Source: Halapricum salinum
GTDB taxonomy: Archaea > Halobacteriota > Halobacteria > Halobacteriales > Haloarculaceae
Direction of reading: 5' to 3'
Assembly: GCF_004799665.1 (NCBI RefSeq)
Contig: NZ_CP031310.1
Coordinates: 2,472,887-2,536,886 of the forward strand
Length of the DNA: 64,000 nt
In this document: in pieces, positions 1-64,000 of the stretch
Position numbering within the stretch: position 1 is the stretch's first letter
Layout: every line of letters starts with the position of its first letter
The notes under the pieces: model-generated
What the model was told of the DNA's origin: nothing
Databases searched by the model: none
Seen by the model: the letters and a program-made list of their open reading frames with translations, nothing else
Translations under genes and position numbers: made by a program

Positions 1-281
1 GGACTCGCGACGCCGTCGAAGAGGGCTGGATCGAACCCGCGCGGCAGGTCGGCCAGACCGGCAAGACCGTCCGGCCGGATCTGTACATCGCGGCCGGGAT
101 CTCGGGTGCGATCCAGCACCTGGAGGGCATGGACGACAGCGAGACGGTGATCGCGATCAACACCGACCCCAACGCCCCGATCTTCGACAACGCCGACTAC
201 GGGATCGTCGCCGATCTCCACGAGGTGATCCCCGAACTGATCGCGTACTTCAGTGAGGACAGACAGGAGGTGCCAGCATGA
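1..281 (+). CDS. fixB: Electron transfer flavoprotein alpha subunit (FixB), C-terminal part
   Basis: Only the last 92 residues are in the window, entering at the left edge and read in the frame starting at base 3. They contain the FAD-binding end of the ETF alpha family: a [20 protein letters not shown] stretch followed by GAIQHLEGM and [11 protein letters not shown], which bind FAD in this family. The protein accepts electrons from the beta subunit and passes them to the FixC quinone oxidoreductase. The stop codon overlaps the start of fixC by 4 bases (ATGA), so translation is probably coupled. The N-terminal part and the beta subunit should lie to the left. Confidence 0.93.
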
Positions 282-1633
282 GCGAGAGCGAGATGCAGCG
301 GACGGGCACCGAGGCGCCGAACTACGACGACCGCTACGACGCCATCGTCGTCGGCGCGGGCCTGGCCGGCTCGTCGGCCGCGCTGACGCTCGCCCGGCAG
401 GGCTACGATCCGCTCGTCATCGAGCGCGGCCCCTCGCCCGGGACCAAGAACGTCTTCGGTGGCGTCCTCTACACCCCGCGGATCCGCGAACTGACCGACT
501 TCGAGGACGCGCCGAAGGAACGCTACGTCGCAAAGAAGACCTACAGCATGCTCAGCGAGGAGGGCGACGAGACCTCGATGTCCATCGCCCCGTCCTCCTG
601 GCGCGAGGAACCGCACAACGACTCGTGGATGGTCCTGCGGCGGGACTTCGACGAGTGGTTCGCCGAGCAGGCCGTCGAGGAGGGTGCCACTCTCGTCACG
701 GAGACGACGGTGACGGACCTCATCGAAGAAAATGAGGAGGTCGTCGGCGTCCGGACCGACCGCCCGGACGGTGAGATCCGCGCGCCGATCGTCGTGCTCG
801 CGGAGGGCGCGAACTCCCTCGTGAGTGAAGGCGCGGGTCTCAAACAGCAGGACAGCCGCGACAACGTCGCCGTCTCGGTCAAGGAGGTCCGCAAGTACGA
901 CCGCGATACGATCGAAGATCGCTTCCACCTCGACGGGCAGGCCGGACTCGCCGCGCACTACTTCGGCGACGGCGCGGTGGGCGACGCAGTCGGCGGCGGC
1001 TTCCTCTACACGAACAAGCGCACCGTCTCGATCGGCGTCGTCTACTCTATCGAGGACGCCGCCCACTCCGACAAGACGCCGGACGAAGTTCTGGAGGAGT
1101 TCAAACAGCACCCCGCGGTCGCGCCGCTCGTTCGGGGCGGCCGGATGCTCGAATACTCCGCTCACGCCATCCCGGAGGGCGGGCCGGACTCGATGCCTGA
1201 ACTCGTCCACGACGGCGCGGTCATCGTCGGCGACGCCGCCGGGCTCGTCCTCAACAGCGGGATCCACCTCGAAGGGACGAACATGGCCGTCGAGAGCGGC
1301 TATCACGCCGGGCAGGCTATCTCCGACGCGCTCGAGAACGGCCGGACCGACGCGGCCGCGCTGGCGAGCTACGAGACCGAACTTCGGAATTCCTACGTCG
1401 TCCAGAACCTCGATCACTACGGCTGGTTCATGGACACCGCGGCCGCCGAGCAGGAATTCCTGTTCGACGACCTCCCCCGCGCGCTCGGGCAGGCGGGCGA
1501 GGAGTACTTCAAGATGGACGACACCCCCAAGGAGGAGCACGTCTCCGAGGCGAAACAGCGAATCCTGACCGCGACCGGCGGCTGGTTCGGCGCGGCCAAG
1601 AAGGCCTGGAAGTTCCGCAAGATGCTGTCATAA
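278..1633 (+). CDS. fixC: FAD-dependent ETF-quinone oxidoreductase FixC
   Basis: 451 residues. An N-terminal Rossmann FAD site is visible at about residues 23-50 ([13 protein letters not shown], then VIERG), and a second FAD contact near residue 310 ([10 protein letters not shown] followed by the [10 protein letters not shown] stretch). This is the layout of geranylgeranyl-reductase-like FixC enzymes. In the family, FixC with the FixX ferredoxin passes electrons from ETF to quinone. The start is set by an AGGAGG ribosome-binding site about 9 bases upstream and the 4-base overlap with fixB. The fixX start follows 2 bases after the stop. Confidence 0.93.
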
Positions 1634-1635
1634 CC

Positions 1636-1968
1636 ATGAGCAAAGCACAAACCACTCCCAAAGTTCCGGACACGCCCGACGTCGAGAACGCATCGATCGA
1701 AGACCGCCTGTACACGGTCAAGTACAAGGACAGCGGCGAGAGCCACCTCGGGATCACCATTCCGGGGATCTGCGACGAGAAGTGTACGACCTACGAGTGT
1801 ACGAACGTCTGCCCCGCCGACGTCTGGCGGGCCGAGGAGGGCGGCGTCCCGACCATCGCCTACGAGAACTGCCTCGAATGTGGGAGCTGTCGGTTCGCCT
1901 GCCCGCACGGCAACGTCGAGTGGGAGTATCCCGAGACTGGAAATGGGGTCTCCTACAAGTACGGGTAG
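1636..1968 (+). CDS. fixX: Ferredoxin-like protein FixX
   Basis: 110 residues, last gene of the fix operon. It has a CxxxC...CxxxC group (CDEKCTTYECTNVCPADVW) and a second cluster CLECGSCRFACPHG, matching the FixX ferredoxin family. It probably supplies the iron-sulfur step between FixC flavin and the quinone pool at the cytoplasmic face of the membrane. The C-terminal YPETGNGVSYKYG tail is typical of FixX. The gene is convergent with dabA; the spacer between them carries three small hairpins. Confidence 0.93.
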   Translation: MSKAQTTPKVPDTPDVENASIEDRLYTVKYKDSGESHLGITIPGICDEKCTTYECTNVCPADVWRAEEGGVPTIAYENCLECGSCRFACPHGNVEWEYPETGNGVSYKYG

Positions 1969-1969
1969 C

Positions 1970-2062
1970 GCGAGATTCGGAGCGACCGCAGGGAGTGAGA
2001 ATCTCGCTACGGCGAGCGGTGAAACCGCGAGCAGCGAGACCCTGACCGTAGCGAAGGGTCTC
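1970..2062. repeat. Three adjacent short hairpins in the fixX/dabA convergent spacer
   Basis: Inverted repeats seen directly: GCGAGATTC (1970-1978) with GAATCTCGC (1999-2007); GCGGT-GAA-ACCGC (2016-2028); GAGACCCT (2036-2043) with AGGGTCTC (2055-2062). Between two convergent genes they may stop transcription from either side. A very similar CGGT-GAA-ACCG hairpin occurs inside trpG at 16680-16692, which suggests a small repeat family rather than a purpose-built terminator. Confidence 0.6.
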
Positions 2063-2089
2063 GACAAAGCGAGCAGCGAGGGTATCCTT

Positions 2090-4513
2090 TTAGTCGTCGG
2101 CGGTGGTCGGCGCAGCGACTTCCGGGCTCGCTTTCGGTTCTTCGGAGACAGGCGTCCACTCGCGCTGGCCTTCGTAGTGGAACGCGCGGTGGCCCTTCTG
2201 GGGATCGACCACTGTCAGCGCGAGCCAGCCGTTATCGAGTAGCGACGCCACCTCCTCGTGATCGGCCAGGATCTCGGTGACGCGCTCGACCGGCGCGTGG
2301 ATCACCGTCGAGAGACGCAGCGGCTGGTGGTAGGGCTCGTCGTCGGCGCTCATCAGCGACTGCAGCGGGAGGCCGGTCATCAGGTCCCCGCCGTTGCCCT
2401 GGTAGACGCCGACGTTGCCGACCGGATTCTGCGTGACCTTCGAGCCGCTGCCGAAGACGGCGTTGTCGACGGTCGCGAAGTAGTACTGGCTGTTGATCCA
2501 CTGGGTGACGACCATCGGACCAGTGATGATAGCTTCCAGCGCCTCCCCGTCCGAATCGGTCGACCAGTCGTACGAGTGCAGGAACGAGCGCCCGTCGAGA
2601 TCCAGCCCGCCGGTCAGTTCGCGCGGCCCGATCACGAAGCCGGCGTTGCCGGCCAGCCCCCACTCCGGGCGGGTCTCGGCCCAGTCGGCGGCGCGGCGGT
2701 GGGTCTCGCGGACTCCGGAGTCGGCCTCGGCGTCCATGTCGTCGGCGCGCTCGGCGGCAGCCCCGGCGCGTGCGACTTCCAGATCCGCACGGAGCTGTTC
2801 GACGTCTGCGTCGTGGGATTCGGGGACGTCGCTGTCGTAGAGGTCGACCTCGTCGGTCGTCGTGTTGTGCTCGGCCGCGAGGAAGACGGTGTCCTCGGGC
2901 ACGTCGATCCCGCGCTCGCGGAGCTCGCGCTTGACCGCGTCGTCGTTGCAGATGGCCGCGAGCACGCGGGCGTTCGGGCCGCCGGGGTTGCCGGCGCAGG
3001 CTCCACAATCGAGGCTCGAGTCGAACGGATTGTTCGTCGTCTCGCTGGCGTGGCCGGTGAACACGACGAGGCGCGCGAACTCCTCCCACCCCATCAGTTC
3101 GAAGGCGGTCGCGGCGTACTCGACCTTTTCGTCGAGTGTGAGTCCGGCACGGAGGTCGTGGACGGCGTCGGGATTGTAGTCGATGCGGGGCTGGCAGACC
3201 TCCTGGTCGTCGGGGACGCGCTCGTCGGTGGCGTCGAAGACGTCGTGGACGCGGTCCGGGACGAGCGTGCGCGCGGTCAGTGCAGCCCCGTAGCCCGCAC
3301 CCGCGCTCTCGACGAAGCTGAACGCGGTCGCGCCGTTGGCCTTGAGGCGCTTGACCGCCGACTTCGTGGCGTCGAGCGCCCCGTGCCAGCGGTCGTAGTC
3401 GGCCTTGGCGTCCTCGTTTGTCGGATGATCGCTGATACGGTGCTGGGCGTCGAGAATGGGCGGGCAGGCGTCGACGGAGACGTCAGTGTCGTGGCCCTCG
3501 TGGCGCATCGGGATCCCGAAGAAGCCGGCGTAGCCGTGGGTCTCGTAGTTGCCGGCCGCTTCGAGATGGCGGCGGATGATCTCCGAGCGCGTGTCGATAC
3601 AGAAGACTAACTGAGCGTCCGGATGCTGATCGTCTTCCGCGTCTGCGAGCGACTCGCTCGCGTCGGTGAGCGAGTCGACCAGCTCCGTGCAATAGGACTG
3701 CTCCCAGGCCGTCAGCCAGACCTCGGCAAGTGGCAGGTCCTCGTCGTTCGTGCCGTGGTCGCTCGCGTCGTCGTCTTCGGGCGGTGCCAGCGGCGCGTCG
3801 AAGGCGTCGGCGAGGCTCAGTCGAACGGCGAGGTAGCCGGTGAGCGTGATCGGATAGTTCGACTGCCAGTCGCTCTCGTCGGCCGCGCGCTGTTTGAGAT
3901 AGCCCGTCCAGCCAGGCAGTGCCGCGAGCTGGAACTCGAAGATGTCGCGCCACTGGCCGACCGGATACTCCGCGAGACGCTCTCTGATCGCGCCGACTGG
4001 ATCCTCGGGCAGGTCGGCGATCGCTTCGGCGTCGGGAATGTCGCCGTCGTGGGGCGCGACGGTCGTGAACGCCCCGTAGAAGCCCTGCTCGCGGTTGGGC
4101 ATCGACCACTCGGCCGTCCCCTGGTCGAGGAAGGCTGCCAGCCACTTCGTCAGGACTGCGTCGACGTGGTCCGTGGCCGTCGTCGAGCTCTCGACCGTGT
4201 CGGACTCGCGCTGGGCGTCGGCCATCTTCTCCAGGGCTGCCTCGGGATCTGAGTCGTAGCCGTGCTCGGATAGTTCCGAGCGCAGGATCTCGGGATCGAT
4301 CTGGCCGGACTCGAACGCCCGACGGAACACCTCGGGGCTCGGGTAGCCCTCGCCGCCCAGGAGGCGTTCGGCGTCGGCGACGGCCTCGTGGAAGGGGCGG
4401 TCCTCGAACCCGGCGAGGGGGTTGGCCGTCACGAACGAGTGGAGTGGCCAGACCGACCCGACCGCGTCTGCTGCCTCGTCGATACTCGATTCGATCGCGT
4501 GTTCAGTACTCAT
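2090..4513 (-). CDS. dabA: DabA, inorganic carbon accumulation subunit (UPF0753/DUF2309)
   Basis: 807 residues. DabA proteins resemble beta-carbonic anhydrase and work with the membrane subunit DabB to take up CO2/bicarbonate using the cation gradient. The zinc-site pattern of the family is present: FCIDTRSE around residues 304-311 (Cys, Asp) and, further on, GHASETTNNPFDSSLDCGAC (His and Cys). The N-terminal HSFVTANPLAGFEDRPF block is also characteristic. The start codon overlaps the end of dabB by 11 bases, so the two are one transcript. The gene is the downstream member of a two-gene minus-strand operon. Confidence 0.92.
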   Translation of the reverse strand: MSTEHAIESSIDEAADAVGSVWPLHSFVTANPLAGFEDRPFHEAVADAERLLGGEGYPSPEVFRRAFESGQIDPEILRSELSEHGYDSDPEAALEKMADAQRESDTVESSTTATDHVDAVLTKWLAAFLDQGTAEWSMPNREQGFYGAFTTVAPHDGDIPDAEAIADLPEDPVGAIRERLAEYPVGQWRDIFEFQLAALPGWTGYLKQRAADESDWQSNYPITLTGYLAVRLSLADAFDAPLAPPEDDDASDHGTNDEDLPLAEVWLTAWEQSYCTELVDSLTDASESLADAEDDQHPDAQLVFCIDTRSEIIRRHLEAAGNYETHGYAGFFGIPMRHEGHDTDVSVDACPPILDAQHRISDHPTNEDAKADYDRWHGALDATKSAVKRLKANGATAFSFVESAGAGYGAALTARTLVPDRVHDVFDATDERVPDDQEVCQPRIDYNPDAVHDLRAGLTLDEKVEYAATAFELMGWEEFARLVVFTGHASETTNNPFDSSLDCGACAGNPGGPNARVLAAICNDDAVKRELRERGIDVPEDTVFLAAEHNTTTDEVDLYDSDVPESHDADVEQLRADLEVARAGAAAERADDMDAEADSGVRETHRRAADWAETRPEWGLAGNAGFVIGPRELTGGLDLDGRSFLHSYDWSTDSDGEALEAIITGPMVVTQWINSQYYFATVDNAVFGSGSKVTQNPVGNVGVYQGNGGDLMTGLPLQSLMSADDEPYHQPLRLSTVIHAPVERVTEILADHEEVASLLDNGWLALTVVDPQKGHRAFHYEGQREWTPVSEEPKASPEVAAPTTADD

Positions 4514-5987
4514 TGTAATCCTCCGTACTCGTCAGCAGGGTCTGCGACGGCGGCTGGCTCGCGTTCAAAAGCGCCACGTAGAGGCGCTGACTGTGCTTGT
4601 AGACGCCGGTTTCGATGGCGAGATAGACCGCGAGGAACGCGGCGGCGAGCAGGCCGTGGAACGGGGTCAGTTCGGCCTGGTAGCCGACCGCGGGCAGGCC
4701 GGCCAGCAGCCCCTCGATCACGTGATAGAACCCGGCGTAGATCGCGATCGCCGGGAGTGCAACCAGCGGGACGCCGCCGTAGCGAATCGTGGCGGGCGCT
4801 GAGGTGTGCGTGACGATCTCGCGCGTCGCGTGCAGCACGGTCAGCACGACGACGAACGTCAGCAGGAGCCCGCTCCCGAGTTTCGTCCCCTTGCCGGTGA
4901 GGAACGCGAACAGCGCTCCACCTACGAGCCCGGTGGCGGTGATCACTGCGAGACCACCGACGCCAGTCGAGCCGGCTGCCTTCGACTTCGTCGGTGACGT
5001 GTGCTCGACCTGCTCGCCCGAGGCGAGGAACTGGTAGGCCTTGTAGAAGCCGTGCAGGATGAGGTGAGTGACCGCGGCCGCGAAAAAGCCCAGGCCGGCC
5101 TGCATGAGCATGAACCCCATCTGGCCGACCGTCGAGCAGCCCAGTTTGCCCTTGACGTCCGTCTGGACGAGCTTCAGGAGCTTGCCGCCCAGGGCGCTTG
5201 CTGCCCCGGCCAGGACGATCACCAGCATGACGGTGGCGTCGACGGTGACGACTGGCGCGAACCGGACCAGCAGGATGCCGCCGGCGTTGACGAACCCGGC
5301 GTGCATCAGCGCCGAGGCCGGCGTGGGCGCAGTCATCGAGGAGAGCAACCACGTGTGAAACGGGAGGAGGGCCGACTGGACCATCGCCGCGAGAACGAGC
5401 GCGCTCGCGGCGACCAGCACGATCAACGAGGAGTCTCCGAGGGCAGCAGCGATTCCCGAGACCGTCGTCGCGCCGGTGTGGACCCACAACGCCGCGAGCG
5501 CGACCGCGAGGAGCGCGCTACTGGCAAGGAAGTATCTGCGTGCGAGCGCGGCTGCGGCCTGGGCTTGCGGCCAGCCCTCGACCGTTCCGATCAGGCTGGC
5601 CATCACCAGCCCCATCGCGAGCCAGGCGGCCCCGAACAGCAGGAGGTTGTCGGCCGCGACCAGAGCCATCACGATCAGTGTGAACGCGAACACGCGGCCG
5701 AAGAATCGATCGATGACCTCGCTGCCGGCCATATAGCGACGCGAGTAGCTGTGGACGATCCCGCTGAAGAACGTGACTGTCGTCCACATCACGACTGTCA
5801 GCCCGTCGACGGCCAGCAGGCCCGGCAGTTCCCAGGTCTGGTCGGTCCACAGCCGCAGGCCCAGCACGCCGACGCTCACGATCCACAGCGCCCATACGAG
5901 CCGAGTCAGCGCTTCCGGCGCGCGTGACCCTTCACTCGATTGGGCTGGAAGCTGTCCCACCGTCGTCGTCTGTTCGTTTCCAGTCAT
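4503..5987 (-). CDS. dabB: DabB, proton-conducting membrane subunit of the DAB carbon transporter
   Basis: 494 residues, strongly hydrophobic, with the antiporter-like NuoL/MrpA fold: the stretch ALLPFHTWLLSSMTAPTPAS and the LMHAGFVNAGG block are the hallmark of the proton-translocating transmembrane core. It is shorter than NuoL and is followed directly by dabA, which identifies it as DabB rather than a complex I subunit. No other nuo or mrp genes are nearby. The upstream region (5988-6233) holds an AT-rich promoter-like stretch with an inverted repeat. Confidence 0.9.
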   Translation of the reverse strand: MTGNEQTTTVGQLPAQSSEGSRAPEALTRLVWALWIVSVGVLGLRLWTDQTWELPGLLAVDGLTVVMWTTVTFFSGIVHSYSRRYMAGSEVIDRFFGRVFAFTLIVMALVAADNLLLFGAAWLAMGLVMASLIGTVEGWPQAQAAAALARRYFLASSALLAVALAALWVHTGATTVSGIAAALGDSSLIVLVAASALVLAAMVQSALLPFHTWLLSSMTAPTPASALMHAGFVNAGGILLVRFAPVVTVDATVMLVIVLAGAASALGGKLLKLVQTDVKGKLGCSTVGQMGFMLMQAGLGFFAAAVTHLILHGFYKAYQFLASGEQVEHTSPTKSKAAGSTGVGGLAVITATGLVGGALFAFLTGKGTKLGSGLLLTFVVVLTVLHATREIVTHTSAPATIRYGGVPLVALPAIAIYAGFYHVIEGLLAGLPAVGYQAELTPFHGLLAAAFLAVYLAIETGVYKHSQRLYVALLNASQPPSQTLLTSTEDYNEY

Positions 5988-6064
5988 CGTTTTGCTCCGA
6001 CCGACCGTGTCGTTCGTTCAGGCCGCCACGAGCACGGTCATCGGTCGTCTTCACCCACCTCTAC

Positions 6065-6107
6065 GAACAGACTGGTTATTAAATCTATCTATGTTACCAA
6101 ACTGTTC
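6065..6107 (-). promoter_or_regulatory. Probable dabBA promoter with flanking inverted repeat
   Basis: Within the 246-base space between dabB and the Lrp gene, a TATA-like TTATTAAAT (about 6077-6085) sits between two arms: GAACAGACTGG at 6065-6075 and CCAAACTGTTC at 6097-6107. The arms match as an inverted repeat at 9 of 11 positions. For minus-strand transcription this puts the leader of dabB at roughly 60-70 bases. A regulator binding both arms would sit across the TATA box. Function is inferred. Confidence 0.5.
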
Positions 6108-6233
6108 ATCAAAAGGCGAATTATAGAACATTATGGTTATACCCTATCTTGCTCTGACGCGGATGGATGTCTCTCTGGGTCTGCACCCGGCTCAAAGTGT
6201 CGAGAAGCGGGTTTCTGGGAGGGTTGTCGAGTT

Positions 6234-6704
6234 CTAGCCGTCGTCGGTGACGAATCCGCCGAACGGTGTCGTCTCGTGGCTCCGGACGAGGACCTCGTCG
6301 GCGACGGTCAGGTCCATGTCGAGTAGCTTCTGAGCGACAGGAGTGATGTCGCTGTCCGTCTCACCGACCGCGGTCACGAGCAGGTTCTGTTCGCCCGTGA
6401 CCAGTTCCTGGACCGAGACGACGCCGTCGATTTCCAGAATGTCGGGGACGATCTCCCCGCGTTCGGGAATCGAGGCGGTGCAGAACAGTAACATGCGGAG
6501 CGGGTAGCCCGATCGCTGGTAATCGACTTCGGCACTGTACCCCTTGATCATGCCCTCGGACTCCAGGCGCTGGATCCGCTTGCGGACGGTGCTGTCGGAG
6601 GTCCCGGTTCGCTCGGCGATGTCTCCCGAGGACATGTTCCGGGCGTCCTCCTGCAAGGCGTACAGGATGGCTTTGTCTACGTCGTCGATGTCTTGCTCGC
6701 CCAT
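6234..6704 (-). CDS. Lrp/AsnC family transcription regulator
   Basis: 156 residues from the ATG at 6704; a longer reading from 6764 adds a basic, non-conserved stretch. It has an AsnC-type helix-turn-helix at about residues 5-60 (DIDDVDKAILYALQEDARN, then GTSDSTVRKRIQRLESEGMI) and a C-terminal RAM-like effector domain (LVTGEQNLLVTAVGETDSDI). Such proteins in haloarchaea respond to amino acids or act as global regulators. It is encoded next to dabBA and transcribed in the same direction, ending 246 bases upstream of dabB, so control of dabBA is possible but unproven. Confidence 0.85.
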   Translation of the reverse strand: MGEQDIDDVDKAILYALQEDARNMSSGDIAERTGTSDSTVRKRIQRLESEGMIKGYSAEVDYQRSGYPLRMLLFCTASIPERGEIVPDILEIDGVVSVQELVTGEQNLLVTAVGETDSDITPVAQKLLDMDLTVADEVLVRSHETTPFGGFVTDDG

Positions 6705-6788
6705 GCCTGCACGTGCGCGGCACGGCCACTTTATGGTTGCACGTCGCTGCAGATCCACTTCCACCCGGCCAGGTCTGACTCCATGGCA

Positions 6789-7262
6789 CTACAGTCGTTT
6801 CTCGAATTCGATCAGTTCGTAGTCCTCGAACGACCGACGGGACTGCTCTTCGAAGCCGTGTGCAGGATAGAATTTCGTCGCCGCTTGCTGTCTGATGGCC
6901 GTCTCGGCGACGAGACGTGTGACGCCGCGCTCGCGCGCGACTTCTTCCAGCCGCGCCACCAGCCGCGATCCCAATCCCTCCTGCTGGTGGTCGGGATCGA
7001 CGCGCATCCGGAGGAGTTCTCCCTGGTCGCCTTCGACCGTCAATCCCCCCATCGCAACGACTTCGCCCTCGGCCACGGCGACGAGAAATTCCCCACCTGA
7101 GTCGAGGTACGTCTCCTCGACTCGATGGAGGTCCCCGATGTCTGGGATGTCTGCTGGATCTGTTCCCTCCCCTCGCATCGCCCGTTCGTTGAGCGCCAGC
7201 ATCGCCTCGGTGTCTCCCGGTTCGAACTGACGGATCGTCGGTCGCGTTCGATCGCGGGTCAC
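6789..7262 (-). CDS. GNAT family N-acetyltransferase
   Basis: 157 residues with the GNAT acetyl-CoA motif: MRVDPDHQQEGLGSRLVARL (Q/R-x-x-G-x-G/A motif A) at about residues 90-110, then a C-terminal TKFYPAHGFEEQSRRSFEDY segment that matches the conserved Y-x-x-x-G-F region. The substrate cannot be told from sequence. The start overlaps the stop of the isochorismatase-type gene by 4 bases, so both form one operon read leftwards. Confidence 0.85.
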   Translation of the reverse strand: MTRDRTRPTIRQFEPGDTEAMLALNERAMRGEGTDPADIPDIGDLHRVEETYLDSGGEFLVAVAEGEVVAMGGLTVEGDQGELLRMRVDPDHQQEGLGSRLVARLEEVARERGVTRLVAETAIRQQAATKFYPAHGFEEQSRRSFEDYELIEFEKRL

Positions 7263-7831
7263 GCGAACTCGATCTCGCTCGTCGGTTCGACCTCACCGAA
7301 CAGGAACGCAGCGTGTTCCAGGGCGTACTCACGGTGGCTCTCCTCGATACAGCCGACGGCGTCTTCGACCAGGACGGGCCGATAGTCACGGACGCCGGCG
7401 CTGGAGGCCGTCTCGAGGACACAGACGTTCGCGAGCGTCCCGCAGATCACGAGGTCGTCGATCCCGCGGGCGTTCAGCCACCCCTCCAGCTCGGTCTGGT
7501 AGAAGGCGTCGTAGGTGTGTTTCTCCACCACGAGGTCGGCCATCTCGGATTCCAGTGGGTCGGCCAGTTCGGCTTCCCAGGAGCCTTCGATGACGTGTTC
7601 GCCCCAGCGGTCGAACTCGTCGTAATAGTGAGCGTCTTCGAACTGTTCCGGTGGGTGGACGTCCCGGGTGAACACGACGGCTGCGCCCGCGTCGGTTGCC
7701 TGTTCGACCAGATCGAGACAGGGATCGAGGGCGTCCTCGCTGCCCGGCGCATAGAGGCTACCGTCGGGGTGACAGAAGCCGTTCTGCATGTCGACCACGA
7801 CGACTGCGGTCGCGTCGGCGTCGAAGTTCAT
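7259..7831 (-). CDS. Isochorismatase/nicotinamidase-type cysteine hydrolase
   Basis: 190 residues. The catalytic triad of the family can be seen: Asp in VVVVDMQNGFCHPDGSL (residues about 10-26), Lys in VVEKHTYDAFYQTELEGWL, and Cys in VICGTLANVCVLETASSAG. A cis-peptide VCVLETA region follows. Nicotinamidase is the commonest haloarchaeal member of the family, but pyrazinamide or isochorismate-type substrates cannot be excluded. The gene precedes the GNAT gene with a 4-base overlap and is divergent from the surface-protein gene at 7913. Confidence 0.82.
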   Translation of the reverse strand: MNFDADATAVVVVDMQNGFCHPDGSLYAPGSEDALDPCLDLVEQATDAGAAVVFTRDVHPPEQFEDAHYYDEFDRWGEHVIEGSWEAELADPLESEMADLVVEKHTYDAFYQTELEGWLNARGIDDLVICGTLANVCVLETASSAGVRDYRPVLVEDAVGCIEESHREYALEHAAFLFGEVEPTSEIEFA

Positions 7832-7912
7832 ATTCTGGTTTTGGGCTGGCGGCCCGAAGATACTTGTGCCGTATCTGGAGCGTTTTTATATCCCCAGTCC
7901 GTCAGCCAAGGT

Positions 7913-9514
7913 ATGCGCACGGCCATAGCCCTCCTCACCGCCCTGGTGATGGTCTGTAGTGTCGCGGTCCCCGCCGGAGTGGCGGCTGCGAACCCGTCGA
8001 CAGACTCGGTGAATCAGACGACTGAAAACCACCCGCCCGACCCGCCGAGCGACCGCCTCGGCTGGGAAGACGGCTACTGGTACAACGAGAGTCTCTCGGT
8101 GACGGCCGAGGACGGTCTCAACGACACCGAACTCGATGCGGTCGTCGCCCGGTCGATGGCCCGCGTCGAGCGCGTCCGCGGGATCGAGTTCAACGGGTCG
8201 GTCCCGGTCGAGGTCATCTCTCGCGAGGAGTTCCGCGAGGAACAGGACGGCAGCAGTTCGAATACCTCGACGGCGAACCGTCTCCATCAGAACGTCAAGT
8301 GGGAGGCGATGCTTTCGATCGGCGAAGACGAGAACGCTCTCGAAACCTCCGAATCGACACGGTCGGCCACGGTCGGCGGCTACTACAGCCCGAGCGAGGA
8401 ACGGATCGTGATCGTCTCCGAAAACACGACGACGCCCCAGATGGACGAGATCACTCTCTCCCAGGAACTGTTTCACGCCCTGCAGGATCAGAAACTCAGG
8501 GTGTCGTTCAACCGCTCGACACAGGAGGGGATCAACGCCCGCAACGGGATCGTCGAGGGTGACGGCAACCTCGTCGACCGGCTCTACGGCCAGCGCTGTG
8601 ACGCGGAGTGGGACTGTGTGATCCCCGAATCCGACGGGAGCAACGGCGGTGGCGGCAACACCAGCGACATCAACTACGGGATCTACCTGACGCAGTTCCA
8701 GCCCTACAGCGACGGCCCGAAGTTCGTCCAGCAGATCCAGCGCGAAGGCGGCTGGGACGCCGTCGACGACGTCTACGAGAACCCGCCGACAAGTTCCGAA
8801 CAGATCATCCATCCCGAGAAGTATCCCGACGAAGGACCAGTCAACATCACGTTCGAGGACACGAGCAGCGAAGCGTGGTCCGTTCCGGACATGGGTAACG
8901 GCAGCGTCGATTACGCCCGGTTCGGACAGGCGGGCCTGAGCGCGATGTTCATGCGCCCGGTGTTCGCCTCCGGTGGGACGGCTTCGCCCGTCGTCGGTCC
9001 GCGGGACTTCTACAACATCTCCAACGGGGGGATCAGCGACTTCGATCCGCTGAACTACAGTCTCGAGGTCACGAACGGCTGGGGCAACGACAAGCTCTAC
9101 CCCTACGTCACGAACCAGTCTGCCGAGACTAACGAGACGGGCTACGTCTGGCAGACCGAGTGGGACACCGAGGCTGACGCCGAGGAGTTCGCCGACGCCT
9201 ACGTCGACTTACTGGAGCACTACGGTGCGGAGTCCGTCGCCGGAAACCAGAGCACCTATCGCATCCCGGACAACCGGACGTTCGGTGACGCCTTCTACGT
9301 CGACGTCGACGGCTCGACGGTGACGCTGGTCAACGGCCCGAACGTCACCGCGCTCTCGGAGATTCGCGCCGGCGCGGCCCCGGCGGCCGAGCCGGATCCG
9401 ACGACGACCTCCAGTGACGACACCGGCAGCGGGTTCGGTCCCGGCTTCGGTGCCGTCGCGGCACTGCTGGCGGTGATCGCGGCCGCGCTCGTCTCGATCC
9501 ACCGCCGCGACTGA
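7913..9514 (+). CDS. HVO_1808-type surface protein with PGF-CTERM anchor; first His of HExxH missing
   Basis: 533 residues. The ATG at 7913 begins a classical signal peptide (MRTAIALLTALVMVCSVAVPAGVAAA); the frame is open far upstream, but that part is antisense to the hydrolase gene. The C-terminus ends with a Gly/Ser linker, a PGF motif, a hydrophobic helix and HRRD, the pattern cleaved and lipid-anchored by archaeosortase A. The body resembles the next gene throughout. At residues 184-188 the sequence is QELFH followed by ALQDQ, where the paralogue has HELVH. The downstream EGDG element is present. It is therefore probably a non-catalytic paralogue of a zinc-peptidase-like protein. Confidence 0.85.
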   Translation: MRTAIALLTALVMVCSVAVPAGVAAANPSTDSVNQTTENHPPDPPSDRLGWEDGYWYNESLSVTAEDGLNDTELDAVVARSMARVERVRGIEFNGSVPVEVISREEFREEQDGSSSNTSTANRLHQNVKWEAMLSIGEDENALETSESTRSATVGGYYSPSEERIVIVSENTTTPQMDEITLSQELFHALQDQKLRVSFNRSTQEGINARNGIVEGDGNLVDRLYGQRCDAEWDCVIPESDGSNGGGGNTSDINYGIYLTQFQPYSDGPKFVQQIQREGGWDAVDDVYENPPTSSEQIIHPEKYPDEGPVNITFEDTSSEAWSVPDMGNGSVDYARFGQAGLSAMFMRPVFASGGTASPVVGPRDFYNISNGGISDFDPLNYSLEVTNGWGNDKLYPYVTNQSAETNETGYVWQTEWDTEADAEEFADAYVDLLEHYGAESVAGNQSTYRIPDNRTFGDAFYVDVDGSTVTLVNGPNVTALSEIRAGAAPAAEPDPTTTSSDDTGSGFGPGFGAVAALLAVIAAALVSIHRRD

Positions 9515-9557
9515 CTCGTCGGAACCTCTTTTGCCGTCCAGTCCCCGTCTCCGTTCG

Positions 9558-10862
9558 ATGCGACGCCTGCTGGTGATCGCCGTCCTCGGCCTGCTGCTGG
9601 CAGTAGCCGGCTGTGTCGCGCCGGCCGACGATCCCGGCGATCTCGGTGCGGAGAACGGCTATCGTTACGACGCCGACCTCTCGATCACGACCGCCGACGG
9701 ACTCAACGCGAGCGAACGGGAGGCGCTGCTCGGTCGGACGATGGCTCGTGTCGAACGTCTCCGGGGGCTCGAGTTCACCGATTCGGTCGAGATGTCGGTG
9801 ATCTCGCGGGCGACGTTCCGAAACCGTACGGGGGGCAATTTCGACGGGACGCTCTCGCCGCGCCAGCGCTGGAACGAACAGGTCTGGGAAGCGCTGCATA
9901 TTATCGACGAGGACGCGACCTATCCCGAGTCCCGCTCGACCAACCGCGGATCCGCCGTCGTCGGCTACTACTCGCCCAGCAACGACTCGATCGTCCTCGT
10001 CAGCGACTCGCCGACGCCCCAGGTCGATCGGCGGACGCTGGCCCACGAACTCGTCCACGCCCTGCAGGACCAGCGGCTGAATCTCGGTGAGCGCCGCCAG
10101 CGTCAGGACGGCCAGCTTGCAGTGCTCGGCGTCGTCGAAGGCGACGCCAACTACGTCGAGGCACTGTACGAACGCCGCTGCCGCTCGGAGTGGGACTGCA
10201 TCGACATCCCGCCGAGCGACCGGACGCGCCCGCAGTCGTTCAATCAGGGGCTGTTTCTGGTGAGTTTCCTGCCCTACGCCGAAGGGCCGAACTTCGTGAA
10301 CGCCCTCCACTCGCGTGGCGGCTGGGACGCCGTCAACGATCGGTACGACAACTTCCCCGAGAGCACCGAACAGCTGATCCACCCCGAGTACTTCCCGACG
10401 CAGTCGCCAGTCGACGTCTCGGTTCCCGACCGCGCTCGCGGCGGCTGGGAGCGATTTTCGAACCTCAGCGAGCCCCGGACCGACACGGTCGGCGAGGGCT
10501 CGATCTACGCCATGTTCGTCGCCACCGACGTCATCGAGCGCACGGGGGCGGCCCAGTACAATTACGACCACCCGCTCTCGAACGGCTGGGCCGGCGACAC
10601 GCTCGTCCCCTACCGGAACGACGGCGAGTACGGCTACGTCTGGCGTATCCGCTGGGATTCACGGGCAGACGCCCGGGAGTTCGTCAGGGGCTATCGCGAC
10701 CTCCTCGATAGTCACGAGGCCGAAGCGGTCGGTGACGGTCGTTACGTCGTCTCTGATGGCGACTTTGCTGACGCCTTCCGACTCTCTCGCGACGGCCGGA
10801 CGGTCACGATCGTCAACGCGCCGCGCGTGAGCGATCTGGAGCGGATTCACTCGTCGTCGTGA
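9558..10862 (+). CDS. HVO_1808-type lipoprotein, putative HExxH metallopeptidase
   Basis: 434 residues from the ATG at 9558, which starts a lipoprotein signal (MRRLLVIAVLGLLLAVAGC, lipobox ending at Cys). Residues 163-167 are HELVH followed by ALQDQ, and EGDA follows with Glu at residue 194: the spacing of a gluzincin site (HExxH plus downstream Glu). Tyr/Trp-rich repeats such as GWDAVNDRYDNFPESTEQLI are shared with the preceding gene, from which it is separated by 43 bases. The two look like a tandem duplication that diverged in anchoring and in the active site. Peptidase activity is inferred from the motif only. Confidence 0.82.
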   Translation: MRRLLVIAVLGLLLAVAGCVAPADDPGDLGAENGYRYDADLSITTADGLNASEREALLGRTMARVERLRGLEFTDSVEMSVISRATFRNRTGGNFDGTLSPRQRWNEQVWEALHIIDEDATYPESRSTNRGSAVVGYYSPSNDSIVLVSDSPTPQVDRRTLAHELVHALQDQRLNLGERRQRQDGQLAVLGVVEGDANYVEALYERRCRSEWDCIDIPPSDRTRPQSFNQGLFLVSFLPYAEGPNFVNALHSRGGWDAVNDRYDNFPESTEQLIHPEYFPTQSPVDVSVPDRARGGWERFSNLSEPRTDTVGEGSIYAMFVATDVIERTGAAQYNYDHPLSNGWAGDTLVPYRNDGEYGYVWRIRWDSRADAREFVRGYRDLLDSHEAEAVGDGRYVVSDGDFADAFRLSRDGRTVTIVNAPRVSDLERIHSSS

Positions 10863-10892
10863 ATTGTGGTGGTCTGCTGCGATTTACAGTCT

Positions 10893-11040
10893 CGCCGATT
10901 CGGGAAGGGTCTTGACGTTCACCGCCTCGTTCCGGTTCGTCGGTTCATCGAATGTGACTGTGATCCCGAGATGGCGCATGCGCTACGGAATCCGGTTAGC
11001 GTCTGCCGAGCAAATCACTCGGATGCGGGAGGAAAGACTA
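10893..11040 (+). pseudogene. Decayed HNH endonuclease C-terminal fragment
   Basis: Translation in this frame gives RRFGKGLDVHRLVPVRRF, then MAHALRNPVSVCRANHSD and GGKT, which lines up closely with the HNH end of the intact gene at 11573-12586 (RRFGHGLDVHHIVPVRLF, DAHSLRNLVTVCRTHHPD, PGKT). The second His of the DVHH pair is changed to Arg and one His of the final pair is lost. There is no HTH or zinc-finger part upstream; the preceding gene ends at 10862. It is the remnant of a second copy. The rest of 10863-11171 shows nothing else recognisable. Confidence 0.75.
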
Positions 11041-11171
11041 TCACTCCTTCGTGGGTGTCCGAGCTCCGACAGAAAGACGACCCCGAGTACAGCAAACGAC
11101 TCTGTGCAGGGTCTCTCTGCAAGGTCGGCGTGCTGCCCGGCTTCTACATCGATCGGGATCTGGGGGCCAGA

Positions 11172-11375
11172 TCAGCGCGGGTCGTCTTCGAGTGCGTAGA
11201 GTGCGGTCGTATCGTGGATTTTCTTGACGTACTCGGCCGCTTGCAGGATGTTGAGCCGATTGTGGACGTGCTGGCGTGAGTAGTTCGTCTCGTCGGCCAG
11301 ATACCCCACGGTACAGCGACCCACTGCTAGCATGTCGAGGATCGCGTGATCGGCGTCGGTGAGGTCGACCGTCAT
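11172..11375 (-). CDS. Small winged-helix DNA-binding protein
   Basis: 67 residues. An MarR/ArsR-like helix-turn-helix is visible: LTDADHAILDMLAVGRCTVGYLADETNYSRQHVHNRLNIL, followed by a short wing with TTALYALEDDPR. Haloarchaea have many such single-domain regulators, often on mobile or variable regions. It is divergent from the HNH endonuclease gene across a 197-base AT-rich spacer with an inverted repeat, so it may regulate that gene or itself. Confidence 0.7.
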   Translation of the reverse strand: MTVDLTDADHAILDMLAVGRCTVGYLADETNYSRQHVHNRLNILQAAEYVKKIHDTTALYALEDDPR

Positions 11376-11440
11376 CGGTGGCCCCTTCTCTCCGACTCTA
11401 GTTTACTCTTCGGTATGTCGATACAAGTGAATATATTTAG

Positions 11441-11468
11441 TTTACGGACACTATAGTCATATCGTAAA
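11441..11468. promoter_or_regulatory. Inverted repeat in divergent promoter region
   Basis: TTTACG at 11441-11446 and CGTAAA at 11463-11468 form a 6-base inverted repeat with 16 bases between, in the AT-rich spacer between the winged-helix gene (minus) and the HNH gene (plus). It is a candidate operator for the small regulator. No other evidence supports it. Confidence 0.35.
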
Positions 11469-11572
11469 TTTCTTTGCCGAGGTTCTTGTACGATATCGAC
11501 AGAAGCGCGGAATGTGTCACGAGAAAGTGGCCGCCTGCTAAGACAGGCGACCGCGCTTCTCGGGAGAGAAGC

Positions 11573-12586
11573 ATGAGCAACCACGACAGCGACGTTAATA
11601 CCAGTGGCGAACAGCACGAGAACCAGGATCGGTCGTATCGCGACCCCGAGTACCTGCGGGAGCGATACGTTGAGCAGCGGTGGAGCCAGCAAGATATAGC
11701 CGAGGAATGTGGTGTTGTCCAGAGAACGATTCAATATTGGATCGAGAAACACGGAATCGAACGGGAGCTTCTGTATAAGGACGAGGAGTGGTTACACAAG
11801 AAGTACGTCGATAACAGGTGGACGAGAGACGAAATTGCTGACGAATGTGGCGTCTCCGAATCGACGATCAGCAGATGGTTGACCATTCACGACATTGAGC
11901 GAGAGCCTCTGTATCAGAATGCCGAATGGTTACGGGAACAGTACGTTCACTGTCGGCGTGACCAGTCTGACATCGCTGCCGAGTGCAACGTTGCGAAGAC
12001 GACCATCTGCCACTGGCTCGCTCGGCACGGCATTACGGAGGGTGAGTCAATGTCAACTTCGGAGTGTCGAGCATGTGGTGACGATCTCCGGTACTATCCG
12101 TCGGTGCGTGACGGGAAGTATTGCTCGAACGAATGTTCTAACGAGCAACGGAACAATCGGATTGGAATCGTCTGTGAAGGATGTGGAGAAACCTTCTATC
12201 GGCGTGCCTCACTCGGTGTAACGTACTGCTCGCTACCGTGTTGGGGAGAAGATTACCGAGTCGATACTGATTCCTATTACAACATTTACTGGAGGCAGAT
12301 GCGAAATCAAGCTATCATTCGGGACGACCACCGTTGTGTCGTCTGTGGCATCGAGGACGAGGAGCATCGTCGTCGCTTCGGCCATGGCCTCGATGTTCAT
12401 CACATCGTCCCCGTACGTCTCTTCGTGCAGTGGGACAAACCACCTGAAGACGCCCATTCTCTTCGGAATTTAGTCACTGTCTGTCGCACACATCATCCCG
12501 ATTCACCGGGCAAAACCGTCGACTCTGACAAACAGTTCAGCCGATTCAGATGTCGACCACCATACACCGATATGGGTTGTGAGTGA
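11573..12586 (+). CDS. HNH endonuclease with three tandem helix-turn-helix repeats and zinc fingers
   Basis: 337 residues from the ATG at 11573. Residues about 20-160 are three homologous units of about 46 residues, each with W/YL..xYV..., DIAxECxV, TIxxW and a final HxIExE pattern: homeodomain-like HTH units. Two zinc-knuckle pairs follow (CRACGDD...YCSNEC and CEGCGETF...YCSLPCW), then an HNH nuclease domain (CVVCG, GLDVHHIVPV, HSLRNLVTVCRTHH). The order of DNA-binding units before an HNH domain resembles free-standing homing endonucleases; that role is inferred. The gene is clearly lower in GC than its neighbours and ends 32 bases from the 3' end of tRNA-Val. Confidence 0.8.
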   Translation: MSNHDSDVNTSGEQHENQDRSYRDPEYLRERYVEQRWSQQDIAEECGVVQRTIQYWIEKHGIERELLYKDEEWLHKKYVDNRWTRDEIADECGVSESTISRWLTIHDIEREPLYQNAEWLREQYVHCRRDQSDIAAECNVAKTTICHWLARHGITEGESMSTSECRACGDDLRYYPSVRDGKYCSNECSNEQRNNRIGIVCEGCGETFYRRASLGVTYCSLPCWGEDYRVDTDSYYNIYWRQMRNQAIIRDDHRCVVCGIEDEEHRRRFGHGLDVHHIVPVRLFVQWDKPPEDAHSLRNLVTVCRTHHPDSPGKTVDSDKQFSRFRCRPPYTDMGCE

Positions 12587-12618
12587 CACCCGAAATTTAT
12601 GTCAGAAATACAAAATAT

Positions 12619-12692
12619 GGGTTTGGGCGGATTTGAACCGCCGGCCTCCTCCATGTCAAGGAGGTGTCATAACCGGTCTAGACCACAAACCC
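12619..12692 (-). tRNA. tRNA-Val (GAC anticodon)
   Basis: 74 bases on the minus strand. The acceptor stem is GGGTTTG paired with CAAACCC; the T arm is GGCGG-TTCAAAT-CCGCC; the anticodon stem CCTCC/GGAGG encloses TTGACAT, giving anticodon GAC (Val, codon GTC). No intron and no encoded CCA. Its 3' end faces the HNH gene patch, the usual side for integration of mobile DNA. Confidence 0.95.
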
Positions 12693-12816
12693 TCGCTGAT
12701 CGAACGCATTCTGGGATAGTTGGCACGGGTAATTGAAGGTTTCGAAATGGCCGTCGCGTCCGGTGGTTGTGGTCGTATCGCACGATCGGCCCGGCTGGGG
12801 CTTCGCACCCGACACG

Positions 12817-12848
12817 CTTAAATCGATGGACGAATTTGTACACTACAA
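12817..12848 (+). promoter_or_regulatory. trp operon promoter with TTGTA-CAC-TACAA palindrome
   Basis: A TATA-like CTTAAAT lies at 12817-12823. About 20 bases further, at 12836-12848, is the palindrome TTGTA-CAC-TACAA, containing TGTACA. Archaeal transcription begins about 25 bases past the TATA box, so the palindrome would overlap the start site, a typical repressor position. TGTACA is the core of the TRP box bound by TrpY in Methanothermobacter. Whether a TrpY-like protein acts here is not shown. Confidence 0.5.
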
Positions 12849-12874
12849 CACGAACTAGTCCACTGGTGTCCACC

Positions 12875-13876
12875 ATGAAGGAATACATCGAACGCGTGAC
12901 CGACGGCGAGAATCTGACAGTCGAAGAGGCACGGGCGGCGGCGACGGCCGTCTTCGAGGACGCGACGGAGGCCCAGATCGGTGCGTTGCTGGCGGCCCTC
13001 AGGTCGAAGGGCGAGACCGAAGCGGAGATCGCGGGCTTCGCACAGGGGATGCGCGAGGCCGCGCGGACGATCGACCCCGATCGCCGCTCGCTCGTGGATA
13101 CGTGCGGCACGGGCGGGGACGACTACGACACGATCAACGTTTCGACGACCAGCGCTCTCGTCGCTGCCGGCGCGGGCGTCACGATCGCCAAGCACGGTAA
13201 CTACTCCGTCTCCTCGAACTCGGGGAGTTCTGACGTCCTCGAAGAAACGGGCGTCACGCTCGAAAGCGATCCGGCGGCCGTCGAATCTCACGTCGAACAA
13301 CTGGGGATCGGCTACATGCACGCGCCGGAGTTCCATCCCGCGATGAAGGCCGTCATCGGCCCGCGAAAGGAACTCGGCGTCGAGACGATATTCAACGTCC
13401 TCGGACCACTCACCAACCCCGCAGGTGCGAACGCGCAGGTGCTGGGCGTCTACGATCCCGATCTCGTCTCGACCATCGCGCAGGCACTCGCGCACATGTC
13501 CGTCGAACACGCACTGGTCGTCCACGGCGCGGGGATGGACGAGATCACCGTCCACGACGCGACGACCGTCGCCGAGGTCGAAGGCGAATCGATCACCGAG
13601 TACACGATCACGCCTGCCGATCTGGGCCTCGAACAGCACGACATCTCCGCGGTCGCTGGCGGGACGCCTGCCGAGAACGCTGCGGATCTGGAGGGGATCG
13701 TCGACGGCAGCGTCGACGGTGCGAAACGGGATATCATCCTCGCCAACGCCGGTGCGGCGGCCTACGTGGCTGGCGAGGCGTCCTCGCTCGCAGACGGCGT
13801 CGAACTGGCCGATCAGGCCATCGAGTCGGGCGATGCGGCCGCCAAGCTCGAAGACCTCCGCGAGGCCGGTGCATGA
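12875..13876 (+). CDS. trpD: Anthranilate phosphoribosyltransferase
   Basis: 333 residues from the ATG at 12875; an earlier in-frame ATG would add an unconserved stretch covering the promoter. It adds phosphoribose from PRPP to anthranilate, the second step of tryptophan synthesis. The PRPP-binding motif DTCGTGGDDYDTINVST lies at about residues 75-92, followed by AKHGNYSVSSNSGSSDVLE and the FNVLGPLTNPAGA block. First gene of trpDFEG; the stop overlaps the trpF start by 4 bases. Confidence 0.95.
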   Translation: MKEYIERVTDGENLTVEEARAAATAVFEDATEAQIGALLAALRSKGETEAEIAGFAQGMREAARTIDPDRRSLVDTCGTGGDDYDTINVSTTSALVAAGAGVTIAKHGNYSVSSNSGSSDVLEETGVTLESDPAAVESHVEQLGIGYMHAPEFHPAMKAVIGPRKELGVETIFNVLGPLTNPAGANAQVLGVYDPDLVSTIAQALAHMSVEHALVVHGAGMDEITVHDATTVAEVEGESITEYTITPADLGLEQHDISAVAGGTPAENAADLEGIVDGSVDGAKRDIILANAGAAAYVAGEASSLADGVELADQAIESGDAAAKLEDLREAGA

Positions 13877-14508
13877 CGCGGGTGAAGATCTGCGGTCTCA
13901 CACGCGAGCGCGACCGCGACGTCGCGGTCGCGGCCGACGCGGACGCCATCGGTCTGATTGCCGGCGTCACCGTCGACACGCCCCGCGAGATCGATTTGGA
14001 GACGGCCGCTGACCTCGCGGACTCGACCCCACCGCTGGTCACGAGCGTCCTCGTGACGATGCCCGAGAGTGAGAGCGAGGCTCGCGAGCGGATCGCACAG
14101 GTGGGACCGGACGCGATTCAGTTGCACGCGGCCGACCCCGCCCTCGTCGCGGCGCTCGACGACGCACCCGCGAAAGTCGTCGTCGCCGTCGATCCGACCG
14201 ACGAAGACCTCGCCGAATATGCCGAGGCGGCCGACGCGCTGCTCGTGGACTCCGTCGACGCCAAGGGTGGCGGTGGGACCGGCGAAACCCACGACTGGGA
14301 GCGTACGCGCCAGCTCGTTGCCGACCTCGACGTTCCCGTGATCCTCGCCGGCGGTCTCACCCCCGAGAACGTCGAGCGAGCGGTCGAGACGGTCGGTCCC
14401 TTCGCCGTCGACGTCGCCAGCGGTGTCGAGCGCGAAGGCGGGATCAAGGATCACGACGCTGTTCGAAGCTTCATCGAGCGGGCCACTCGCGCCCGGGTCG
14501 CGCCATGA
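13873..14508 (+). CDS. trpF: Phosphoribosylanthranilate isomerase
   Basis: 211 residues, a TIM-barrel enzyme isomerising phosphoribosylanthranilate. The N-terminal VKICGLTRERD contains the catalytic Cys. QLHAADPAL, the Asp in LLVDSVDAKGGGGTGETHDW and VILAGGLTPENVERAV (phosphate loop) are the family motifs. It overlaps trpD and trpE by 4 bases each, so the operon is translationally coupled. Confidence 0.95.
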   Translation: MTRVKICGLTRERDRDVAVAADADAIGLIAGVTVDTPREIDLETAADLADSTPPLVTSVLVTMPESESEARERIAQVGPDAIQLHAADPALVAALDDAPAKVVVAVDPTDEDLAEYAEAADALLVDSVDAKGGGGTGETHDWERTRQLVADLDVPVILAGGLTPENVERAVETVGPFAVDVASGVEREGGIKDHDAVRSFIERATRARVAP

Positions 14509-16127
14509 CGGGACTGGACACCGCCCGTGAGGCGTTCGTCGACCTCGCCAGCGGTGGCCGGCCCGCGGTCGTCCGGACCGAGGCTGAGCTCGACGTCGAC
14601 GTCGACCCACTCGATGCGTATGCCGCGTTGACGGGCCGGACGACCGATCTCGCGGACGGCGAGTACACCTTTCTGCTGGAGAGCGCCGAGAAGGTCGCCT
14701 CCAGCGATCCCGACGGGGCGTTCGCCCCCGAACCGGACGACCGGCACGCCCGCTACTCGTTCGTCGGCTACGACCCAGTCGGCGTCGTCACCGTCGACGA
14801 GGAAGCGACGGTCGAGGTCTTCGACGACCGCTACGCCGACTTTTTCGAACCCAACGGTGGCGACGTTCTGGATTCGCTCCGGGCCTGCCTGCCGGACGCC
14901 GATCTGCGAGGCTTCTCGGATCACGACCGCCAGCTGCTGGAGGGCGGGCTCGTCGGCTTTCTCGCCTACGACGCGGTCTACGATCTCTGGCTCGACGAAG
15001 TGGGGCTGGACCGCCCCGGTTCGAGATTTCCGGACGCCCAGTTCGTCCTCACGACGAAGACGCTCGTGTTCGACCACGCCGAGGGGACCGTCTCGCTGGT
15101 CTGCACACCGCTTCTGGGTCCCGACCACGACGCGGGCGAGCGATACGACGAACTCCAGACGGAGATTGAACGGGTCGCGGATCTGCTCGACTCGGCTGCG
15201 GACCCCGCTACTGGCGGCTTCGAGCAGGTCCACGAGACGGCCGGGCCGAAAGCCGACTACGAGGAGGCGGTCCGGTCGGCCAAGGAGTCCGTCCTCGATG
15301 GCGACATCTATCAGGGCGTCATCTCCCGGAAGCGCGAACTCTACGGCGAGGTCGACCCGCTCGGGTTCTACGACTCGCTGCGGTCGATCAACCCCTCGCC
15401 GTACATGTACCTGCTCGACTACGACGGCCGGACTGTCGTTGGGGCCAGCCCCGAGACGCTCGTCTCCGTGGGCGGCGATCACGTGATGGTCAATCCGATC
15501 GCTGGCACGTGCCCGCGCGGAAACAGCCCGGTCGAGGACCGCCGGCTCGCCGGCGAGATGCTCGCCGACGGCAAGGAACGTGCCGAGCACACGATGCTGG
15601 TCGACCTCGGGCGGAACGACGTTCGCCGGGTCGCAAAGCCGGGGAGTGTCCGGGTACAGGAGTTCATGAACGTCCTCAAGTACAGCCACGTCCAGCACAT
15701 CGAGTCGACGGTGACGGGGACGATGGCTCCTGACTGTGACGCCTTCGACGCGGCGCGGGCGACGTTCCCGGCCGGGACGCTCTCGGGTGCGCCGAAGATT
15801 CGCGCGATGGAGATCATCGACGACCTCGAACTCTCGCCGCGCGGACTCTACGGCGGTGGCGTCGGCTACTTCTCCTGGGACGGCGACGCCGACTTCGCGA
15901 TCGTGATCCGCTCGGCGATGATCGAACACGACGCACCGCTGCCCGAGGCGGCTGGCACGGCGGGGTCCAGCACGGCCGATCGGATCACCGTCCAGGCCGG
16001 TGCCGGGATCGTCGCCGACTCCGTGCCCGAGAGCGAGTACGAGGAGACCGAGAACAAGATGCGCGGGGTGCTGGACGCGCTCGACGCGATCCGCGACGAC
16101 ATCGAGCGCGAGGAGGTGTCCCCATGA
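14505..16127 (+). CDS. trpE: Anthranilate synthase component I
   Basis: 540 residues. It makes anthranilate from chorismate with ammonia supplied by TrpG. The C-terminal chorismate-binding domain is complete: DIYQGVISRKRELYG, PYMYLLDYDGRTVVGASPE, NPIAGTCPRG, DLGRNDVRRVAKPGSV and the FPAGTLSGAPKIRAMEIID region. The N-terminal part (EYTFLLESAEK) matches the feedback-binding LLES element of TrpE. It overlaps trpF and trpG by 4 bases. Confidence 0.95.
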   Translation: MTGLDTAREAFVDLASGGRPAVVRTEAELDVDVDPLDAYAALTGRTTDLADGEYTFLLESAEKVASSDPDGAFAPEPDDRHARYSFVGYDPVGVVTVDEEATVEVFDDRYADFFEPNGGDVLDSLRACLPDADLRGFSDHDRQLLEGGLVGFLAYDAVYDLWLDEVGLDRPGSRFPDAQFVLTTKTLVFDHAEGTVSLVCTPLLGPDHDAGERYDELQTEIERVADLLDSAADPATGGFEQVHETAGPKADYEEAVRSAKESVLDGDIYQGVISRKRELYGEVDPLGFYDSLRSINPSPYMYLLDYDGRTVVGASPETLVSVGGDHVMVNPIAGTCPRGNSPVEDRRLAGEMLADGKERAEHTMLVDLGRNDVRRVAKPGSVRVQEFMNVLKYSHVQHIESTVTGTMAPDCDAFDAARATFPAGTLSGAPKIRAMEIIDDLELSPRGLYGGGVGYFSWDGDADFAIVIRSAMIEHDAPLPEAAGTAGSSTADRITVQAGAGIVADSVPESEYEETENKMRGVLDALDAIRDDIEREEVSP

Positions 16128-16813
16128 GCGCGAGCGAGACCGACCCCGAAAGTCGGCCCGACGCCGCGGACCTGCAGGTGCTGTTCGTGGACAACTTCGA
16201 CTCGTTCACCTACAACCTCGTCGAGTACGTCAGCGAGCACGCCGAGACCGAGGTGCTGCGGAACACCGCGTCCCTGGCGGACGTCCGTGCAGTCGACCCC
16301 GACGCCATCGTCGTCTCGCCAGGGCCGGGCCATCCCAAGAACGACCGGGACGTCGGCGTGACGATGGACGTTCTCCGGGAGATCAGTCCCGAGGTGCCGA
16401 CGCTGGGCGTCTGTCTCGGACTGGAGGCCGCCGTCTACGAGTACGGCGGCAGCGTGGGGCGAGCACCCGAACCGATCCACGGTAAAGCGTTCCCGATCGA
16501 CCACGACGGGCAGGGCGTCTTCGCCGGCCTCGAACAGGGATTCCAGGGCGGGCGCTACCACTCGCTCGTGGCGACCGAGGTACCCGACTGTTTCGAGGTC
16601 ACGGCGACCACCGACGCCGAGACCGACGGCGTTCCCGCGAGCGAAGCGAGCGGGGGCTCGTCGGACTCCGGAGAGTCCAACGGTGAAACCGTCGAACTCG
16701 TGATGGGGATTCGCCACCGCGAGTACCCCATCGAGGCGGTCCAGTTTCACCCCGAATCCGTGCTGACTGCAGTCGGCCACGACGTGATCCGGAACTTCCT
16801 CGCGACCGTCTGA
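16124..16813 (+). CDS. trpG: Anthranilate synthase component II (glutamine amidotransferase)
   Basis: 229 residues, class I glutamine amidotransferase. Conserved FVDNFDSFTYNLVEYV, SPGPGHP, the nucleophile Cys in LGVCLGLEAAVYEYGG and the HPESVL histidine are present. The usual GHQA after the Cys loop is GLEA here. Residues about 171-190 (ASEASGGSSDSGESNGETV) are a Ser/Gly-rich insertion just before VELVMGIRHREYPIEAVQF. Its DNA is made of three consecutive hairpins, so it looks like a repeat that inserted in frame. The operon appears to end here; trpCBA are not in the window. Confidence 0.93.
   Translation: MSASETDPESRPDAADLQVLFVDNFDSFTYNLVEYVSEHAETEVLRNTASLADVRAVDPDAIVVSPGPGHPKNDRDVGVTMDVLREISPEVPTLGVCLGLEAAVYEYGGSVGRAPEPIHGKAFPIDHDGQGVFAGLEQGFQGGRYHSLVATEVPDCFEVTATTDAETDGVPASEASGGSSDSGESNGETVELVMGIRHREYPIEAVQFHPESVLTAVGHDVIRNFLATV
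16634..16692. repeat. Three hairpins forming an in-frame insertion inside trpG
   Basis: Directly visible stems: CCCGC (16634-16638) with GCGGG (16650-16654) around GAGCGAAGCGA; GGACTC-CGGA-GAGTCC (16663-16678); ACGGT-GAA-ACCGT (16680-16692). The whole block is 59 bases and encodes a low-complexity loop in TrpG. The last hairpin has the same loop and nearly the same stem as the one at 2016-2028. Confidence 0.65.
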
Positions 16814-16869
16814 CTGTTTCGATCGCGGGGATCCACAGAGGTTTGGAGGACCGGTGTGACAGTCCGATA

Positions 16870-18612
16870 ATGGCAGACGATAGCTCCGACCCTCAGCGAT
16901 TCAGCCGGCGCGCGTATCTCACCGCAGCCGCGCTCGGTACGGGCGGAGTGGCGGGCTGTTCGGGGATCCTGGACGATCGGCCGACGACGGAGTCGCCTGA
17001 AGCCGACCGTTCGACGCTCGCCGAGCCGTTTCTCGACGGGCAGCTGTGTGTCGCTCATTACATGACCGGGATGGCTCCGTTTCGCGACGCCGAGCCGTAC
17101 TGGACCGACCCACGCTACTACGACCCGAACGGCCCGACCAGCAACGTCGGTGGGGCGATGCTCCACGCGGCTGTTCCGGCTCTGCTCAATCGAAGTGACG
17201 ATCCCGAGCAGCCGGTCGATCTCTCGATCGAGGCGGCCGTCAGGCAGGAACTTCGGGCAGCGAGCCGCTTCGGCATCGACACCTTCGAGTTCTACTATCC
17301 CTGGACCGGCGACACTGCGATTCTGGACCGCTACGACGAGATCGTCGAAGCGTTCTTCGGTGTCGCAGCGACCACAGAGATTCCGTTCGAGTTCACGGTC
17401 GCGATCAGTCATCCGATCGCTAGCTCCGCCGACCGGAAAGTCGAGGTCCTGGGTGACCGCGTGGCCGGACTGATCGAGCGCGTCGAAACGGATCGGTGGC
17501 TCCAGACCCCTGACGGGCGATACGTCGTTGGGACGTGGTTGCCGGACGCGCTCGCGCTCGGGGACGCTCACGCTCGCACGGCGACCGACCCGACACTACT
17601 GGCCGAGGTCGCCGCGACGTACGACGCCCTCGCCGACCGGATCGGTACCGACATCGCGTGGTTGTACGATCTCCACTACGCGAACGACGCCGGTGACTAT
17701 CAGGCGTACGTCGACGCTGTCCTCGATTACTTCCCGGCGATCCACGGCTGGCACACCGGCTGCGGTGACGGTGCGGCCTGGGACTACGCCGCCACGCAGT
17801 GCGCCGAGCGCAATCGTGCGTTCGTTCAGGACACGTACGGCGACCTCGCGACGGGGAAGTTCTATCCCACCGACCCGCCGGGAGAAGGGGTCTTCTCGGC
17901 CACCGAAGCCGCGTCGTACTGTCCCGACGAGGTCGAACGCTGGAACGTCGAACTCGGGCTCTCCGAACACTTCCGGAATCAACTCGAGGCCGCCGCCGAG
18001 CGCGACGCCGACGGCGTCTATCTCTCGACCTGGAACGACTACGGGGAAGGCCACCACGTCGCGCCCGAAATCAATCACAATTTCGCGTTCGCACAGCTCC
18101 TCCGGTACGGGCTCGCCAAGTGGCGTGGTGAGTCGGCTGCTGGTCCCGGTGAGGTCGCGCTCGTCTTCTTCGAAAAGTACCCCTCCGACGTGACGCCCTC
18201 GCCGTTCGATCTCGGTGCCCGAACAGAGACTTGTCTCGACGCTTCGGACCGTATCGAAGTGGTGACGATCCTCGACGAACCGGCGACGCTTCGGGTCAAC
18301 GGCGGCGATCCCGAATCGGTCGCCGCGGGGCTGACTGCGACGCGTGTCCCGATGGTCCCGGGCCACGTCACCGTGACCGTGACGCGGAACGAGGAGGAGA
18401 TCGCGACGCTCAGGACGCCGGAGGCGATCACCGAAGAACCGTTCCGCCACGACCGGCTTACCTTCGCGTACTCCAGCGAGCACGCTCGCATCTACAGCGA
18501 CCTCTACGGGGACGACGCTCCCGTCTACGTGGCAAACCAGTACGCCAGTGAGAACCTCGTAGACGGGCCGAACTACGGGCCGCCCCGAGGAGGCGACAGC
18601 GGCAACTGCTGA
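16870..18612 (+). CDS. Tat-exported lipoprotein, GH71/GH99-like glycoside hydrolase
   Basis: 580 residues from the ATG at 16870; an upstream in-frame ATG at 16843 adds nine residues. The N-terminus has a twin-arginine signal ending in a lipobox (RFSRRAYLTAAALGTGGVAGC). The catalytic region contains QLCVAHYMTGMAPF near residue 57, GIDTFEFYYPWTGDTAILDRYDE near 135, and YLSTWNDYGEGHHVAPE near 385. These resemble the barrel strands and acidic residues of GH71/GH99-type enzymes that act on alpha-1,3-glucan or mannan. The last 150 residues look like a beta-sandwich accessory domain. Substrate is unknown. Confidence 0.6.
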   Translation: MADDSSDPQRFSRRAYLTAAALGTGGVAGCSGILDDRPTTESPEADRSTLAEPFLDGQLCVAHYMTGMAPFRDAEPYWTDPRYYDPNGPTSNVGGAMLHAAVPALLNRSDDPEQPVDLSIEAAVRQELRAASRFGIDTFEFYYPWTGDTAILDRYDEIVEAFFGVAATTEIPFEFTVAISHPIASSADRKVEVLGDRVAGLIERVETDRWLQTPDGRYVVGTWLPDALALGDAHARTATDPTLLAEVAATYDALADRIGTDIAWLYDLHYANDAGDYQAYVDAVLDYFPAIHGWHTGCGDGAAWDYAATQCAERNRAFVQDTYGDLATGKFYPTDPPGEGVFSATEAASYCPDEVERWNVELGLSEHFRNQLEAAAERDADGVYLSTWNDYGEGHHVAPEINHNFAFAQLLRYGLAKWRGESAAGPGEVALVFFEKYPSDVTPSPFDLGARTETCLDASDRIEVVTILDEPATLRVNGGDPESVAAGLTATRVPMVPGHVTVTVTRNEEEIATLRTPEAITEEPFRHDRLTFAYSSEHARIYSDLYGDDAPVYVANQYASENLVDGPNYGPPRGGDSGNC

Positions 18613-19029
18613 TCTGGTGCCGCCCGTTCACACGTTCTCGACGCCATCCGGAACTTCCTGTCAGTGGCGCGATAACACTGGATCGTCTCTCCACGACCTC
18701 CACCCGAAAACCCCCTCTCGTTTCTCCTGGGAAACCACACGCTAGCGTCGTGATAATGACCCCCGAGTTTCACTTTCACTCCGGTCTGGACACCATTATT
18801 AGGGTCCGTTACATTCGTTCGTAGCGTACGCGAGGAGCCTGCGAGGCGTCACTGCGCCCGAGAAAGTTACGGATAGTGACACGTTTCTTGCGGGCGAGAA
18901 ATTCACGAGCCGACGGGTTCATTAGGGACCCACGAGTAAGCCACTTCCGCTACAAATGATACAAACGAGGACCCACATCACGGCACGTATCGAGGGACGG
19001 CGGGCCGACACACTCAGGGGGGCAGACGC
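18613..19029 (+). promoter_or_regulatory. Long non-coding region upstream of nrdJ
   Basis: 417 bases with no convincing gene. It contains a TATA-like ATTATTAG near 18795 and two similar blocks, ATTAGGGTCC at 18798-18807 and ATTAGGGACC at 18921-18930, which could be regulator sites. If the first TATA-like box is used, nrdJ has a leader of about 200 bases. I see no complete cobalamin riboswitch. Confidence 0.4.
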
Positions 19030-22000
19030 GTGAGCCAGCACGACCTCTCTGCGGACGAACTACGCCTGCCGATCAAGCGCACGACCGGCGACACCCTGGA
19101 GGACCGACTCACCGCCAACGCCTATCATAATATTCTCCCGGCGCGGTACCTCCGAAAGGACGCAGACGGCGAACTCGTCGAACAGCAGGAGGACCTCTTC
19201 GACCGAGTCGCGAAGAACATCGCGCTGGCCGAGGCCGTCTTCGAGTCCGAGAAAGTTGGCGAGGAGATCACCGTCACGCCGGACCAGCTCAAGCCCGACC
19301 ACCCGCGGCGTGACGAACTCGCCGCCGAAGTCTTCGGGAAAGGGACCACTGCCGACGACGACGTCGAGACGACACTTTCCGTTTACAACGTCAACAAGTT
19401 CGCCTACGAGACGGTCGTCCCGGAGCTTCCCGTGGAGATCCGCGAGCACGTCGAGGAGACCGCCGCGGAGTTTCAGGACTCGATGGAGAAACTGGACTTC
19501 ATGCCGAACTCGCCGACGCTGATGAACGCCGGCGACGAACTCCAGCAGCTCTCGGCGTGTTTCGTCGACTCCCCGGAGGACGACATCGACGACATCCACC
19601 AGACAGCGAAGGAAGCCGCACAGGTCTTCCAGAGCGGTGGCGGCATGGGGTATGCCTTCTGGCGGCTCCGACCCTACGGCGACCCCGTTGGATCGACCGG
19701 TGGGATCGCCTCCGGGCCGATCACGTTCATGCGGACCTACGACCAGATGTGCGAGACGATCGCGCAGGGCGGGGCCCGTCGCGGGGCCCAGATGGGCGTC
19801 ATGCGCGTCAGCCACCCGGACGTCATCCAGTTCATCCACGCCAAGAACAAGGACGTCTCCCTGGCGGAGACCCTCCGACTGAACGATCCGGACGACTTCA
19901 CGCACAACTCCTTCGCCGACGCCCTCGAAGAGGCTCGGGAACTCATCGACGACGACGGCAAAGTACCCAAGCACCTCCGTAACGCCGTCGAGGGCCACCT
20001 CTCGAACTTCAACATCTCCGTCGGGATCACCGACGACTTCATGGACGCGGTGAAGAACGGCGAGGAGTTCACGTTCACCAATCCGCGGACGGACGAACCC
20101 CACGTCGCCACGCAGGAGACCAAGGAACTGTACGACATGTTCGACCTCGGCGAGCACGTCGAGGTCGGCGAGATCCTCTCTATCCCGGCCGAGAAGATCT
20201 TCGAGCGGATCGTCCAGGGCGCTCACGAGAACGGCGAACCCGGCGTCATCTACCTCGAACGCGTCAACAAGGAGCACTCCTTCGACGTCGAGGAGCACCC
20301 GGATCACCAGATCCTCGCGACCAATCCGTGTGTCACTGGCGACACGCTCATCAGCACCGAGAACGGACTCGTCGAGGCCGAAGAACTGTACGAGCAGGGC
20401 GTCGCTCGTGACGTCGTAGTCGACGGCCGCCTCAGTGAGGAGACGGTCAAAGAAGCCAGTAGCGTCTACAAGACGGGCGAGAAAGACATCTACAAGCTCG
20501 AAACCGAGGAAGGCTACGAGCTTCGACTGACGGCCGACCACCGCGTGATGACCGACGAGCGCTGGGTCGAGGCTCAGAACCTCGATGCTGGCGATTCGGT
20601 ACACATCCAGAATCGGAAAGGAGAGTTCGGCCAGCACGGCTCAGCCGAAGAAGGGCGCGTCCTCGGCTGGATGGTCGGCGACGGCCACCTCAAGGACGGC
20701 GAGGAACGTGCTGTTCTGAACTTCTACGACGAGGATGCGGAGGTTTCGGAGCAGTTCGCAGACGACGTCAACGACGTTGTCCGCGAGCCGACTGGAAACG
20801 CTGACTACGAGATTGGGGTCAACGAAGTCGCTCGGAGCGACGACTATCGCGGTGCGCAGGCCATAGAACAGCGCATCCGCTCGGCACGTCTCTACGAGTA
20901 CGCCGACGAAGCCGGGCTCGTCGACGAGAAACTGCAGGTTCCCGACGCAGTCATGCGCGGGAGCGAGGAGATGGCCCGCGGGTTCCTGCAGGCACTGTTC
21001 AGTGCCGACGGGAGCGTCCAGGGGAACGTCGAGAAGGGCATCTCGGTTCGTCTCGCTAGCGTCGACACTGACTTCCTGCAGGAAGTCCAGCAACTTCTCC
21101 TCAACTTCGGTATCGGTAGCAACATCTACGAGGACCGGAAAGAATCGGGCGTCACCGAACTCCCTGACAGCAACGGCGGAACCGAGGAGTACGAAACACA
21201 GGGATTCCACGAACTCGTCGTCTCTAGCTCCCACACTGTCGCGTTCGAGGAAGAGATTGGGTTCCTACTCGATTACAAGAACGAAGCGCTTGCGGAGCGA
21301 CTCGACGAGTACAGCCGTGGTCCATATTCGCCGAAGTTCGAAGCGACGGTCGAGTCCGTCGAACGCGACGGTCACGAAGCGGTCTACGACTTGACCGAGC
21401 CGGATACACACTCGTTTGTCGCCAATGGCCTCGTCGTCCACAACTGCGGAGAGCAGCCGCTCGAAGAGTACGAGGCCTGCAACCTCGGCCACATCAACCT
21501 CTCGACGCTCGCCGCCCAGGACGCCCCCGACTGGCGGGTCTGGAGCGAGCAGCATGCAGGAGAGTACGACACTACGGAGGCGGCCGTCGAGGCGTTCCTC
21601 GAAGAGGCCGTCGACTGGGCGGAGTTCGACCGACGTATCGAGATGGGGACGCGCTTCCTCGAGAACGTCGTCACGATGTCGGACTTCCCGGTCGAGCAGA
21701 TCGAGCAGAAGGTCCGGGAGATGCGCAAGATCGGCCTGGGCGTGATGGGGCTGGCCCAGCTGTATATCCAGCTCGGCATGAAGTACGGCGACGACGTCTC
21801 CAACGAGGTCGCCGGCCAGCTCATGCAGCACATCAACCACCACTCGAAGTGGACCAGCCACGAACTCGCCGAGGAACGCGGCACCTTCGAGGAGTGGGAC
21901 AACTCCAAGTACGCCGACCCCACCGAGTACCGCGAGTGGTTCGAACACCAGACCGGCCTCAACGCCGACGACTTCGAGGACGGCTTTACGATCCGCAACC

Positions 22001-23268
22001 ACAACACGACGACGATCGCGCCCACGGGCACCACGTCGATGGTCGGCAACACCACCGGCGGCTGTGAGCCCATCTACAACGTCGCCTACTACAAGAACGT
22101 CTCCGACGACGTCCAAGGCGACGAGATGCTCGTCGAGTTCGACGACTACTTCCTGCGCGTGCTGGAAGAGAACGACCTCGACGTCGACGCCGTGAAAGAA
22201 GAGGCCCAGGAGCAGATGGCCGGAAACGAGTTCGACGGCGTCGACGGTCTCTCGACCGTGCCGGACGCCGTCGGCGAACTGTTCGTCACGACCGGCGATC
22301 TCTCCGCGAAAGAGCACGCCGGCGTGCAGGTCGCCTGCCAGCAGGGCGTCGACTCGGCCATCTCGAAGACGGTCAACGCCCCGAACGACTCGACGATCGA
22401 GGACGCCGCGGAAGTGTTCGAGTACATCTACGAGCACGGCGGCAAGGGCGTCACCTACTACCGCGACGGCACCCGCTCCAAGCAGGTGCTGACCACGCGT
22501 GCACAGAACACCGAGTTCGCCGACATGGACGAGGGCGAGATCGTCGCCCAGATCGAGGAGGTCTTCGACGGCATCGAGGGCTTCCTCGAGAGTGAGGAAG
22601 TCCAGGCCGCGCTCGACGACTCCATCGCGGAGATCCTGGACATCGCTGACGGGCAAGAGCCGGAATACGCCAGCAAGCGCCCGCGTCCGGACGTCCTCCA
22701 CGGCGTGACCCAGCGGATCGACACCGGCTACGGGAAGCTCTACGTCAACATCAACGAGGACGACAAGGGCCGGCCGTTCGAGCTGTTCGCCAATATCGGC
22801 AACAGCGGTGGCTTCACCGCTTCCTTCACCGAGGCGCTCGCGAAGACCATCTCGACGGCGCTCCGTTCGGGTGTCGATCCCGACGAGATCGCCGACGAAC
22901 TGCAGGGAATCCGGTCGCCGAAGGTCGCCTGGGACAAGGGCGAGCAGATCCAGTCCATCCCGGACGCCATCGGCACCGCGATGCGCCGGTATCTGGACGA
23001 CGACATCGAGCGCGCCTACCCCCAGCAGCAGAACCTCACCGAACTCGAGAAAGAGGAGGCTGACGAAGAGGAAGCCGAAGCGGCTCCACACTCACCTGAC
23101 GGTGGGGCCGTGGCAGCCGACGCCAGTGCGCAGGAGACCGAAACGGGAGCCCAGCAGGAACTCATCGACAAGGGCGAGAGCCCCGAGTGTCCCGAGTGTG
23201 GCTCGATGACGCTGTACTACTCCGAAGGCTGCAAAACGTGCGAAAGTTGTGGCTGGAGCGAATGTTGA
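19030..23268 (+). CDS. nrdJ: Adenosylcobalamin-dependent (class II) ribonucleotide reductase with intein
   Basis: 1412 residues including an intein (residues 434-805); the spliced enzyme would be 1040 residues. Starts at a GTG; no in-frame ATG lies close upstream. It reduces ribonucleotides to deoxyribonucleotides using B12. Visible motifs: FMPNSPTLMNAGD, the LSACFVDSPEDD cysteine, QSGGGMGYAFWRLRP, GGARRGAQMGVM, the NPC/GEQPL active-site loop (split by the intein), APTGTTSMVGNTTGGCEPIYN, and a C-terminal CPECG...CESCGWSEC finger that carries the redox cysteines. Single-gene class II enzymes are standard in haloarchaea. The intein sits at the most conserved active-site position. Confidence 0.95.
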   Translation: MSQHDLSADELRLPIKRTTGDTLEDRLTANAYHNILPARYLRKDADGELVEQQEDLFDRVAKNIALAEAVFESEKVGEEITVTPDQLKPDHPRRDELAAEVFGKGTTADDDVETTLSVYNVNKFAYETVVPELPVEIREHVEETAAEFQDSMEKLDFMPNSPTLMNAGDELQQLSACFVDSPEDDIDDIHQTAKEAAQVFQSGGGMGYAFWRLRPYGDPVGSTGGIASGPITFMRTYDQMCETIAQGGARRGAQMGVMRVSHPDVIQFIHAKNKDVSLAETLRLNDPDDFTHNSFADALEEARELIDDDGKVPKHLRNAVEGHLSNFNISVGITDDFMDAVKNGEEFTFTNPRTDEPHVATQETKELYDMFDLGEHVEVGEILSIPAEKIFERIVQGAHENGEPGVIYLERVNKEHSFDVEEHPDHQILATNPCVTGDTLISTENGLVEAEELYEQGVARDVVVDGRLSEETVKEASSVYKTGEKDIYKLETEEGYELRLTADHRVMTDERWVEAQNLDAGDSVHIQNRKGEFGQHGSAEEGRVLGWMVGDGHLKDGEERAVLNFYDEDAEVSEQFADDVNDVVREPTGNADYEIGVNEVARSDDYRGAQAIEQRIRSARLYEYADEAGLVDEKLQVPDAVMRGSEEMARGFLQALFSADGSVQGNVEKGISVRLASVDTDFLQEVQQLLLNFGIGSNIYEDRKESGVTELPDSNGGTEEYETQGFHELVVSSSHTVAFEEEIGFLLDYKNEALAERLDEYSRGPYSPKFEATVESVERDGHEAVYDLTEPDTHSFVANGLVVHNCGEQPLEEYEACNLGHINLSTLAAQDAPDWRVWSEQHAGEYDTTEAAVEAFLEEAVDWAEFDRRIEMGTRFLENVVTMSDFPVEQIEQKVREMRKIGLGVMGLAQLYIQLGMKYGDDVSNEVAGQLMQHINHHSKWTSHELAEERGTFEEWDNSKYADPTEYREWFEHQTGLNADDFEDGFTIRNHNTTTIAPTGTTSMVGNTTGGCEPIYNVAYYKNVSDDVQGDEMLVEFDDYFLRVLEENDLDVDAVKEEAQEQMAGNEFDGVDGLSTVPDAVGELFVTTGDLSAKEHAGVQVACQQGVDSAISKTVNAPNDSTIEDAAEVFEYIYEHGGKGVTYYRDGTRSKQVLTTRAQNTEFADMDEGEIVAQIEEVFDGIEGFLESEEVQAALDDSIAEILDIADGQEPEYASKRPRPDVLHGVTQRIDTGYGKLYVNINEDDKGRPFELFANIGNSGGFTASFTEALAKTISTALRSGVDPDEIADELQGIRSPKVAWDKGEQIQSIPDAIGTAMRRYLDDDIERAYPQQQNLTELEKEEADEEEAEAAPHSPDGGAVAADASAQETETGAQQELIDKGESPECPECGSMTLYYSEGCKTCESCGWSEC
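20329..21444 (+). other. Intein in NrdJ with LAGLIDADG homing endonuclease
   Basis: 372 residues. It begins with Cys directly after ILATNP (CVTGDTLI, block A), has the block B TxxH (RLTADHRVM), and ends with VVHN followed by extein Cys (CGEQPL). The endonuclease part has two LAGLIDADG-type helices: RVLGWMVGDGHL and ARGFLQALFSADGSV. All splicing residues are present, so the protein should splice. It inserts between NP and CGEQPLEEYEACNLG, where an uninterrupted enzyme would read NPCGEQPL. Confidence 0.93.
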
Positions 23269-23293
23269 GCTGACGCGATAGGATTTTCTCTTT

Positions 23294-23596
23294 CTATTTC
23301 AACGTGACGTAGGTCAGGAACGCGAACGCGACTGTTTCGAGGGCCCGCATCGCCAGCACGACCTGCTGGGCCAGCGTGTCCCCGGCGTAGAGCATCCGCA
23401 TACTGCTCTGGAAGAAGTAGAGCGCGACCAGATTCTCCAGCAGCATGACGAGGCTGAACGCGAGCAGGCCGGCGATCAGCGGGGTCTTGAACGTGCGGTA
23501 GTTGCGCGCCCAGACGACCGTCAGCGTCCCCAGCAGGAGGACGTTGACGACCGAGAGGGCGCTCGCGATCTGTAGCCACGGTCCGGATAGTCCCAT
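23294..23596 (-). CDS. Small haloarchaeal membrane protein (about three helices)
   Basis: 100 residues with about three hydrophobic segments (LQIASALSVVNVLLLGTLTVV, TPLIAGLLAFSLVMLLENLV, a third near VVLAMRALETVAFAFLTYVTL). It resembles the DUF7521-type proteins of haloarchaea, which typically accompany a winged-helix gene, as here: it follows the regulator at 23603 with a spacing of 6 bases. No function is known to me. Confidence 0.7.
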   Translation of the reverse strand: MGLSGPWLQIASALSVVNVLLLGTLTVVWARNYRTFKTPLIAGLLAFSLVMLLENLVALYFFQSSMRMLYAGDTLAQQVVLAMRALETVAFAFLTYVTLK

Positions 23597-23602
23597 CAGT
23601 AC

Positions 23603-23878
23603 TCACTCCATGTTGTCGGTGATTTGGTCGTAGGTGTCGCGGTGGTGCTCGAACTTGTCGGTGAGGAAGTACATCGTCCCGTAGTCCGCACCACTTTTTT
23701 CGAGGACGTTGTGCTCGACGAGCATCTCGAGGTGGTGGCGGATCGTGTTGTAGTCGACTTCGAGGTGCTCGGCGAGCTGGTTGGCGTTACGCGGGCGTTC
23801 GTCGAGACTCTCGATGATTCGCGCCCGGTTTTCGCCACCTCGCGTCCCCGCGAGCAGGTACCACAGCGCCTTCTCCAT
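23603..23878 (-). CDS. ArsR-type winged-helix regulator
   Basis: 91 residues from the ATG at 23878 (MEKALWYLLAGTRGG); an alternative ATG at 23941 adds a non-conserved stretch. The helix-turn-helix is RARIIESLDERPRNANQLAEH...VDYNTIRHHLEMLVEHNVLEKSG. It is transcribed with the downstream small membrane protein and lies 64 bases after the molybdoenzyme gene, so it may regulate the cluster. Confidence 0.8.
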   Translation of the reverse strand: MEKALWYLLAGTRGGENRARIIESLDERPRNANQLAEHLEVDYNTIRHHLEMLVEHNVLEKSGADYGTMYFLTDKFEHHRDTYDQITDNME

Positions 23879-23942
23879 CGACGATCCTTGCTGGTGCTCC
23901 GAAGGGGTGGGTTGTATGTGTGGTGGTTCGATCGCTGGCATA

Positions 23943-25463
23943 TCATGGACGCACCGTCTGGCGAACCCAGCCCGTCGCGCCGTTGGGATAGGCACCGGCT
24001 TCCTGTTCGGTCTGGAGCGTCCCCTCGCCGTCGGTCGCGCGGACGACGACTTCGTGCTCGCTATCGGGCGGATCGTACGTGTGACTCCACTGCCGCCAGA
24101 CGTCGTTGCCGGGCAGCGGCTCGGTCAACTCGGCGTCCGTCCAGGTGTCGCCGCCGTCTGTCGAGACTTCGACGCGATCGATCCCGCGGGTCCCGGCGTA
24201 GGCGTGGCCGGCCAGCTGAATCGTCCCGTCGTCGCGATGGACGATGCCGTCTAGGTCGTCGCCGTCCCACAGTTTCGCGACGGTGTGGACCGGGCCCGTC
24301 CCGTGCCAGCCGCGTTTCTCCCAGTAGCCCTCGGCTTCGCGTTCGAGCACCTCGATCTCGGTGACCCACTTGACGTTGACCTCTCCCCAGTGGCCCGGAA
24401 CGAGCACCCGAACCGGATAGCCGTGGCCCCGCGGGATCGTCTGGCCGTTCATCCCGAACGCCAACAGTCCGCCTTCGAGCGCAGACAACGGAAACTCCTG
24501 GTAGAAATCGTCTGCCGCCCGCAGCATGACACAATCGCAGTCGCTGTCCGGACTGGCCTGTTCGAGGACTTCCGAGACGGGAACGCCGGTCCAGATGGCC
24601 GTGTCCATCTTCCTGCCGTTGAGGGAATCACCAACACAGCGAAGCGTGGAAAAGCGGTTTTCGGCGGGGATATTTCGGAGATCCTCGTAGTCGAGTTCGA
24701 CCTCTTCGTCGACCGCACCGGTGACAGACAGCGTCCAGCTGTCCCGGTCGACCGTCGGATCGATCGTGTTGATGTCGACCGTGTAGTGATTCTCCGAGAG
24801 CAGCGGTTCGATCGAACCGACGCCGAGCGAGCGCTCGGTCGCGAGTTCCCTGAGCTGTGGAACGGACATCCCCGCTCCCTCCCCGGTTTGCCCGCCGGGA
24901 TTGGAGGCGGCGTCGACAGGTTCGGTTTCGATCTGCGGTCGGGGACCGATCCCTAACCCGAGTGCGCCGAGACCGAGCGCCGACAGCGAACCGGCGACGA
25001 CTCGCCGACGATCTGGCGAGATGTCGACGTTGGTGACGTCTCGGCCCGCGGCTTCGGCCAGGCCGACGACCATTCCGCTCGCGAGGCCAGCGCTGGCCGA
25101 CGCGAGGACGCTTCCGGTGAGTGCCGTCCCGACGGCCCAGGTGCTCGCGACCGTGATCGGAACGGCCAGCGCCGAAACGCCGACGCTGCGGCCGAGAGCG
25201 ATTGCAAGCGCTGCCAACCCGGCAAATACGATCGTCGCGAGCGTCGTCGCCAGCAGCAGATTCATATCCTGACCCGAGACGCCGAACTGCGCGACGTACT
25301 TGCCGATGGCTCGCGCCGGGAGGACGTCCGTCGAGGCCCGGGCGATCGGCTGGGCGACGAACTGCCGGGTGAGGCCGACCGCGGCGTACGACCCTGCGAC
25401 GCCGCCGAATCCGGCAGCTACCGCGACGACGGCGGTCGAGACTGTCTCTCGGGACGGTTTCAT
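23943..25463 (-). CDS. Membrane-anchored sulfite-oxidase-family molybdoenzyme
   Basis: 506 residues from the ATG at 25463. The first 190 residues hold several transmembrane segments (AVVAVAAGFGGVAGSYAAVG, LLLATTLATIVFAGLAALAI and others). From about residue 240 it is a sulfite-oxidase-type molybdopterin domain: WTLSVTGAVDEEVELDYEDL, the molybdenum-ligand Cys in FSTLRCVGDSLNG, AIWTGVPVSEVLEQA, GHGYPVRVLVPGHWG, and VKWVTEIEVL, then the C-terminal dimerisation domain (RVEVSTDGGDTWTDAEL). No heme domain. The catalytic part should face outside. Substrate is not certain; sulfite or other S/N-oxides are possible. Confidence 0.85.
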   Translation of the reverse strand: MKPSRETVSTAVVAVAAGFGGVAGSYAAVGLTRQFVAQPIARASTDVLPARAIGKYVAQFGVSGQDMNLLLATTLATIVFAGLAALAIALGRSVGVSALAVPITVASTWAVGTALTGSVLASASAGLASGMVVGLAEAAGRDVTNVDISPDRRRVVAGSLSALGLGALGLGIGPRPQIETEPVDAASNPGGQTGEGAGMSVPQLRELATERSLGVGSIEPLLSENHYTVDINTIDPTVDRDSWTLSVTGAVDEEVELDYEDLRNIPAENRFSTLRCVGDSLNGRKMDTAIWTGVPVSEVLEQASPDSDCDCVMLRAADDFYQEFPLSALEGGLLAFGMNGQTIPRGHGYPVRVLVPGHWGEVNVKWVTEIEVLEREAEGYWEKRGWHGTGPVHTVAKLWDGDDLDGIVHRDDGTIQLAGHAYAGTRGIDRVEVSTDGGDTWTDAELTEPLPGNDVWRQWSHTYDPPDSEHEVVVRATDGEGTLQTEQEAGAYPNGATGWVRQTVRP

Positions 25464-25582
25464 CGTACCTGTACGTGGGCGTAAGCCCCTAAAGAGATTG
25501 TTCGAACTCTCACACAATTCGTTCTAGAATTGCCCGTCGGTGGGGCACAAGAGCCAAGGATTCGCGGCTATCAGACAGCACT

Positions 25583-25702
25583 ATGCCCGAGACTGGTGGC
25601 CGGCCGTGTCCGCGATGCGAGCGGCCGATGTACCGACGTCACTGCAAGTACGTCTGCCCCGAACACGGTGTCGTCTTCGACTGCGCCGACACGTTTTATT
25701 GA
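25583..25702 (+). CDS. 39-residue zinc-finger microprotein (HVO_2523-like)
   Basis: Short frame translating as MPETGGRPCPRCERPM then YRRHCKYVCPEHGVVFDC and ADTFY. Two half-knuckles, CPRC and C...CPEHG...C, give a compact zinc finger. It matches what I recall of the HVO_2523-type haloarchaeal zinc-finger microproteins in length and motif. Encoded between the molybdoenzyme (divergent) and the histidine kinase. Its role is unknown; nucleic-acid or protein binding is possible. Confidence 0.75.
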   Translation: MPETGGRPCPRCERPMYRRHCKYVCPEHGVVFDCADTFY

Positions 25703-25759
25703 GGTCGATCGACTCGAAACCGCTTGCGGATTTATTAGTGTGGAGGAAAACACGGTGGT

Positions 25760-28258
25760 ATGAGCAGTGCCGACGGGCAGCCGATCAGGGTGTTGCACGT
25801 CGACGACGAACCCGACTTCGCCGACCTCGTGGCGACCTATCTCCAGCGCAGCCACGACGACATCAGAGTCGAGACGGCGACCGACGCAGCCGAAGGGTTG
25901 GACGCGCTCGCGGAGACGCCCGTCGACTGTATCGTCAGTGATCACGACATGCCCGGGATGGACGGGCTTGACTTTCTCCGTGCCGTCCGCGACGAGAATC
26001 CTGACCTCCCGTTCATCCTGTTCACCGGCAAGGGAAACGAGGAGATTGCGAGTGATGCGATCTCCGCAGGCGTCACCGAGTACCTCCAGAAAGGGACCGG
26101 GACCGACCAGTACGCCGTTCTGGCGAACCGGATCGAGCGGGCGGTCGGTGAATATCGTGCGAAGAACGCCCTCGAGGAGAGCGAGCGAATGCTCTCGACG
26201 CTGATCAGCAACCTCCCGGGGATGGCCTATCGCTGTCTGAACGAACCCGGGTGGCCGATGGAGTTCGTCAGCGACGGCTGTCGAGAACTCACCGGCTACG
26301 ATTCGGCGGCGTTGGTCGACGGATCGATCGTCTGGGGTGAAGACGTCTTGATCGATGACGACCGAGACGAGCTCTGGGAGACCGTCCAGGCGGCACTCGA
26401 CGCTGGCGATCCGTTCGAGGTCACCTACCGTATCGAGACTGCGGACGGTGAGCGCAAGTGGGTCTGGGAACAGGGTCGCGGCGTCTACGACGACGGGGAA
26501 CTGACGGCGCTCGAGGGAATCATCCTCGACGTCGATACGAGATTGATCGATCCCGCCGACCGCCAGATAGGACGGACGCTCGCCGAGAACGTGACTGGTC
26601 GCGAGCGGATCCTCGAACGGGTCGGCGATGGGTTCCTCGCACTCGACGACGCGTGGACGATCACCTACGCGAACGACCGGGCGGCAGCGCTGGTCGGGCG
26701 GGATACCGAGTCGTTGGTCGGACAGCAGATGTGGGACGTCTTTCCCGAAGGGGTCGGCTCGGACTTCGAGGAGCAGTACGTACAAGCGATGGAGACACAG
26801 CGACCAGCCGAGTTCGAGGCGTACTACGACCCGCTGGATAGCTGGTTCGAAGTACGCGCGTTCCCGGGCGAACACGGGCTGTCGATCTACTTTCGTGACG
26901 TCACCGAGCGACGCGAACGGGAGGACCGTCTCGAACGCTACCGGACGCTCGTCGAGAACGTCGGCGATCCAATGTACGTGCTCGACTACGACGGCACGAT
27001 CACGATGGCAAACCAGGCGATGGCCGATCATCTCGGCTACGATCGCGACGAGATCGTCGGCACACACGCGACGCGGTTCATGTCCGAAGCCGATATCGAG
27101 CGTGGGACCGACCTCCTCCTCGATCTGATGGACAGCGACCGGACCTGGGCGACGTTCGAGATGGAGACCATCCACGCCGACGGTACGCGAACGATCAACG
27201 AGGACAAGATCGCCGCGCTCACAGACCAGGGAGAGTTCGTCGGTTCGGTCGGCGTCATCCGTGACATCACCGAGCGCAAGGCCCGCGAGCGCGAACTCGA
27301 ACGCTACGAGACGATCATCCAGACCGTCGAAGATCCAGTGTACGCACTCGACGCCGAAGGTCGGTTCGCGTTCGTCAACGAGGCCGTCGAGCCGATGACG
27401 GGATACACTCCGGCGGAACTCGTCGGCGAGAGCGTCACGACACTGGTCGCGGAGGACGACTACCGCGCCGGCGTCGAGATGGTCCAGACGCTTCTGGAGG
27501 AGCCCGAACGGACCTACGTGACCTACGAGATCGACCTGCACACCAAAGACGGTGACACGGTCGCTGCCGAGAACCACATCGCGTTGCTCCCGCCCGACGA
27601 AGACGAGTTTACTGGGACTGCCGGCGTCATCCGGGACATCACCGAGCGCAAACAGCGCGAGCGCCGCCTCGAAGAGTTCGCGAGCGTCGTCAGCCACGAC
27701 CTGCAATCCCCGCTGAACGTCATCACCGGTCGTGCGGAACTGGCGCTCGACACTGGCGACTTGGGACACGTCGAGAACATCCTCGACGCCGCCGACCGCA
27801 TGGAGGCGCTCATCGAGGGACTACTGACGCTGGCTCGGCAGGGCGAGGTCGTCGGCGACGTCGAGGAGACATCACTGTCGACTCTCACAGAGCAGGCGTG
27901 GAAACAGGTCCAGACGGCTGCTGCGTCGATTGACCTCCGTGACGATCGCTCACTGGAAGCCGATCCCGACCGGTTGCGGGAACTCCTCGAAAACCTCTTT
28001 TCGAACGCCGTCACCCACGCCGGCGAGGACGTCACCGTCTCGGTCGGGACGACCGACTCGGGATTCTACGTCGCCGACGACGGCGAGGGAATCCCTGCCG
28101 ACCGACGGTCGAAAGTCTTCGAACACGGCCACTCGACCAGCGAAGAAGGGACGGGACTCGGACTGACGATCGTCGCACGGATCGCCGACGCCCACGGTTG
28201 GGACGTGACTGTCACCGACAGCAGTTCGGGCGGCGCTCGCTTCGAGTTCAGCGTCTGA
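25760..28258 (+). CDS. Hybrid histidine kinase: receiver, four PAS domains, HisKA and ATPase
   Basis: 832 residues, no transmembrane segment. Residues 8-130 are a receiver domain with acidic pair DDEP and phosphoacceptor Asp61 (IVSDHDMPGMDG). Four PAS domains follow (about 142-265, 285-390, 395-510, 515-630), each closing with a GVIRDITER-like end. HisKA is at about 640 (FASVVSHDLQSPLNVITGR, His in SHDLQ) and the ATPase domain has LLENLFSNAVTHAG, DDGEGIPADRR and GTGLGLTIV. A cytoplasmic sensor of redox, light or a small ligand is likely. The stop overlaps the convergent VTT-domain gene by 11 bases. Confidence 0.9.
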   Translation: MSSADGQPIRVLHVDDEPDFADLVATYLQRSHDDIRVETATDAAEGLDALAETPVDCIVSDHDMPGMDGLDFLRAVRDENPDLPFILFTGKGNEEIASDAISAGVTEYLQKGTGTDQYAVLANRIERAVGEYRAKNALEESERMLSTLISNLPGMAYRCLNEPGWPMEFVSDGCRELTGYDSAALVDGSIVWGEDVLIDDDRDELWETVQAALDAGDPFEVTYRIETADGERKWVWEQGRGVYDDGELTALEGIILDVDTRLIDPADRQIGRTLAENVTGRERILERVGDGFLALDDAWTITYANDRAAALVGRDTESLVGQQMWDVFPEGVGSDFEEQYVQAMETQRPAEFEAYYDPLDSWFEVRAFPGEHGLSIYFRDVTERREREDRLERYRTLVENVGDPMYVLDYDGTITMANQAMADHLGYDRDEIVGTHATRFMSEADIERGTDLLLDLMDSDRTWATFEMETIHADGTRTINEDKIAALTDQGEFVGSVGVIRDITERKARERELERYETIIQTVEDPVYALDAEGRFAFVNEAVEPMTGYTPAELVGESVTTLVAEDDYRAGVEMVQTLLEEPERTYVTYEIDLHTKDGDTVAAENHIALLPPDEDEFTGTAGVIRDITERKQRERRLEEFASVVSHDLQSPLNVITGRAELALDTGDLGHVENILDAADRMEALIEGLLTLARQGEVVGDVEETSLSTLTEQAWKQVQTAAASIDLRDDRSLEADPDRLRELLENLFSNAVTHAGEDVTVSVGTTDSGFYVADDGEGIPADRRSKVFEHGHSTSEEGTGLGLTIVARIADAHGWDVTVTDSSSGGARFEFSV

Positions 28259-28922
28259 GCCGGGGCCCGTCGACGACGCCACGGTGACGGAGCTGACGAT
28301 AGAGTGGCCCACTCAGGAGGACGATACCCAGGCAACTCGCGGCGATTACCAGCGGGAGCGCCTGTCCCGCTTCTTCGAGGGCGAACGCCCGCATCGAGGC
28401 TCCGGCCACGACGGTCGCGACCACCCACGGCGTCTCGCCCAGGACCGTCCCCAGCACGTAGCGCCCTGGCGGCACGTCAGAGAGTCCGGCCGCGTACGAG
28501 ACGCCGTCGGCTGGCAGCGGGATCAACCGCGCGGCGACCAGCCCGCGGAAGTCACCGGTCACGTCGACGACTGAACTCCCGACCGCGTGCAAGCGAGCGG
28601 TCGGCCCGCGTTCCCGTGGCGCGTATCGGGCCAGCAGATACGGCGGCAAACACGTGTAGACGGCTCCGGCCAGTCCGATCGGTATTCCCAGCACCGGGCC
28701 GTAGACGAACCCGACGAGCAGCGAGAGCGCCGAGATTGGCCACAGCACCAGCGATCGCCCGCCGTACAGGACGATCAGGAGCGCACCGAACAGCACGGGC
28801 CGATCGGCCAGCGCCGTCAGCGACGCGAGGACCCGCTCGGGCGTGAGCACGAGGACGCCGAGCAGGCCAGTCACGCCGAGGGCAAGCCCGCCTGCAAGCT
28901 GAAAGCGCACCTGCCGATCCAT
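28248..28922 (-). CDS. TVP38/TMEM64 family (VTT domain) membrane protein
   Basis: 224 residues from the ATG at 28922; the ATG at 28973 adds a stretch without conservation. Five to six hydrophobic segments. The VTT/SNARE-associated region is visible: WPISALSLLVGFVYGPVLGI followed by GLAGAVYTCLPPYLLARY, then GLVAARLIPLPADGVSYAAG with the conserved R-x-x-P and the FxxGT-like VPPGRYVLGTVLGETPW. Role in haloarchaea unknown; VTT proteins elsewhere act as lipid scramblase-like membrane proteins. Confidence 0.85.
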   Translation of the reverse strand: MDRQVRFQLAGGLALGVTGLLGVLVLTPERVLASLTALADRPVLFGALLIVLYGGRSLVLWPISALSLLVGFVYGPVLGIPIGLAGAVYTCLPPYLLARYAPRERGPTARLHAVGSSVVDVTGDFRGLVAARLIPLPADGVSYAAGLSDVPPGRYVLGTVLGETPWVVATVVAGASMRAFALEEAGQALPLVIAASCLGIVLLSGPLYRQLRHRGVVDGPRLRR

Positions 28923-28978
28923 CGATCCAACGGTGTGGGTCGAGTGGAATACGCCTTGTGGTCGCCCGGGCAATATTC

Positions 28979-29368
28979 ATGACGGCCCCGTCCTATCGTT
29001 CGCCCGTGGACGAGGACACCGACCCCGTCGAACTCGGCGTGACGCTACTGGCGCACCTCGAACACGAGCAACTGTCGCTTGCAGACGCCGTCGACCGCCT
29101 GGAGACGATCACGACCGATCCCAACGTCACCAGAGAGATCCTCGACACCGCCGAAGTCCGGGGGATCATCGACCGCGAGGACGGGATCATCAGTCCACAG
29201 AGCGGATCGTTCGTCCGCTTCGAGAGTCAGGTCGTCTCCAGGGAGGGTGAGTTCGACTGCCGGCGCTGTGGCTCGTCGCTCTCGACAGGCTACTTTATCC
29301 AGTTCGATTTGGGGGAGGTCGGCCCGTTCGGCTCTTCGTGTATTCGGAAAGTCACTGGCCGGGAGTGA
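28979..29368 (+). CDS. Haloarchaeal protein with C-terminal Cys motif (DUF5830-like)
   Basis: 129 residues from the ATG at 28979. The N-terminal part is helical (ELGVTLLAHLEHEQLSLADAVDRLETIT); the C-terminal part has CRRCGSSLSTGYFIQF and GSSCIRKVTG, a likely zinc-ribbon-like unit with CxxC and a single later Cys. It looks like a conserved haloarchaeal protein; the family assignment is from memory and not certain. Divergent from the VTT gene and convergent with the next gene, stops 6 bases apart. Confidence 0.65.
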   Translation: MTAPSYRSPVDEDTDPVELGVTLLAHLEHEQLSLADAVDRLETITTDPNVTREILDTAEVRGIIDREDGIISPQSGSFVRFESQVVSREGEFDCRRCGSSLSTGYFIQFDLGEVGPFGSSCIRKVTGRE

Positions 29369-29374
29369 TCGTCA

Positions 29375-30409
29375 CTATCGACCCTGCCGCAGTTCTTCGA
29401 CCAACTGCTTGATCGCGCCGTGTTGCTTGCGCAGGAGCTCGTTCTGCTTGTTGACGGCCGTCGTCAGCTCCGAGAGCTGGTCGCTGACCTCCTGTAGATC
29501 TTCCTGGGTGAGCGCGTCGGGGTCGGGTCCGTCGGTGGTCTCGATCGACGCCGACTCCGTCTCGCTCAATCCGCTCGCGATCGCCGGCTCTCCGTCTTCC
29601 GTCTCTCCCTTGGTCGGCTCGTCTTCGGCGTCGACGATCGAGCGATTGGTATCGTCTTCTGTGCTCGCGTTGGTCGTCTCGCTATCACCGCCGAGCGGCG
29701 TGATCTCGCTGCCGAAGCTGAACTCGTCGCCCGTGCTTGCCGGCTCCTCGTCGACGCTTTCCTCGTCGGCTTCGGTTTGGAAGTGGCTCTGCAACTCCGA
29801 CATCGAGGTGACGTCGAAGAACTCGAAGACGGCCTTCTGGAGGGTCTTCTCGACGAGTCGAGCTTTGTCGTTCGGAGTCTTGATCCGCTGGGGCCGACCA
29901 TCGACCTGCAGGACGATCTCGGTGGCGACGCTGGCTTTCTCGAACTCTAATCCTGTGAGATCCTCGTAGGCGAAGGTCTCGAAGTCGCTCTCCCAGACCG
30001 AACCGCCGACGTGTTTGACCAGTCGCTGTTCGGCGACGATCAGGGTAAGTTCGCTGAAGCGGAAGGCACCGACGACGCCTTCGTCCTCTTCGAGAACGCG
30101 CTCGGTCGAGAGGATTCCCTCGAGGACGAGTTCGAGGACGTCGCCCGCGACGCCGTTGGGGACGGTCAGCGAGCGCGTGTCTTCGACGTACTCGAAGACG
30201 AACTTGGTCTTTCGTCGGCCCTCGTTGAGACCGAGTCGTTCGACCTCGTGGGGGTATTCGGTGACGCTCTCGTCGCTGAGCAGCCCCTCGGCGCGATAGC
30301 AGAGCAGTCGGGTCGGCGTGAGACAGAGGACGTCCTCGTCGCCGAGCATGATGCCTGTCTGCAGTTCCTCGCCCCCGAGGTGTTCCTGGACGAGCTCCGG
30401 AATCTCCAT
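29375..30409 (-). CDS. Haloarchaeal protein with PH-like domains and C-terminal coiled coil (DUF7115-like)
   Basis: 344 residues from the ATG at 30409. Residues 1-190 contain two repeats of a beta-rich fold suggestive of PH/GRAM-like domains (DEDVLCLTPTRLLCYRAEGL and FRFSELTLIVAEQRLVKHVG). A long acidic Ser/Thr/Glu-rich linker follows (about 200-290), then a coiled coil (LTQEDLQEVSDQLSELTTAV, KQNELLRKQHGAIKQLVEEL). No signal peptide. Function unknown; the layout suggests a cytoplasmic or membrane-associated scaffold. Confidence 0.65.
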   Translation of the reverse strand: MEIPELVQEHLGGEELQTGIMLGDEDVLCLTPTRLLCYRAEGLLSDESVTEYPHEVERLGLNEGRRKTKFVFEYVEDTRSLTVPNGVAGDVLELVLEGILSTERVLEEDEGVVGAFRFSELTLIVAEQRLVKHVGGSVWESDFETFAYEDLTGLEFEKASVATEIVLQVDGRPQRIKTPNDKARLVEKTLQKAVFEFFDVTSMSELQSHFQTEADEESVDEEPASTGDEFSFGSEITPLGGDSETTNASTEDDTNRSIVDAEDEPTKGETEDGEPAIASGLSETESASIETTDGPDPDALTQEDLQEVSDQLSELTTAVNKQNELLRKQHGAIKQLVEELRQGR

Positions 30410-30532
30410 GCTCGGGCTGTGTCCGCCCGACAGCATAAATCCGCGGGGTGGTCACGGGGGGTACGACATCGCCCGACACAGAGGGGGGCAGATGAGAAGC
30501 TTAAAGAGTACCACCACGCTATCACCGGGTGC

Positions 30533-30677
30533 GCCCGGGTGGCTTAGCTGGACATAGCGCCGCACTCATAGGGTTTCACTGTGAACGCGGCACCCATCCC
30601 GGCATGCCCGTCGAGGCGCTGTCGAGCCTCGGACCTGGGTCATGCGGAGATCGAGGGTTCGGAGCCCTCCCCGGGCA
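30533..30677 (+). tRNA. Elongator tRNA-Met (CAT) with intron
   Basis: Acceptor stem GCCCGGG (30533-30539) with CCCGGGC (30670-30676), discriminator A at 30677. Anticodon CAT at 30567-30569 in stem CCGCA/TGCGG. The intron is 30571-30641 (71 bases). The bulge-helix-bulge can be read exactly: outer helix CCGCA/TGCGG, 3' bulge TCA, 4-base helix CTCA/TGGG, 5' bulge TAG, inner helix GGT/ACC, cutting after TA and after TC. The mature tRNA has 74 bases. A TTAAAG box at about 30501 is a probable promoter. Confidence 0.96.
30571..30641 (+). other. tRNA-Met intron
   Basis: 71 bases excised by the archaeal splicing endonuclease at a canonical bulge-helix-bulge one base after the anticodon. The position and length agree with the intron known in haloarchaeal elongator tRNA-Met genes. 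The terminal part folds on itself (GAGGCGCTGTCGAGCCTC is an internal hairpin). Confidence 0.9.
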
Positions 30678-30687
30678 CTTCTATTTC

Positions 30688-30799
30688 GGCACTCGCTCCG
30701 TCGAGTGCCAACTCTCGAAGTGCCGGCGGTGGGCGGAGAACCTGGTTGGATTCACGCGAACGCCAGTGAGCGTGAATGAGGAGAGCGCTTGCGATCTCC
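30688..30799. repeat. Three hairpins between tRNA-Met and the tRNA-end copy
   Basis: Stems: GGCACTCG (30688-30695) with CGAGTGCC (30702-30709); ATTCACGC (30750-30757) with GCGTGAAT (30770-30777); GGAGA (30780-30784) with TCTCC (30795-30799). The first may end tRNA transcription. The others are like the short haloarchaeal palindromes seen at 1970-2062 and 16634-16692. Confidence 0.5.
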
Positions 30800-30808
30800 G
30801 TCGTTCGC

Positions 30809-30823
30809 GAGCCCTCCCCGGGC
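30809..30823 (+). repeat. Direct copy of the tRNA-Met 3' end (possible attachment site)
   Basis: GAGCCCTCCCCGGGC at 30809-30823 is identical to the last 15 paired bases of tRNA-Met at 30662-30676. The bases before it (GTTCGC here, GTTCG in the tRNA) are also nearly the same. Duplication of a tRNA 3' end in direct orientation is the mark of tyrosine-recombinase integration. Directly after it the DNA becomes AT-rich and accessory genes begin. Confidence 0.6.
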
Positions 30824-30897
30824 CTTTTAATACATGCTTTAATTCTGCAGAGCGTCTGTAAATGGTCTTCAGGGTAGATAGTTGCGATATGACTGTT

Positions 30898-32400
30898 CTA
30901 TCGCAACCAATCGCGGCGCTCTTGATAGTCGGCATCTCGGAATGGATCAGGAACCTCGGTTATGTCCGAGGCACTGCCAACCGTGAAAGCCATCCAGTAT
31001 CCAGCGTGCCATCCGAGTGCATCTGTGTCGATTCCTTGGATCGTGATATTCTGAAGAGTATAATATTCGAAGGCATGGTCCGAGTCTTCGTTCATACCGT
31101 AGGCGGTACCGCACGACCCTGGACCGTTCGTGTCCTCACAGAGCTGTATCTGGCCGCCATTGATAATGATCTCTGCTGCCGATCGGTTTCGAGTCATCGT
31201 AACGTTGAGCTCTTCGGCTACATGTGGTGACGAACCGGTATCGTAGTAGTCGACGGCTTTCTCGAACTGGAAGCGGACATCTTCCCGTGGTGCGTCGAAT
31301 GAATTGTAGTCGACGAATACTTCGATCGGATTTTCCCGGAATGGGTTCGTACGCTCCGTCGCGTTGAGTTTGGGTATGCGCGTCGCGTTGACGATTGAGG
31401 CGTTCATAATCGGCATTGGTTCCTGGCCGTGTTGACGGCCGTAGACGTGTCCGAACTCGTGTTTGAGAATGTCGACCGTTGTCTCGTTCGTGTACCCGAC
31501 TTCTATTTGAACGTCTGTCACTGGATCTGCTAGAACACCCCGGCCGTAGAGGTCCGCACATCCGATGAAGTCCCCAGTCTCGAATCCACATGTGTCGATG
31601 TCATCGATCATCGAAACCGTGACATCTGCATGTTCGGCGTCGGGGCGAAAGACGAAGTTTTCGGTGTAGTTGCCGTACTCATGCTCCGCGGCGTCCCAGT
31701 AGTCGAGTGACTGACGAACCAGTGGTGCCCACTCTCTCGTCCCGTCGACCTCGACTGAGAGATTTACCACTACTGTCGACTTGGTTGGCCAGGGATCGAG
31801 ATATTGCGGTGATCGATCACTGAGGGTATCGATTTCGAGTTCCTCGGCTGGTGCCTCGTATCCGATGTACTGCCCTGTTGCGATTTGTACGATACGTTTT
31901 ATATCCGTCTGCCTGTAGATACCCGAGACGATGACGTTCGTGTCTCTATCTGTACTATTGTCCAGTGTGCAGTAGTACCACTCCGTCTCGATCTGGTCTC
32001 CGTTACAATCCTGCACTCGTCCACCGAGGATTATGTGGAAGTCTGCAGCATCTGCGTCGGTCGTATATGTGAACTCGAGTTCGGTTCCGTCGGGCTTTCT
32101 GTTCCACGACTCAACGGCTTCTCGTATGATGGTGGTGTAGTTGGGCTGTACTATCGCTCTCGCTGTCACTGTATAGCGGACCGTTTCTGGGGTTTCGGCC
32201 GTTGGTCTTGCTGCCTCTTCTGGACTATCGTCACTCGTCTGCTGTTCGGCCGTCGATGGTGCTGACGTCGTCTCGTCGGAAATTGTCACTGTCGGCTCTG
32301 ACTGGTCCTGTAATCCTGTACAGCCGGCCAGAACGAGGAGGAGACAACAGCCAAGAACTACTGCGACTCGCAGCCAGGCGTTCCCACCTCGAAATACCAT
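30898..32400 (-). CDS. Secreted lipoprotein with three metzincin-like repeats, one with intact zinc site
   Basis: 500 residues. A lipoprotein signal is at the N-terminus (WLRVAVVLGCCLLLVLAGC), followed by a Ser/Thr/Glu linker. Three related units follow, each with a helix like VRQSLDYWDAAE, then AD-x-x-I beta strands, a Cys pair and a final helix. Only the middle one has a metzincin site, HEFGHVYGRQH at residues 314-324, with a following PIMNAS turn. In unit 1 the aligned helix is IVQIATGQYIG (about 168-178), and in unit 3 ALGWHAGYWMAF (about 459-470); neither could hold zinc. Codon use and GC are lower than in the flanks. A protease active outside the cell is inferred. The 167-base upstream gap (32401-32567) is AT-rich with a TATA-like ATATATCAATATATGG. 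Confidence 0.75.
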   Translation of the reverse strand: MVFRGGNAWLRVAVVLGCCLLLVLAGCTGLQDQSEPTVTISDETTSAPSTAEQQTSDDSPEEAARPTAETPETVRYTVTARAIVQPNYTTIIREAVESWNRKPDGTELEFTYTTDADAADFHIILGGRVQDCNGDQIETEWYYCTLDNSTDRDTNVIVSGIYRQTDIKRIVQIATGQYIGYEAPAEELEIDTLSDRSPQYLDPWPTKSTVVVNLSVEVDGTREWAPLVRQSLDYWDAAEHEYGNYTENFVFRPDAEHADVTVSMIDDIDTCGFETGDFIGCADLYGRGVLADPVTDVQIEVGYTNETTVDILKHEFGHVYGRQHGQEPMPIMNASIVNATRIPKLNATERTNPFRENPIEVFVDYNSFDAPREDVRFQFEKAVDYYDTGSSPHVAEELNVTMTRNRSAAEIIINGGQIQLCEDTNGPGSCGTAYGMNEDSDHAFEYYTLQNITIQGIDTDALGWHAGYWMAFTVGSASDITEVPDPFRDADYQERRDWLR

Positions 32401-32567
32401 ACGCTCTCTTGTGTTTTTTCAGTGAATAATCTACGGGTGCTTGATGGCACGTTCTCCGTAGACAGGGGCCTCACTACACCTCTTTACAGATTCTATATAT
32501 CAATATATGGTATATCCGTCGAGAAAGCCTGTCGTTCCTCGGCGGTGTACAGCTACGTTTCGTTCGA

Positions 32568-33131
32568 TTAACTCGCAGAACGACACTGCCACAACCCACG
32601 ACCGGCAGCCATCGCCTCGCGTTCGGCCTCGGCGTAGCGGTCGCGTTCGGAGAAGTCGGTGTCGTACAGGCGGGCGTGGCCGTCCTCGATCAGGTCGTAG
32701 TTCACCGAGTGGTTCTCGTGAACTACGATCCCCAGGAGTCGGCCGTAGCCACCCCGGGTATCGCCGCCGTGGTCGAGGCGGATCGTGACCCGCTCGCCGT
32801 CGAGTTGCTGTTCGACCACTGAACTGGCGTTCTTGCCGGCGTCCCGGAGGCACGCTCGACCCGACTTGGTGTCGGGCACGCCTTCGAACTCGTCTGGTTG
32901 GGTCTCGACGTGGACTTCGGGAGTGTCGATCCCGAGCAACCGGACGGTCTCGGTCGACCCGTTGGCAAACCGAACGTCGATAGTGTCGCCGTCGACGACG
33001 TCTGTGACTGTGGCTTCGAGCGTCTCACCCTGCTGTGGAGATCCGCCGAGCTCCACAGAGACACTGCAACCGGCCAGCCCGACCAGCGTGAGCGTACAGA
33101 CCGCGAGCACCGCCGTGCGCGTCTGAAACAC
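32568..33131 (-). CDS. Thermonuclease-family (SNase) lipoprotein
   Basis: 187 residues if the GTG at 33131 is the start, which puts a lipoprotein signal at the N-terminus (FQTRTAVLAVCTLTLVGLAGC). The frame is open to an ATG at 33365, but that extension is basic and unlikely. SNase residues are visible: VVDGDTIDV (calcium Asp), VRLLGIDTPEV (Arg and Glu), and GGYGRLLGIVV (second Arg). It would be a cell-surface nuclease. GC is higher than in the adjacent genes of this region. Nothing recognisable in the 268 bases between it and the transposase except the latter's hairpin. Confidence 0.82.
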   Translation of the reverse strand: MFQTRTAVLAVCTLTLVGLAGCSVSVELGGSPQQGETLEATVTDVVDGDTIDVRFANGSTETVRLLGIDTPEVHVETQPDEFEGVPDTKSGRACLRDAGKNASSVVEQQLDGERVTIRLDHGGDTRGGYGRLLGIVVHENHSVNYDLIEDGHARLYDTDFSERDRYAEAEREAMAAGRGLWQCRSAS

Positions 33132-33362
33132 GGGTCGTGATGGGGCCGCGCTACTCTTGGGCGTTCTGGCCGATAAACGAGTATGCGCGATATCGAACCT
33201 TCTGGGCGGTGAAGTTGAGACTATACCTGGTTTAGCGGGGCTGTGATGCGTGAACTTGGCCGGTTCTGTCAACGCAGACCACCTCAAATCACTCCCCAAG
33301 CGGTCATTCCTATCACACTTCCAATTGTATGGGCGAATTTTCGCGACTTCCAACAGTGTAGC

Positions 33363-33394
33363 CACTCAGACGGCGCGCTAACCTAGACTGAGTG
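33363..33394 (-). terminator. Hairpin just past the transposase stop
   Basis: CACTCAG (33363-33369) pairs with CTGAGTG (33388-33394), 5 bases after the transposase stop codon. It could end transcription or belong to the element's end. I could not identify terminal inverted repeats with confidence. Confidence 0.4.
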
Positions 33395-33399
33395 TCTCT

Positions 33400-35076
33400 C
33401 TATCCGATTCCAGTCTCCTTCTTCAGCAGCGTCAGCGTGTTGTCGGCTGTTACGATCGGTGAATGTTCGTACTCACCAGTCAACTCAACCTGCACGAGCA
33501 GATCGACAGCCCGCCAGATCGAGTACAACAGGCAGGCGAATGCGAAGTAGAAGAACCGTAGCCCGAAATCCTTCGACGTCGTCGCCGCCATGAACCGCTT
33601 TATAGATCTATAGCCGCTCTCGATCTCCCACCGATACCCGTACTCCGTGAGGTGACCACTCCCGCAATTCGTCATGAACACCGAATATTGTCGATGGTCG
33701 TCGTGCTCTGAGTCTTCTTTTCGACGATAGATGAGCGTCGTCTCGTGCCACTCGTTCTTCCCGAGGTGGAGCTTCCGGTCGGTCTCGTATCGGTCCCGGT
33801 CACGCTGGAGCAATCGCTTGGCCTGGGCTTTCTCGCTAGTCTGCATCCGCTTCGGAACGACGTAGGAGAGCCCTCGCTGGCTGATCATCTCCAAGACGTG
33901 CTGGCTATCGAACTCCCGGTCCATCAGCACGTTATCGACGTGAACGAGGTCCTCAGCCGAATCGAGCAAGTCTTCGACGATTTCCAGTCGTGTCTCCCCC
34001 TTTCGGACGGGGCGCGCGTCCAGCACGATTGGGACGGCATTGCCGACCAGCTGTACTGTCGCCCACTGGTAGGCGTATTGGTCACTCTTCTCTTTCGTTC
34101 CGATGATTTCGTCTTCGTAGCCCGTCCTGTCACCGGTGAAAGGGTCGGCTTCGGTAATGTCGATGGCGACGACTCCGGCTCGAAAGAACTGCTCTGTCTC
34201 CGCAACTTCGTTTAGGAGCCGAGTGGTGGCCTGCTGGTACATCCCTCGAATCTGTTCAATCGAGAGGTCTCGAATCTGCTCCCGATGAGCGTGCCCCAGC
34301 GGTGTCCGATCCCGAGTCGACTCGTAGAGGAAACTACGAGCACCTTCGTTTGCAGCCAGCCGCTCGCGAAGTCCGAGATATGTCTGCAGGCCCCAATAGG
34401 CGTTCTCGTGGATCTCACAGCCCTCCCCACGGTCCAGAGAGAACGCGGGAAAGACGACACGGCTGACGTGCTTGGTGACTCTATCGGCGTTGTCCAGAAT
34501 GGCTCGATCGTCTGGAACCGATTTGTCCACGTCATCGCCACGAGCCGGGAGGACCTGCTCCGGTTCGCGGGGGACGGTGACGTCGGCGTTCTGCGCTTTG
34601 ATGAGGATCGTTCGAGCCGCTTTCTGGACCGTCTCGCGAAACTCATCAGTGAAGCGTGTGTGCCAACTGCGCCAGAGTGTCGATTGGTCAGGCACTGTCT
34701 CCAGCCCAAGCCGCTCGCAAAGTTCCGGATGACTTTCGAGGTACTCGTAGAGTGCTGTTTCGTGCTCCCATCCGTGAAGTTCTTTCAGAACGAACACGCG
34801 AAACAGGGTGTCCATCTCGTAGTGTGTCGGACCCTCGTAGCAGTCGTGGGCCTCGAATTGGAAGTAGGCCAGCGGAAGTTCGGAGACGAACTGCTCAACA
34901 GAGATGTGCTTATGATGCGTGAACCAAGCTCCTGAGACGATCCGGACATCCGACTCTAATCCGGTAAGTGAGGTGCGGTCGTACAACGGTGTCGAATCGT
35001 ACGCTGGCCACTCAACGTACGACAGTCGTGCAATTTGTCGAAAGACGGTTCTCCGAGATTCAGTAGTAATGGGCAC
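33400..35076 (-). CDS. IS4-type DDE transposase
   Basis: 558 residues. DDE residues can be placed: Asp in GVVAIDITEADPFTG, Asp in VDNVLMDREFDSQHV, and Glu in the YREK-type motif YRWEIESGYRSIKRF that marks the IS4 superfamily. The N-terminal region (HYEMDTLFRVFVLKELHGW, YEYLESHPELCERLGLETVP) is the domain of unknown DNA-binding type found in these proteins. The frame is complete and has no stop, so it may be active. I cannot name the IS family, and no clear terminal repeats or target duplication were found. It lies inside the low-GC region. Confidence 0.85.
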   Translation of the reverse strand: MPITTESRRTVFRQIARLSYVEWPAYDSTPLYDRTSLTGLESDVRIVSGAWFTHHKHISVEQFVSELPLAYFQFEAHDCYEGPTHYEMDTLFRVFVLKELHGWEHETALYEYLESHPELCERLGLETVPDQSTLWRSWHTRFTDEFRETVQKAARTILIKAQNADVTVPREPEQVLPARGDDVDKSVPDDRAILDNADRVTKHVSRVVFPAFSLDRGEGCEIHENAYWGLQTYLGLRERLAANEGARSFLYESTRDRTPLGHAHREQIRDLSIEQIRGMYQQATTRLLNEVAETEQFFRAGVVAIDITEADPFTGDRTGYEDEIIGTKEKSDQYAYQWATVQLVGNAVPIVLDARPVRKGETRLEIVEDLLDSAEDLVHVDNVLMDREFDSQHVLEMISQRGLSYVVPKRMQTSEKAQAKRLLQRDRDRYETDRKLHLGKNEWHETTLIYRRKEDSEHDDHRQYSVFMTNCGSGHLTEYGYRWEIESGYRSIKRFMAATTSKDFGLRFFYFAFACLLYSIWRAVDLLVQVELTGEYEHSPIVTADNTLTLLKKETGIG

Positions 35077-35133
35077 TACCGGACAATCGTTCTGGCCCCC
35101 TCAAGAACACGTCTACATCTAACGAAAAGGCCC

Positions 35134-35148
35134 GCTTCTTACAGAAGC
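35134..35148 (-). terminator. Hairpin terminator after the pgsBC-like operon
   Basis: GCTTCT-TAC-AGAAGC lies 8 bases beyond the stop of the ligase gene. Read on the minus strand, it is followed by GGGCCTTTTCG, a short T run. This is a plausible stop for the two-gene minus-strand operon. Confidence 0.5.
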
Positions 35149-35155
35149 TGACGTT

Positions 35156-36796
35156 TTATTCGTGATCTTTTGGTTTAGTCGCTTCCGCGCTCCCCTGTTC
35201 AGAAATGTCAACAGCTTCGCTTGCCGAGGCAGCCTGTCTTTTCTCTTTCACTCGTTGTTCAATCGACGCCTGCATCTCACGCATAAACTCGTCCACCGTG
35301 TTACCCATGAGGATGACCGGTCGTCCATCGGTGAACAGTTCAGTTAGAACCTGCTCTGGGTCCGCATTTTGACTGTGGCACTTGGTTGGAACATCGACGT
35401 TTTCGGCGAATGCGCGTGTGTTAGCCCCACCGATGTGAGCTTCATCGATTAACTCTCGCTCGAATAGCAACTCGATATATTGAGCAAATGACGCTGTACG
35501 CCCCCGCCGGTCTCTTCGGAGGTACACGAACGGGGTGATACATTCGTCATCGACGAGCACCCGTCGAACCATCTCAGTACTTTCGACGTCGTTCACCTCG
35601 GCAGCGTTGAAGATGAGTCCGTCTTCAAGTTCTATCCACGTTGGTTGGATCGCACTGAGGAACGATTCGATCTCCTCGGCTGGAAGTGGCGGTTCGCCAA
35701 CAACATCTAACACCGCATTGACTGCGTGGATCGTTTCAGAACCGATTAGCCCTTCGTGTTCGTCGGGAATATCAACCTGCTCGATAGTCCCTCCGCGGCG
35801 TTCGATCTCTTTTTGCATATATTCGTGCAACACCGGGTGTTGCTCGCCGCTCACAACGTGTGTTCCCGCTGGGACCGACCGCGCAAACGAACGTGCAAGG
35901 TCTGTCCTGGTCTTTCCAAGGGTATCTGTGTGGTCCTGACGGACGTTTGTTAACACGATGATGTCCGGATCGGTCAGACGCTGGTTGAACAGCCGGGTCG
36001 TGTATTCTGTGATACCTTGATTCTCGAAGATAGCGACGTCGTCCGGCTCGTACGCATCGAGTTCGGGGACGAACTCAGCGATGAGACTGATATTCTCGTA
36101 GAGCGTCGTTCGAGGCCCCCGTCGTTCGATAGGATGGACCTCGCCGTTGTGGATCAGTAGTGGATGGTTGCCGGTGATCTTCGTGAGCGTGTCGTACCCT
36201 CGGCGGTTGAAGACGTCGTCGAGCCGTTGGGTGGTTGAGGATTTACCGCGAGTCCCCGAGACGACAATCTGGGTATCGATCTGATCGAGGACCTTACGAT
36301 GTCGGATACCTCTCGTTGCTTCACTCAATAGCCCTGTCAAACTCGACGAGCCAACTTCGATCGGTTTCGGACCGGTCTTCCATTCGTACTCGGCTCCAAC
36401 CAAGAACATCGGGAGCGCCCCCGCCGCATAGTCGAGGAACTGGTCCGCCGCGGACTCTGCCGACACTTCTGTCGGGAAGCGATCGGAACTGTGTCCCAGT
36501 ACTCCGTTTGCACTTTGGAGCCGCCAGACCCAGTTGTTTCGTTCTTCCGGGAGTTCTCCCGACGGTGTGGGTTCTTGTTCGACGATGATGTCGGGCGCGT
36601 CGACGTCGGTGTCTGGGAAGGACTTTTCATTCCCCGAGAGTTCTGCAACAGCGGCGCGAACGAGATCAATTGCTTCGCGAGCTGCTCGGGACGTGTCGTA
36701 GTGGCGACTGCCGGTTGCTAGTACCCCCGCTGGACCTCTAAGACGCCAGGACCAGCCGAATCCACGGCCGTAGATCTCGAAGGCGGTCCGACTCAT
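35156..36796 (-). CDS. PgsB/CapB-like ligase fused to two N-terminal YegP/HVO_2922-type domains
   Basis: 546 residues. From about residue 150 it is a Mur-ligase-type amide ligase of the PgsB/CapB class: P-loop SGTRGKSSTT (about 179-188), LTKITGNHPLLIHNG, FENQGITEYTTRLFNQ and VLTNVRQDHTDTLGKT. PgsB polymerises glutamate into poly-gamma-glutamate. Unlike PgsB, the first 125 residues are two DUF1508-like units: FEIYGRGFGWSWRLRGPAGV with ATGSRHYDT, and NNWVWRLQSANGVLGHSS with RFPTEVSAE. HVO_2922 and YegP are small proteins made only of such units. The start overlaps the previous gene by 4 bases. A C-terminal tail is Lys/Glu/Ala-rich. Product (PGA or other amide polymer) is inferred. Confidence 0.75.
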   Translation of the reverse strand: MSRTAFEIYGRGFGWSWRLRGPAGVLATGSRHYDTSRAAREAIDLVRAAVAELSGNEKSFPDTDVDAPDIIVEQEPTPSGELPEERNNWVWRLQSANGVLGHSSDRFPTEVSAESAADQFLDYAAGALPMFLVGAEYEWKTGPKPIEVGSSSLTGLLSEATRGIRHRKVLDQIDTQIVVSGTRGKSSTTQRLDDVFNRRGYDTLTKITGNHPLLIHNGEVHPIERRGPRTTLYENISLIAEFVPELDAYEPDDVAIFENQGITEYTTRLFNQRLTDPDIIVLTNVRQDHTDTLGKTRTDLARSFARSVPAGTHVVSGEQHPVLHEYMQKEIERRGGTIEQVDIPDEHEGLIGSETIHAVNAVLDVVGEPPLPAEEIESFLSAIQPTWIELEDGLIFNAAEVNDVESTEMVRRVLVDDECITPFVYLRRDRRGRTASFAQYIELLFERELIDEAHIGGANTRAFAENVDVPTKCHSQNADPEQVLTELFTDGRPVILMGNTVDEFMREMQASIEQRVKEKRQAASASEAVDISEQGSAEATKPKDHE

Positions 36797-37959
36797 GTTT
36801 CACCTCCTTCAGAGAGAATCGACGCCGAGAGGACCTCCTCTTCGCTTGGAGGTGACACGGTATACCAGTACGCGATACCCAAGGCAGCCACCCAGAGAAC
36901 CGCTGCAATCCCCAGGACAGGCAACGTCAGCTCTTGTGGAAACCCACGAGGTTGGGGAGCACTGAACAGTCGAGCGACGATCAAAGCGGGGACGAAGACC
37001 ACGATCTGAAGCGGGAGGACAAGGCGGCGCTCGAAGGGGGCCGACGCATGCGCGTTGTACGCCCCGACACCTGCCAAAATCGCAGTAAAGAACGCCGACA
37101 GTCCTCGCTCAATCGGTAAGACAAACGTCAGCGATACCGTAGCGAAGATCGCGACTGCGACAGTCACTCCGAGAAGGACTCGTCCGTACCGGAGTGTGAG
37201 GTAGTTCGACAACTGGATAAAGCCGAACGATAGCGCAAGCAAAAGGACGTACAGGATTACGAGCCAATAGCTCGCTAGCGCATAAATCGCGAGGAGGACC
37301 GCACCGATGATCCCGACACGAACACCGAACCGATCCCGGAGCCGTTCAGAGAGAACGAGCCCACCAGCGAACAGCCCGGCCACGATTTCTCGAGGGAGTA
37401 TGACAGATTCGGGATCGAGTGACACTGCAACACCTTTGAAAATAGCGACGTCTGCCGTCGAAGAGAAGAGGATCGGGGGTGTCAGCGTGCCAAATTGACG
37501 CGCAAATCCATTGGAAACCAGTACCCAACCGAGCGTAGTGAGGGCAATGAATAACCCGACGCTTGCCAGAATGTCGTTTCGACGATATTCCGGCTTGATT
37601 CGATGGTAATTGTACGCTGCTAGTCCTGGGAGAATACTGCCCAGAAACGCGATTACCCCCACGTCGATGCCTAGCTGGAGAACAAAAAAGAGCGTGATCA
37701 CTGGTACAATCGTTCCGATAACCATTGCTGCGACGAGTTCGTCACGACCGAAAAGTAACGTTCGGCGACGCAAGATCCACAGGCCGACGAAAGCGGCTGC
37801 AGCGCTCGACAGAAAGACCGGGAGCATCACGAAGTTCTTCAGCGTATATACAGCAAGAACGGGAACAGTAATCGATCCACCCATACGATACCCAGTAAGT
37901 TGGGTAATAATTCCAACGCTAAGAAGACCGATAACAGCGACTAGGGTGGCTACCCACAT
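36793..37959 (-). CDS. PgsC/CapC-like polytopic membrane protein, apparently duplicated
   Basis: 388 residues, about 10-12 transmembrane segments. Two halves look alike: LGSILPGLAAYNYHRIKPEY near residue 105-125 and FTAILAGVGAYNAHASAPFE near 290-310, each following a hydrophobic segment preceded by a charged loop. PgsC/CapC proteins are about 150 residues with one such unit, so this looks like a tandem duplication. Immediate coupling to the PgsB-like gene (4-base overlap) supports the assignment. PgsA/CapA is not encoded next to it. Similarity to PgsC is weak by eye. Confidence 0.6.
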   Translation of the reverse strand: MWVATLVAVIGLLSVGIITQLTGYRMGGSITVPVLAVYTLKNFVMLPVFLSSAAAAFVGLWILRRRTLLFGRDELVAAMVIGTIVPVITLFFVLQLGIDVGVIAFLGSILPGLAAYNYHRIKPEYRRNDILASVGLFIALTTLGWVLVSNGFARQFGTLTPPILFSSTADVAIFKGVAVSLDPESVILPREIVAGLFAGGLVLSERLRDRFGVRVGIIGAVLLAIYALASYWLVILYVLLLALSFGFIQLSNYLTLRYGRVLLGVTVAVAIFATVSLTFVLPIERGLSAFFTAILAGVGAYNAHASAPFERRLVLPLQIVVFVPALIVARLFSAPQPRGFPQELTLPVLGIAAVLWVAALGIAYWYTVSPPSEEEVLSASILSEGGET

Positions 37960-38012
37960 TGTGAGTATCTATCGGCTTGTGCATCTTTACTGTTTCAATT
38001 CAGGACGGTTGC

Positions 38013-38384
38013 TTACTCGAGAGTTTGCTGTACCCGTCCGTAAAGCTCGGATTTATTGAATGGCTTGGCAAGGAAGTCGTCCGCGCCCGCCTCGAGTGCT
38101 CGAACGATGTCCTCTTCCCGGCTCCGAGACGTCAGCATAATAACCGGCATATCCTGCATCCCGTCGTTCTCTCGGATATGGTCCAGAACCGAAAACCCGT
38201 CCATATCTGGCATCATGACGTCGAGAATGACCGCTTTCGGTAGTGAACCTGGGGACTCTTCTAAGCACTCCCATGCCTCCCGACCATCTTTTACAGTCTC
38301 GACGTCGAAATCCCCACTGAGACTAACGTCGATCATTTCTCTGATGTCTTCGTCGTCGTCAGCAGCCAGAATTTCCGCAGGCAT
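38013..38384 (-). CDS. Single-domain response regulator (CheY-like)
   Basis: 123 residues from the ATG at 38384 (MPAEILAADDDEDIREMI); an ATG at 38426 adds 14 residues. Receiver motifs: DDDE acidic pocket, phosphoacceptor Asp in VILDVMMPDMDGFSVL, Thr/Ser in MLTSRS and Lys in DDFLAKPFNKSE. No output domain. It is divergent from the 1301-residue kinase that lacks a usable receiver, so it could take phosphate from that kinase. Confidence 0.88.
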   Translation of the reverse strand: MPAEILAADDDEDIREMIDVSLSGDFDVETVKDGREAWECLEESPGSLPKAVILDVMMPDMDGFSVLDHIRENDGMQDMPVIMLTSRSREEDIVRALEAGADDFLAKPFNKSELYGRVQQTLE

Positions 38385-38537
38385 ACTAGTAGCGTATGCG
38401 TCCCTTTTGCTTATATTGACCGCCATACGAAAATCTCCCCGATTAGTGCGATTTTTTAGTCGTCAGCGACCTCGATAGCCCACTATGATGTCTCGCAAGA
38501 CACACTTAAACAGTTAGACAGTCAAATCTCAGTAACT

Positions 38538-41500
38538 GTGCTCGGTACTACTGACGAACTCGACGATCCTATCCGCGTCCTCTACGTGAACTCCGATCCC
38601 GCGTTCGCGGAGTTGGTTCAAACCAAGCTCCAACAAACGAGTACCGAGATCGATTGTATACCTGCCGACGGTCTCGACGAAGCACTGCACAATCTTGCTG
38701 CGGACCGGATCGACTGTATCGTAACGGCGTACTCGCTCGACGATTCGGACGGTATCGGGCTTACGGAGTCGATTCGCCAACAGAACGATGATATCCCGAT
38801 AATCCTCTTTACTGGACAGGGGAGTGAGGAGATCGCGAGCGAAGCGACTCGTGCCGGCGTATCGGACTACATCCCAGTCCGGTCGGAGCGTGACAACTTC
38901 ACACTGCTCGCGGCCCGCATTCGAACACTCACGAGGGCTGCTCGCAAGCGCACGGAGGCTGAGCAGACGAAACGGCGCTTCCGACGAACGCTCGAACGCG
39001 CGACTGACGCGATTTACGCCGTCGACAGCGACTGGCGCATCGAGTATATAAACGAGAAGATGGCCGAGCGAGTCGAACGTGACCCGGACGCGATCGTCGG
39101 ACAAACCATCTGGGAGGAGTTCCCGTCGATCGTTGGGACGGAACTCGAAGACAAGTATCGAACGGCGATGGAGACTGGTGAACCGGTATCGTTCGAACAG
39201 TGGCTGGGAGAGCCGTTCGGCTACTGGGTCGAAGTGCGAGCGTTTCCAGATGACGACGGGCTGACCGTCTTTTCACGCGAAATTACTGCCGAGCGAGAAC
39301 GGGAACTGGAGCTAGAGCGCAGTGACGCGATTCTGGAGAACATCCACGACGTCGTGTTCGTCCTCGGCGAGCAGGGTGATATCGAGTTCGCGAATACGGC
39401 TGCGAAGCGGTTGCTCGCAGGGGATCAGTCGGCCCAGATTATCGGTCAACAGATCGAAACGGTCGTCGGTGACCGCGTTAGCGATTCCGATGCTACCCGT
39501 TTCTCCCAGGCAGTCGAGTCGACACTTGACGAGGTCGAGAGCGATGGTGGGTCGACAGGGTTGTACGATACAGACCTACAGCTCGACGTTGTGGCCGGGG
39601 CCAGTGAACGAACGCTCGACGTCCGGGTAACGCCGTTCCAGAGTCGAAAGCGGAAGCAGATACTCGTTGTCGCTCGAGACGTTACCGAACAAAGCGAGGT
39701 GAACCGGCAACTGGAACGGGAGCGTGACGGACTCCAGGACCTCCAAGCCGTCATGGCAGAAAGCGATGTCTCGGCCGAGTCACGCCTCCAGAATCTACTG
39801 GAAGTCGGTTGCCAGACGCTCGGACTGGAAATCGGCATCGTCTCGCGGATTCAGGAGAGCGACTACACGGTCGAAGCAGTTCACGCACCAGAGGCTGATA
39901 TCGAAGCTGGCGATCAGTTCGATCTCGCATCGACGTACTGTGCTGAAGTCGTCGGCACGGATTCGGTCTGTTCGTTTGCAGACGCCGTTAGCGACGGGAA
40001 AGAGACGCATCCTGCCTACCGTGAGTTCGAGTTAGAATCGTACATCGGCGTGCCACTCGTCGTCGACGACACGCGTTACGGAACCGTCAATTTCTCGAGT
40101 CCGACAACGCGAGTCGCGCCGTTCGGAGCGCTCGAACGAACGTTCGTCGAGCTGGTCACACAACTCGTGAGTACCGAAATCTCGCGTCGTCGTGACCGTG
40201 CCGAACTCGAACGTCAGGAGTTCCTCTTCGACCGCGTTCAGGACATCGCAGATATCGGTATATGGGAATTCATCCCATCGAGCGGCGAACTCGCCTGGTC
40301 TGACGGGGTCCGCCAGATCCACGGTGTCGACGAGGACTACGAGCCCCCCCTCGACGACGCGATCGAGTTCTACCACCCCGACGACAGAGAGACGATTACC
40401 GCAGCAGTCGACCGAGCAATCGAAGACGGGGAACCGTACGACCTTAACCTCCGAATCGTTCGACCCGACGGAGCGGTGCGTGACGTCCGGGCGTGGGGAG
40501 AATACGTCGACGACACACAGCGCGGCGACGCAGTACTTCGGGGTGTTTTTCAGGACATCACGGAGCGAGAAGCGGAACGCCGTGAGCATCGAGAGCTCGC
40601 GGAGGAATACGAGGCGTTGCTCGAAACGTCCGGGGACGCGATATTCTTGCTTGATGTCGATACCGCTGGTGAGGACCCATCATTCGAGTTCGCCAGACTC
40701 AGTCCCGGATACGAGTCACAGACCGGAATTACGACCGAGGAAGTTCGCGGCAAGACCCCACGAGACGTGTTTGGCGACCAGGAGGGTGCTGAACTCGAGG
40801 CCAATTACACTCGCTGCGTCGATCAGGGGGCCCCAATCTCGTATCGCGAAGAACTCGACATCGGTGACGGTGCGCAGTTCTGGGAGACCAGCCTCGCACC
40901 GGTCGTCGTCGATGGCGAGACTGTTCGAATTGTGGGTATCGCTCGAAACGTTACCGAGCAAGTCGAACGAGAGCGTGAACTCGAAGCGACGAACCAGCGA
41001 CTGGAATCGCTCATCGAGGCCACGCCACTCACCGTCATGGAGATCGACACGGATGGGACCGTCATCCGCTGGAACGACGAGGCTGAAACCATGTTCGGCT
41101 GGTCGCAGGACGAAGTGCTTGGCGAGTTCAATCCGATGGTCCCGGACGAGCAGCAGGAAGAGTTTGCCTCACACCGGCAGCGCGTCCTGAGCGGCGAGCG
41201 AATCCGAGCAAAGGAGATACGGCGAGAGACGAAAGACGGAGACGAACTGGACCTGCTCTTGTCGGTCGCGCCGGTTACAAGCCCCGACGGAGAGACTACG
41301 AGCATCCTCGCTGTCTTGGAGGACATAACCGAACAGAAACGGTTGGAAGCTCGCCTCCGCTCGCTTCAGGACACCGCACAATCGCTCAGCGGCGCTGAAT
41401 CAAGCGAGGAAATCGGAGCGATCGCCGTCGATGCCGCGGCCGAGATACTGGACCTCGATATCACCGGAATTTGGGAGTACGACGACCGAGAGAACGTGCT

Positions 41501-42443
41501 CGCCCCAATTACGGAAACGTCCGAAGCACGAGACCTGTTTGGCGAGTCTCCCCGGTTCACTCCTGGAGACAGTCTCGCTTGGGACGTGTTTGAGTCCGGA
41601 GAAACCCAGGTATATGATGATATCCAAGCTGAGGGGCAACCCCACAACCCGAACACAGAGATACGGAGTGAGATTCTCGTCCCACTAGGTGAGTATGGGC
41701 TCATGTCGACGGGGTCAGTTTCCACGCAGGTCTTTTCTGAGACGGACGTCGACCTGTTCCGGATTCTCGGTGCGACTGTCGAGGCAGCACTCGCACGAGC
41801 GAGCAGGGAGGAAGAACTACACCGACAGAACGAACGACTCGACCAGTTCGCGAGCGTCGTTGCCCACGACCTTCGAAACCCGCTCTCTGTCGCAATGGGG
41901 TTCCTCGAAATCGCGGAGGAGACCGGGAAGGCGGAGCACTTTGAAAAAGTAGAATCCGCACACGACCGAATTGAACGACTCATCGAGGACCTCCTGACGC
42001 TGGCACGTGGGGAGACGACGATCGAGGATGCAGAAGAGATCGACCTCGAGAGTATTACGACAGAAGCGTGGGGATACGTCGACACGGAGGAGGCAACGCT
42101 TACAGTCGCAGATGGAATTCCGACAGTCACCGGGGATGCAGGGCGGCTGACCCAACTCTTCGAGAATCTCTTCCGAAATGCAATCGAGCACGGTGGTGCC
42201 GACGTCACGGTGACCGTGGGTGGACTAGACGGAGACGATGGATTCTACGTTGAGGATACCGGCAGCGGGATTCCCCAGGAGAAGCAAGACGACGTGTTCA
42301 AACACGGCGTCACGTCCAGCGAGGGGGGAACCGGGTTCGGGCTCTCGATTGTGGCCGACATCGCGAAGGCGCACGGTTGGACAGTTTCGGTGACAGACGG
42401 AAGCAATGGCGGGGCACGGTTCGAGTTCAAGCGGTCGAAATAG
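38538..42443 (+). CDS. Large histidine kinase with degenerate receiver, PAS and GAF domains
   Basis: 1301 residues starting at a GTG; a TATA-like CTTAAAC lies about 30 bases upstream. Residues 8-130 are a receiver-like domain in which the acidic DD is NSD and the phosphoacceptor is Ala64 (DCIVTAYSLDDSDG). Then come two PAS domains, a GAF domain (about 400-560, CxS-like VCSFADAV), three further PAS domains (about 560-950), a second GAF (about 950-1085), HisKA (FASVVAHDLRNPLSVAM, His in AHDLR) and an ATPase domain (LFENLFRNAIEHGG, DTGSGIPQEKQ, GTGFGLSIV). No membrane segments. Lower GC than the surrounding backbone. Confidence 0.88.
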   Translation: MLGTTDELDDPIRVLYVNSDPAFAELVQTKLQQTSTEIDCIPADGLDEALHNLAADRIDCIVTAYSLDDSDGIGLTESIRQQNDDIPIILFTGQGSEEIASEATRAGVSDYIPVRSERDNFTLLAARIRTLTRAARKRTEAEQTKRRFRRTLERATDAIYAVDSDWRIEYINEKMAERVERDPDAIVGQTIWEEFPSIVGTELEDKYRTAMETGEPVSFEQWLGEPFGYWVEVRAFPDDDGLTVFSREITAERERELELERSDAILENIHDVVFVLGEQGDIEFANTAAKRLLAGDQSAQIIGQQIETVVGDRVSDSDATRFSQAVESTLDEVESDGGSTGLYDTDLQLDVVAGASERTLDVRVTPFQSRKRKQILVVARDVTEQSEVNRQLERERDGLQDLQAVMAESDVSAESRLQNLLEVGCQTLGLEIGIVSRIQESDYTVEAVHAPEADIEAGDQFDLASTYCAEVVGTDSVCSFADAVSDGKETHPAYREFELESYIGVPLVVDDTRYGTVNFSSPTTRVAPFGALERTFVELVTQLVSTEISRRRDRAELERQEFLFDRVQDIADIGIWEFIPSSGELAWSDGVRQIHGVDEDYEPPLDDAIEFYHPDDRETITAAVDRAIEDGEPYDLNLRIVRPDGAVRDVRAWGEYVDDTQRGDAVLRGVFQDITEREAERREHRELAEEYEALLETSGDAIFLLDVDTAGEDPSFEFARLSPGYESQTGITTEEVRGKTPRDVFGDQEGAELEANYTRCVDQGAPISYREELDIGDGAQFWETSLAPVVVDGETVRIVGIARNVTEQVERERELEATNQRLESLIEATPLTVMEIDTDGTVIRWNDEAETMFGWSQDEVLGEFNPMVPDEQQEEFASHRQRVLSGERIRAKEIRRETKDGDELDLLLSVAPVTSPDGETTSILAVLEDITEQKRLEARLRSLQDTAQSLSGAESSEEIGAIAVDAAAEILDLDITGIWEYDDRENVLAPITETSEARDLFGESPRFTPGDSLAWDVFESGETQVYDDIQAEGQPHNPNTEIRSEILVPLGEYGLMSTGSVSTQVFSETDVDLFRILGATVEAALARASREEELHRQNERLDQFASVVAHDLRNPLSVAMGFLEIAEETGKAEHFEKVESAHDRIERLIEDLLTLARGETTIEDAEEIDLESITTEAWGYVDTEEATLTVADGIPTVTGDAGRLTQLFENLFRNAIEHGGADVTVTVGGLDGDDGFYVEDTGSGIPQEKQDDVFKHGVTSSEGGTGFGLSIVADIAKAHGWTVSVTDGSNGGARFEFKRSK

Positions 42444-42484
42444 TACCCGTTGTCAGTGAGCAAACCGTGCCTGCGGCCTATGCA

Positions 42485-42503
42485 TTGAGAGAGCCAGTCT
42501 CAA
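42485..42503 (+). terminator. Hairpin downstream of the large histidine kinase
   Basis: TTGAGA-GAGCCAG-TCTCAA lies 41 bases past the kinase stop codon and could act as a transcript end. No strong T run follows. The rest of the 167-base gap has no other recognisable feature apart from a probable promoter for the next gene. Confidence 0.35.
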
Positions 42504-42610
42504 CTTCCATTCTGGGCGAGTCTGCTATCGACGGACCGTGACATATAGAAACGCACTCGCCCTAGCTTCGACAGCGTCGTGCTCGCAACCACGTCCTCGA
42601 CTGTTTCACG

Positions 42611-43153
42611 ATGACCGACACCAGGGACAAAGTAATCTCGCAGATCCGCCAACGGCCGGGTATTCACTTCAACGAACTCGTCCGGACGCTCGACCTCGCG
42701 CCGGGGCAAGTCCAGTACCATCTGAAGAAGCTGCGCCGCGCTGCGGTCGTCGTCGAAGAACCGCTGTACGGGAAGACACACTACTACACCACGGAGTACG
42801 GCGCGTGGGAGCGACGGGCGCTGGCCGTCTTGCACCGGGAGACTGCGCGCGAGATTCTCGTGCACCTCCTGACCAACGGCCGGAGTCGTCCGGGAGCGGT
42901 CGCGGAGCGACTGGACGTGGCTCGGAGTACGCTCGAATGGCACCTCGACCACCTCGTCGAGCAGGATCTCGTCGAAAAGGAGCGGGGTCAGCGTAACCAC
43001 GTCACGCTCTCGGTTTCACACCCCGAAGAGACCGCTCGCATGCTTCGGCTGGTGAACCCGTCACTGGCCGACCGACTGCTGGATCGATTTACCCGGCTGG
43101 TCGACGGATTGCTCGACGGCGAGTCCGGGTCGACCGACGCAGACCAGTCGTGA
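42611..43153 (+). CDS. Two-domain winged-helix regulator
   Basis: 180 residues with two winged helices in tandem: ISQIRQRPGIHFNELVRTLD with GQVQYHLKKLRR (residues 8-45), and VHLLTNGRSRPGAVAERLDV with STLEWHLDHLVEQDLVEK (about 85-125). Tandem winged-helix regulators of this length are common in haloarchaea. It opens a plus-strand group with the P19-like lipoprotein (100 bases downstream) and a small membrane protein, which it may control. Confidence 0.8.
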   Translation: MTDTRDKVISQIRQRPGIHFNELVRTLDLAPGQVQYHLKKLRRAAVVVEEPLYGKTHYYTTEYGAWERRALAVLHRETAREILVHLLTNGRSRPGAVAERLDVARSTLEWHLDHLVEQDLVEKERGQRNHVTLSVSHPEETARMLRLVNPSLADRLLDRFTRLVDGLLDGESGSTDADQS

Positions 43154-43253
43154 TCGATGGGCAGATCATCCGAACCGGCGGGAGAGGACTGCTGGCTGCT
43201 GTTTCGACGGTCGGACCAGACGCCTCTTGTTGATCCGGCGCTCAGACCCGTCC

Positions 43254-44282
43254 ATGAGACGACGCGCATTTCTCGGTGGCTGTGCCGGAGCACTGTCGAG
43301 TGGGCTTGCAGGCTGTGGTGGCTTGTTAGAAGAGCGGTCGACCGGCGGTCAGCCGCCTGTTCTGGATGACAGGCCGGACGCGGTCTACGTGCCGACACAT
43401 ATCGAAGGGATGGAGATGCAGGGGATGCAGACTGTCGGCGACCGCAAAGTCGGGCTGTTCTACTCCTACGCTCACCGGTTCTGGACTGTCACTGGCACGC
43501 GGACCAACCTGGCCGAGATTCAGGACGGCCAGGACGTCCACCTGATGGCCTCGACCTGGGATCCCGAGAGCGGGACCGTCATCCCCGTGCTGAGCCAGCC
43601 GACGTTCACGATCAGCCAAGACGGCGAGGAGGTCGACAGCAAGCGCGCGTGGCCGATGCTCAGCCAGAACATGGGCTTTCACTTCGGCGAGAACATGGCA
43701 CTCGATGGCGACGGGACGTATACTGTCGAGGTCGAGGTCGGTGCGGTCGACAGCCAGCGCGTCGGCGACTTCGACGGGACGTTCGGCGAGTCGATTACCG
43801 CCGAGTTCGAGATGGAGTACAGCGAGAGCACCAAGAACGAGATCAGATACGAACGCCTTTCAGACGAGGAGGGTACTCGGGGAGCCGTCTCACCGATGTC
43901 GATGGAGATGCTGCCACTGGCGTACGCCCCCTCGAAATCCGCGATGCCGGGCTCACCCGTGGAAGTCGGCAGCGTCGGCGACGCCGAGATGGTCGCGACC
44001 GTCGACGGGTCGACGCTGCTCGTCTCGCCGCGGACGCCCTACAACCGCTTTGCAGTGCCCGGGTTTGCTCTGTCGGCGACCCTCGACGCCGTCGGATTCG
44101 ACGATACATTGACCCCGGCGATCGGACCGGAGATTGGATCGCACTATCGCGCGGAGCTATCGAGCGAACCGTCGAGTGGCGACGAACTGACGATCACGGT
44201 CGATGGTCCGCCGTCGATCGCCCGCCACGAGGGCTACGAGACTGCCTTCCTCGAACGTGGTTCTGTGACGACGACGCTATGA
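43254..44282 (+). CDS. Tat lipoprotein similar to P19/Tp34 metal-binding proteins (DUF7350-like)
   Basis: 342 residues from the ATG at 43254, giving a twin-arginine lipoprotein signal (MRRRAFLGGCAGALSSGLAGC). Residues about 45-220 resemble the P19/Tp34 iron- and copper-binding fold: GMEMQGMQTVGDRKVGLFYS, and MLSQNMGFHFGENMALDGDG matching the family's M-L-x-x-x-x-x-H-Y-G-x-N strand. The Met/His positions (GMEMQGM, FHFGENM) could be metal ligands. The C-terminal part is beta-rich. Copper or iron handling at the cell surface is inferred. Confidence 0.65.
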   Translation: MRRRAFLGGCAGALSSGLAGCGGLLEERSTGGQPPVLDDRPDAVYVPTHIEGMEMQGMQTVGDRKVGLFYSYAHRFWTVTGTRTNLAEIQDGQDVHLMASTWDPESGTVIPVLSQPTFTISQDGEEVDSKRAWPMLSQNMGFHFGENMALDGDGTYTVEVEVGAVDSQRVGDFDGTFGESITAEFEMEYSESTKNEIRYERLSDEEGTRGAVSPMSMEMLPLAYAPSKSAMPGSPVEVGSVGDAEMVATVDGSTLLVSPRTPYNRFAVPGFALSATLDAVGFDDTLTPAIGPEIGSHYRAELSSEPSSGDELTITVDGPPSIARHEGYETAFLERGSVTTTL

Positions 44283-44340
44283 TCGTGACTGCTGGGTGTT
44301 TCCGAACGTTGTTTCATATCTCGTTGCCTACAGTGAGACG

Positions 44341-44688
44341 ATGACGGGAGTAATCGTCTCGATGGCGGCAGACTGGATCCCGAGCGGTTACGCACCCCAC
44401 CTGTTCGTGGGCTTGCTTCTCGCCGGACTCAGTACGGTGGCGCTGTTCGGACTGGGGCTGGCTGCCTATCTGCAGCGCCGCTCGACGGAGTATCTGCTCG
44501 TTACGCTGGCGCTGGGTGGACTTGTCGTCCGAACACTCGTCGGCTGGGGGACCGCGATGGGTGTCGTGCCGATGGTCGTCCATCACGTCGCTGCACACCT
44601 GCTCGATTTCACGATCGCGGCGCTCGTCCTCTATACGGTCTATCGTCGCGGCCCGTCGCAGTCGACCGACGCCTCTCAGGACGCGTAG
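44341..44688 (+). CDS. Small membrane protein, three to four helices (DUF7471-like)
   Basis: 115 residues from the ATG at 44341; an upstream ATG at 44296 is possible. Hydrophobic segments: LFVGLLLAGLSTVALFGLGL, YLLVTLALGGLVVRTLVGWG, and a His-rich VVHHVAAHLLDFTIAALVL. The VHHVAAHLLD histidines could bind metal, which would fit the P19-like neighbour. The stop overlaps the convergent beta-propeller gene by 13 bases. Confidence 0.65.
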   Translation: MTGVIVSMAADWIPSGYAPHLFVGLLLAGLSTVALFGLGLAAYLQRRSTEYLLVTLALGGLVVRTLVGWGTAMGVVPMVVHHVAAHLLDFTIAALVLYTVYRRGPSQSTDASQDA

Positions 44689-45929
44689 TCGAGCGCGACG
44701 ACGCGGCCGTCACCGTAGCGGACGAGGATCTCTTCTCGCCCGTCGTCGTCGATATCTGCCGTCGTCGCGAACGTCAGTATCGGAACGTTGCGTTCGTATC
44801 TGGCCAGTACCGAGCCACCGTCGGCGTCGAGGACGGCGACCCGTCCGTCTTCGCTGACGGCGATCACCTCCGAGGTGTCGTCCCCGTCGACGTCCCCGAG
44901 GACAGGCGGTGAGACGATGGTACTGTCGCCGCTCGCTATCGATGTCGACCACTCGGTATCGCCGGTCGCGGCGTCGAGTGCGAGCACGTCGCCGCCGACT
45001 TTCCCGACGAAGAGTTCGACCGTTCCGTCGCCATCGGCGTCGGCGGCCTCGCGGATCCGGCCGTTCGTGATCGATCGATTCCACTCCCCTGCCCCCGACT
45101 CTCCGTCGTAGGACGTGATCGACAGGGTTCCGGACGTGAACACTTCGAGCGCGTCGTCGCCGTCGGCGTCGGCTGCAGTGAGATACGTCGCCGTGCCGTT
45201 GCGGAACCACTCGATGTCGCCCGTGGCCGAGAGTACCACCGGGCCGCTGTCGCTCCCGAGGAGAACCTCCTGCTGGCTATCGCCGTCGACGTCGTCGACG
45301 ATCGGCGCTTCGCGGATTGTACGCTCTGTCCATCCCGTCCGGTTCAACTCGAATCGCCAGAGTACCGATCCGTTCGCGCGCGTCGCCACGACGTTCCCGG
45401 CGACGTCGCTTGCCAGGATCTCCGGCCCGGGAGCGGACGTCAGATTCTCGATCGTCGGTCGGCCGAAGCCGTAGGTTTCGAGTGGGACTCGCCAGCGTTC
45501 GCTGCCGTCTTCGGCGTCGTAGGTGACGAGCGCATTCTCGATCGAAGAGATACCGACGACCTCCGGCGTTCCGTCGCCATCGAGATCCGCGATCGCCGGT
45601 TCGGTGAGCGCGTGGACGAAACAGTCGTCGGGTGGGATTCCATTTCGCCACAGTACAGCGCCGTCTGTCGGCCGGAGACGCGCGAAGACACACGACGTGT
45701 TCGTAATCTGGTCGGTGCTACCCCGGGCCTCCGCGACAGGCGCGACGATCACGTCGCCGTCGGGACCGACACCGACCGCGTGATGGTTGATGTCGGTGTC
45801 GCGCGGCGTGTCGCTCACCCACGTCTCGTCGAGCGTCCCGCCGGACGACCAGACAGTGAGACCGAAGACGACGAGTCCGCCGAGGATGGCGACGAACCCG
45901 ACGACGGCGATAACGGTACGTGGTCGCAT
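44676..45929 (-). CDS. Membrane-anchored beta-propeller (VCBS/PQQ-like) protein
   Basis: 417 residues from the ATG at 45929. An N-terminal signal-anchor (VIAVVGFVAILGGLVVFGLTV) is followed by repeats containing D-D-x-D-G-D-x-x-x-E motifs (AIADLDGDGTPEVVGI, VDDVDGDSQQEVLLGS, AADADGDDALEVFTSG, AADADGDGTVELFVGK, LGDVDGDDTSEVIAVS, TADIDDDGREEILVRY). These Ca-binding FG-GAP-like loops alternate with PQQ-like strands (YDAEDGSERWRVPL). A surface binding or adhesive role is likely; function unknown. Confidence 0.8.
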   Translation of the reverse strand: MRPRTVIAVVGFVAILGGLVVFGLTVWSSGGTLDETWVSDTPRDTDINHHAVGVGPDGDVIVAPVAEARGSTDQITNTSCVFARLRPTDGAVLWRNGIPPDDCFVHALTEPAIADLDGDGTPEVVGISSIENALVTYDAEDGSERWRVPLETYGFGRPTIENLTSAPGPEILASDVAGNVVATRANGSVLWRFELNRTGWTERTIREAPIVDDVDGDSQQEVLLGSDSGPVVLSATGDIEWFRNGTATYLTAADADGDDALEVFTSGTLSITSYDGESGAGEWNRSITNGRIREAADADGDGTVELFVGKVGGDVLALDAATGDTEWSTSIASGDSTIVSPPVLGDVDGDDTSEVIAVSEDGRVAVLDADGGSVLARYERNVPILTFATTADIDDDGREEILVRYGDGRVVALDYAS

Positions 45930-46031
45930 AGCGATACGTTCGGCCCGGCTCGCAAAAGCCTGCCCGTGCGCGGTCGGGATTCGAGACGTGAACCACAGGG
46001 GATTTTCGACCGTCGTGGATACAGTGAGTCG

Positions 46032-47426
46032 ATGGGCAATCGCTCTCGGTCGAAGAGACTCCTTCGGGCCGGGCTGGTGTTCGGTCTCGTCGCGCTGTTC
46101 CCGGGCGTCGCGAGTGCGCACGAGGTCTCCGGATCGCGCTTGCAGACGCCGCTCCCGCTGTCGGTGCTACTCGCAGGTGCGGGCGTGACTGTCGCCTCGA
46201 CGGCGCTCTGGTTGGCCGTGACCGACCGAACGCCAGCAGCCACCGACGGACGAGCCCGGAGCCTGACCGTTCCAGCGTCGGTCGCTCGGCCGCTCAGCGT
46301 CGCGGTCACCGCGCTCTTTCTCGCCGGTGTCGCGTCGGTGCTGGTGTTCGGGTTCGTCGGTCGGCAGGTCGCCGCCGAGAACGTCGCGACGGTCTTCACC
46401 TGGCCGCTGTGGTTTCGCGGGCTGGCGTTGCTCGCGCTCGTCTTCGGCACGGCCTGGCAGCTGCTGTCGCCGTGGCGAGCAATCTACCGCGGCCTCGCCT
46501 GGCTCGAAGGGGGGCAGTTCGCGGTGCTCGGTACGTACCCGGCCGCGCTCGGAGCGTGGCCAGCAGTCGTCGGTTTCGTCGCGCTCGTCGGGATCACCGA
46601 GAACCTGACCGTGATCCCGCGGTCCCCACGTCTCACCGGCGTGGTCGTCGCGGCGTACGGGCTCGCGATGGTCGCCGGGGCGACGCTGTTCGGCACTGCC
46701 TGGCTTCGTCACGCCGACCCGCTGGGTGTCTTCTATCGTCTGTTCGGTCGCGTCGCGCCGCTCGCGTTCGACCGAGGCGAGCGCGGAGGGTACACCGTCT
46801 CGCTGCGATCTCCCTGGACGGGGTGTCTCGATCCGTTCGCGAGCGTCTCGCTCGTCGTCTTCGCGATCGCCACGGTGTACACGGTGAGCTTCGACGGCTT
46901 CACCGAGACGCGGGCCTACCAGACGGTGTTGTTCGATCTCAGGGGGCTGCTCGGGACTGGCCCGGAGACGAGTATCCTCCTGTACGTCTTCGGGCTGGCC
47001 GGGTTCGTCCTCACGTTCGCGGCAGCGAGCTGGGCCGTCGAGCGACTGGGTGGCTCGCCAGATCGTAACTGGGTCACAGCCGCGCGCTGGTTCGCGCCAA
47101 CTGTCCTTCCGATCGCCGGCGCCTACGAGGTCGCTCACAACTACCCCTACGTGATCCGAAACCTCGGGACACTGGTCTCGATGTCCGTACCCGGAGTCGA
47201 ATCAGTCGACGTGCTCGGCTGGCTCTCCGTCTCGCTGTTCTGGGGTTCGCAGGTCGTCCTCGTCGTTGCGGGCCACGTCGTCGCAGTCGTCGCTGCCCAC
47301 GCCGTCGCGCGCTCTCGATACGACTCGCCCGCCGCCGCCCGGCGCGGTCACCTGCCGCTGGTCGTCCTGATGATCGGGTATACCGTTCTCTCGCTGTGGA
47401 TCATCTCACAGCCGGTCGTCGGGTGA
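46032..47426 (+). CDS. Polytopic membrane protein of unknown function
   Basis: 464 residues from the ATG at 46032; the longer open frame upstream is antisense to the propeller gene. A signal-like start ends at VASAHEVSG. About 11-12 hydrophobic segments follow (PLSVLLAGAGVTVASTALWL, FRGLALLALVFGTAWQLLSP, AWPAVVGFVALVGITENLTV and more). A long loop carries FYRLFGRVAPLAFDRGERGG. I do not recognise the family. It may be energy- or copper-related given its neighbours; this is weak. Confidence 0.6.
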   Translation: MGNRSRSKRLLRAGLVFGLVALFPGVASAHEVSGSRLQTPLPLSVLLAGAGVTVASTALWLAVTDRTPAATDGRARSLTVPASVARPLSVAVTALFLAGVASVLVFGFVGRQVAAENVATVFTWPLWFRGLALLALVFGTAWQLLSPWRAIYRGLAWLEGGQFAVLGTYPAALGAWPAVVGFVALVGITENLTVIPRSPRLTGVVVAAYGLAMVAGATLFGTAWLRHADPLGVFYRLFGRVAPLAFDRGERGGYTVSLRSPWTGCLDPFASVSLVVFAIATVYTVSFDGFTETRAYQTVLFDLRGLLGTGPETSILLYVFGLAGFVLTFAAASWAVERLGGSPDRNWVTAARWFAPTVLPIAGAYEVAHNYPYVIRNLGTLVSMSVPGVESVDVLGWLSVSLFWGSQVVLVVAGHVVAVVAAHAVARSRYDSPAAARRGHLPLVVLMIGYTVLSLWIISQPVVG

Positions 47427-47506
47427 CCGAGCACAGGCGGGCAGTTTCTCTGTGATTGAACAGACATGGCGAATGATATATACCCCCGTGCAAATACAAC
47501 TCGTCC

Positions 47507-50404
47507 ATGTCCGATTCTGGTGACGATTTTGTGAACTCCGCCCGGGGTATTCGCTCCGGGAGCTGTGTCCTCGACGGTGAGTATCTCTCTCAGTACCGCG
47601 GTGACCTCACGGACGGGCAGGAGAACGTCCGCATCTTTACGACCGCACCGTCGATCACGACGCAGTCGGTCCAAGACGCGTTCTGGCAGGCCACTTCGGG
47701 ATGGTTCAACCCCAGTTCACACGAGAACGTCGTCACGGTGTACGATCGAGGCAGGAGTCCGCGGCCCTGGGTCGCCGTCGAGACTGTCGACGGGGCGCGT
47801 CTCGGCGACGTTCAGTCCGAGTTGTCGATCGCGGACGCACACGCAGTCGCCTCGGATACGGCCGAGGCGCTTCGGGTCGCCGGGCTGTACAACGCGACTC
47901 ACGGGTCACTGTCGCCGACTGACATCTGGGTGACTGGTCTCTCCGGAAGCGCAGATGCGACTGCCGTCGTCGACGAATGGGGGCTCGAACGAGCCTGTCG
48001 CGTCGCCGCCGGCGAACGTCCAGTTTCCCTGTTTACTGCACCCGAGCTGGTCGACGAGCCGACTGCAGTCACGGATCAGACCGACGTGTACGGGCTGGGA
48101 GCGATCACCTACTACGCGTTGACGGGTGAACCCCCGTTCACGATTGCCGAGGTCGAAGCCGGTCCGGGTCCCGAGCAGGTGACACCACCGAGCACGCTCG
48201 TCCCCGAGCTCCCGTCGGCAGTCGACGATGTGATCCTTACGGCGTTGGCACCGACGCCCGGCGCCCGCCAGTCGTCACCTTCGCAGTTCGGGACCGACTT
48301 CTCGTTGGCGTTCCCGGACGGGTTTTTCGACTCCCGGCCCGACTCGAATCAGACTCAGACAGCGTCAACTGGACAGCCTGCTGGCGATGACCGGTCGGCT
48401 GCGAACGGCCAGCCAGTGGGCAATTCGAGTACTCACAAGCCGAGTTCTGGGCCCCAGTCCGGCGGTGACAGTACTGATCGGACGGACCCCGGCAGTGATA
48501 GTTCGTTCCCGCTCTCGCGCCGCTCCGTCCTGGGATTTCTCGGCCTCGCCGGTGGCGGTTCCGTCGTCGCCACCCAGTTACTCGGCGATTCGGACTCCAG
48601 TGGGGAGCCGACCGACGGGTCCGGTGACGAGTCGGGCAACGGTGGTTTCGCCACATCACCCGATCCGGAGACGACAGCGCCACCCCGGGAGACGCCCACC
48701 CCCGACGAACCGTCGGCCGAACTAGATCCTTCGATCTACGCGGACAAGGCACAGGAGGCCTGGGAGGTGATCACGGAATACTCCGACTCGGATGCCTCGC
48801 TCGTTCGACAGGCTCACGTTGATATCGAAGAGGCAGTTCGGGACAGCGCGATCGTCCTGAACTTCATGCACGACGTGCGCGAGCGGTTCTGGTACGATCA
48901 CGTCGACGTCCCGAAGTACGGCACGCTGGGCCCGTCTCACCAGCGACACACCGATACGCAGCTGACCGATGGAAGCACGGAACTGAACCTGTTCCTCGAC
49001 TACCTCGATTCTATCGATCCCATCGAGTCAGACGACGAGGCGTCGTCGACGGTGATCACGCAGCTCTACGAACCGCTGGTGAACTACCCCGACGGCGTTC
49101 CGGAGTTGAACAACCTACTGATCGAGGGATTCGAGTTGTCCGAGGACCAGACGACGTATACGTTCACTCTGAAAGAGGGGGTGACGTTCCACGACGGGAC
49201 GGAGTTGACGGCCCAGGACGTAAAGTACTCCTGGCGGCGGGTCGCCGAGTCCGAGAACAGCATCCGATCGGACTTCCTGCTGGACGAAACCACCGGTGTG
49301 GGAGCGGTCCACGAGACAGCCAGCGACGGAAACGTGGTTCCCGACTCGCTGGGCGTGAGGGCCGTCGACGACTACACGCTCAAACTGGAACTCGAGACTC
49401 CCAACCCAGATGCGCTGGACATCCTCACATATCCCGTCTTTTCCGTCGTTCCTGAGGGAATCGTTGGCGATATCGATGGCTACACTGGCGACGTGTCTCA
49501 CGAGGAGTTCCGACAGAACGTGGCGAACGGGACCGGCCCCTTCACGTACGGCGCCTTCACGGTCAACGAAGAGTTCCGTGTGACTCGATTCGAGGAGTAC
49601 CATGCTGAGGCAGCTGATATCGAATCGATCCACTGGAACATCGTGGGCGGTCAGGAAGAGAGGTACGCACTCGCTATCGAGAAAGAAGCCGACATCTTCC
49701 AACTGCCGACACAGTACTACGACCCGGGGAACGTAGACGCGACGGAGGACGACCGTGGGCGTGAGGTCGGGACCTACGGACCGCTCGACAACGGCGAGAC
49801 GGTGAACTACCTCGCCGTTCCGGAACTTGTCACGCGATACTTCGGGTTCAACGCGCGGAACGTGCCGATCGAGGTCCGGCGAGCGGTCGCGTACGTGCTC
49901 GATCAACAGGCGATTGTCGACGAGCTGTTCGCCAGCCGTGGTGTCCCCGCGTACAGTTTCACGCCGCCGGGGATCTGGCCGACCGGTCGGGGCGGGTACG
50001 AGCAGTTCGTCGACGAGTATCCGTACAGCCCTGACGAAGTGGACGTCGAGAGTGCCCGAGAAGTACTCGACGAAGGCGGGTTCACTCCGGACGATCCGTT
50101 CGACTTGACCGTCACGACGTTCGACATCGAGACGTACGTACAGGCGGCCGAGGATCTCCGTGACCACCTCGCTGGAAACGGCGTCGAGATCGATATTGAC
50201 TCGGCAGGGTTCGGCATCCTCCAGGAACGCGGATACAACGGCAATCTGGAGATGTACTCGCTGGGCTGGGGCTGGAGTTGGGACAGCCTCCGCTTCGGGC
50301 ACTACGGGTTCGAGCCGAAGAACACCGACACGTCTCGGATGCCCGAGGAAACCGACGGCTACTACCTCGACTGGCAGACCGAACTGTCCGAAGAGTATCG
50401 CTGA
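47507..50404 (+). CDS. Fusion: kinase-like domain, Tat-type anchor, circularly permuted peptide-binding (family 5) protein
   Basis: 965 residues. Residues about 15-250 resemble a protein kinase: HENVVTVYDRG, WVAVETVDGARLGDV, THGSLSPTDIWV (where active kinases have H-G-D-L-K-P-x-N), DEWGLER (for DFG), FTAPELVDEP (APE) and TDVYGLGAITYYALTGEPPF. The catalytic Asp is Ser, so it is probably a pseudokinase. A Ser/Gly linker leads to RRSVLGFLGLAGGGSVVATQ (about 338-360), a Tat-like anchor. Residues 406-485 look like the C-terminal end of an oligopeptide-binding protein (DKAQEAWEVI, RERFWYDHVDVPKYGTLGPS) and precede the N-terminal part (about 490 onward: LDSIDPIESD, TFTLKEGVTFHDGTELTAQD, GTGPFTYGAF, ...). 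The protein stops at WQTELSEEYR, where ordinary members continue with the segment found earlier. No permease genes adjoin. Confidence 0.75.
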   Translation: MSDSGDDFVNSARGIRSGSCVLDGEYLSQYRGDLTDGQENVRIFTTAPSITTQSVQDAFWQATSGWFNPSSHENVVTVYDRGRSPRPWVAVETVDGARLGDVQSELSIADAHAVASDTAEALRVAGLYNATHGSLSPTDIWVTGLSGSADATAVVDEWGLERACRVAAGERPVSLFTAPELVDEPTAVTDQTDVYGLGAITYYALTGEPPFTIAEVEAGPGPEQVTPPSTLVPELPSAVDDVILTALAPTPGARQSSPSQFGTDFSLAFPDGFFDSRPDSNQTQTASTGQPAGDDRSAANGQPVGNSSTHKPSSGPQSGGDSTDRTDPGSDSSFPLSRRSVLGFLGLAGGGSVVATQLLGDSDSSGEPTDGSGDESGNGGFATSPDPETTAPPRETPTPDEPSAELDPSIYADKAQEAWEVITEYSDSDASLVRQAHVDIEEAVRDSAIVLNFMHDVRERFWYDHVDVPKYGTLGPSHQRHTDTQLTDGSTELNLFLDYLDSIDPIESDDEASSTVITQLYEPLVNYPDGVPELNNLLIEGFELSEDQTTYTFTLKEGVTFHDGTELTAQDVKYSWRRVAESENSIRSDFLLDETTGVGAVHETASDGNVVPDSLGVRAVDDYTLKLELETPNPDALDILTYPVFSVVPEGIVGDIDGYTGDVSHEEFRQNVANGTGPFTYGAFTVNEEFRVTRFEEYHAEAADIESIHWNIVGGQEERYALAIEKEADIFQLPTQYYDPGNVDATEDDRGREVGTYGPLDNGETVNYLAVPELVTRYFGFNARNVPIEVRRAVAYVLDQQAIVDELFASRGVPAYSFTPPGIWPTGRGGYEQFVDEYPYSPDEVDVESAREVLDEGGFTPDDPFDLTVTTFDIETYVQAAEDLRDHLAGNGVEIDIDSAGFGILQERGYNGNLEMYSLGWGWSWDSLRFGHYGFEPKNTDTSRMPEETDGYYLDWQTELSEEYR

Positions 50405-50444
50405 GTGGCTGCCCGAATCGGGCGCGCCGACTCCCGCTGGTAGT

Positions 50445-51125
50445 TCAGGGAGTACTCACGCGCCGGACCTCGACGGCGACTTCGTTGGTTCGAAGAAACG
50501 GCGGGACGAGCGGCCCTTCGTAGCGCATGAGAAACGGCTCGCCGACGATCTCGAAGGTCTCGTCTGCCCCAGCCAGCGTCGAGCGCAACTGGTCTGTCTT
50601 GCGAGCGACGCGGCCGTCGCTCGTCCACCACGAGAAGCCGAGGACGGCCAGCGTTCGACCGGGCTGTTCGACCAGCCGAACCGACTCGTCGGTCGGCAGC
50701 GGAGCGGTGTCGTAGTCGTACTCGGCGGGGAGGTAGAACGCCATCCGAACGCCGTCCTCGTCGCGGTCGCTCTCGACGGGCGCTGTCATCGCGACCGATT
50801 CCGACTCGACGGGCGCTGTCATCGTCACTGACTGTCCGGTCGTCCTCCCGCCGCCCTCGACCGGGGCGGTCATGGACACGTCTGTCGCGCTGCGGTTCTC
50901 GCCCGAGATGTATCGGAAGAGCCGACGAAACGCGGCGTTTTCCGAGGGGGCGACCGTCTCGACGAGGACTGTCGGTGGATAGTGCCTGATCTCCACGTCG
51001 TCGACGTGCCCGACCGTCTCGTAGTCGACCTGCGGTGTGGATCGGTCCTGGAGATAGCGCCGTCCGGCGACGCCGACTGCGAGTACGCCGATCGCTCCCG
51101 CCAGGAGTGTCGTTCGTTTGACCAT
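50445..51125 (-). CDS. SOUL family heme-binding protein, membrane anchored
   Basis: 226 residues. N-terminal hydrophobic segment (TTLLAGAIGVLAVGVAG), then the SOUL fold: VGHVDDVEIRHYPPTVLVET, AFRRLFRYISGENRS and GFSWWTSDGRVARKTDQL. The family's MTAPV loop occurs three times in tandem (SMTAPVEGG, TMTAPVESE, AMTAPVESD, residues about 82-115). Heme binding is inferred from family. Convergent with the large fusion gene (40 bases apart). Confidence 0.85.
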   Translation of the reverse strand: MVKRTTLLAGAIGVLAVGVAGRRYLQDRSTPQVDYETVGHVDDVEIRHYPPTVLVETVAPSENAAFRRLFRYISGENRSATDVSMTAPVEGGGRTTGQSVTMTAPVESESVAMTAPVESDRDEDGVRMAFYLPAEYDYDTAPLPTDESVRLVEQPGRTLAVLGFSWWTSDGRVARKTDQLRSTLAGADETFEIVGEPFLMRYEGPLVPPFLRTNEVAVEVRRVSTP

Positions 51126-51180
51126 ACTGGGACGTACGACGCGAGCGAACGTGAACTATCCGGCGGCCTCGGCAGGTCGG

Positions 51181-52134
51181 TCACTCGATCGGAACGCGTC
51201 GGCCCCGAAGCGAGTCGGCCTCGGCACGGTCGAGCAGTCGCTCGATTCGATCGTCCATCGGCGGATGCGTCGATAGCAGACGCGTCAGCACCCCTTCGTC
51301 GTCACCCTGGACGTACAGTGTCGAGAGCAGGCCGCGCTGGCGTTCGGTCGCGCGATCGATCTTCCGGAGCGCGCGGGCCAGTGCGAGTGGCCGACCCGTG
51401 ATTTCGACGGCGCGGTCGTCTGCGGCGTATTCACGGCGCCGGGAGTGAGCGCGGATCAGCACGGTGAGTCCGATCGCCAGCAGCGTCACGCTGAGGGTCG
51501 CCCAGTAGTAGACGACCATGACGGGGTTGCGCGTCCACTCACCTGGCCGACCGCGGATCCAGGCCAGGCCGCGAGCGATCCCGGTGACCAGAAACAGTAG
51601 GGGGAGCAGGGGGAGCAACAGCAGCCCGACGATCGTCCGGAGGACGCTGTAGGAGAGCGTCTGGACGAAGGCGTCGTAGCTTTCGAGATGAGCCAGTTCG
51701 TGGGCGAGGATCGCCTCGCGCTCGTCAGGCGAGAGGACGCGCAAGAGTGAGCGGTCGAAGACGAGCACGCCCGAGCGGACGCCGCCGAGCGCGAACGCGT
51801 TGGGGACGCCCAGGTCCGCGACGACGACGCGCGGTCGTTCGACGGTCATCCGCTGTTCGAGTCTGTCGAGTTGGTCGAACAGCGCCGGGGCGTTTCGAGG
51901 GCGGATCTCGATCCCGCCCAGTCCCGCGAGTAGCTGGCGGGTCCCGAAGCGGTAGCTCAGGTAGCTCGCGACGAGCACGACGAGACCGATCGTGAGCAGG
52001 GCGGTCAGCGGGTCCGGCGGGCGTTCCAGCAGGTAGACGAAGAGCTCGTAGGTCAGGAGCGCTGCCAGCAGGTAGACGACGAGTAGCGCAGTCCCGACCA
52101 GCCACATGAGCGCCCGTCGAGAGAGCCGCGACAT
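51181..52134 (-). CDS. M48 family (HtpX-like) membrane metalloprotease
   Basis: 317 residues, with transmembrane segments at the N-terminus (LVGTALLVVYLLAALLTYEL, LTIGLVVLVASYLSYRF) and middle. Zinc motif AILAHELAHLESYD at about residue 140 and downstream EYAADDRAVEITGRP supplying the third Glu. FALGGVRSGVLVFDRSLLRVL and LLSTHPPMDDRIERL are M48 hallmarks. It probably degrades misfolded membrane proteins. The start codon lies 46 bases before the SOUL gene's own, transcribed the same way with a 55-base gap. Confidence 0.92.
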   Translation of the reverse strand: MSRLSRRALMWLVGTALLVVYLLAALLTYELFVYLLERPPDPLTALLTIGLVVLVASYLSYRFGTRQLLAGLGGIEIRPRNAPALFDQLDRLEQRMTVERPRVVVADLGVPNAFALGGVRSGVLVFDRSLLRVLSPDEREAILAHELAHLESYDAFVQTLSYSVLRTIVGLLLLPLLPLLFLVTGIARGLAWIRGRPGEWTRNPVMVVYYWATLSVTLLAIGLTVLIRAHSRRREYAADDRAVEITGRPLALARALRKIDRATERQRGLLSTLYVQGDDEGVLTRLLSTHPPMDDRIERLLDRAEADSLRGRRVPIE

Positions 52135-52257
52135 GTATCTCCTGTAAGTGTTGCTGTCGGTTTAGCTCCCCCGCTTCTCAGTCGACCATAATTATATTAT
52201 GCGAGCGGCGTAACGTACCGAAGTGTATCTGGCGGGGGTCAGGTACGTGGGGGTTCC

Positions 52258-52476
52258 ATGCGCAGGCTCTTCGACACACCAGTGGCTGACACCGGTATCG
52301 ACAGCGATCACATCGTCTCCGGCGTCGCGTTCTGGTCGGCGGTCTGTCTGCCGTTCGTCCAGCTCTCGCTGCTCGCTGGCGGACTCGACTCCAGGCGAGG
52401 TCTCACCGTGCTCGCACTCTTGTTCGTCCTCAACGTGTTGGCGCTCGTCGCCGGCCACCAGTATCGGCGTGAGTAG
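52258..52476 (+). CDS. Small predicted membrane protein
   Basis: 72 residues with two hydrophobic segments (VSGVAFWSAVCLPFVQLSLLAG and GLTVLALLFVLNVLALVAG) and a basic end (HQYRRE). No known family. It is divergent from the M48 protease, with an AT-rich 123-base spacer (TAATTATATTATG) that looks like a promoter, and convergent with the EamA gene. Composition and frame use support it being real; function unknown. Confidence 0.5.
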   Translation: MRRLFDTPVADTGIDSDHIVSGVAFWSAVCLPFVQLSLLAGGLDSRRGLTVLALLFVLNVLALVAGHQYRRE

Positions 52477-52491
52477 GCCGACGTTCCCGAC

Positions 52492-53397
52492 TCACGCGAA
52501 CCGCGAGAGTTCGCTGGCGAGTGCCCGACGCTTCAGGAGCGCGAACCCGCTCGCGATACAGACGAATCCGATAGCCGTCGAGATGTCGATCACTTCGCCC
52601 AGTAGCGCGACGCCGACGACGGCGGCGACGACCGGCGCGAGATAGGAGACGAGGTTGATCTCGATCGGCCCGAGTCGCTCCAGCAGGTCGAAGTAGATGA
52701 GAAAGCCGATCGCACTGGCGACTACGGAGAGATAGCCCAGCGCAAACAGAGCTTGAGGCGACCACGTGATTGCAGCCAGTCGCTCTCCGGGGAGGGTGAG
52801 CGCGAGTCCGTGCATGAGTATCGCACCGCCGACCATCGACCAGGCCTCCATCGTCTCGATCGGGAGATCGGCGTCGAGCCACCGCGTGAGGACGCTCCCG
52901 AGCGCAAAGGAGACGGCAGCGCCGAACACGAGCAGGCTGGAGACGACGTCCTCGGTCAGGAGATTCGATGGATCGGGACTGACAAGCACGCCCACGCCGA
53001 CCACTCCGAGGATCATCCCGGCGATTCCAGCGACGGTGAGGCGCTCTTCGGGGAGGAACAGGCGGGCGAACCCCGTGGTGAGCACAGGAGAGAGACTCAC
53101 GATGACGGCCGCTGCGGCGCTGGTCGTCCCCTGTTCGCCGACGAACAGGAAGACGTGATAGCCGGCGATGAGAAAGATCGCGCCGACCGCGATCGCGGCC
53201 CAGTCCCGTCGATTGCGGGGCCGCCACTGATCGACAGCGACGGCCGCGTAGGCGAACATGAGCACGCCCGCGATGTCGTAGCGGATCGCCGCGAACAGCA
53301 CTGGTGGGATGTCGGCCAGTCCGGCCTTGATGGCGACGAAGGCGCTGCCCCAGACCACCGAGAGGACGAGAAACAACAGGAGGTTGCGATAGCGCAC
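52492..53397 (-). CDS. EamA/DMT superfamily transporter
   Basis: 301 residues, ten hydrophobic segments in two homologous halves. Conserved EamA elements: VVWGSAFVAIKAGLADIPPV near the N-terminus, LSPVLTTGFARLFLPEERLT and YLAPVVAAVVGVALLGEVID closing the halves. It exports or imports small metabolites; substrate unknown. Lies 21 bases upstream of the CBS gene's end, in the same direction. Confidence 0.9.
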   Translation of the reverse strand: MRYRNLLLFLVLSVVWGSAFVAIKAGLADIPPVLFAAIRYDIAGVLMFAYAAVAVDQWRPRNRRDWAAIAVGAIFLIAGYHVFLFVGEQGTTSAAAAVIVSLSPVLTTGFARLFLPEERLTVAGIAGMILGVVGVGVLVSPDPSNLLTEDVVSSLLVFGAAVSFALGSVLTRWLDADLPIETMEAWSMVGGAILMHGLALTLPGERLAAITWSPQALFALGYLSVVASAIGFLIYFDLLERLGPIEINLVSYLAPVVAAVVGVALLGEVIDISTAIGFVCIASGFALLKRRALASELSRFA

Positions 53398-53418
53398 CGT
53401 TTCGGCTCCCCGTCAGGG

Positions 53419-53913
53419 TCAGATGGACTGCTCGCGTTCGCTGAGCGTCCGCAGGACGTCCTCACGGGTGATGATCCCGACGAGGTCGCCGCCCTCGACT
53501 ACTGGTAGGCGGTTGATGTCCCGCTCTGAATCGGCCAGGAAGTCGATCACGGTGTCGACGCTGTCCTCGGGCGAGACGGTGACGACGTCGGTGATCATGA
53601 CGTCGCTGATCGGCTTGCCGGAGTTTTTCACGAGATCGATCCCGACGTCGAGGTCGTTCCAGGAGAGATCGACGCCGTAGGTCAGCGTCTCGATAAAGGG
53701 CGGGAAGCCGATGGGGATCCACAGCGTCCGATCCGAGGGCTGGAAGAGATCCACGAGATCCGTCTCGGTGACGACACCGACTACGGCCCCGCCCTCGACG
53801 ACGGGGAAGCCGCTGAAGTCGGCTTTCGCCAGGCGGGTCAGCACCTCGCTGACGTCGTCGTCGGGCGTGATCGTCTCGACCGGACTCGTCATGATGTCGC
53901 GAGCAGTGACCAT
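53419..53913 (-). CDS. CBS-domain pair protein
   Basis: 164 residues from the ATG at 53913 (MVTARDIMTSPVETI); the longer frame upstream lacks conservation. Two CBS units: DDDVSEVLTRLAKADFSGFP...VVGVVTETDLVDLF and EDSVDTVIDFLADSERDINRLP...LVGIITREDVLRTL, each with the adenosine-binding end. CBS pairs bind AMP, ATP or SAM and usually regulate partners. It is the first gene of a pair with the EamA transporter. Confidence 0.9.
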   Translation of the reverse strand: MVTARDIMTSPVETITPDDDVSEVLTRLAKADFSGFPVVEGGAVVGVVTETDLVDLFQPSDRTLWIPIGFPPFIETLTYGVDLSWNDLDVGIDLVKNSGKPISDVMITDVVTVSPEDSVDTVIDFLADSERDINRLPVVEGGDLVGIITREDVLRTLSEREQSI

Positions 53914-54027
53914 GTGCGGGCCAACGACCGGCCCGGCCGTAGGCGTTCCGGTCGCCGGCAACTGGGCCGGGGCTGTCGTTTCTGCCCGTGCCCACACTTT
54001 TAAATCAGTGGATCACGAATCGAGGGT

Positions 54028-54660
54028 ATGGCCGCATATGGCCGGCCGTCGTTGCGGGATCTGTTCGACGAATCGCCAACCCCCCACATCGCGCATCCGC
54101 CGCGCACACATCACCGAGACTTCTACGTCGCTACCGACGGCTCGTTCAGAGAGTCGGGTGGCGGTCTCGGCGTCGTCATCGAGACGCGAGACGGCGAGCG
54201 CGTCGGACGGCTCTCGGTCGGGGATCGATCGCCGGACAACAACGTCGCCGAGTACCGGGCGCTGCACCTCGGGCTGGACCTGCTCGCCGCACGAGCGCCG
54301 TCGAGTGCGCGCGTCGGCGTCCTGCTCGACCACGACGATCTGGCGGCGAACGTCAACGCCGCCGTCCTGGCGTCACGAGCACCCACAGCCGAGCCACCGC
54401 ACCAGCTGGCGGTTCCCGCGGAGACGCGGTACCACTGGCGAGGCGTGATGGCTCGGATCAACGGCTTCGAGGAGATCCGCGCCGCACGGATCTCCAGCGA
54501 CCGTAATCCCGCTCATCCGCTGGCGAACGCGCCCGACCAGTACGGGCACGTCAACAACGAGCCCGATCGGTGCGTCCTGCCCGAACCGATCGAGCCCACC
54601 GACGAACGGGTCCCACCGCCGTCGCGATCCAATCGCGGCAGCGCCAACGCGAGCGACTAG
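54028..54660 (+). CDS. RNase H-like protein with altered catalytic residue
   Basis: 210 residues. RNase HI-like core: FYVATDGSFRESGGGLGVVIE (first Asp), NNVAEYRALHLGLDLLAA (Glu), VGVLLDHDDLAANVN (second Asp). The final catalytic Asp, usually in N-x-x-A-D-x-L-A, is His here (DRNPAHPLANAPD). About 60 extra C-terminal residues are Pro/Arg/Ser-rich. It may be a weak or non-nucleolytic member. A TTTTAAAT box lies about 30 bases upstream. Confidence 0.72.
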   Translation: MAAYGRPSLRDLFDESPTPHIAHPPRTHHRDFYVATDGSFRESGGGLGVVIETRDGERVGRLSVGDRSPDNNVAEYRALHLGLDLLAARAPSSARVGVLLDHDDLAANVNAAVLASRAPTAEPPHQLAVPAETRYHWRGVMARINGFEEIRAARISSDRNPAHPLANAPDQYGHVNNEPDRCVLPEPIEPTDERVPPPSRSNRGSANASD

Positions 54661-54784
54661 ACGGCCACCAGCCCCCGGCTCTCTCCGGGTCCAGACTCCT
54701 CCCTCGCGTTCTCGTTGCGTTGCCTGACACCGATTTCCGTGGGCGGACGAAACGATTACATCGACACGCATACAACGCATACAT

Positions 54785-55003
54785 ATGAGTACCTCAATTC
54801 GCGTTTCGGACGATACCAAGTCTATGCTCGCCGTTCTGAAAGAGGACGACGAGAGCTGGGACGAATTTTTAGCCCGGCTTGCCCGGCGAGAACGCGATGT
54901 CGACGAACTCGGCGGGTTTGCTGCCGAGGGCATCGAGAAGAGTATGGAACAGACACACGAGGACCTGAACGAATCGCTCGCCGATAACGTCGAAACAGAA
55001 TGA
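54785..55003 (+). CDS. Antitoxin (VapB-like)
   Basis: 72 residues: an N-terminal ribbon-helix-helix-like MSTSIRVSDDTKSMLAVLKED followed by an acidic, helical region (SWDEFLARLARRERDVDEL, EQTHEDLNESLADNV). The 4-base overlap with the following PIN toxin (54785 then 55000) is the layout of VapBC pairs. Likely neutralises the toxin and represses its own promoter. Confidence 0.82.
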   Translation: MSTSIRVSDDTKSMLAVLKEDDESWDEFLARLARRERDVDELGGFAAEGIEKSMEQTHEDLNESLADNVETE

Positions 55004-55404
55004 TCTGTCTCGATAATAGCGTCCTTCGGCGCTTCGCCAGTCCAAATCCGTCCCCCGGTGTCGATGAATATCTCAAAGAGAACGCCTCGGTCCCGTGGGT
55101 AATTCCTGCAACAGTCGCCTTCGAGTACTACGTCTTCTACGATACGCAAGCAGAGATACGTACGCAGCAACGACTGCTCAACTCACGGCTGGACGGGATT
55201 TTACCGCTCACTGACGAGGTGGCTTCCGAGGCAGCCCAACTACAGACGCTCCTCGCTGAACACGATATCGCTCTCGATCTCGTTGATCTTCTTCACGTCG
55301 CGACTGCACGAGATTCCGGCGCGACGTTCGTCACGCGGGACGCCGGTGACTTCGACAAACAACCCCTCAAAGATCTACTTTCGATCGATATTATCGACAG
55401 CTAG
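55000..55404 (+). CDS. PIN domain toxin (VapC-like)
   Basis: 134 residues. PIN acidic residues can be placed: MICLDNSVLRRFASP (Asp5), FEYYVFY (Glu), DIALDLVDLLHVATARDSG (Asp) and FVTRDAGDFDKQPL (Asp). An endoribonuclease whose activity is held by the overlapping antitoxin. AT-richer than its neighbours, which is common for mobile toxin-antitoxin pairs. Convergent with maeB, stop 2 bases from its end. Confidence 0.85.
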   Translation: MICLDNSVLRRFASPNPSPGVDEYLKENASVPWVIPATVAFEYYVFYDTQAEIRTQQRLLNSRLDGILPLTDEVASEAAQLQTLLAEHDIALDLVDLLHVATARDSGATFVTRDAGDFDKQPLKDLLSIDIIDS

Positions 55405-55406
55405 TT

Positions 55407-57659
55407 TCACTCCTCCTGTGCGTCCACCACCGCGACCCCTGCAAGGTTTACGATATCCTTCACTTCGTCACCGCGCTGGATGACGTGGACGGGTTTGTCC
55501 ATGCCGACGAGCATCGGGCCGATGGCTTCGGCGCCACCGAGTCGCTGCAGGAGTTTGTAGCCGATGTTGCCGGCTTCGAGATTCGGGAAGACGAGCACGT
55601 TCGCGGGGTCGTCGAGGTCGGAGAACTCGTAGGTATCGGTGAGGATCTCCTCGACGACGGCGGTGTCGGCCTGCATCTCGCCGTCGACCGGGAAGTCCAC
55701 AGCCGGATCGTCCCGGAGCATCTCGGCTGCGCGCCGGGGCTTTTCGGTCCCCTCGGTGTCGACACTGCCGAAGTTCGAGTAGGAGAGGATCGCCGCCCGC
55801 GGGTCGACGTTGAACTCGCGTGCGAGGTCGGCGGTGTGGCGCGTGACTTCGGCCATCACTTCGGCGCTGGGATCGGTATTGACGGTCGTATCGGCACAGA
55901 AGATCACCTGATTCTTGAACGTCAACATGTAGACGCCGGCGACGTAGTCGGCGTCCGGCGCGGTCCCGACGACCCGCAACGGTGGTCTGAGCGCGGAGGG
56001 ATAGTGATGAGTCAGCCCCGTGAGCATGGCGTCGGCTTCGTCCATCTCGACGAGGACGCTGCCGAGGTAGTTGCCGTCCCGGATCAACTCGCCGGCTTCC
56101 CGGCGCGTGACTCCCTTGCGCTGGCGGAGTTCGTACAGCCGGTCGGCGTATCGTTCGAGGTCGGATTCGTCGGGGTCGAGGATGTCAGGATCGAAACTGA
56201 GACCGAGCGTCTCGACGATGGCGGTGATCCGGTCGCGATCGCCCAGCAGGAGCGGGCGAGCGATCCCCTGGTCGACCAGCTGGTATGCCGCCCGGATCAT
56301 CTTCTCGTCGTCGCCCTCCGCGAGCACGACGCGTTTGGGGTCGCTCTTTGCCTTGTTCAACACCACGCGCATCATCTCCCGACTCTTGCCGAGGCGGGCT
56401 TCGAGCTTCTCGACGTAGTCGTCGAGGTCGAGACTCGCCCGGGCCGAGCCCGACTCCATGGCTGCCTCGGCGACGGCGGGCGTCACCTCGAAGAGGACAC
56501 GCGGGTCCAGTGGTTTGGGGATGATGTACTCGGGGCCGAACTGTAGCGGCTCGTCACCGTAGGCCTTGACGACGGCGTCGGGGACGTCTTGTCTCGCGAG
56601 CGAGGCCAACGCCCTGGCGGCCGCGACTTTCATCTCCTCGTTGATCTCGGTCGCCCGGACGTCCAGTGCTCCGCGGAAGATGAAGGGGAACCCGAGCACG
56701 TTGTTGACCTGGTTCGGGTAATCAGAGCGCCCGGTGGCCATGATGACCGTGTCGTCGCGGGCGTGCTTGGCGTCCTCGTAGGCGATCTCCGGATCGGGAT
56801 TGGCCATCGCGAAGATGATCGGATTTTCCGCCATCGAGCGGACCATCTCCTGGTCGACGATCCCGCCGACCGAGAGACCGACGAAGACGTCCGCGCCCGC
56901 TATCGCGTCGGCGAGATCACCCTCGGGGCGGTCGCTGGCGAACTCCCGTTTGAACTCGTTGACCTCGTCAGCTTCCGCCCGAGCGTCGGTGATGATCCCC
57001 GAGGAGTCACACATCGTGACGTTCTCACGATCGACGCCGAGCGAGACGTAGAAGCGGGCGGTTGCGATGGCGCTGGCACCCGCACCGGAGAAGACGATGT
57101 CGAGCTCTGCGAGATCCTTGCCGGCGATTTCGGCCGCGTTGAGCAGTGCAGCGCCCGAGATGATCGCGGTCCCGTGCTGGTCGTCGTGGAAGACCGGGAC
57201 GTCCATCTGCTCGCGCAGGCGACGCTCGACCTCGAAACACTCCGGCGCTTTGATGTCTTCGAGGTTGATCCCCCCGAAGGTCGGCTCCATCGCCGAGACG
57301 GCCCCGACCATCGCGTCGGGGTCGTCTGCGTCGAGTTCCAGGTCGAAGACGTCGATGTCGGCGAAGCGCTTGAACAGGACGCCCTTGCCCTCCATGACCG
57401 GCTTGCAGGCTTCGGGGCCGATGTCGCCCAGGCCGAGAGTGGCACTGCCGTCCGAGACGACGGCCACGAGGTTGCCCTTGGCCGTGTATTTGAAGACGTC
57501 GCTCGGGTTGTCACGGATGTTCCGGCAGGGTGCGGCGACGCCCGGGGAGTACGCCAGCGAGAGGTCACGTTGCGTGTTGGTCGGTTTGGTGGTCGCGATC
57601 TCGATCTTGCCAGGTGGATCCTGACTGTGGTAGTCGAGTGCGTCCTCGTCGAGTCCCAT
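55407..57659 (-). CDS. maeB: Malic enzyme with C-terminal phosphate acetyltransferase-like domain (MaeB type)
   Basis: 750 residues from the ATG at 57659 (a second ATG lies 6 bases upstream). Residues 1-420 are malic enzyme: [92 protein letters not shown] (NAD(P) site), and [19 protein letters not shown]. Residues about 430-750 resemble phosphate acetyltransferase ([27 protein letters not shown]-like [14 protein letters not shown]), used for regulation in MaeB. It decarboxylates malate to pyruvate, giving NADPH. Confidence 0.93.
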
Positions 57660-57720
57660 GGCCAATGGCGGTCGGGCGCGGACAAAAAGCTAGGCCGGCG
57701 TGCCAATATTGACCGATGAT

Positions 57721-57769
57721 ACTCGGGCCCACAGGTATTTATTGTCACGACCGTGGGTACTACCCGAGT
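57721..57769. promoter_or_regulatory. Nested inverted repeat around a TATA-like box between maeB and a histidine kinase
   Basis: Left arms ACTCGGG (57721-57727) and CCCAC (57728-57732) pair with GTGGG (57753-57757) and CCCGAGT (57763-57769). The GTATTTATTGT of the loop (about 57735-57745) is TATA-like. It lies in the space between the divergent maeB and kinase genes, so one protein could control both. Confidence 0.45.
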
Positions 57770-57821
57770 AACGCGTGAGTGTGGGTCCCGTTCAGTCGCC
57801 CGACCGAGGAGGTGAGTACCG

Positions 57822-59543
57822 ATGGTAGTCGACGTGAGCGGCTTGCCGTGGCTGACGGTGCTGTGTCTCGTGACCGGTATCGCCCCGTTCGTGCTGGTGG
57901 GCGTCCTCGCACGCTATCGCGGCAAGCCTGGAGTGGACTGGTTCATCGTGTCGCTGCTGTTCTACGGCGGCTGGTGTCTCACCTACGGTCTCAGCCTGTT
58001 CGTCGCCGACTACGAGTTGCGAGTCGCCTTCGAGACTGTTTCGTGGATGGCGTTTCTCTGTATCGGCTACCCGTTTCTCGGGTTCGCGCTGGATTACACT
58101 GGCCGGAGCGACCTCCGCAAGTCGTGGCTGTTCGCTGCCCTCGGGGTCGGACCGGCCGTCGGGGTGGCGCTGGTCGCGACCAACGCCTGGCACGGCCTCG
58201 TCTGGCAGGACCCGACGATCGTCCGGGCCTACGATGCGGTCCTCCTCGACTACGCGATCCAGCCGCTGGGGTTCGCGGCCGCGTCGGTCGGGTTGACGTA
58301 CTCCGGTATCGCGGTCTTGCTCCTGCTCGATACGGTCCTCAACTACGGTCCGTTGTATCGTCGGGAAGCGATCGCCGTCGCGCTCAGCCCGCTTCCGCCG
58401 TCGGTCGGGCTGATCGTCTGGTGGTTCGGGCTCGGGCCGGTCGACGCCGTCAACTGGGGCGTCGTCGCGTCGCTGCCGCACGCGGCACTGGACGCCTACG
58501 CATTCGTCGGCAAGAACATGTTCGCGACCAGCCCCGCGACCCGTCGCGTCGCCGACGAGACGGCCCTCGATACGCTCCCCGATCCCGTCGTCGTCCTCGA
58601 CGAGTCCGACCGCGTGGTCGAGTTCAACGACGCGGCGGCCCGCGTCTTCGATGGCCTCTCGACCGACCGAATCGGCACGCCAGTTTCGGCGGCCCTCCCG
58701 ATCGAGTTCCCCGGGAGCGACGACTACGTTAGCGTCTCCGGTGAGTCTGGACGCTACGAGTTCGCCGTCGACGAGACGTCGCTGTCGGACCCACGTGGGG
58801 CCGTCGTCGGGTCGACGGTTCTCTTTCGGGACATCACCGACGAGCGCGAACGCGAGCAGCGGCTGGAAGTCCTGAATCGCGTCCTCCGGCACAACCTCCG
58901 GAACAAGCTGACGGCGATCGGCGGCTACGCGGCTCAGATCGAGGCGGACGCCGGCGACCCCGAACTGTCACGATGGGCGCGCAAGATCGGGGACAGCGGC
59001 GACGAACTGGTCGCGATCGGCGAGAAAGCCCGCACCTTCGACAGTCTCAGACAGACCGACGTCACTCCCGTCCGACTCGACGTCGAGACGTTTCTGGCCG
59101 ACGTTGTCTCGGACCTGACGGCCGACTACCCCGAAGCCAGGATCGACACCCGCGTCGACGTCGCGGGGACGGTCCGCACCGATCCGGACCTGCTGGGGCT
59201 GGCGCTGCGAAACGTCGTCGAGAACGCCATCGTCCACGACGATTCGGACGCGCCGCAGATTCACGTCAGCGCTCGCGAGAGCGAGGAGAGCCTGGTCATC
59301 GAGATCCAAGACGAGGGGCCGGGGATCCCAGAGCAGGAACTGGCGGTCGTCGCGGACGGCGTCGAGAGCGACCTCGAACACGGTAGCGGGATCGGGCTGT
59401 GGATCGTCGAGTGGTCGATGCGACGACTCGAGGGCGACGTTCGATTCGAATCTACAGACGAGGGGACGAGGGTCACGCTCGTCGTGTCGGCCGAGACGAC
59501 CGTCGAGCTCCCGCCGAAAGCGGAAACGAACGGCCATAAGTAG
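57822..59543 (+). CDS. Membrane histidine kinase with N-terminal 7TM region
   Basis: 573 residues from the ATG at 57822, preceded by GAGGAGGTGAG. Seven hydrophobic segments fill residues 8-230 (WLTVLCLVTGIAPFVLVGVL, WFIVSLLFYGGWCLTYGLSL, and others): the 7TM sensor of haloarchaeal kinases. A PAS domain (about 245-345, VVVLDESDRVVEFNDAAARV to LFRDITDERERE) precedes HisKA (VLNRVLRHNLRNKLTAIGGY, His in RHNLR) and an ATPase domain (NVVENAIVHDD, DEGPGIPEQE, GSGIGLWIVEWS). Ligand unknown. No response regulator beside it. Confidence 0.9.
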   Translation: MVVDVSGLPWLTVLCLVTGIAPFVLVGVLARYRGKPGVDWFIVSLLFYGGWCLTYGLSLFVADYELRVAFETVSWMAFLCIGYPFLGFALDYTGRSDLRKSWLFAALGVGPAVGVALVATNAWHGLVWQDPTIVRAYDAVLLDYAIQPLGFAAASVGLTYSGIAVLLLLDTVLNYGPLYRREAIAVALSPLPPSVGLIVWWFGLGPVDAVNWGVVASLPHAALDAYAFVGKNMFATSPATRRVADETALDTLPDPVVVLDESDRVVEFNDAAARVFDGLSTDRIGTPVSAALPIEFPGSDDYVSVSGESGRYEFAVDETSLSDPRGAVVGSTVLFRDITDEREREQRLEVLNRVLRHNLRNKLTAIGGYAAQIEADAGDPELSRWARKIGDSGDELVAIGEKARTFDSLRQTDVTPVRLDVETFLADVVSDLTADYPEARIDTRVDVAGTVRTDPDLLGLALRNVVENAIVHDDSDAPQIHVSARESEESLVIEIQDEGPGIPEQELAVVADGVESDLEHGSGIGLWIVEWSMRRLEGDVRFESTDEGTRVTLVVSAETTVELPPKAETNGHK

Positions 59544-59564
59544 ATGCGGTCCCGAACCCCGGGT

Positions 59565-60407
59565 ATGCAACTCCGGCGACTGCTCGCGGGCACGACAGGG
59601 CTGACGTTCGTCCTCATGCTCCTGGGCGTCTACACAGCGGGCTCGGGCGCGGGCCTCACCTGCGGCGCGCGGTGGCCGTTCTGTGACGGGGCCGTCTTCG
59701 GCCTCTTTCCCGCGAACTGGATGAGCTTCGTCGAGTGGTTCCACCGCCTCGTGGCGATGGTCACGGGCTTCGTCATCCTCGGGGCGGCGGCGCTGGCCTG
59801 GCGACGCGGCGCGGATCGACGCGTCCGCTTCGCACTGCTGGGTTCGATCGCGCTCCTCCCGGTACAGATCGGACTGGGCGCGCTAACGGTGACTGTCGGT
59901 GGGCTCTTCCCGTGGGGGTACTCCCCGCCGGTGCAGGCCGCCCACTACCTCGCGGCGCTGTCGATCTTCACGCTGATCGTCTACGCGACCGCCATCACGT
60001 ACGCGCCGGTCGACCGCTCGCGACTCCGGCTGGCGGCTGTCGCGGCCGTCGCGCTCGTCCCGCTCGGCCACCTGTTCAGCTTCGGGACTGTCTTCGCGTA
60101 CACGCCAGAGACACAGATCGTCTACTACGGGCTGGCGCTGGTGCTGTTCGCGCTGCTGGTCGCCGTCGGAACCTGGGGACGCCGTGACGCGAGTCGCGAG
60201 ACGACCTGGCAAGCCTCCCTGAGCATCGTCGCCGGACTTCTGCTCGCCGTACAGATGCTGCTGGGTCGGCACGCGCTGGACCCGCAAGGGTTGATCCTGG
60301 CCGACTCCGTCGCTGGACTCGTGTTCGTCTGCCTGCTCGGGGCGGCCTGGTTTGCCTATCGCGCCGACGACGCCGAGATTCCGCTGGTTGGATCGCTGGC
60401 GCGGTGA
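59565..60407 (+). CDS. ctaA: Heme A synthase (CtaA/COX15 family)
   Basis: 280 residues from the ATG at 59565. Eight hydrophobic segments. It converts heme O to heme A. Heme-ligand His positions are present: EWFHRLVAM, VQAAHYLAAL, PLGHLFSFG and LLGRHALDPQG; the Cys of GAGLTCGARWPFCDG is the conserved pair outside. Slightly shorter than bacterial CtaA, as usual for archaea. Separated from the kinase by 21 bases, probably co-transcribed. Confidence 0.9.
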   Translation: MQLRRLLAGTTGLTFVLMLLGVYTAGSGAGLTCGARWPFCDGAVFGLFPANWMSFVEWFHRLVAMVTGFVILGAAALAWRRGADRRVRFALLGSIALLPVQIGLGALTVTVGGLFPWGYSPPVQAAHYLAALSIFTLIVYATAITYAPVDRSRLRLAAVAAVALVPLGHLFSFGTVFAYTPETQIVYYGLALVLFALLVAVGTWGRRDASRETTWQASLSIVAGLLLAVQMLLGRHALDPQGLILADSVAGLVFVCLLGAAWFAYRADDAEIPLVGSLAR

Positions 60408-60418
60408 GTGCGGTCCGG

Positions 60419-60664
60419 TCAGTGCTGACCGAACCGTGAGTCTGTCTTCCCGACTGCGTCCTCGGGGTTGACCCCGCTATTCTCGCCGCCGTCAGCCATC
60501 ACCGTTATCACGCCGCGACCGAGGACGAACAATCCCACTATCGCGAGTCCGCCCCAGAGGAGGACGTTGCTCGCGCCGCCGAGATCCTGCAGTAGTCGTA
60601 CTGTGCCTCCGAACGTGGCGAGCGCGCCGACCGCGATGAGTACCGTTCCGATGAGCTTTCGCAT
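60419..60664 (-). CDS. Small two-helix membrane protein
   Basis: 81 residues from the ATG at 60664 (MRKLIGTVLIAVGALATFGG). Two hydrophobic segments (LIGTVLIAVGALATFGGTV and VLLWGGLAIVGLFVLGRGVI) and a polar, acidic C-terminus (GGENSGVNPEDAVGKTDSRF). Looks like a conserved small haloarchaeal membrane protein; no function known. The longer open frame to 61420 is antisense to the dehydrogenase gene. Confidence 0.65.
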   Translation of the reverse strand: MRKLIGTVLIAVGALATFGGTVRLLQDLGGASNVLLWGGLAIVGLFVLGRGVITVMADGGENSGVNPEDAVGKTDSRFGQH

Positions 60665-60782
60665 CTCCTTTCCCTCCACTGATGACGTCGAAACGTTCGG
60701 CTGCCAGCCCTGAAAAAGCACTGCTGCTCGCCGGGAGAGATGACCGAACCGCTTTTGGCCGGCGGCCGGGAAGCAATCGCCG

Positions 60783-61529
60783 ATGAACGTCCTCGTGGTC
60801 GGGGCCGGCGAGATGGGCCGGTGGTTCGCGAGCGCCTTGCGCGACGGCAGCGACGCTACCGTCGAAATCGCGTTCTGTGACGCCGACCCAGCAGTCGCAG
60901 AGGCCGCCGCCGATCTACTGGACGCTCGCGTCGTCGCCCTAGATACCGCAGCGACCTTCGACGTGGTCTGCGTGGCTGTGCCGATCCCGGCCGCCGAGGA
61001 AGTGATCGCCCGATTCGCCGACCGAACAGACGCAGCGATGGTCGACCTCGCGGGGTACATGGCCGGCCCGCTGGCTGCCATGCGCGAGCACGCGAGCGAG
61101 CGCCAACGAGTCAGTCTCCACCCCCTGTTCGCCGCCGAGAACGCGCCCGGCAACGTCGCCGCCGTGGTCGACTCGGACGGGCCGACAGTCGAGGCCATCC
61201 GCGGGGCACTCGCCGCACGCGGAAACACCTGGGTCGCAACCGACGCCGAGACCCACGACGAGGCCATGGAGACGGTCCAGGCGGCCGCCCACACCGCCGT
61301 GCTCGCGTTCGGACTGGCCGCCCGAGATATTCCAGACGAGTTCCAGACCCCCATCTCGGCGGGACTGTTCGACCTCCTCGAACAGGTGACTGGCAACGAT
61401 CCGCGGGTGTACGCCGACATTCAGGCCACCTTCGATGGTGCAGGAGCGGTCGCCGACGCCGCTCGGAAGATCGCCGACGCAGACCGCGAGACCTTCGAGG
61501 CGCTCTATCGGGAGGCCGATCTACGATGA
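60783..61529 (+). CDS. tyrA: Prephenate dehydrogenase family protein
   Basis: 248 residues. NAD(P)-binding VLVVGAGEMGRWFASALRDG at the N-terminus, then VCVAVPIPAAEEVIARFAD, VSLHPLFAAENAPGNVAAVV (catalytic His in SLHPLF) and ETHDEAMETVQAAAHTAVLA. Converts prephenate to 4-hydroxyphenylpyruvate on the tyrosine route. It overlaps the methyltransferase gene by 4 bases, an operon of unrelated functions. Confidence 0.88.
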   Translation: MNVLVVGAGEMGRWFASALRDGSDATVEIAFCDADPAVAEAAADLLDARVVALDTAATFDVVCVAVPIPAAEEVIARFADRTDAAMVDLAGYMAGPLAAMREHASERQRVSLHPLFAAENAPGNVAAVVDSDGPTVEAIRGALAARGNTWVATDAETHDEAMETVQAAAHTAVLAFGLAARDIPDEFQTPISAGLFDLLEQVTGNDPRVYADIQATFDGAGAVADAARKIADADRETFEALYREADLR

Positions 61530-62938
61530 GTGACCGTCGCCAGGCCATCCGCGAGAACGCCCAGTACCTCCGGAACGTCCGGCCGATCGATCCCGGGGAG
61601 ATCTACGAGTACGTCGACGGCCAGCCCCATCCCGCCGTCGTTCGTGAGACTCTGCGCGAACTCGCTCTGGAACTCGACTTGATCGAGCGCGAGGACGGCA
61701 CGTTCGTCCCCGCGCCCGAGGGACCTGTCTCGACGGACTTCCACGGCGTCGAGGCGTTTCCCGAGGCCCACGCCCGCGAACTCGAAGACCTGCTGGTCGA
61801 CGAGTTCGGTCCCGGCTGGCCCGAGGGGACCAGCGGCGAACGCCTCCGCCAGCGCCTCGCCACGCTCAAGGAGGCCTACTTCGAGCAACGCGAAGTCGGG
61901 TACGACGACCTCACCGCGCTGGCCTACGCGATCTACCATCTTCCCGACAACTACGCCGTCACCCAGTACGTCCTGGCTCCGCTGATCCGGGAGGGACAGG
62001 TTCCGTCCAGCTTGCGGGTGCTCGACGTCGGGGCCGGTACGGGCGGGCCGGCGCTCGGGCTCGCTGACCTCCTTCCTGACGAGGCGCTCGTGGAGTACCA
62101 CGCCGTCGAGCCGAGTGCCAACGCCGACGTTCTCGAGACGATGCTCGAAGAGACGGGTCGCAACGTCCACACGACGATCCACCGCGAACGCGCCCAGGAG
62201 TTCGAGCCCGCGGGCGAGTTCGACCTGATCCTGATCGCGAACGTGCTCAACGAACTCGACGATCCCGCGGGAGTCGTCGAGGAGTACGGCGAGTGGCTCG
62301 CCGAGCACGGAAATCTCGTCGCCATCGAACCCGCAGACCGGAATACGGCGACGGGGCTGCGCCGGGTCGAGCGCGCGGTCGAGGACGAGTTCACGATCTA
62401 TGCGCCGACCTGCCGGCTCTGGCCCGACCGCTCGCCCGACGTCGACTGCTGGTCGTTCGACCGCAAGCCCAATCTCGAAGTTCCGGCGTTCCAGCGCAGA
62501 CTCGACGACGCTGCGGGCGGGGCCTTCGAGGACGGCACGTTCGTCAACGTGGACGTCCAGTTCGCCTACTCGATCCTCCGCACAGATGAGGCCGAGCGGA
62601 TCGCCTACACGCCCGATCGCTCGCGGGTCGCCTCGCTTTCCGAAGCCGGTGAGCTGGTGACCGAGCGGGTCGATCTGGTGGTGATCAAACTGAGCCACGA
62701 CCTCAGCGACGGCGGCAATCCGCTGTTCGTCGTCGGCGACGGCAGCGAGCGCGAGCGCGTCTTCGCCGTGCTCACCAACGAGTCACTGCTGACTCAGGAC
62801 TTGCTCGACGCACCGTACGGTGGCCTGCTCGACATCGAGAACGCACTGATTCTCTGGAACGACGACGAGGGGGCGTTCAACCTCGTCATCGACGACCAGG
62901 CGGTCGTCGACGACGCCTCGCCGGCGTCGCTTCGGTGA
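61526..62938 (+). CDS. SAM-dependent methyltransferase, Rsm22-like
   Basis: 470 residues. The N-terminal 170 residues are helical. The SAM domain has RVLDVGAGTGGPALGLADLL at about 170 and ILIANVLNELDDPAGVVEEYG, then a Cys pair (APTCRLWPDRSPDVDCWSF) that could bind an iron-sulfur cluster or zinc, as in the Rsm22 family. C-terminal 130 residues are beta-rich. Rsm22 proteins associate with ribosome assembly; a target here is not known. Confidence 0.8.
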   Translation: MSDRRQAIRENAQYLRNVRPIDPGEIYEYVDGQPHPAVVRETLRELALELDLIEREDGTFVPAPEGPVSTDFHGVEAFPEAHARELEDLLVDEFGPGWPEGTSGERLRQRLATLKEAYFEQREVGYDDLTALAYAIYHLPDNYAVTQYVLAPLIREGQVPSSLRVLDVGAGTGGPALGLADLLPDEALVEYHAVEPSANADVLETMLEETGRNVHTTIHRERAQEFEPAGEFDLILIANVLNELDDPAGVVEEYGEWLAEHGNLVAIEPADRNTATGLRRVERAVEDEFTIYAPTCRLWPDRSPDVDCWSFDRKPNLEVPAFQRRLDDAAGGAFEDGTFVNVDVQFAYSILRTDEAERIAYTPDRSRVASLSEAGELVTERVDLVVIKLSHDLSDGGNPLFVVGDGSERERVFAVLTNESLLTQDLLDAPYGGLLDIENALILWNDDEGAFNLVIDDQAVVDDASPASLR

Positions 62939-62975
62939 GTGGTCGGGTACAGCGAGAGACGTAGTCTCGGTACAG

Positions 62976-63002
62976 TCTTATACGCGGGGTCGTTAGCCCC
63001 GC
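62976..63002 (+). promoter_or_regulatory. Promoter-like box and hairpin before gcvPA
   Basis: A TATA-like CTTATACG lies at about 62977-62984, followed at once by GCGGGG (62984-62989) and CCCCGC (62997-63002), which can pair. If the box is used, the start of transcription is near 63005, so the hairpin is upstream of or at the start. A Shine-Dalgarno-like GGAGGGTG precedes the gcvPA start. Only the sequence pattern supports this. Confidence 0.35.
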
Positions 63003-63032
63003 CAAGTCAATGACCGTTCGGAGGGTGTTCCT

Positions 63033-64000
63033 ATGACGGATACCGGACGGGGCAGCCCCTACGCCCCGCACACGGCGGCCGAGACGCGATCGATGCTCGA
63101 CGCGGTGGGCGTCGACGACGAAGAAGCGCTGTTCGACGTGCCCAACTCGATCAGGTTCGACGGACAGTTCGGGATCGACGCCAGGAGCGAGTCTGCGACC
63201 CGCCGGGAGGCCCGGCGGACGCTCGCGCGCAACGACGATCTCGTCTCGTTTCTCGGGCGGGGTCACTACGCCCACGAGATTCCCTCGGTGGTCGCGGATC
63301 TCGCCTCGCGCTCTGAGTTTCTGACCTCCTACACGCAGTACCAGCCCGAAGTCGCCCAGGGATTCCTGCAGGCACTGTTCGAGTACCAGTCGATGCTGGT
63401 CGAACTCACGGGATTGGAGATCGCCAACTGCTCGATGCACGACCGGGCGACGGCGCTGGGCGAAGCTGCGACCCTCGCCACACGCGTTCGCGAGACCGCT
63501 GGATCGACCGTGCTGGTCCCCGATCTCGTCCGCGAGGAACAACGAGCCGTCCTCGAAAACTACGCTCGCGGCGGCGACCTCTCGATCGCGACCGTCCCGA
63601 CCGACGACGGCACCGTCGATATCGATGCCCTCGAAGGTATCATCGACGAGGAGGTCGTGATGGTCTACGCCGAGAATCCCACTGTTCGAGGAACCATCGA
63701 GGAGGGCCTCGAAACGATCGGTGACCTCGCTGCCGCTCACGACGCGCTGTTCTGTCTGGGCTCCGACCCCGTTGCGCTCGCACTGCTCGAAGAGCCAGCC
63801 AGCGTCGGCGCGGACGTGGTCGTCGGCGACGCCGGGACACTCGGACTGGGGCAGGCCTACGGGATGGGCCACGGGCTCTTTGCCACCCGCGAGGACTTCC
63901 TCCGGCAGGTCCCGGGACGGCTCGTCGGGGCGAGCACGGACCAGAGCGGTCGGCGGGCCTACACGCTGACGCTACAGACCCGCGAGCAGCACATCCGCCG
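63033..64000 (+). CDS. gcvPA: Glycine dehydrogenase (decarboxylating) subunit 1, 5' part
   Basis: The first 322 residues, running past the right edge. Begins at the ATG at 63033 after GGAGGGTG. Motifs of the P-protein N-terminal half: [60 protein letters not shown]-type block, and [21 protein letters not shown]. With subunit 2 it decarboxylates glycine using PLP and passes the aminomethyl group to the lipoyl H protein. gcvPB probably lies beyond the edge. Confidence 0.92.

Follow-up and report, generated by a model that had tools for sequence, protein, structure and literature searches.

The minus strand of the window, by which we mean the whole stretch of 64,000 nucleotides of Halapricum salinum DNA that was analysed, encodes a PgsB-like ligase of 546 aa with an N-terminal tandem of DUF1508 units (35156..36796; delineated by its ORF, profiles and fold) and, ahead of it, a doubled PgsC-like protein of 388 aa (36793..37959; ORF, PF14102, HHalign and structural model). 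The order is PgsC then PgsB, the two ORFs share a 4-base overlap, and the pair is present as a single copy in the genome (3.45 Mb, one contig). An earlier note on this DNA had described a PgsB-like ligase fused to two DUF1508 units beside a doubled PgsC-like protein, with coordinates and frames that proved correct; the transposon and the linked two-component system reported here go beyond it.

Transposon ends, cargo and relatives

A receiver-only response regulator of 137 aa (38013..38426, minus strand) precedes PgsC by 53 bp in the same orientation. Diverging from it is a hybrid sensor histidine kinase of 1301 aa with receiver, PAS, GAF, HisKA and HATPase domains (38538..42443, plus strand). 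On the other side of the pair, the minus strand encodes a DDE transposase of 558 aa (33400..35076) that combines DDE_Tnp_1 and DUF772 domains and shows a weak match to ISH3 (98.2 bits against a cut-off of 225), which does not place it in that family. These five genes, namely transposase, PgsB, PgsC, regulator and kinase, are enclosed in an element of 9.3 kb (33209..42509) with the hallmarks of a DNA transposon: 12-bp terminal inverted repeats, GAAGTTGAGACT at the left end (33211..33222, plus strand) and AGTCTCAACTTC at the right end (42496..42507, plus strand), flanked by a 9-bp target-site duplication, TTCTGGGCG, in a left (33200..33208) and a right copy (42510..42518). An alternative view of the transposase, as part of a simple insertion sequence, was rejected, there being no right end close to it. 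Over 32-40 kb the G+C content drops to about 56%, most of the window being at about 65%.

Elements with the same ends were detected in Haloferax gibbonsii, where a 7-bp duplication is present and the kinase gene is partly missing, in Halohasta salina (8-bp duplication) and in Halopenitus persicus, where no duplication was found and another element abuts. A plasmid of Halorarius halobius carries the same ends and kinase with a different PgsBC pair and an 8-bp duplication. As a chance control, duplications of at least 7 bp were found at 0.3% of random positions. The window PgsB is 98% identical to that of Haloferax gibbonsii and 97% identical to that of Halopenitus persicus. More broadly, the transposase family is represented in 26 of 97 genomes (E up to 1e-150), and a right end scoring at least 19/21 was located 2.8-12.2 kb from the left end in 14 of 20 further loci, half of which (7/14) show a 7-10-bp duplication; among the remaining six, five have a left end with no convincing right end and one (L145) has no left end by the criterion of the script. 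A zinc-type ABC transporter and an ArsA ATPase are among the cargo genes seen elsewhere in this family. No published account of this transposon family was recognised in the parts of the literature covered by our search. The element shows a predicted surface-polymer synthase, together with its own sensor, being carried from one haloarchaeal genus to another by a transposon with cargo.

Domain architecture of the ligase and its membrane partner

The ligase core comprises residues 160-520 (35237..36319, minus strand), as delimited by profiles, motifs and fold. Residues 164-341 match the first half of the PgsB model TIGR04012 (E 3e-24, 85.5 bits), far short of its cut-off of 222.7; the second half of the core is divergent and lies outside this match. 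Matches to Mur_ligase_M (E 6e-5) and to FolC and Mur ligases are weaker than the match to PgsB, and a sequence search of solved structures yielded only weak FolC matches. In the AlphaFold model (mean pLDDT 82.9), the best Foldseek matches are FolC, and VIA-align superimposes residues ~144-520 on MurF and FPGS/FolC with Z ~17, which identifies a FolC/Mur-type fold. Three motifs are invariant in 44 homologues: G181-x-R183-G184-K185 in the P-loop, E258-N259-Q260, and N284-x-R286-x-D288-H289. The protein thus has the GxRGK[ST] P-loop and Mur-type catalytic residues that define the PgsB family in the broad sense, together with the adjacent PgsC partner, the overlapping PF14102 protein. Given the fold match and the invariant P-loop and Mur-type motifs, the core looks catalytically intact. 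Most PgsB proteins of Bacillus are described as carrying an N-terminal membrane helix (PMC6029982, as far as the sections available to us go); none of the 36 homologues tested for such a helix reaches a hydropathy of 1.6.

Ahead of the core lie two DUF1508 units, the first at residues 4-52 (36641..36787, minus strand; profiles and model) and the second at residues 86-132 (36401..36541, minus strand; HHalign and model). PF07411 (DUF1508) recognises one unit, at residues 15-50, with 21.2 bits, just missing the gathering cut-off of 22; this cut-off is exceeded by two homologues, L045 (28.0 bits) and L047 (62.7 bits), the latter with an additional, canonical DUF1508 pair at its C-terminus. The HVO_2922 equivalog NF041908 scores 18.3 bits, far from its cut-off of 90. 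When profiles of the two units, built from 26 distinct N-termini, were compared with canonical DUF1508 by HHalign, unit 1 reached a probability of 97.1 and unit 2 one of 97.6, with best values of 3.9 and 1.8 for 20 column shuffles of each; the units match each other with a probability of 97.8. Both are beta-beta-beta-alpha units in the predicted model, so that profile similarity and tandem arrangement jointly place them in the DUF1508 superfamily, as the earlier note had surmised for the N-terminal residues. The residues DSGEGY, common in canonical units, are missing from these N-terminal ones. Comparison with four near relatives gives a dN/dS of 0.10-0.13 for this part of the protein, indicative of purifying selection. 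In the fold search with the PgsB model, the match list is filled by the ligase. We know of no biochemical function for DUF1508; our literature searches found no function for YegP/UPF0339 or HVO_2922, and nothing on topic for DUF1508 as judged by titles.

The partner protein matches PF14102 (PgsC/CapC) in two stretches with 97.4 bits, well above the gathering cut-off of 27; it matches no NCBIfam family at E up to 1, and the cut-off of TIGR04011, set for a single unit, is 96.45. An HHalign comparison of residues 1-160 with 185-372 detects an internal repeat over 147 columns (probability 99.7%, E 1e-25; best of 20 shuffles 14.7%, reversed half 1.6%), defining copy 1 at residues 1-153 (37501..37959, minus strand) and copy 2 at residues 192-338 (36946..37386, minus strand). 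The suspected repeat and kinship to PgsC are thereby both substantiated. The model contains six main helices in each copy, with one additional helix close to the end. Because positive charges lie on corresponding loops of both copies, the two should face the same way, and we rejected an inverted repeat on account of this charge pattern. As a prediction from this naturally occurring fusion, the PgsC of bacteria would operate as a dimer whose units share one orientation. Neither a sequence search nor a fold search disclosed a solved PgsC structure: Foldseek returned no PDB matches to the model at E up to 0.001 and the best VIA-align Z was 5.7, a result that does not by itself prove a new fold.

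Distribution and history in archaea

A strong PgsB match is present in 20 of 97 related genomes (E up to 1e-70) and a match of any kind in 34 (E up to 0.001); the 14 weaker ones, which were excluded, include a degenerate pair (G080), a piece at a contig end (G064), and weak matches to DUF1508 only or to other Mur-type ligases. A scan of genome contigs produced 58 loci from many haloarchaeal genera and halophilic methanogens. The full set of 83 loci was reduced to 75 with a complete core by removing eight with incomplete cores or degenerate genes (L062, L063), and then to 61 distinct loci by removing 14 duplicates. Of the 57 distinct loci with a PgsC, 56 have it doubled within a single frame, the exception (L102) being split over two frames, and the DUF1508 extension is present in 25 of the 61, as counted with an N-terminal profile built from 8 of the counted loci themselves. 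Thus, neither feature is peculiar to the window: a doubled PgsC is what these archaea normally have, and the DUF1508 fusion marks one clade.

In a tree of the 61 cores, all 25 DUF1508-bearing proteins fall within a clade of 32 rows (support 100/100) that extends to halophilic methanogens. Seven rows of this clade are devoid of the full extension, namely L091, which retains unit 2, L080, where no more than a short remnant is left, and five grouped in a single subclade. The simplest history suggested by this tree would be one fusion, one later loss and separate truncations in L080 and L091.

As early as 2006, capB and capC, genes for a poly-gamma-glutamate capsule, had been reported from Haloquadratum walsbyi (PMC1544339, in the part consulted), and finding the pair in haloarchaea is therefore no novelty. 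Plasmid records already label the protein PgsC/CapC. Our literature search recognised, within the text it covered, no published account of the archaeal PgsC duplication or of the DUF1508-PgsB fusion. A 2015 survey, in the portion available to us, gives PgsC as absent from archaea (PMC4497714), having evidently missed the fused, divergent archaeal form. Natrialba aegyptia is described as secreting L-polyglutamate (PMC4187202, from an excerpt), and its loci L098 and L101 encode a doubled PgsC and a similar ligase core with no DUF1508 units. This accounts for a published puzzle: archaea that make polyglutamate seemingly without PgsC have a divergent fusion of double length.

Predicted product, control and relation to known systems

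Our preferred reading, held with moderate confidence, is that the window encodes a transposon-borne archaeal synthase of the PgsB-PgsC type that makes poly-gamma-glutamate, or a closely related gamma-glutamyl polymer, and is equipped with a DUF1508 docking or regulatory module. In the proposed mechanism, the PgsB core would spend ATP on activating the gamma-carboxylate of the growing chain and add the next glutamate in the manner of FolC, while PgsC, a putative covalent dimer of two same-facing units, would anchor the ligase at the membrane and export the chain. No PgsA is encoded alongside the pair, which would fit an L-type product, and the synthase is probably L-specific. The DUF1508 pair would form a cytosolic module at the position of the membrane anchor of bacterial PgsB, docking the ligase on PgsC or, where present, on the receiver-only regulator, and the latter contact would let the neighbouring sensor kinase gate synthesis. 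The whole set travels as cargo of the 9.3-kb element. Domain composition, the doubling, the conserved ligase motifs, purifying selection, gene order and the element's ends are read directly from the sequence, whereas product, export function, L-specificity and the parts played by DUF1508 and the regulator are inferred.

Any specific role of the DUF1508 units is tentative at best. A docking or regulatory module is favoured because the units occupy the membrane-anchor position of bacterial PgsB. The suggestion of the earlier note that they act on the substrate or on a binding partner is supported in part: the units are conserved (dN/dS of about 0.1), and conservation and position together speak rather for docking or regulation. 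It is unlikely, in our estimation, that the pair instead binds the growing polymer or an acceptor, raising processivity or setting chain length: fusion to the ligase N-terminus in 25 of 61 distinct loci, its recurrence at the C-terminus of L047 and purifying selection on the units would all suit such a role, but the DSGEGY residues are not retained in the N-terminal units and the short-form homologues, including those of the producer species, do without DUF1508 altogether.

To return to docking or regulation, a regulator with no output domain should act through another protein, for which the DUF1508 pair of PgsB is a candidate. Fourteen distinct DUF1508-bearing loci show the gene order regulator-PgsC-PgsB, with differing kinases, and one short-form locus, L114, contains no more than a 44-residue fragment of the regulator. 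Since no regulator lies nearby in 11 of the 25 distinct DUF1508-bearing loci, gating of this kind cannot account for DUF1508 in general, and we rejected it as a general explanation. A bolder version, which we deem rather improbable, would make the element a self-regulated transposable module in which the kinase phosphorylates the regulator and the regulator binds DUF1508, switching a synthase that is L-specific, works without PgsA and rests on a covalent dimer of PgsC. If true, this would furnish the first function for DUF1508, imply that PgsC acts as a dimer with both units facing the same way, and mean that haloarchaea acquire extracellular polymer synthesis in one transposition. Either way, DUF1508, a widespread domain with no known function, gains a concrete testable setting.

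With respect to the product, the PgsB of Natrialba aegyptia L098 scores just 100.6 bits on TIGR04012 and its PgsC 41.3 on TIGR04011, both below cut-off, so that the bacterial cut-offs miss even the producer species and the 85.5 bits of the window PgsB are in the range of that species. In Bacillus subtilis, pgsBC without pgsA is reported to yield a polymer that is 95% L (PMC6029982, in the sections seen), and the PgsA-less operon is thus consistent with an L product. The earlier note was right that no PgsA adjoins the pair, but the genome does have one CapA/PgsA-domain gene, about 0.2 Mb away. CapA genes are found within six of the 61 loci (two DUF1508-bearing and four short-form), and in 16 of 20 PgsB genomes versus 25 of 77 others, which suggests that a distant PgsA may take part in synthesis. 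A link of the family to polyglutamate is favoured by a Gamma_PGA_hydro-type hydrolase gene in 12 of the 61 distinct loci (five Pfam-confirmed) and by polyglutamate hydrolase genes in 9 of 20 PgsB genomes versus 6 of 77 others; all 12 loci, however, have short-form PgsB, and no such gene lies near any of the 25 distinct DUF1508-bearing loci or anywhere in the window's genome. The distant CapA/PgsA-like gene and the missing hydrolase weaken the case for polyglutamate, and the low TIGR04012 score, confined to the first part of the core, also speaks against the preferred reading.

The earlier proposal of a variant amide-polymer synthase is well supported by the intact FolC/Mur-type core, the constant doubling of PgsC and the same PgsC architecture in an archaeal producer of L-polyglutamate. 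We are fairly confident that the pair represents a gamma-glutamyl polymer synthase and, with less assurance, consider unmodified L-polyglutamate its likely product. A different gamma-linked polymer appears improbable for the DUF1508-bearing synthases, one example being the poly-gamma-glutamine backbone of the glutaminylglycan of Natronococcus, a glycosylated cell-wall polymer (PMC4243693, in part). The lack of hydrolase genes near all 25 loci is in its favour, as is a 2025 paper (PMC11915815) that, in the passages available, suggests a part for archaeal CapB in the synthesis of glutaminylglycan and describes CapB as ubiquitous among Halobacteria, in contrast to its presence in a minority of the genomes analysed here; but core and PgsC are homologous throughout to those of the free-polymer producer, and no glycosyltransferase or amidotransferase is seen among the genes of the transposon. 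That the cargo is inert or decaying, with no polymer made in this host and the transposon a mere carrier, is very improbable: a single copy on a transposon, the lack of a hydrolase in the genome and mosaic divergence are compatible with it, but all frames are intact, the ligase motifs are invariant, and dN/dS is about 0.1 in the DUF1508 part, the core and PgsC among near relatives.

B. subtilis pgsBCAE, of which pgsBC alone is reported to be enough for an L-rich polymer (PMC6029982, again in part), shares with the window the GxRGK[ST] P-loop ligase and the adjacent membrane partner of the PgsC family, whereas in the window PgsC is doubled in one chain and precedes PgsB, no PgsA is adjacent, two DUF1508 units replace the N-terminal membrane helix and the second half of the core is divergent. 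The two Natrialba aegyptia loci resemble the window in their doubled PgsC, kind of ligase core and sub-cut-off scores, but have neither DUF1508 units nor any linked two-component system that we could see, and L098 additionally has an adjacent polyglutamate hydrolase-like gene. The small DUF1508/YegP/HVO_2922 proteins likewise consist of tandem units of ~45 residues, beta-beta-beta-alpha in the model, whereas those of the window are fused to a ligase, diverged and devoid of DSGEGY.

The core fold is shared with FolC/FPGS folylpolyglutamate synthase, an enzyme with established gamma-glutamyl ligation chemistry, from which the window ligase differs in its membrane partner and extra domains and in that no folate acceptor is expected. 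Finally, the element has a transposase distantly similar to those of ISH3-type haloarchaeal insertion sequences but, unlike these, carries several kb of cargo between transposase and right end. We conclude that the locus belongs to a variant of the PgsB-PgsC synthase that recurs in archaea, and that the window copy is transposon cargo.

Mosaic divergence of the PgsB/PgsC pair

Divergence between the pair in the window (35156-37959) and its Haloferax gibbonsii copy (L066) is uneven along its length: the DUF1508 part has a dS of 0.28 and PgsC one of 0.39, against 0.02 for the ligase core. This mosaic pattern points to probable recombination within the transposon.

A transposon family with differing cargo

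The element in the window (33209-42509) and the 20 further loci examined for transposon ends (L139-L158) delineate a haloarchaeal transposon family of about 3-12 kb in total size. Each element has a single DDE transposase, located at its left end; the cargo differs from one element to another. Types of cargo seen are PgsBC with a two-component system, an ArsA ATPase, a zinc-type ABC transporter, and a giant surface protein accompanied by a regulator. In Halopenitus persicus, another member of the family (L067:9589-13638) directly adjoins the PgsBC element. On visual inspection, the genes that this second element carries resemble those for a flavoprotein reductase, a small multidrug-type transporter and a TrmB-like regulator.

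Other DUF1508 and PgsB/PgsC-like arrangements

The window's own genome also encodes a 523-aa protein with five DUF1508 units and an N-terminal match to DUF7139 (L065:8493-10064). A PgsB homologue elsewhere (L047:7321-9372) carries a DUF1508 pair at each of its ends, N-terminal and C-terminal, and is immediately followed downstream by a CapA-domain gene. Finally, a PgsB/PgsC-like pair adjoined by a glutamine-amidotransferase gene is present in two genomes (L062:7874-10147 and L063:6441-8747); alignment of the L062 ligase reveals the loss of both the P-loop and the ENQ motif.

Follow-up and report, generated by a model that had tools for sequence, protein, structure and literature searches.

In the window, by which we mean the whole stretch of DNA analyzed (64,000 nucleotides), a gene on a complete 3.45 Mb haloarchaeal chromosome (47507–50404, + strand, as for all parts of the gene given below) encodes a protein of 965 aa composed of a pseudokinase, a predicted internal twin-arginine anchor, and a circularly permuted family-5 binding protein of the order that we call type A. 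The PknB-like pseudokinase domain (residues about 27–265; 47585–48301) was delimited by phmmer matches to PknB and a family alignment; the same alignment places HGS (132–134; 47900–47908) at the HRD catalytic-loop position, where the catalytic Asp is lost, and EWG (157–159; 47975–47983) at the DFG position, where the metal-binding Asp is replaced. Behind this domain come a low-complexity linker rich in S, T, D, P, G, and Q that is predicted to be intracellular (266–335; 48302–48511), a hydrophobic segment with an internal twin arginine (LSRR), predicted from its sequence and the RR segments of relatives to be a Tat signal-anchor (336–362; 48512–48592), and an acidic low-complexity linker predicted to be extracellular (363–406; 48593–48724). 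The binding-protein half opens with the family-5 C-terminal segment (407–480; 48725–48946), which was recognized by alignments and weak PDB profile matches; a short junction that links the former C- and N-termini (481–489; 48947–48973), defined by sequence comparison, then leads into the N-terminal, core, and middle segments (490–965; 48974–50401), assigned by Pfam, alignments, and a Foldseek match to OppA. Pfam reports SBP_bac_5 (PF00496) at residues 534–926 (2.9e-60; 204.8 bits against a gathering score of 32.4) and a sub-threshold Pkinase match at 71–212 (24.6 bits against a cut-off of 31.7). The ORFs of a same-genus locus (L011) and of Halapricum sp. CBA1109 (L076) are alike in length and identity. 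No ABC transporter genes lie beside the window gene; for a family-5 protein, adjacent genes for its own permease and ATPase are usual but not a requirement. A scan for promoters and terminators was uninformative. On the same strand, ~80 bases upstream, a gene at 46032–47423 encodes a polytopic membrane protein that matches nothing in Pfam and is a possible partner of the fusion protein.

The outer half of the protein is an OppA/DppA-type binding protein that has genuinely undergone circular permutation. We rotated the window domain to the canonical order and doubled it, so that relatives could align without a break whatever their circular order. Each relative aligned to this query once, over about 555 residues, and the start points of the relatives fell into a few discrete clusters in a search of 294 Halobacteria genomes that scored at most two candidates per genome. 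Given these single alignments and discrete start points, the swap is not a product of chance. An earlier note on this DNA had placed the C-terminal segment ahead of the N-terminal segment, and it was right to do so: residues 407–480 stand directly before an N-terminal segment that starts at about residue 488, each segment occurs once, and residues 490–965 run to the point where the C-terminal segment would normally come next, as the note had also recognized. Its exclusion of a frameshift is borne out by an intact ORF, and a frameshift or a missing downstream piece was rejected because no second copy of the C-terminal segment was found downstream of the gene. The junction at 481–489 contains no remnant of a signal peptide.

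An AlphaFold2 model of residues 409–965 based on a 33-row alignment had a pLDDT of 88 and a pTM of 0.84, with the displaced C-terminal segment at pLDDT 77–96 and low confidence in the last 25–30 residues; it superseded a 13-row run (pLDDT 58.5, TM 0.4), and a search for extra alignment rows among viral contigs found none. Foldseek matched the model to OppA (6dqq; E 1.4e-26, TM about 0.6 over 475 columns), identifying an OppA/DppA fold in an alignment that is sequential and therefore cannot include the permuted segment. A profile of the C-terminal segment matched only family-5 proteins in the PDB, near their C-termini, at a weak E of 0.07. The model, the PDB matches of the segments, and canonical and permuted homologues in the same operon position all agree with circular permutation as the earlier note had conceived it.

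That note had regarded the permutation as peculiar to the fusion, a view that we could not uphold, as the same order is present in a kinase-free family and was hence inherited. The closest case is P0002, a 649-aa protein of the same genome that has the same order, is 69% identical over the domain, and begins with a Tat/lipobox signal but carries no kinase; its gene heads an intact opp operon, with OppB-, OppC-, and ATPase-type genes downstream. The window order also occurs at about 45 other haloarchaeal loci, so that a search of other haloarchaea for the same arrangement recovered the permuted order many times, but the fusion of the pseudokinase to an Opp-type domain only in this genome (294 Halobacteria genomes searched). 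A search of the genome for PF00496 turned up just three genes, each of them permuted. Because type A proteins keep the whole PF00496 match, their permutation is invisible to Pfam annotation.

Doubled queries distinguished the canonical order and types A to D in Halobacteria, with breakpoints between the middle and C-terminal segments (type A, the window order), before the middle segment (type B), within the core (type C), and just before the strand equivalent to FDLTVTTF of the window protein (type D, found with a separate doubled query). Of the ORFs at the fetched loci, 46 had the canonical order, 47 were of type A, 16 of type B, and 2 of type C; these counts describe the fetched loci rather than frequencies in nature. 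Type D is represented by P0003, encoded in the same genome as the window gene (G000:C1:2805519-2807273; L009:2520-4277), and the large ORFs flanking it included no transporter genes. P0003-like matches were found in 95 of 146 Halobacteria genomes, most of the matches listed being full length and in the same order, and the part that is displaced in type D aligns with the C-terminal lobes of family-5 proteins of known structure (1xoc 372–503, 3.6e-6). A control search of Bacilli with one doubled Paenibacillus protein as the query gave only canonical starts among the matches listed (105 of 151 genomes with matches). In types A, B, and C, dppB lies downstream of the permuted gene, as it does for most canonical genes, and among permuted genes with a covered downstream flank (that of L059 was too short) the window gene is the sole exception. 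The export signal is likewise kept in front: an RR signal stands at the new N-terminus of 46 of the 47 type A proteins (lipobox in 44 of 47), and both RR signal and lipobox are present in all type B (16/16) and type C (2/2) proteins. The type A protein L083 and the canonical protein L101 are 75% identical and differ by a clean shift of the last ~80 residues.

A quick tree of the un-permuted sequences required at least seven changes of order. In a careful tree, the window protein and P0002 were sisters (100/97), as were L083 and L101 (98/88). The type A protein L022 is 65% identical to the canonical L025 and 38% identical to the window domain, and holding it with the main type A rows was rejected (AU p = 1e-8), from which it follows that the type A order arose at least twice. 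Canonical rows also lie inside the main type A clade, where a single type A origin was not rejected (AU p 0.061), and we therefore claim an independent origin only for L022; reversals or extra origins may have occurred within that clade. L037, a type C protein, falls on starred branches inside the type B clade (L030–L035, L113–L120), a position that suggests that an already permuted form was permuted again. Models in the literature explain permutation by duplication followed by partial deletion (PMC3281007), and our guess is that the haloarchaeal permutants arose at the DNA level in this way. No tandem-duplication intermediate, that is, no second domain copy, was found among the fetched ORFs of >800 aa. 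One of these, the 880-aa ORF L136, encodes a canonical family-5 binding protein extended by a pair of cupredoxin-like repeats and, at its C-terminus, a hydrophobic tail (PGFGVGSALTALAAGGAI); it was rejected as an intermediate because its extra part is the pair of repeats and not a second domain.

The inner half of the window protein has a kinase fold by homology, with PknB as the best PDB match to residues 71–264 (phmmer 2.7e-13). The beta-3 Lys is absent in all 14 family members aligned, the window protein reading VRIF; the HRD Asp is kept in four of the 14 aligned relatives and lost in the HGS of the window protein; and the catalytic-loop Asn is replaced by Asp in the window protein, which reads EWG for DFG. 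The "(pseudo)kinase" of the earlier note is thus a pseudokinase by all three key residues (beta-3 Lys, HRD Asp, and DFG Asp), and its reading of HGS was accurate, although the equivalent kinase motif is HRD and not HGD. Few genomes contain close relatives (6 of 294 at 1e-30). In family members the pseudokinase and an internal RR segment are joined to a PstS-like binding protein (L038), a LivK-like binding protein (L138), two cupredoxins (L034), a beta-propeller (L148), or an unassigned domain (L142), and in P0004 (L008:1149-4046) and L147 the pseudokinase is C-terminal, behind outer and membrane parts. The LivK-like fusion L138 has a fuller catalytic loop (HLDLKPDN) and still lacks the beta-3 Lys. 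The internal RR-type anchor described earlier is real: at residues 336–360 the window protein reads LSRRSVLGFLGLAGGGSVVATQLLG, with the twin arginine ahead of a mildly hydrophobic stretch, and the segment (336–362) recurs in five proteins of the family (L034, L038, L138, L142, and L148). It contains no lipobox Cys and resembles the segment of L038, unlike the lipobox signal of P0002. We predict from these features that it is an uncleaved, Tat-exported signal-anchor; alternatively, a short Tat-type segment could be cleaved, with VVA as a possible signal-peptidase site, and the two halves separated.

We propose that the window gene probably encodes a single-chain, membrane-anchored receptor formed by domain shuffling, with the pseudokinase inside and the permuted binding domain outside the cell, although its topology, ligand, and signalling are inferred. 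The outer half would derive from a duplicated opp-operon lipoprotein whose order was already permuted, and the inner half from a haloarchaeal PknB-like pseudokinase family with its own internal twin-arginine anchor. Binding of an oligopeptide or a similar ligand might close the outer domain, and the anchor might relay the ligand-induced change to the pseudokinase, which would serve as a binding scaffold or allosteric switch and not as a phosphotransferase. The dN/dS between the window domain and P0002 is about 0.23, with changes concentrated at third positions, indicating that the binding domain is under purifying selection. A receptor is the best reading because the architecture recurs with PstS-like and LivK-like domains and the window gene has no adjacent permease. 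The permutation preceded the fusion and was therefore not made for receptor function.

An accessory role in transport, in which the permuted domain hands substrate to the opp permease encoded beside P0002 and the pseudokinase is a tether that does not signal, would fit the purifying selection and the 69% identity to P0002, whose gene opens an intact opp operon, but we consider it unlikely. The window gene has lost the lipobox and the operon neighbourhood of its relatives, and the pseudokinase family has sibling fusions to binding proteins, which favours a receptor over a transport part; moreover, the anchor is like that of the pseudokinase family and not like those of transport lipoproteins, and elsewhere the family carries unrelated outer domains, including cupredoxins. 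A chance fusion without function that is heading to decay might be suspected from its occurrence in one genome only and from a window branch longer than that of P0002 (0.37 vs 0.18). We hold this to be less likely still, as the 965-codon frame is intact, the conserved residues of the binding protein are retained, and the low dN/dS and third-position bias speak against decay.

It is highly improbable that the protein is an active receptor kinase that still binds nucleotide and catalyses phosphotransfer in some unusual way. Some pseudokinases are active, and L138 of the same family retains HLDLKPDN, but no aligned member has the beta-3 Lys, and in the window protein the HRD Asp, the catalytic-loop Asn, and the DFG Asp have given way to S, D, and E, respectively. 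We found nothing in favour of an artefact in which residues 407–480 are an unrelated insert or the order stems from misassembly or a frameshift, and give it practically no weight. The idea of an unrelated inserted domain was discarded because the segment is homologous to canonical C-termini, and misassembly because another locus of this genome shows the same order, as do many other genomes, tens of them independent; the close pair L083 and L101 carries opposite orders. For the receptor and the permutations together, we lean slightly toward the view that haloarchaea repeatedly rotate family-5 binding proteins in place, with signal, linker, and operon slot kept, at least four breakpoints, and one form apparently re-permuted, and that one permutant was drawn into a one-chain pseudokinase receptor family with exchangeable outer domains.

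The window domain is similar to the family-5 proteins OppA, DppA, and NikA (PDB 1dpe, 6dqq) in sequence and fold, and its relatives share their operon context, whereas in the window copy the segment order is rotated, the lipobox and neighbouring permease genes are missing, and a pseudokinase is attached. The glycine-betaine (ProX/OpuAC) and molybdate-binding proteins, natural circular permutants treated in the CPSARST paper, likewise have a periplasmic binding-protein fold and are distant structural relatives with <24% identity (PMC2395249); in the haloarchaeal proteins, by contrast, identity between the permuted and canonical versions reaches 75%, both occupy the same operon slot, and there are several breakpoints. 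Circular permutation is known in many families, among them the DNA methyltransferases, which also form one family with several circular orders (PMC2395249, PMC3281007). Unlike the methyltransferases, the haloarchaeal protein is a secreted lipoprotein, and rotation affects its mature domain but leaves the signal peptide and linker ahead of it. PknB-type transmembrane Ser/Thr kinases have the same layout as that predicted for the window protein, with an N-terminal kinase fold inside and a C-terminal sensor outside, but the window protein lacks the catalytic residues, has a twin-arginine segment in place of an ordinary transmembrane helix, and carries a permuted binding protein outside. In the GlnH-GlnX-PknG system of Corynebacterium, an outside binding protein steers an inside Ser/Thr kinase through three separate proteins, in contrast to the single polypeptide with a pseudokinase found here (PMC9769921).

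In the literature searched, which lay mostly outside subscription journals, there was no earlier report of recurrent, recent, in-place permutation of family-5 proteins, nor of a haloarchaeal fusion of kinase and binding protein or of this pseudokinase receptor family, and the first of these appears to be new to the literature. Natural circular permutations are usually ancient and visible only through structure comparison. Here, canonical and permuted forms share as much as 75% identity and occupy the same operon slot in culturable haloarchaea, and the origin and effects of permutation are therefore directly testable. Receptor-type signalling in archaea is, to our knowledge, poorly known, and the pseudokinase family is a candidate one-chain sensing system for archaea.
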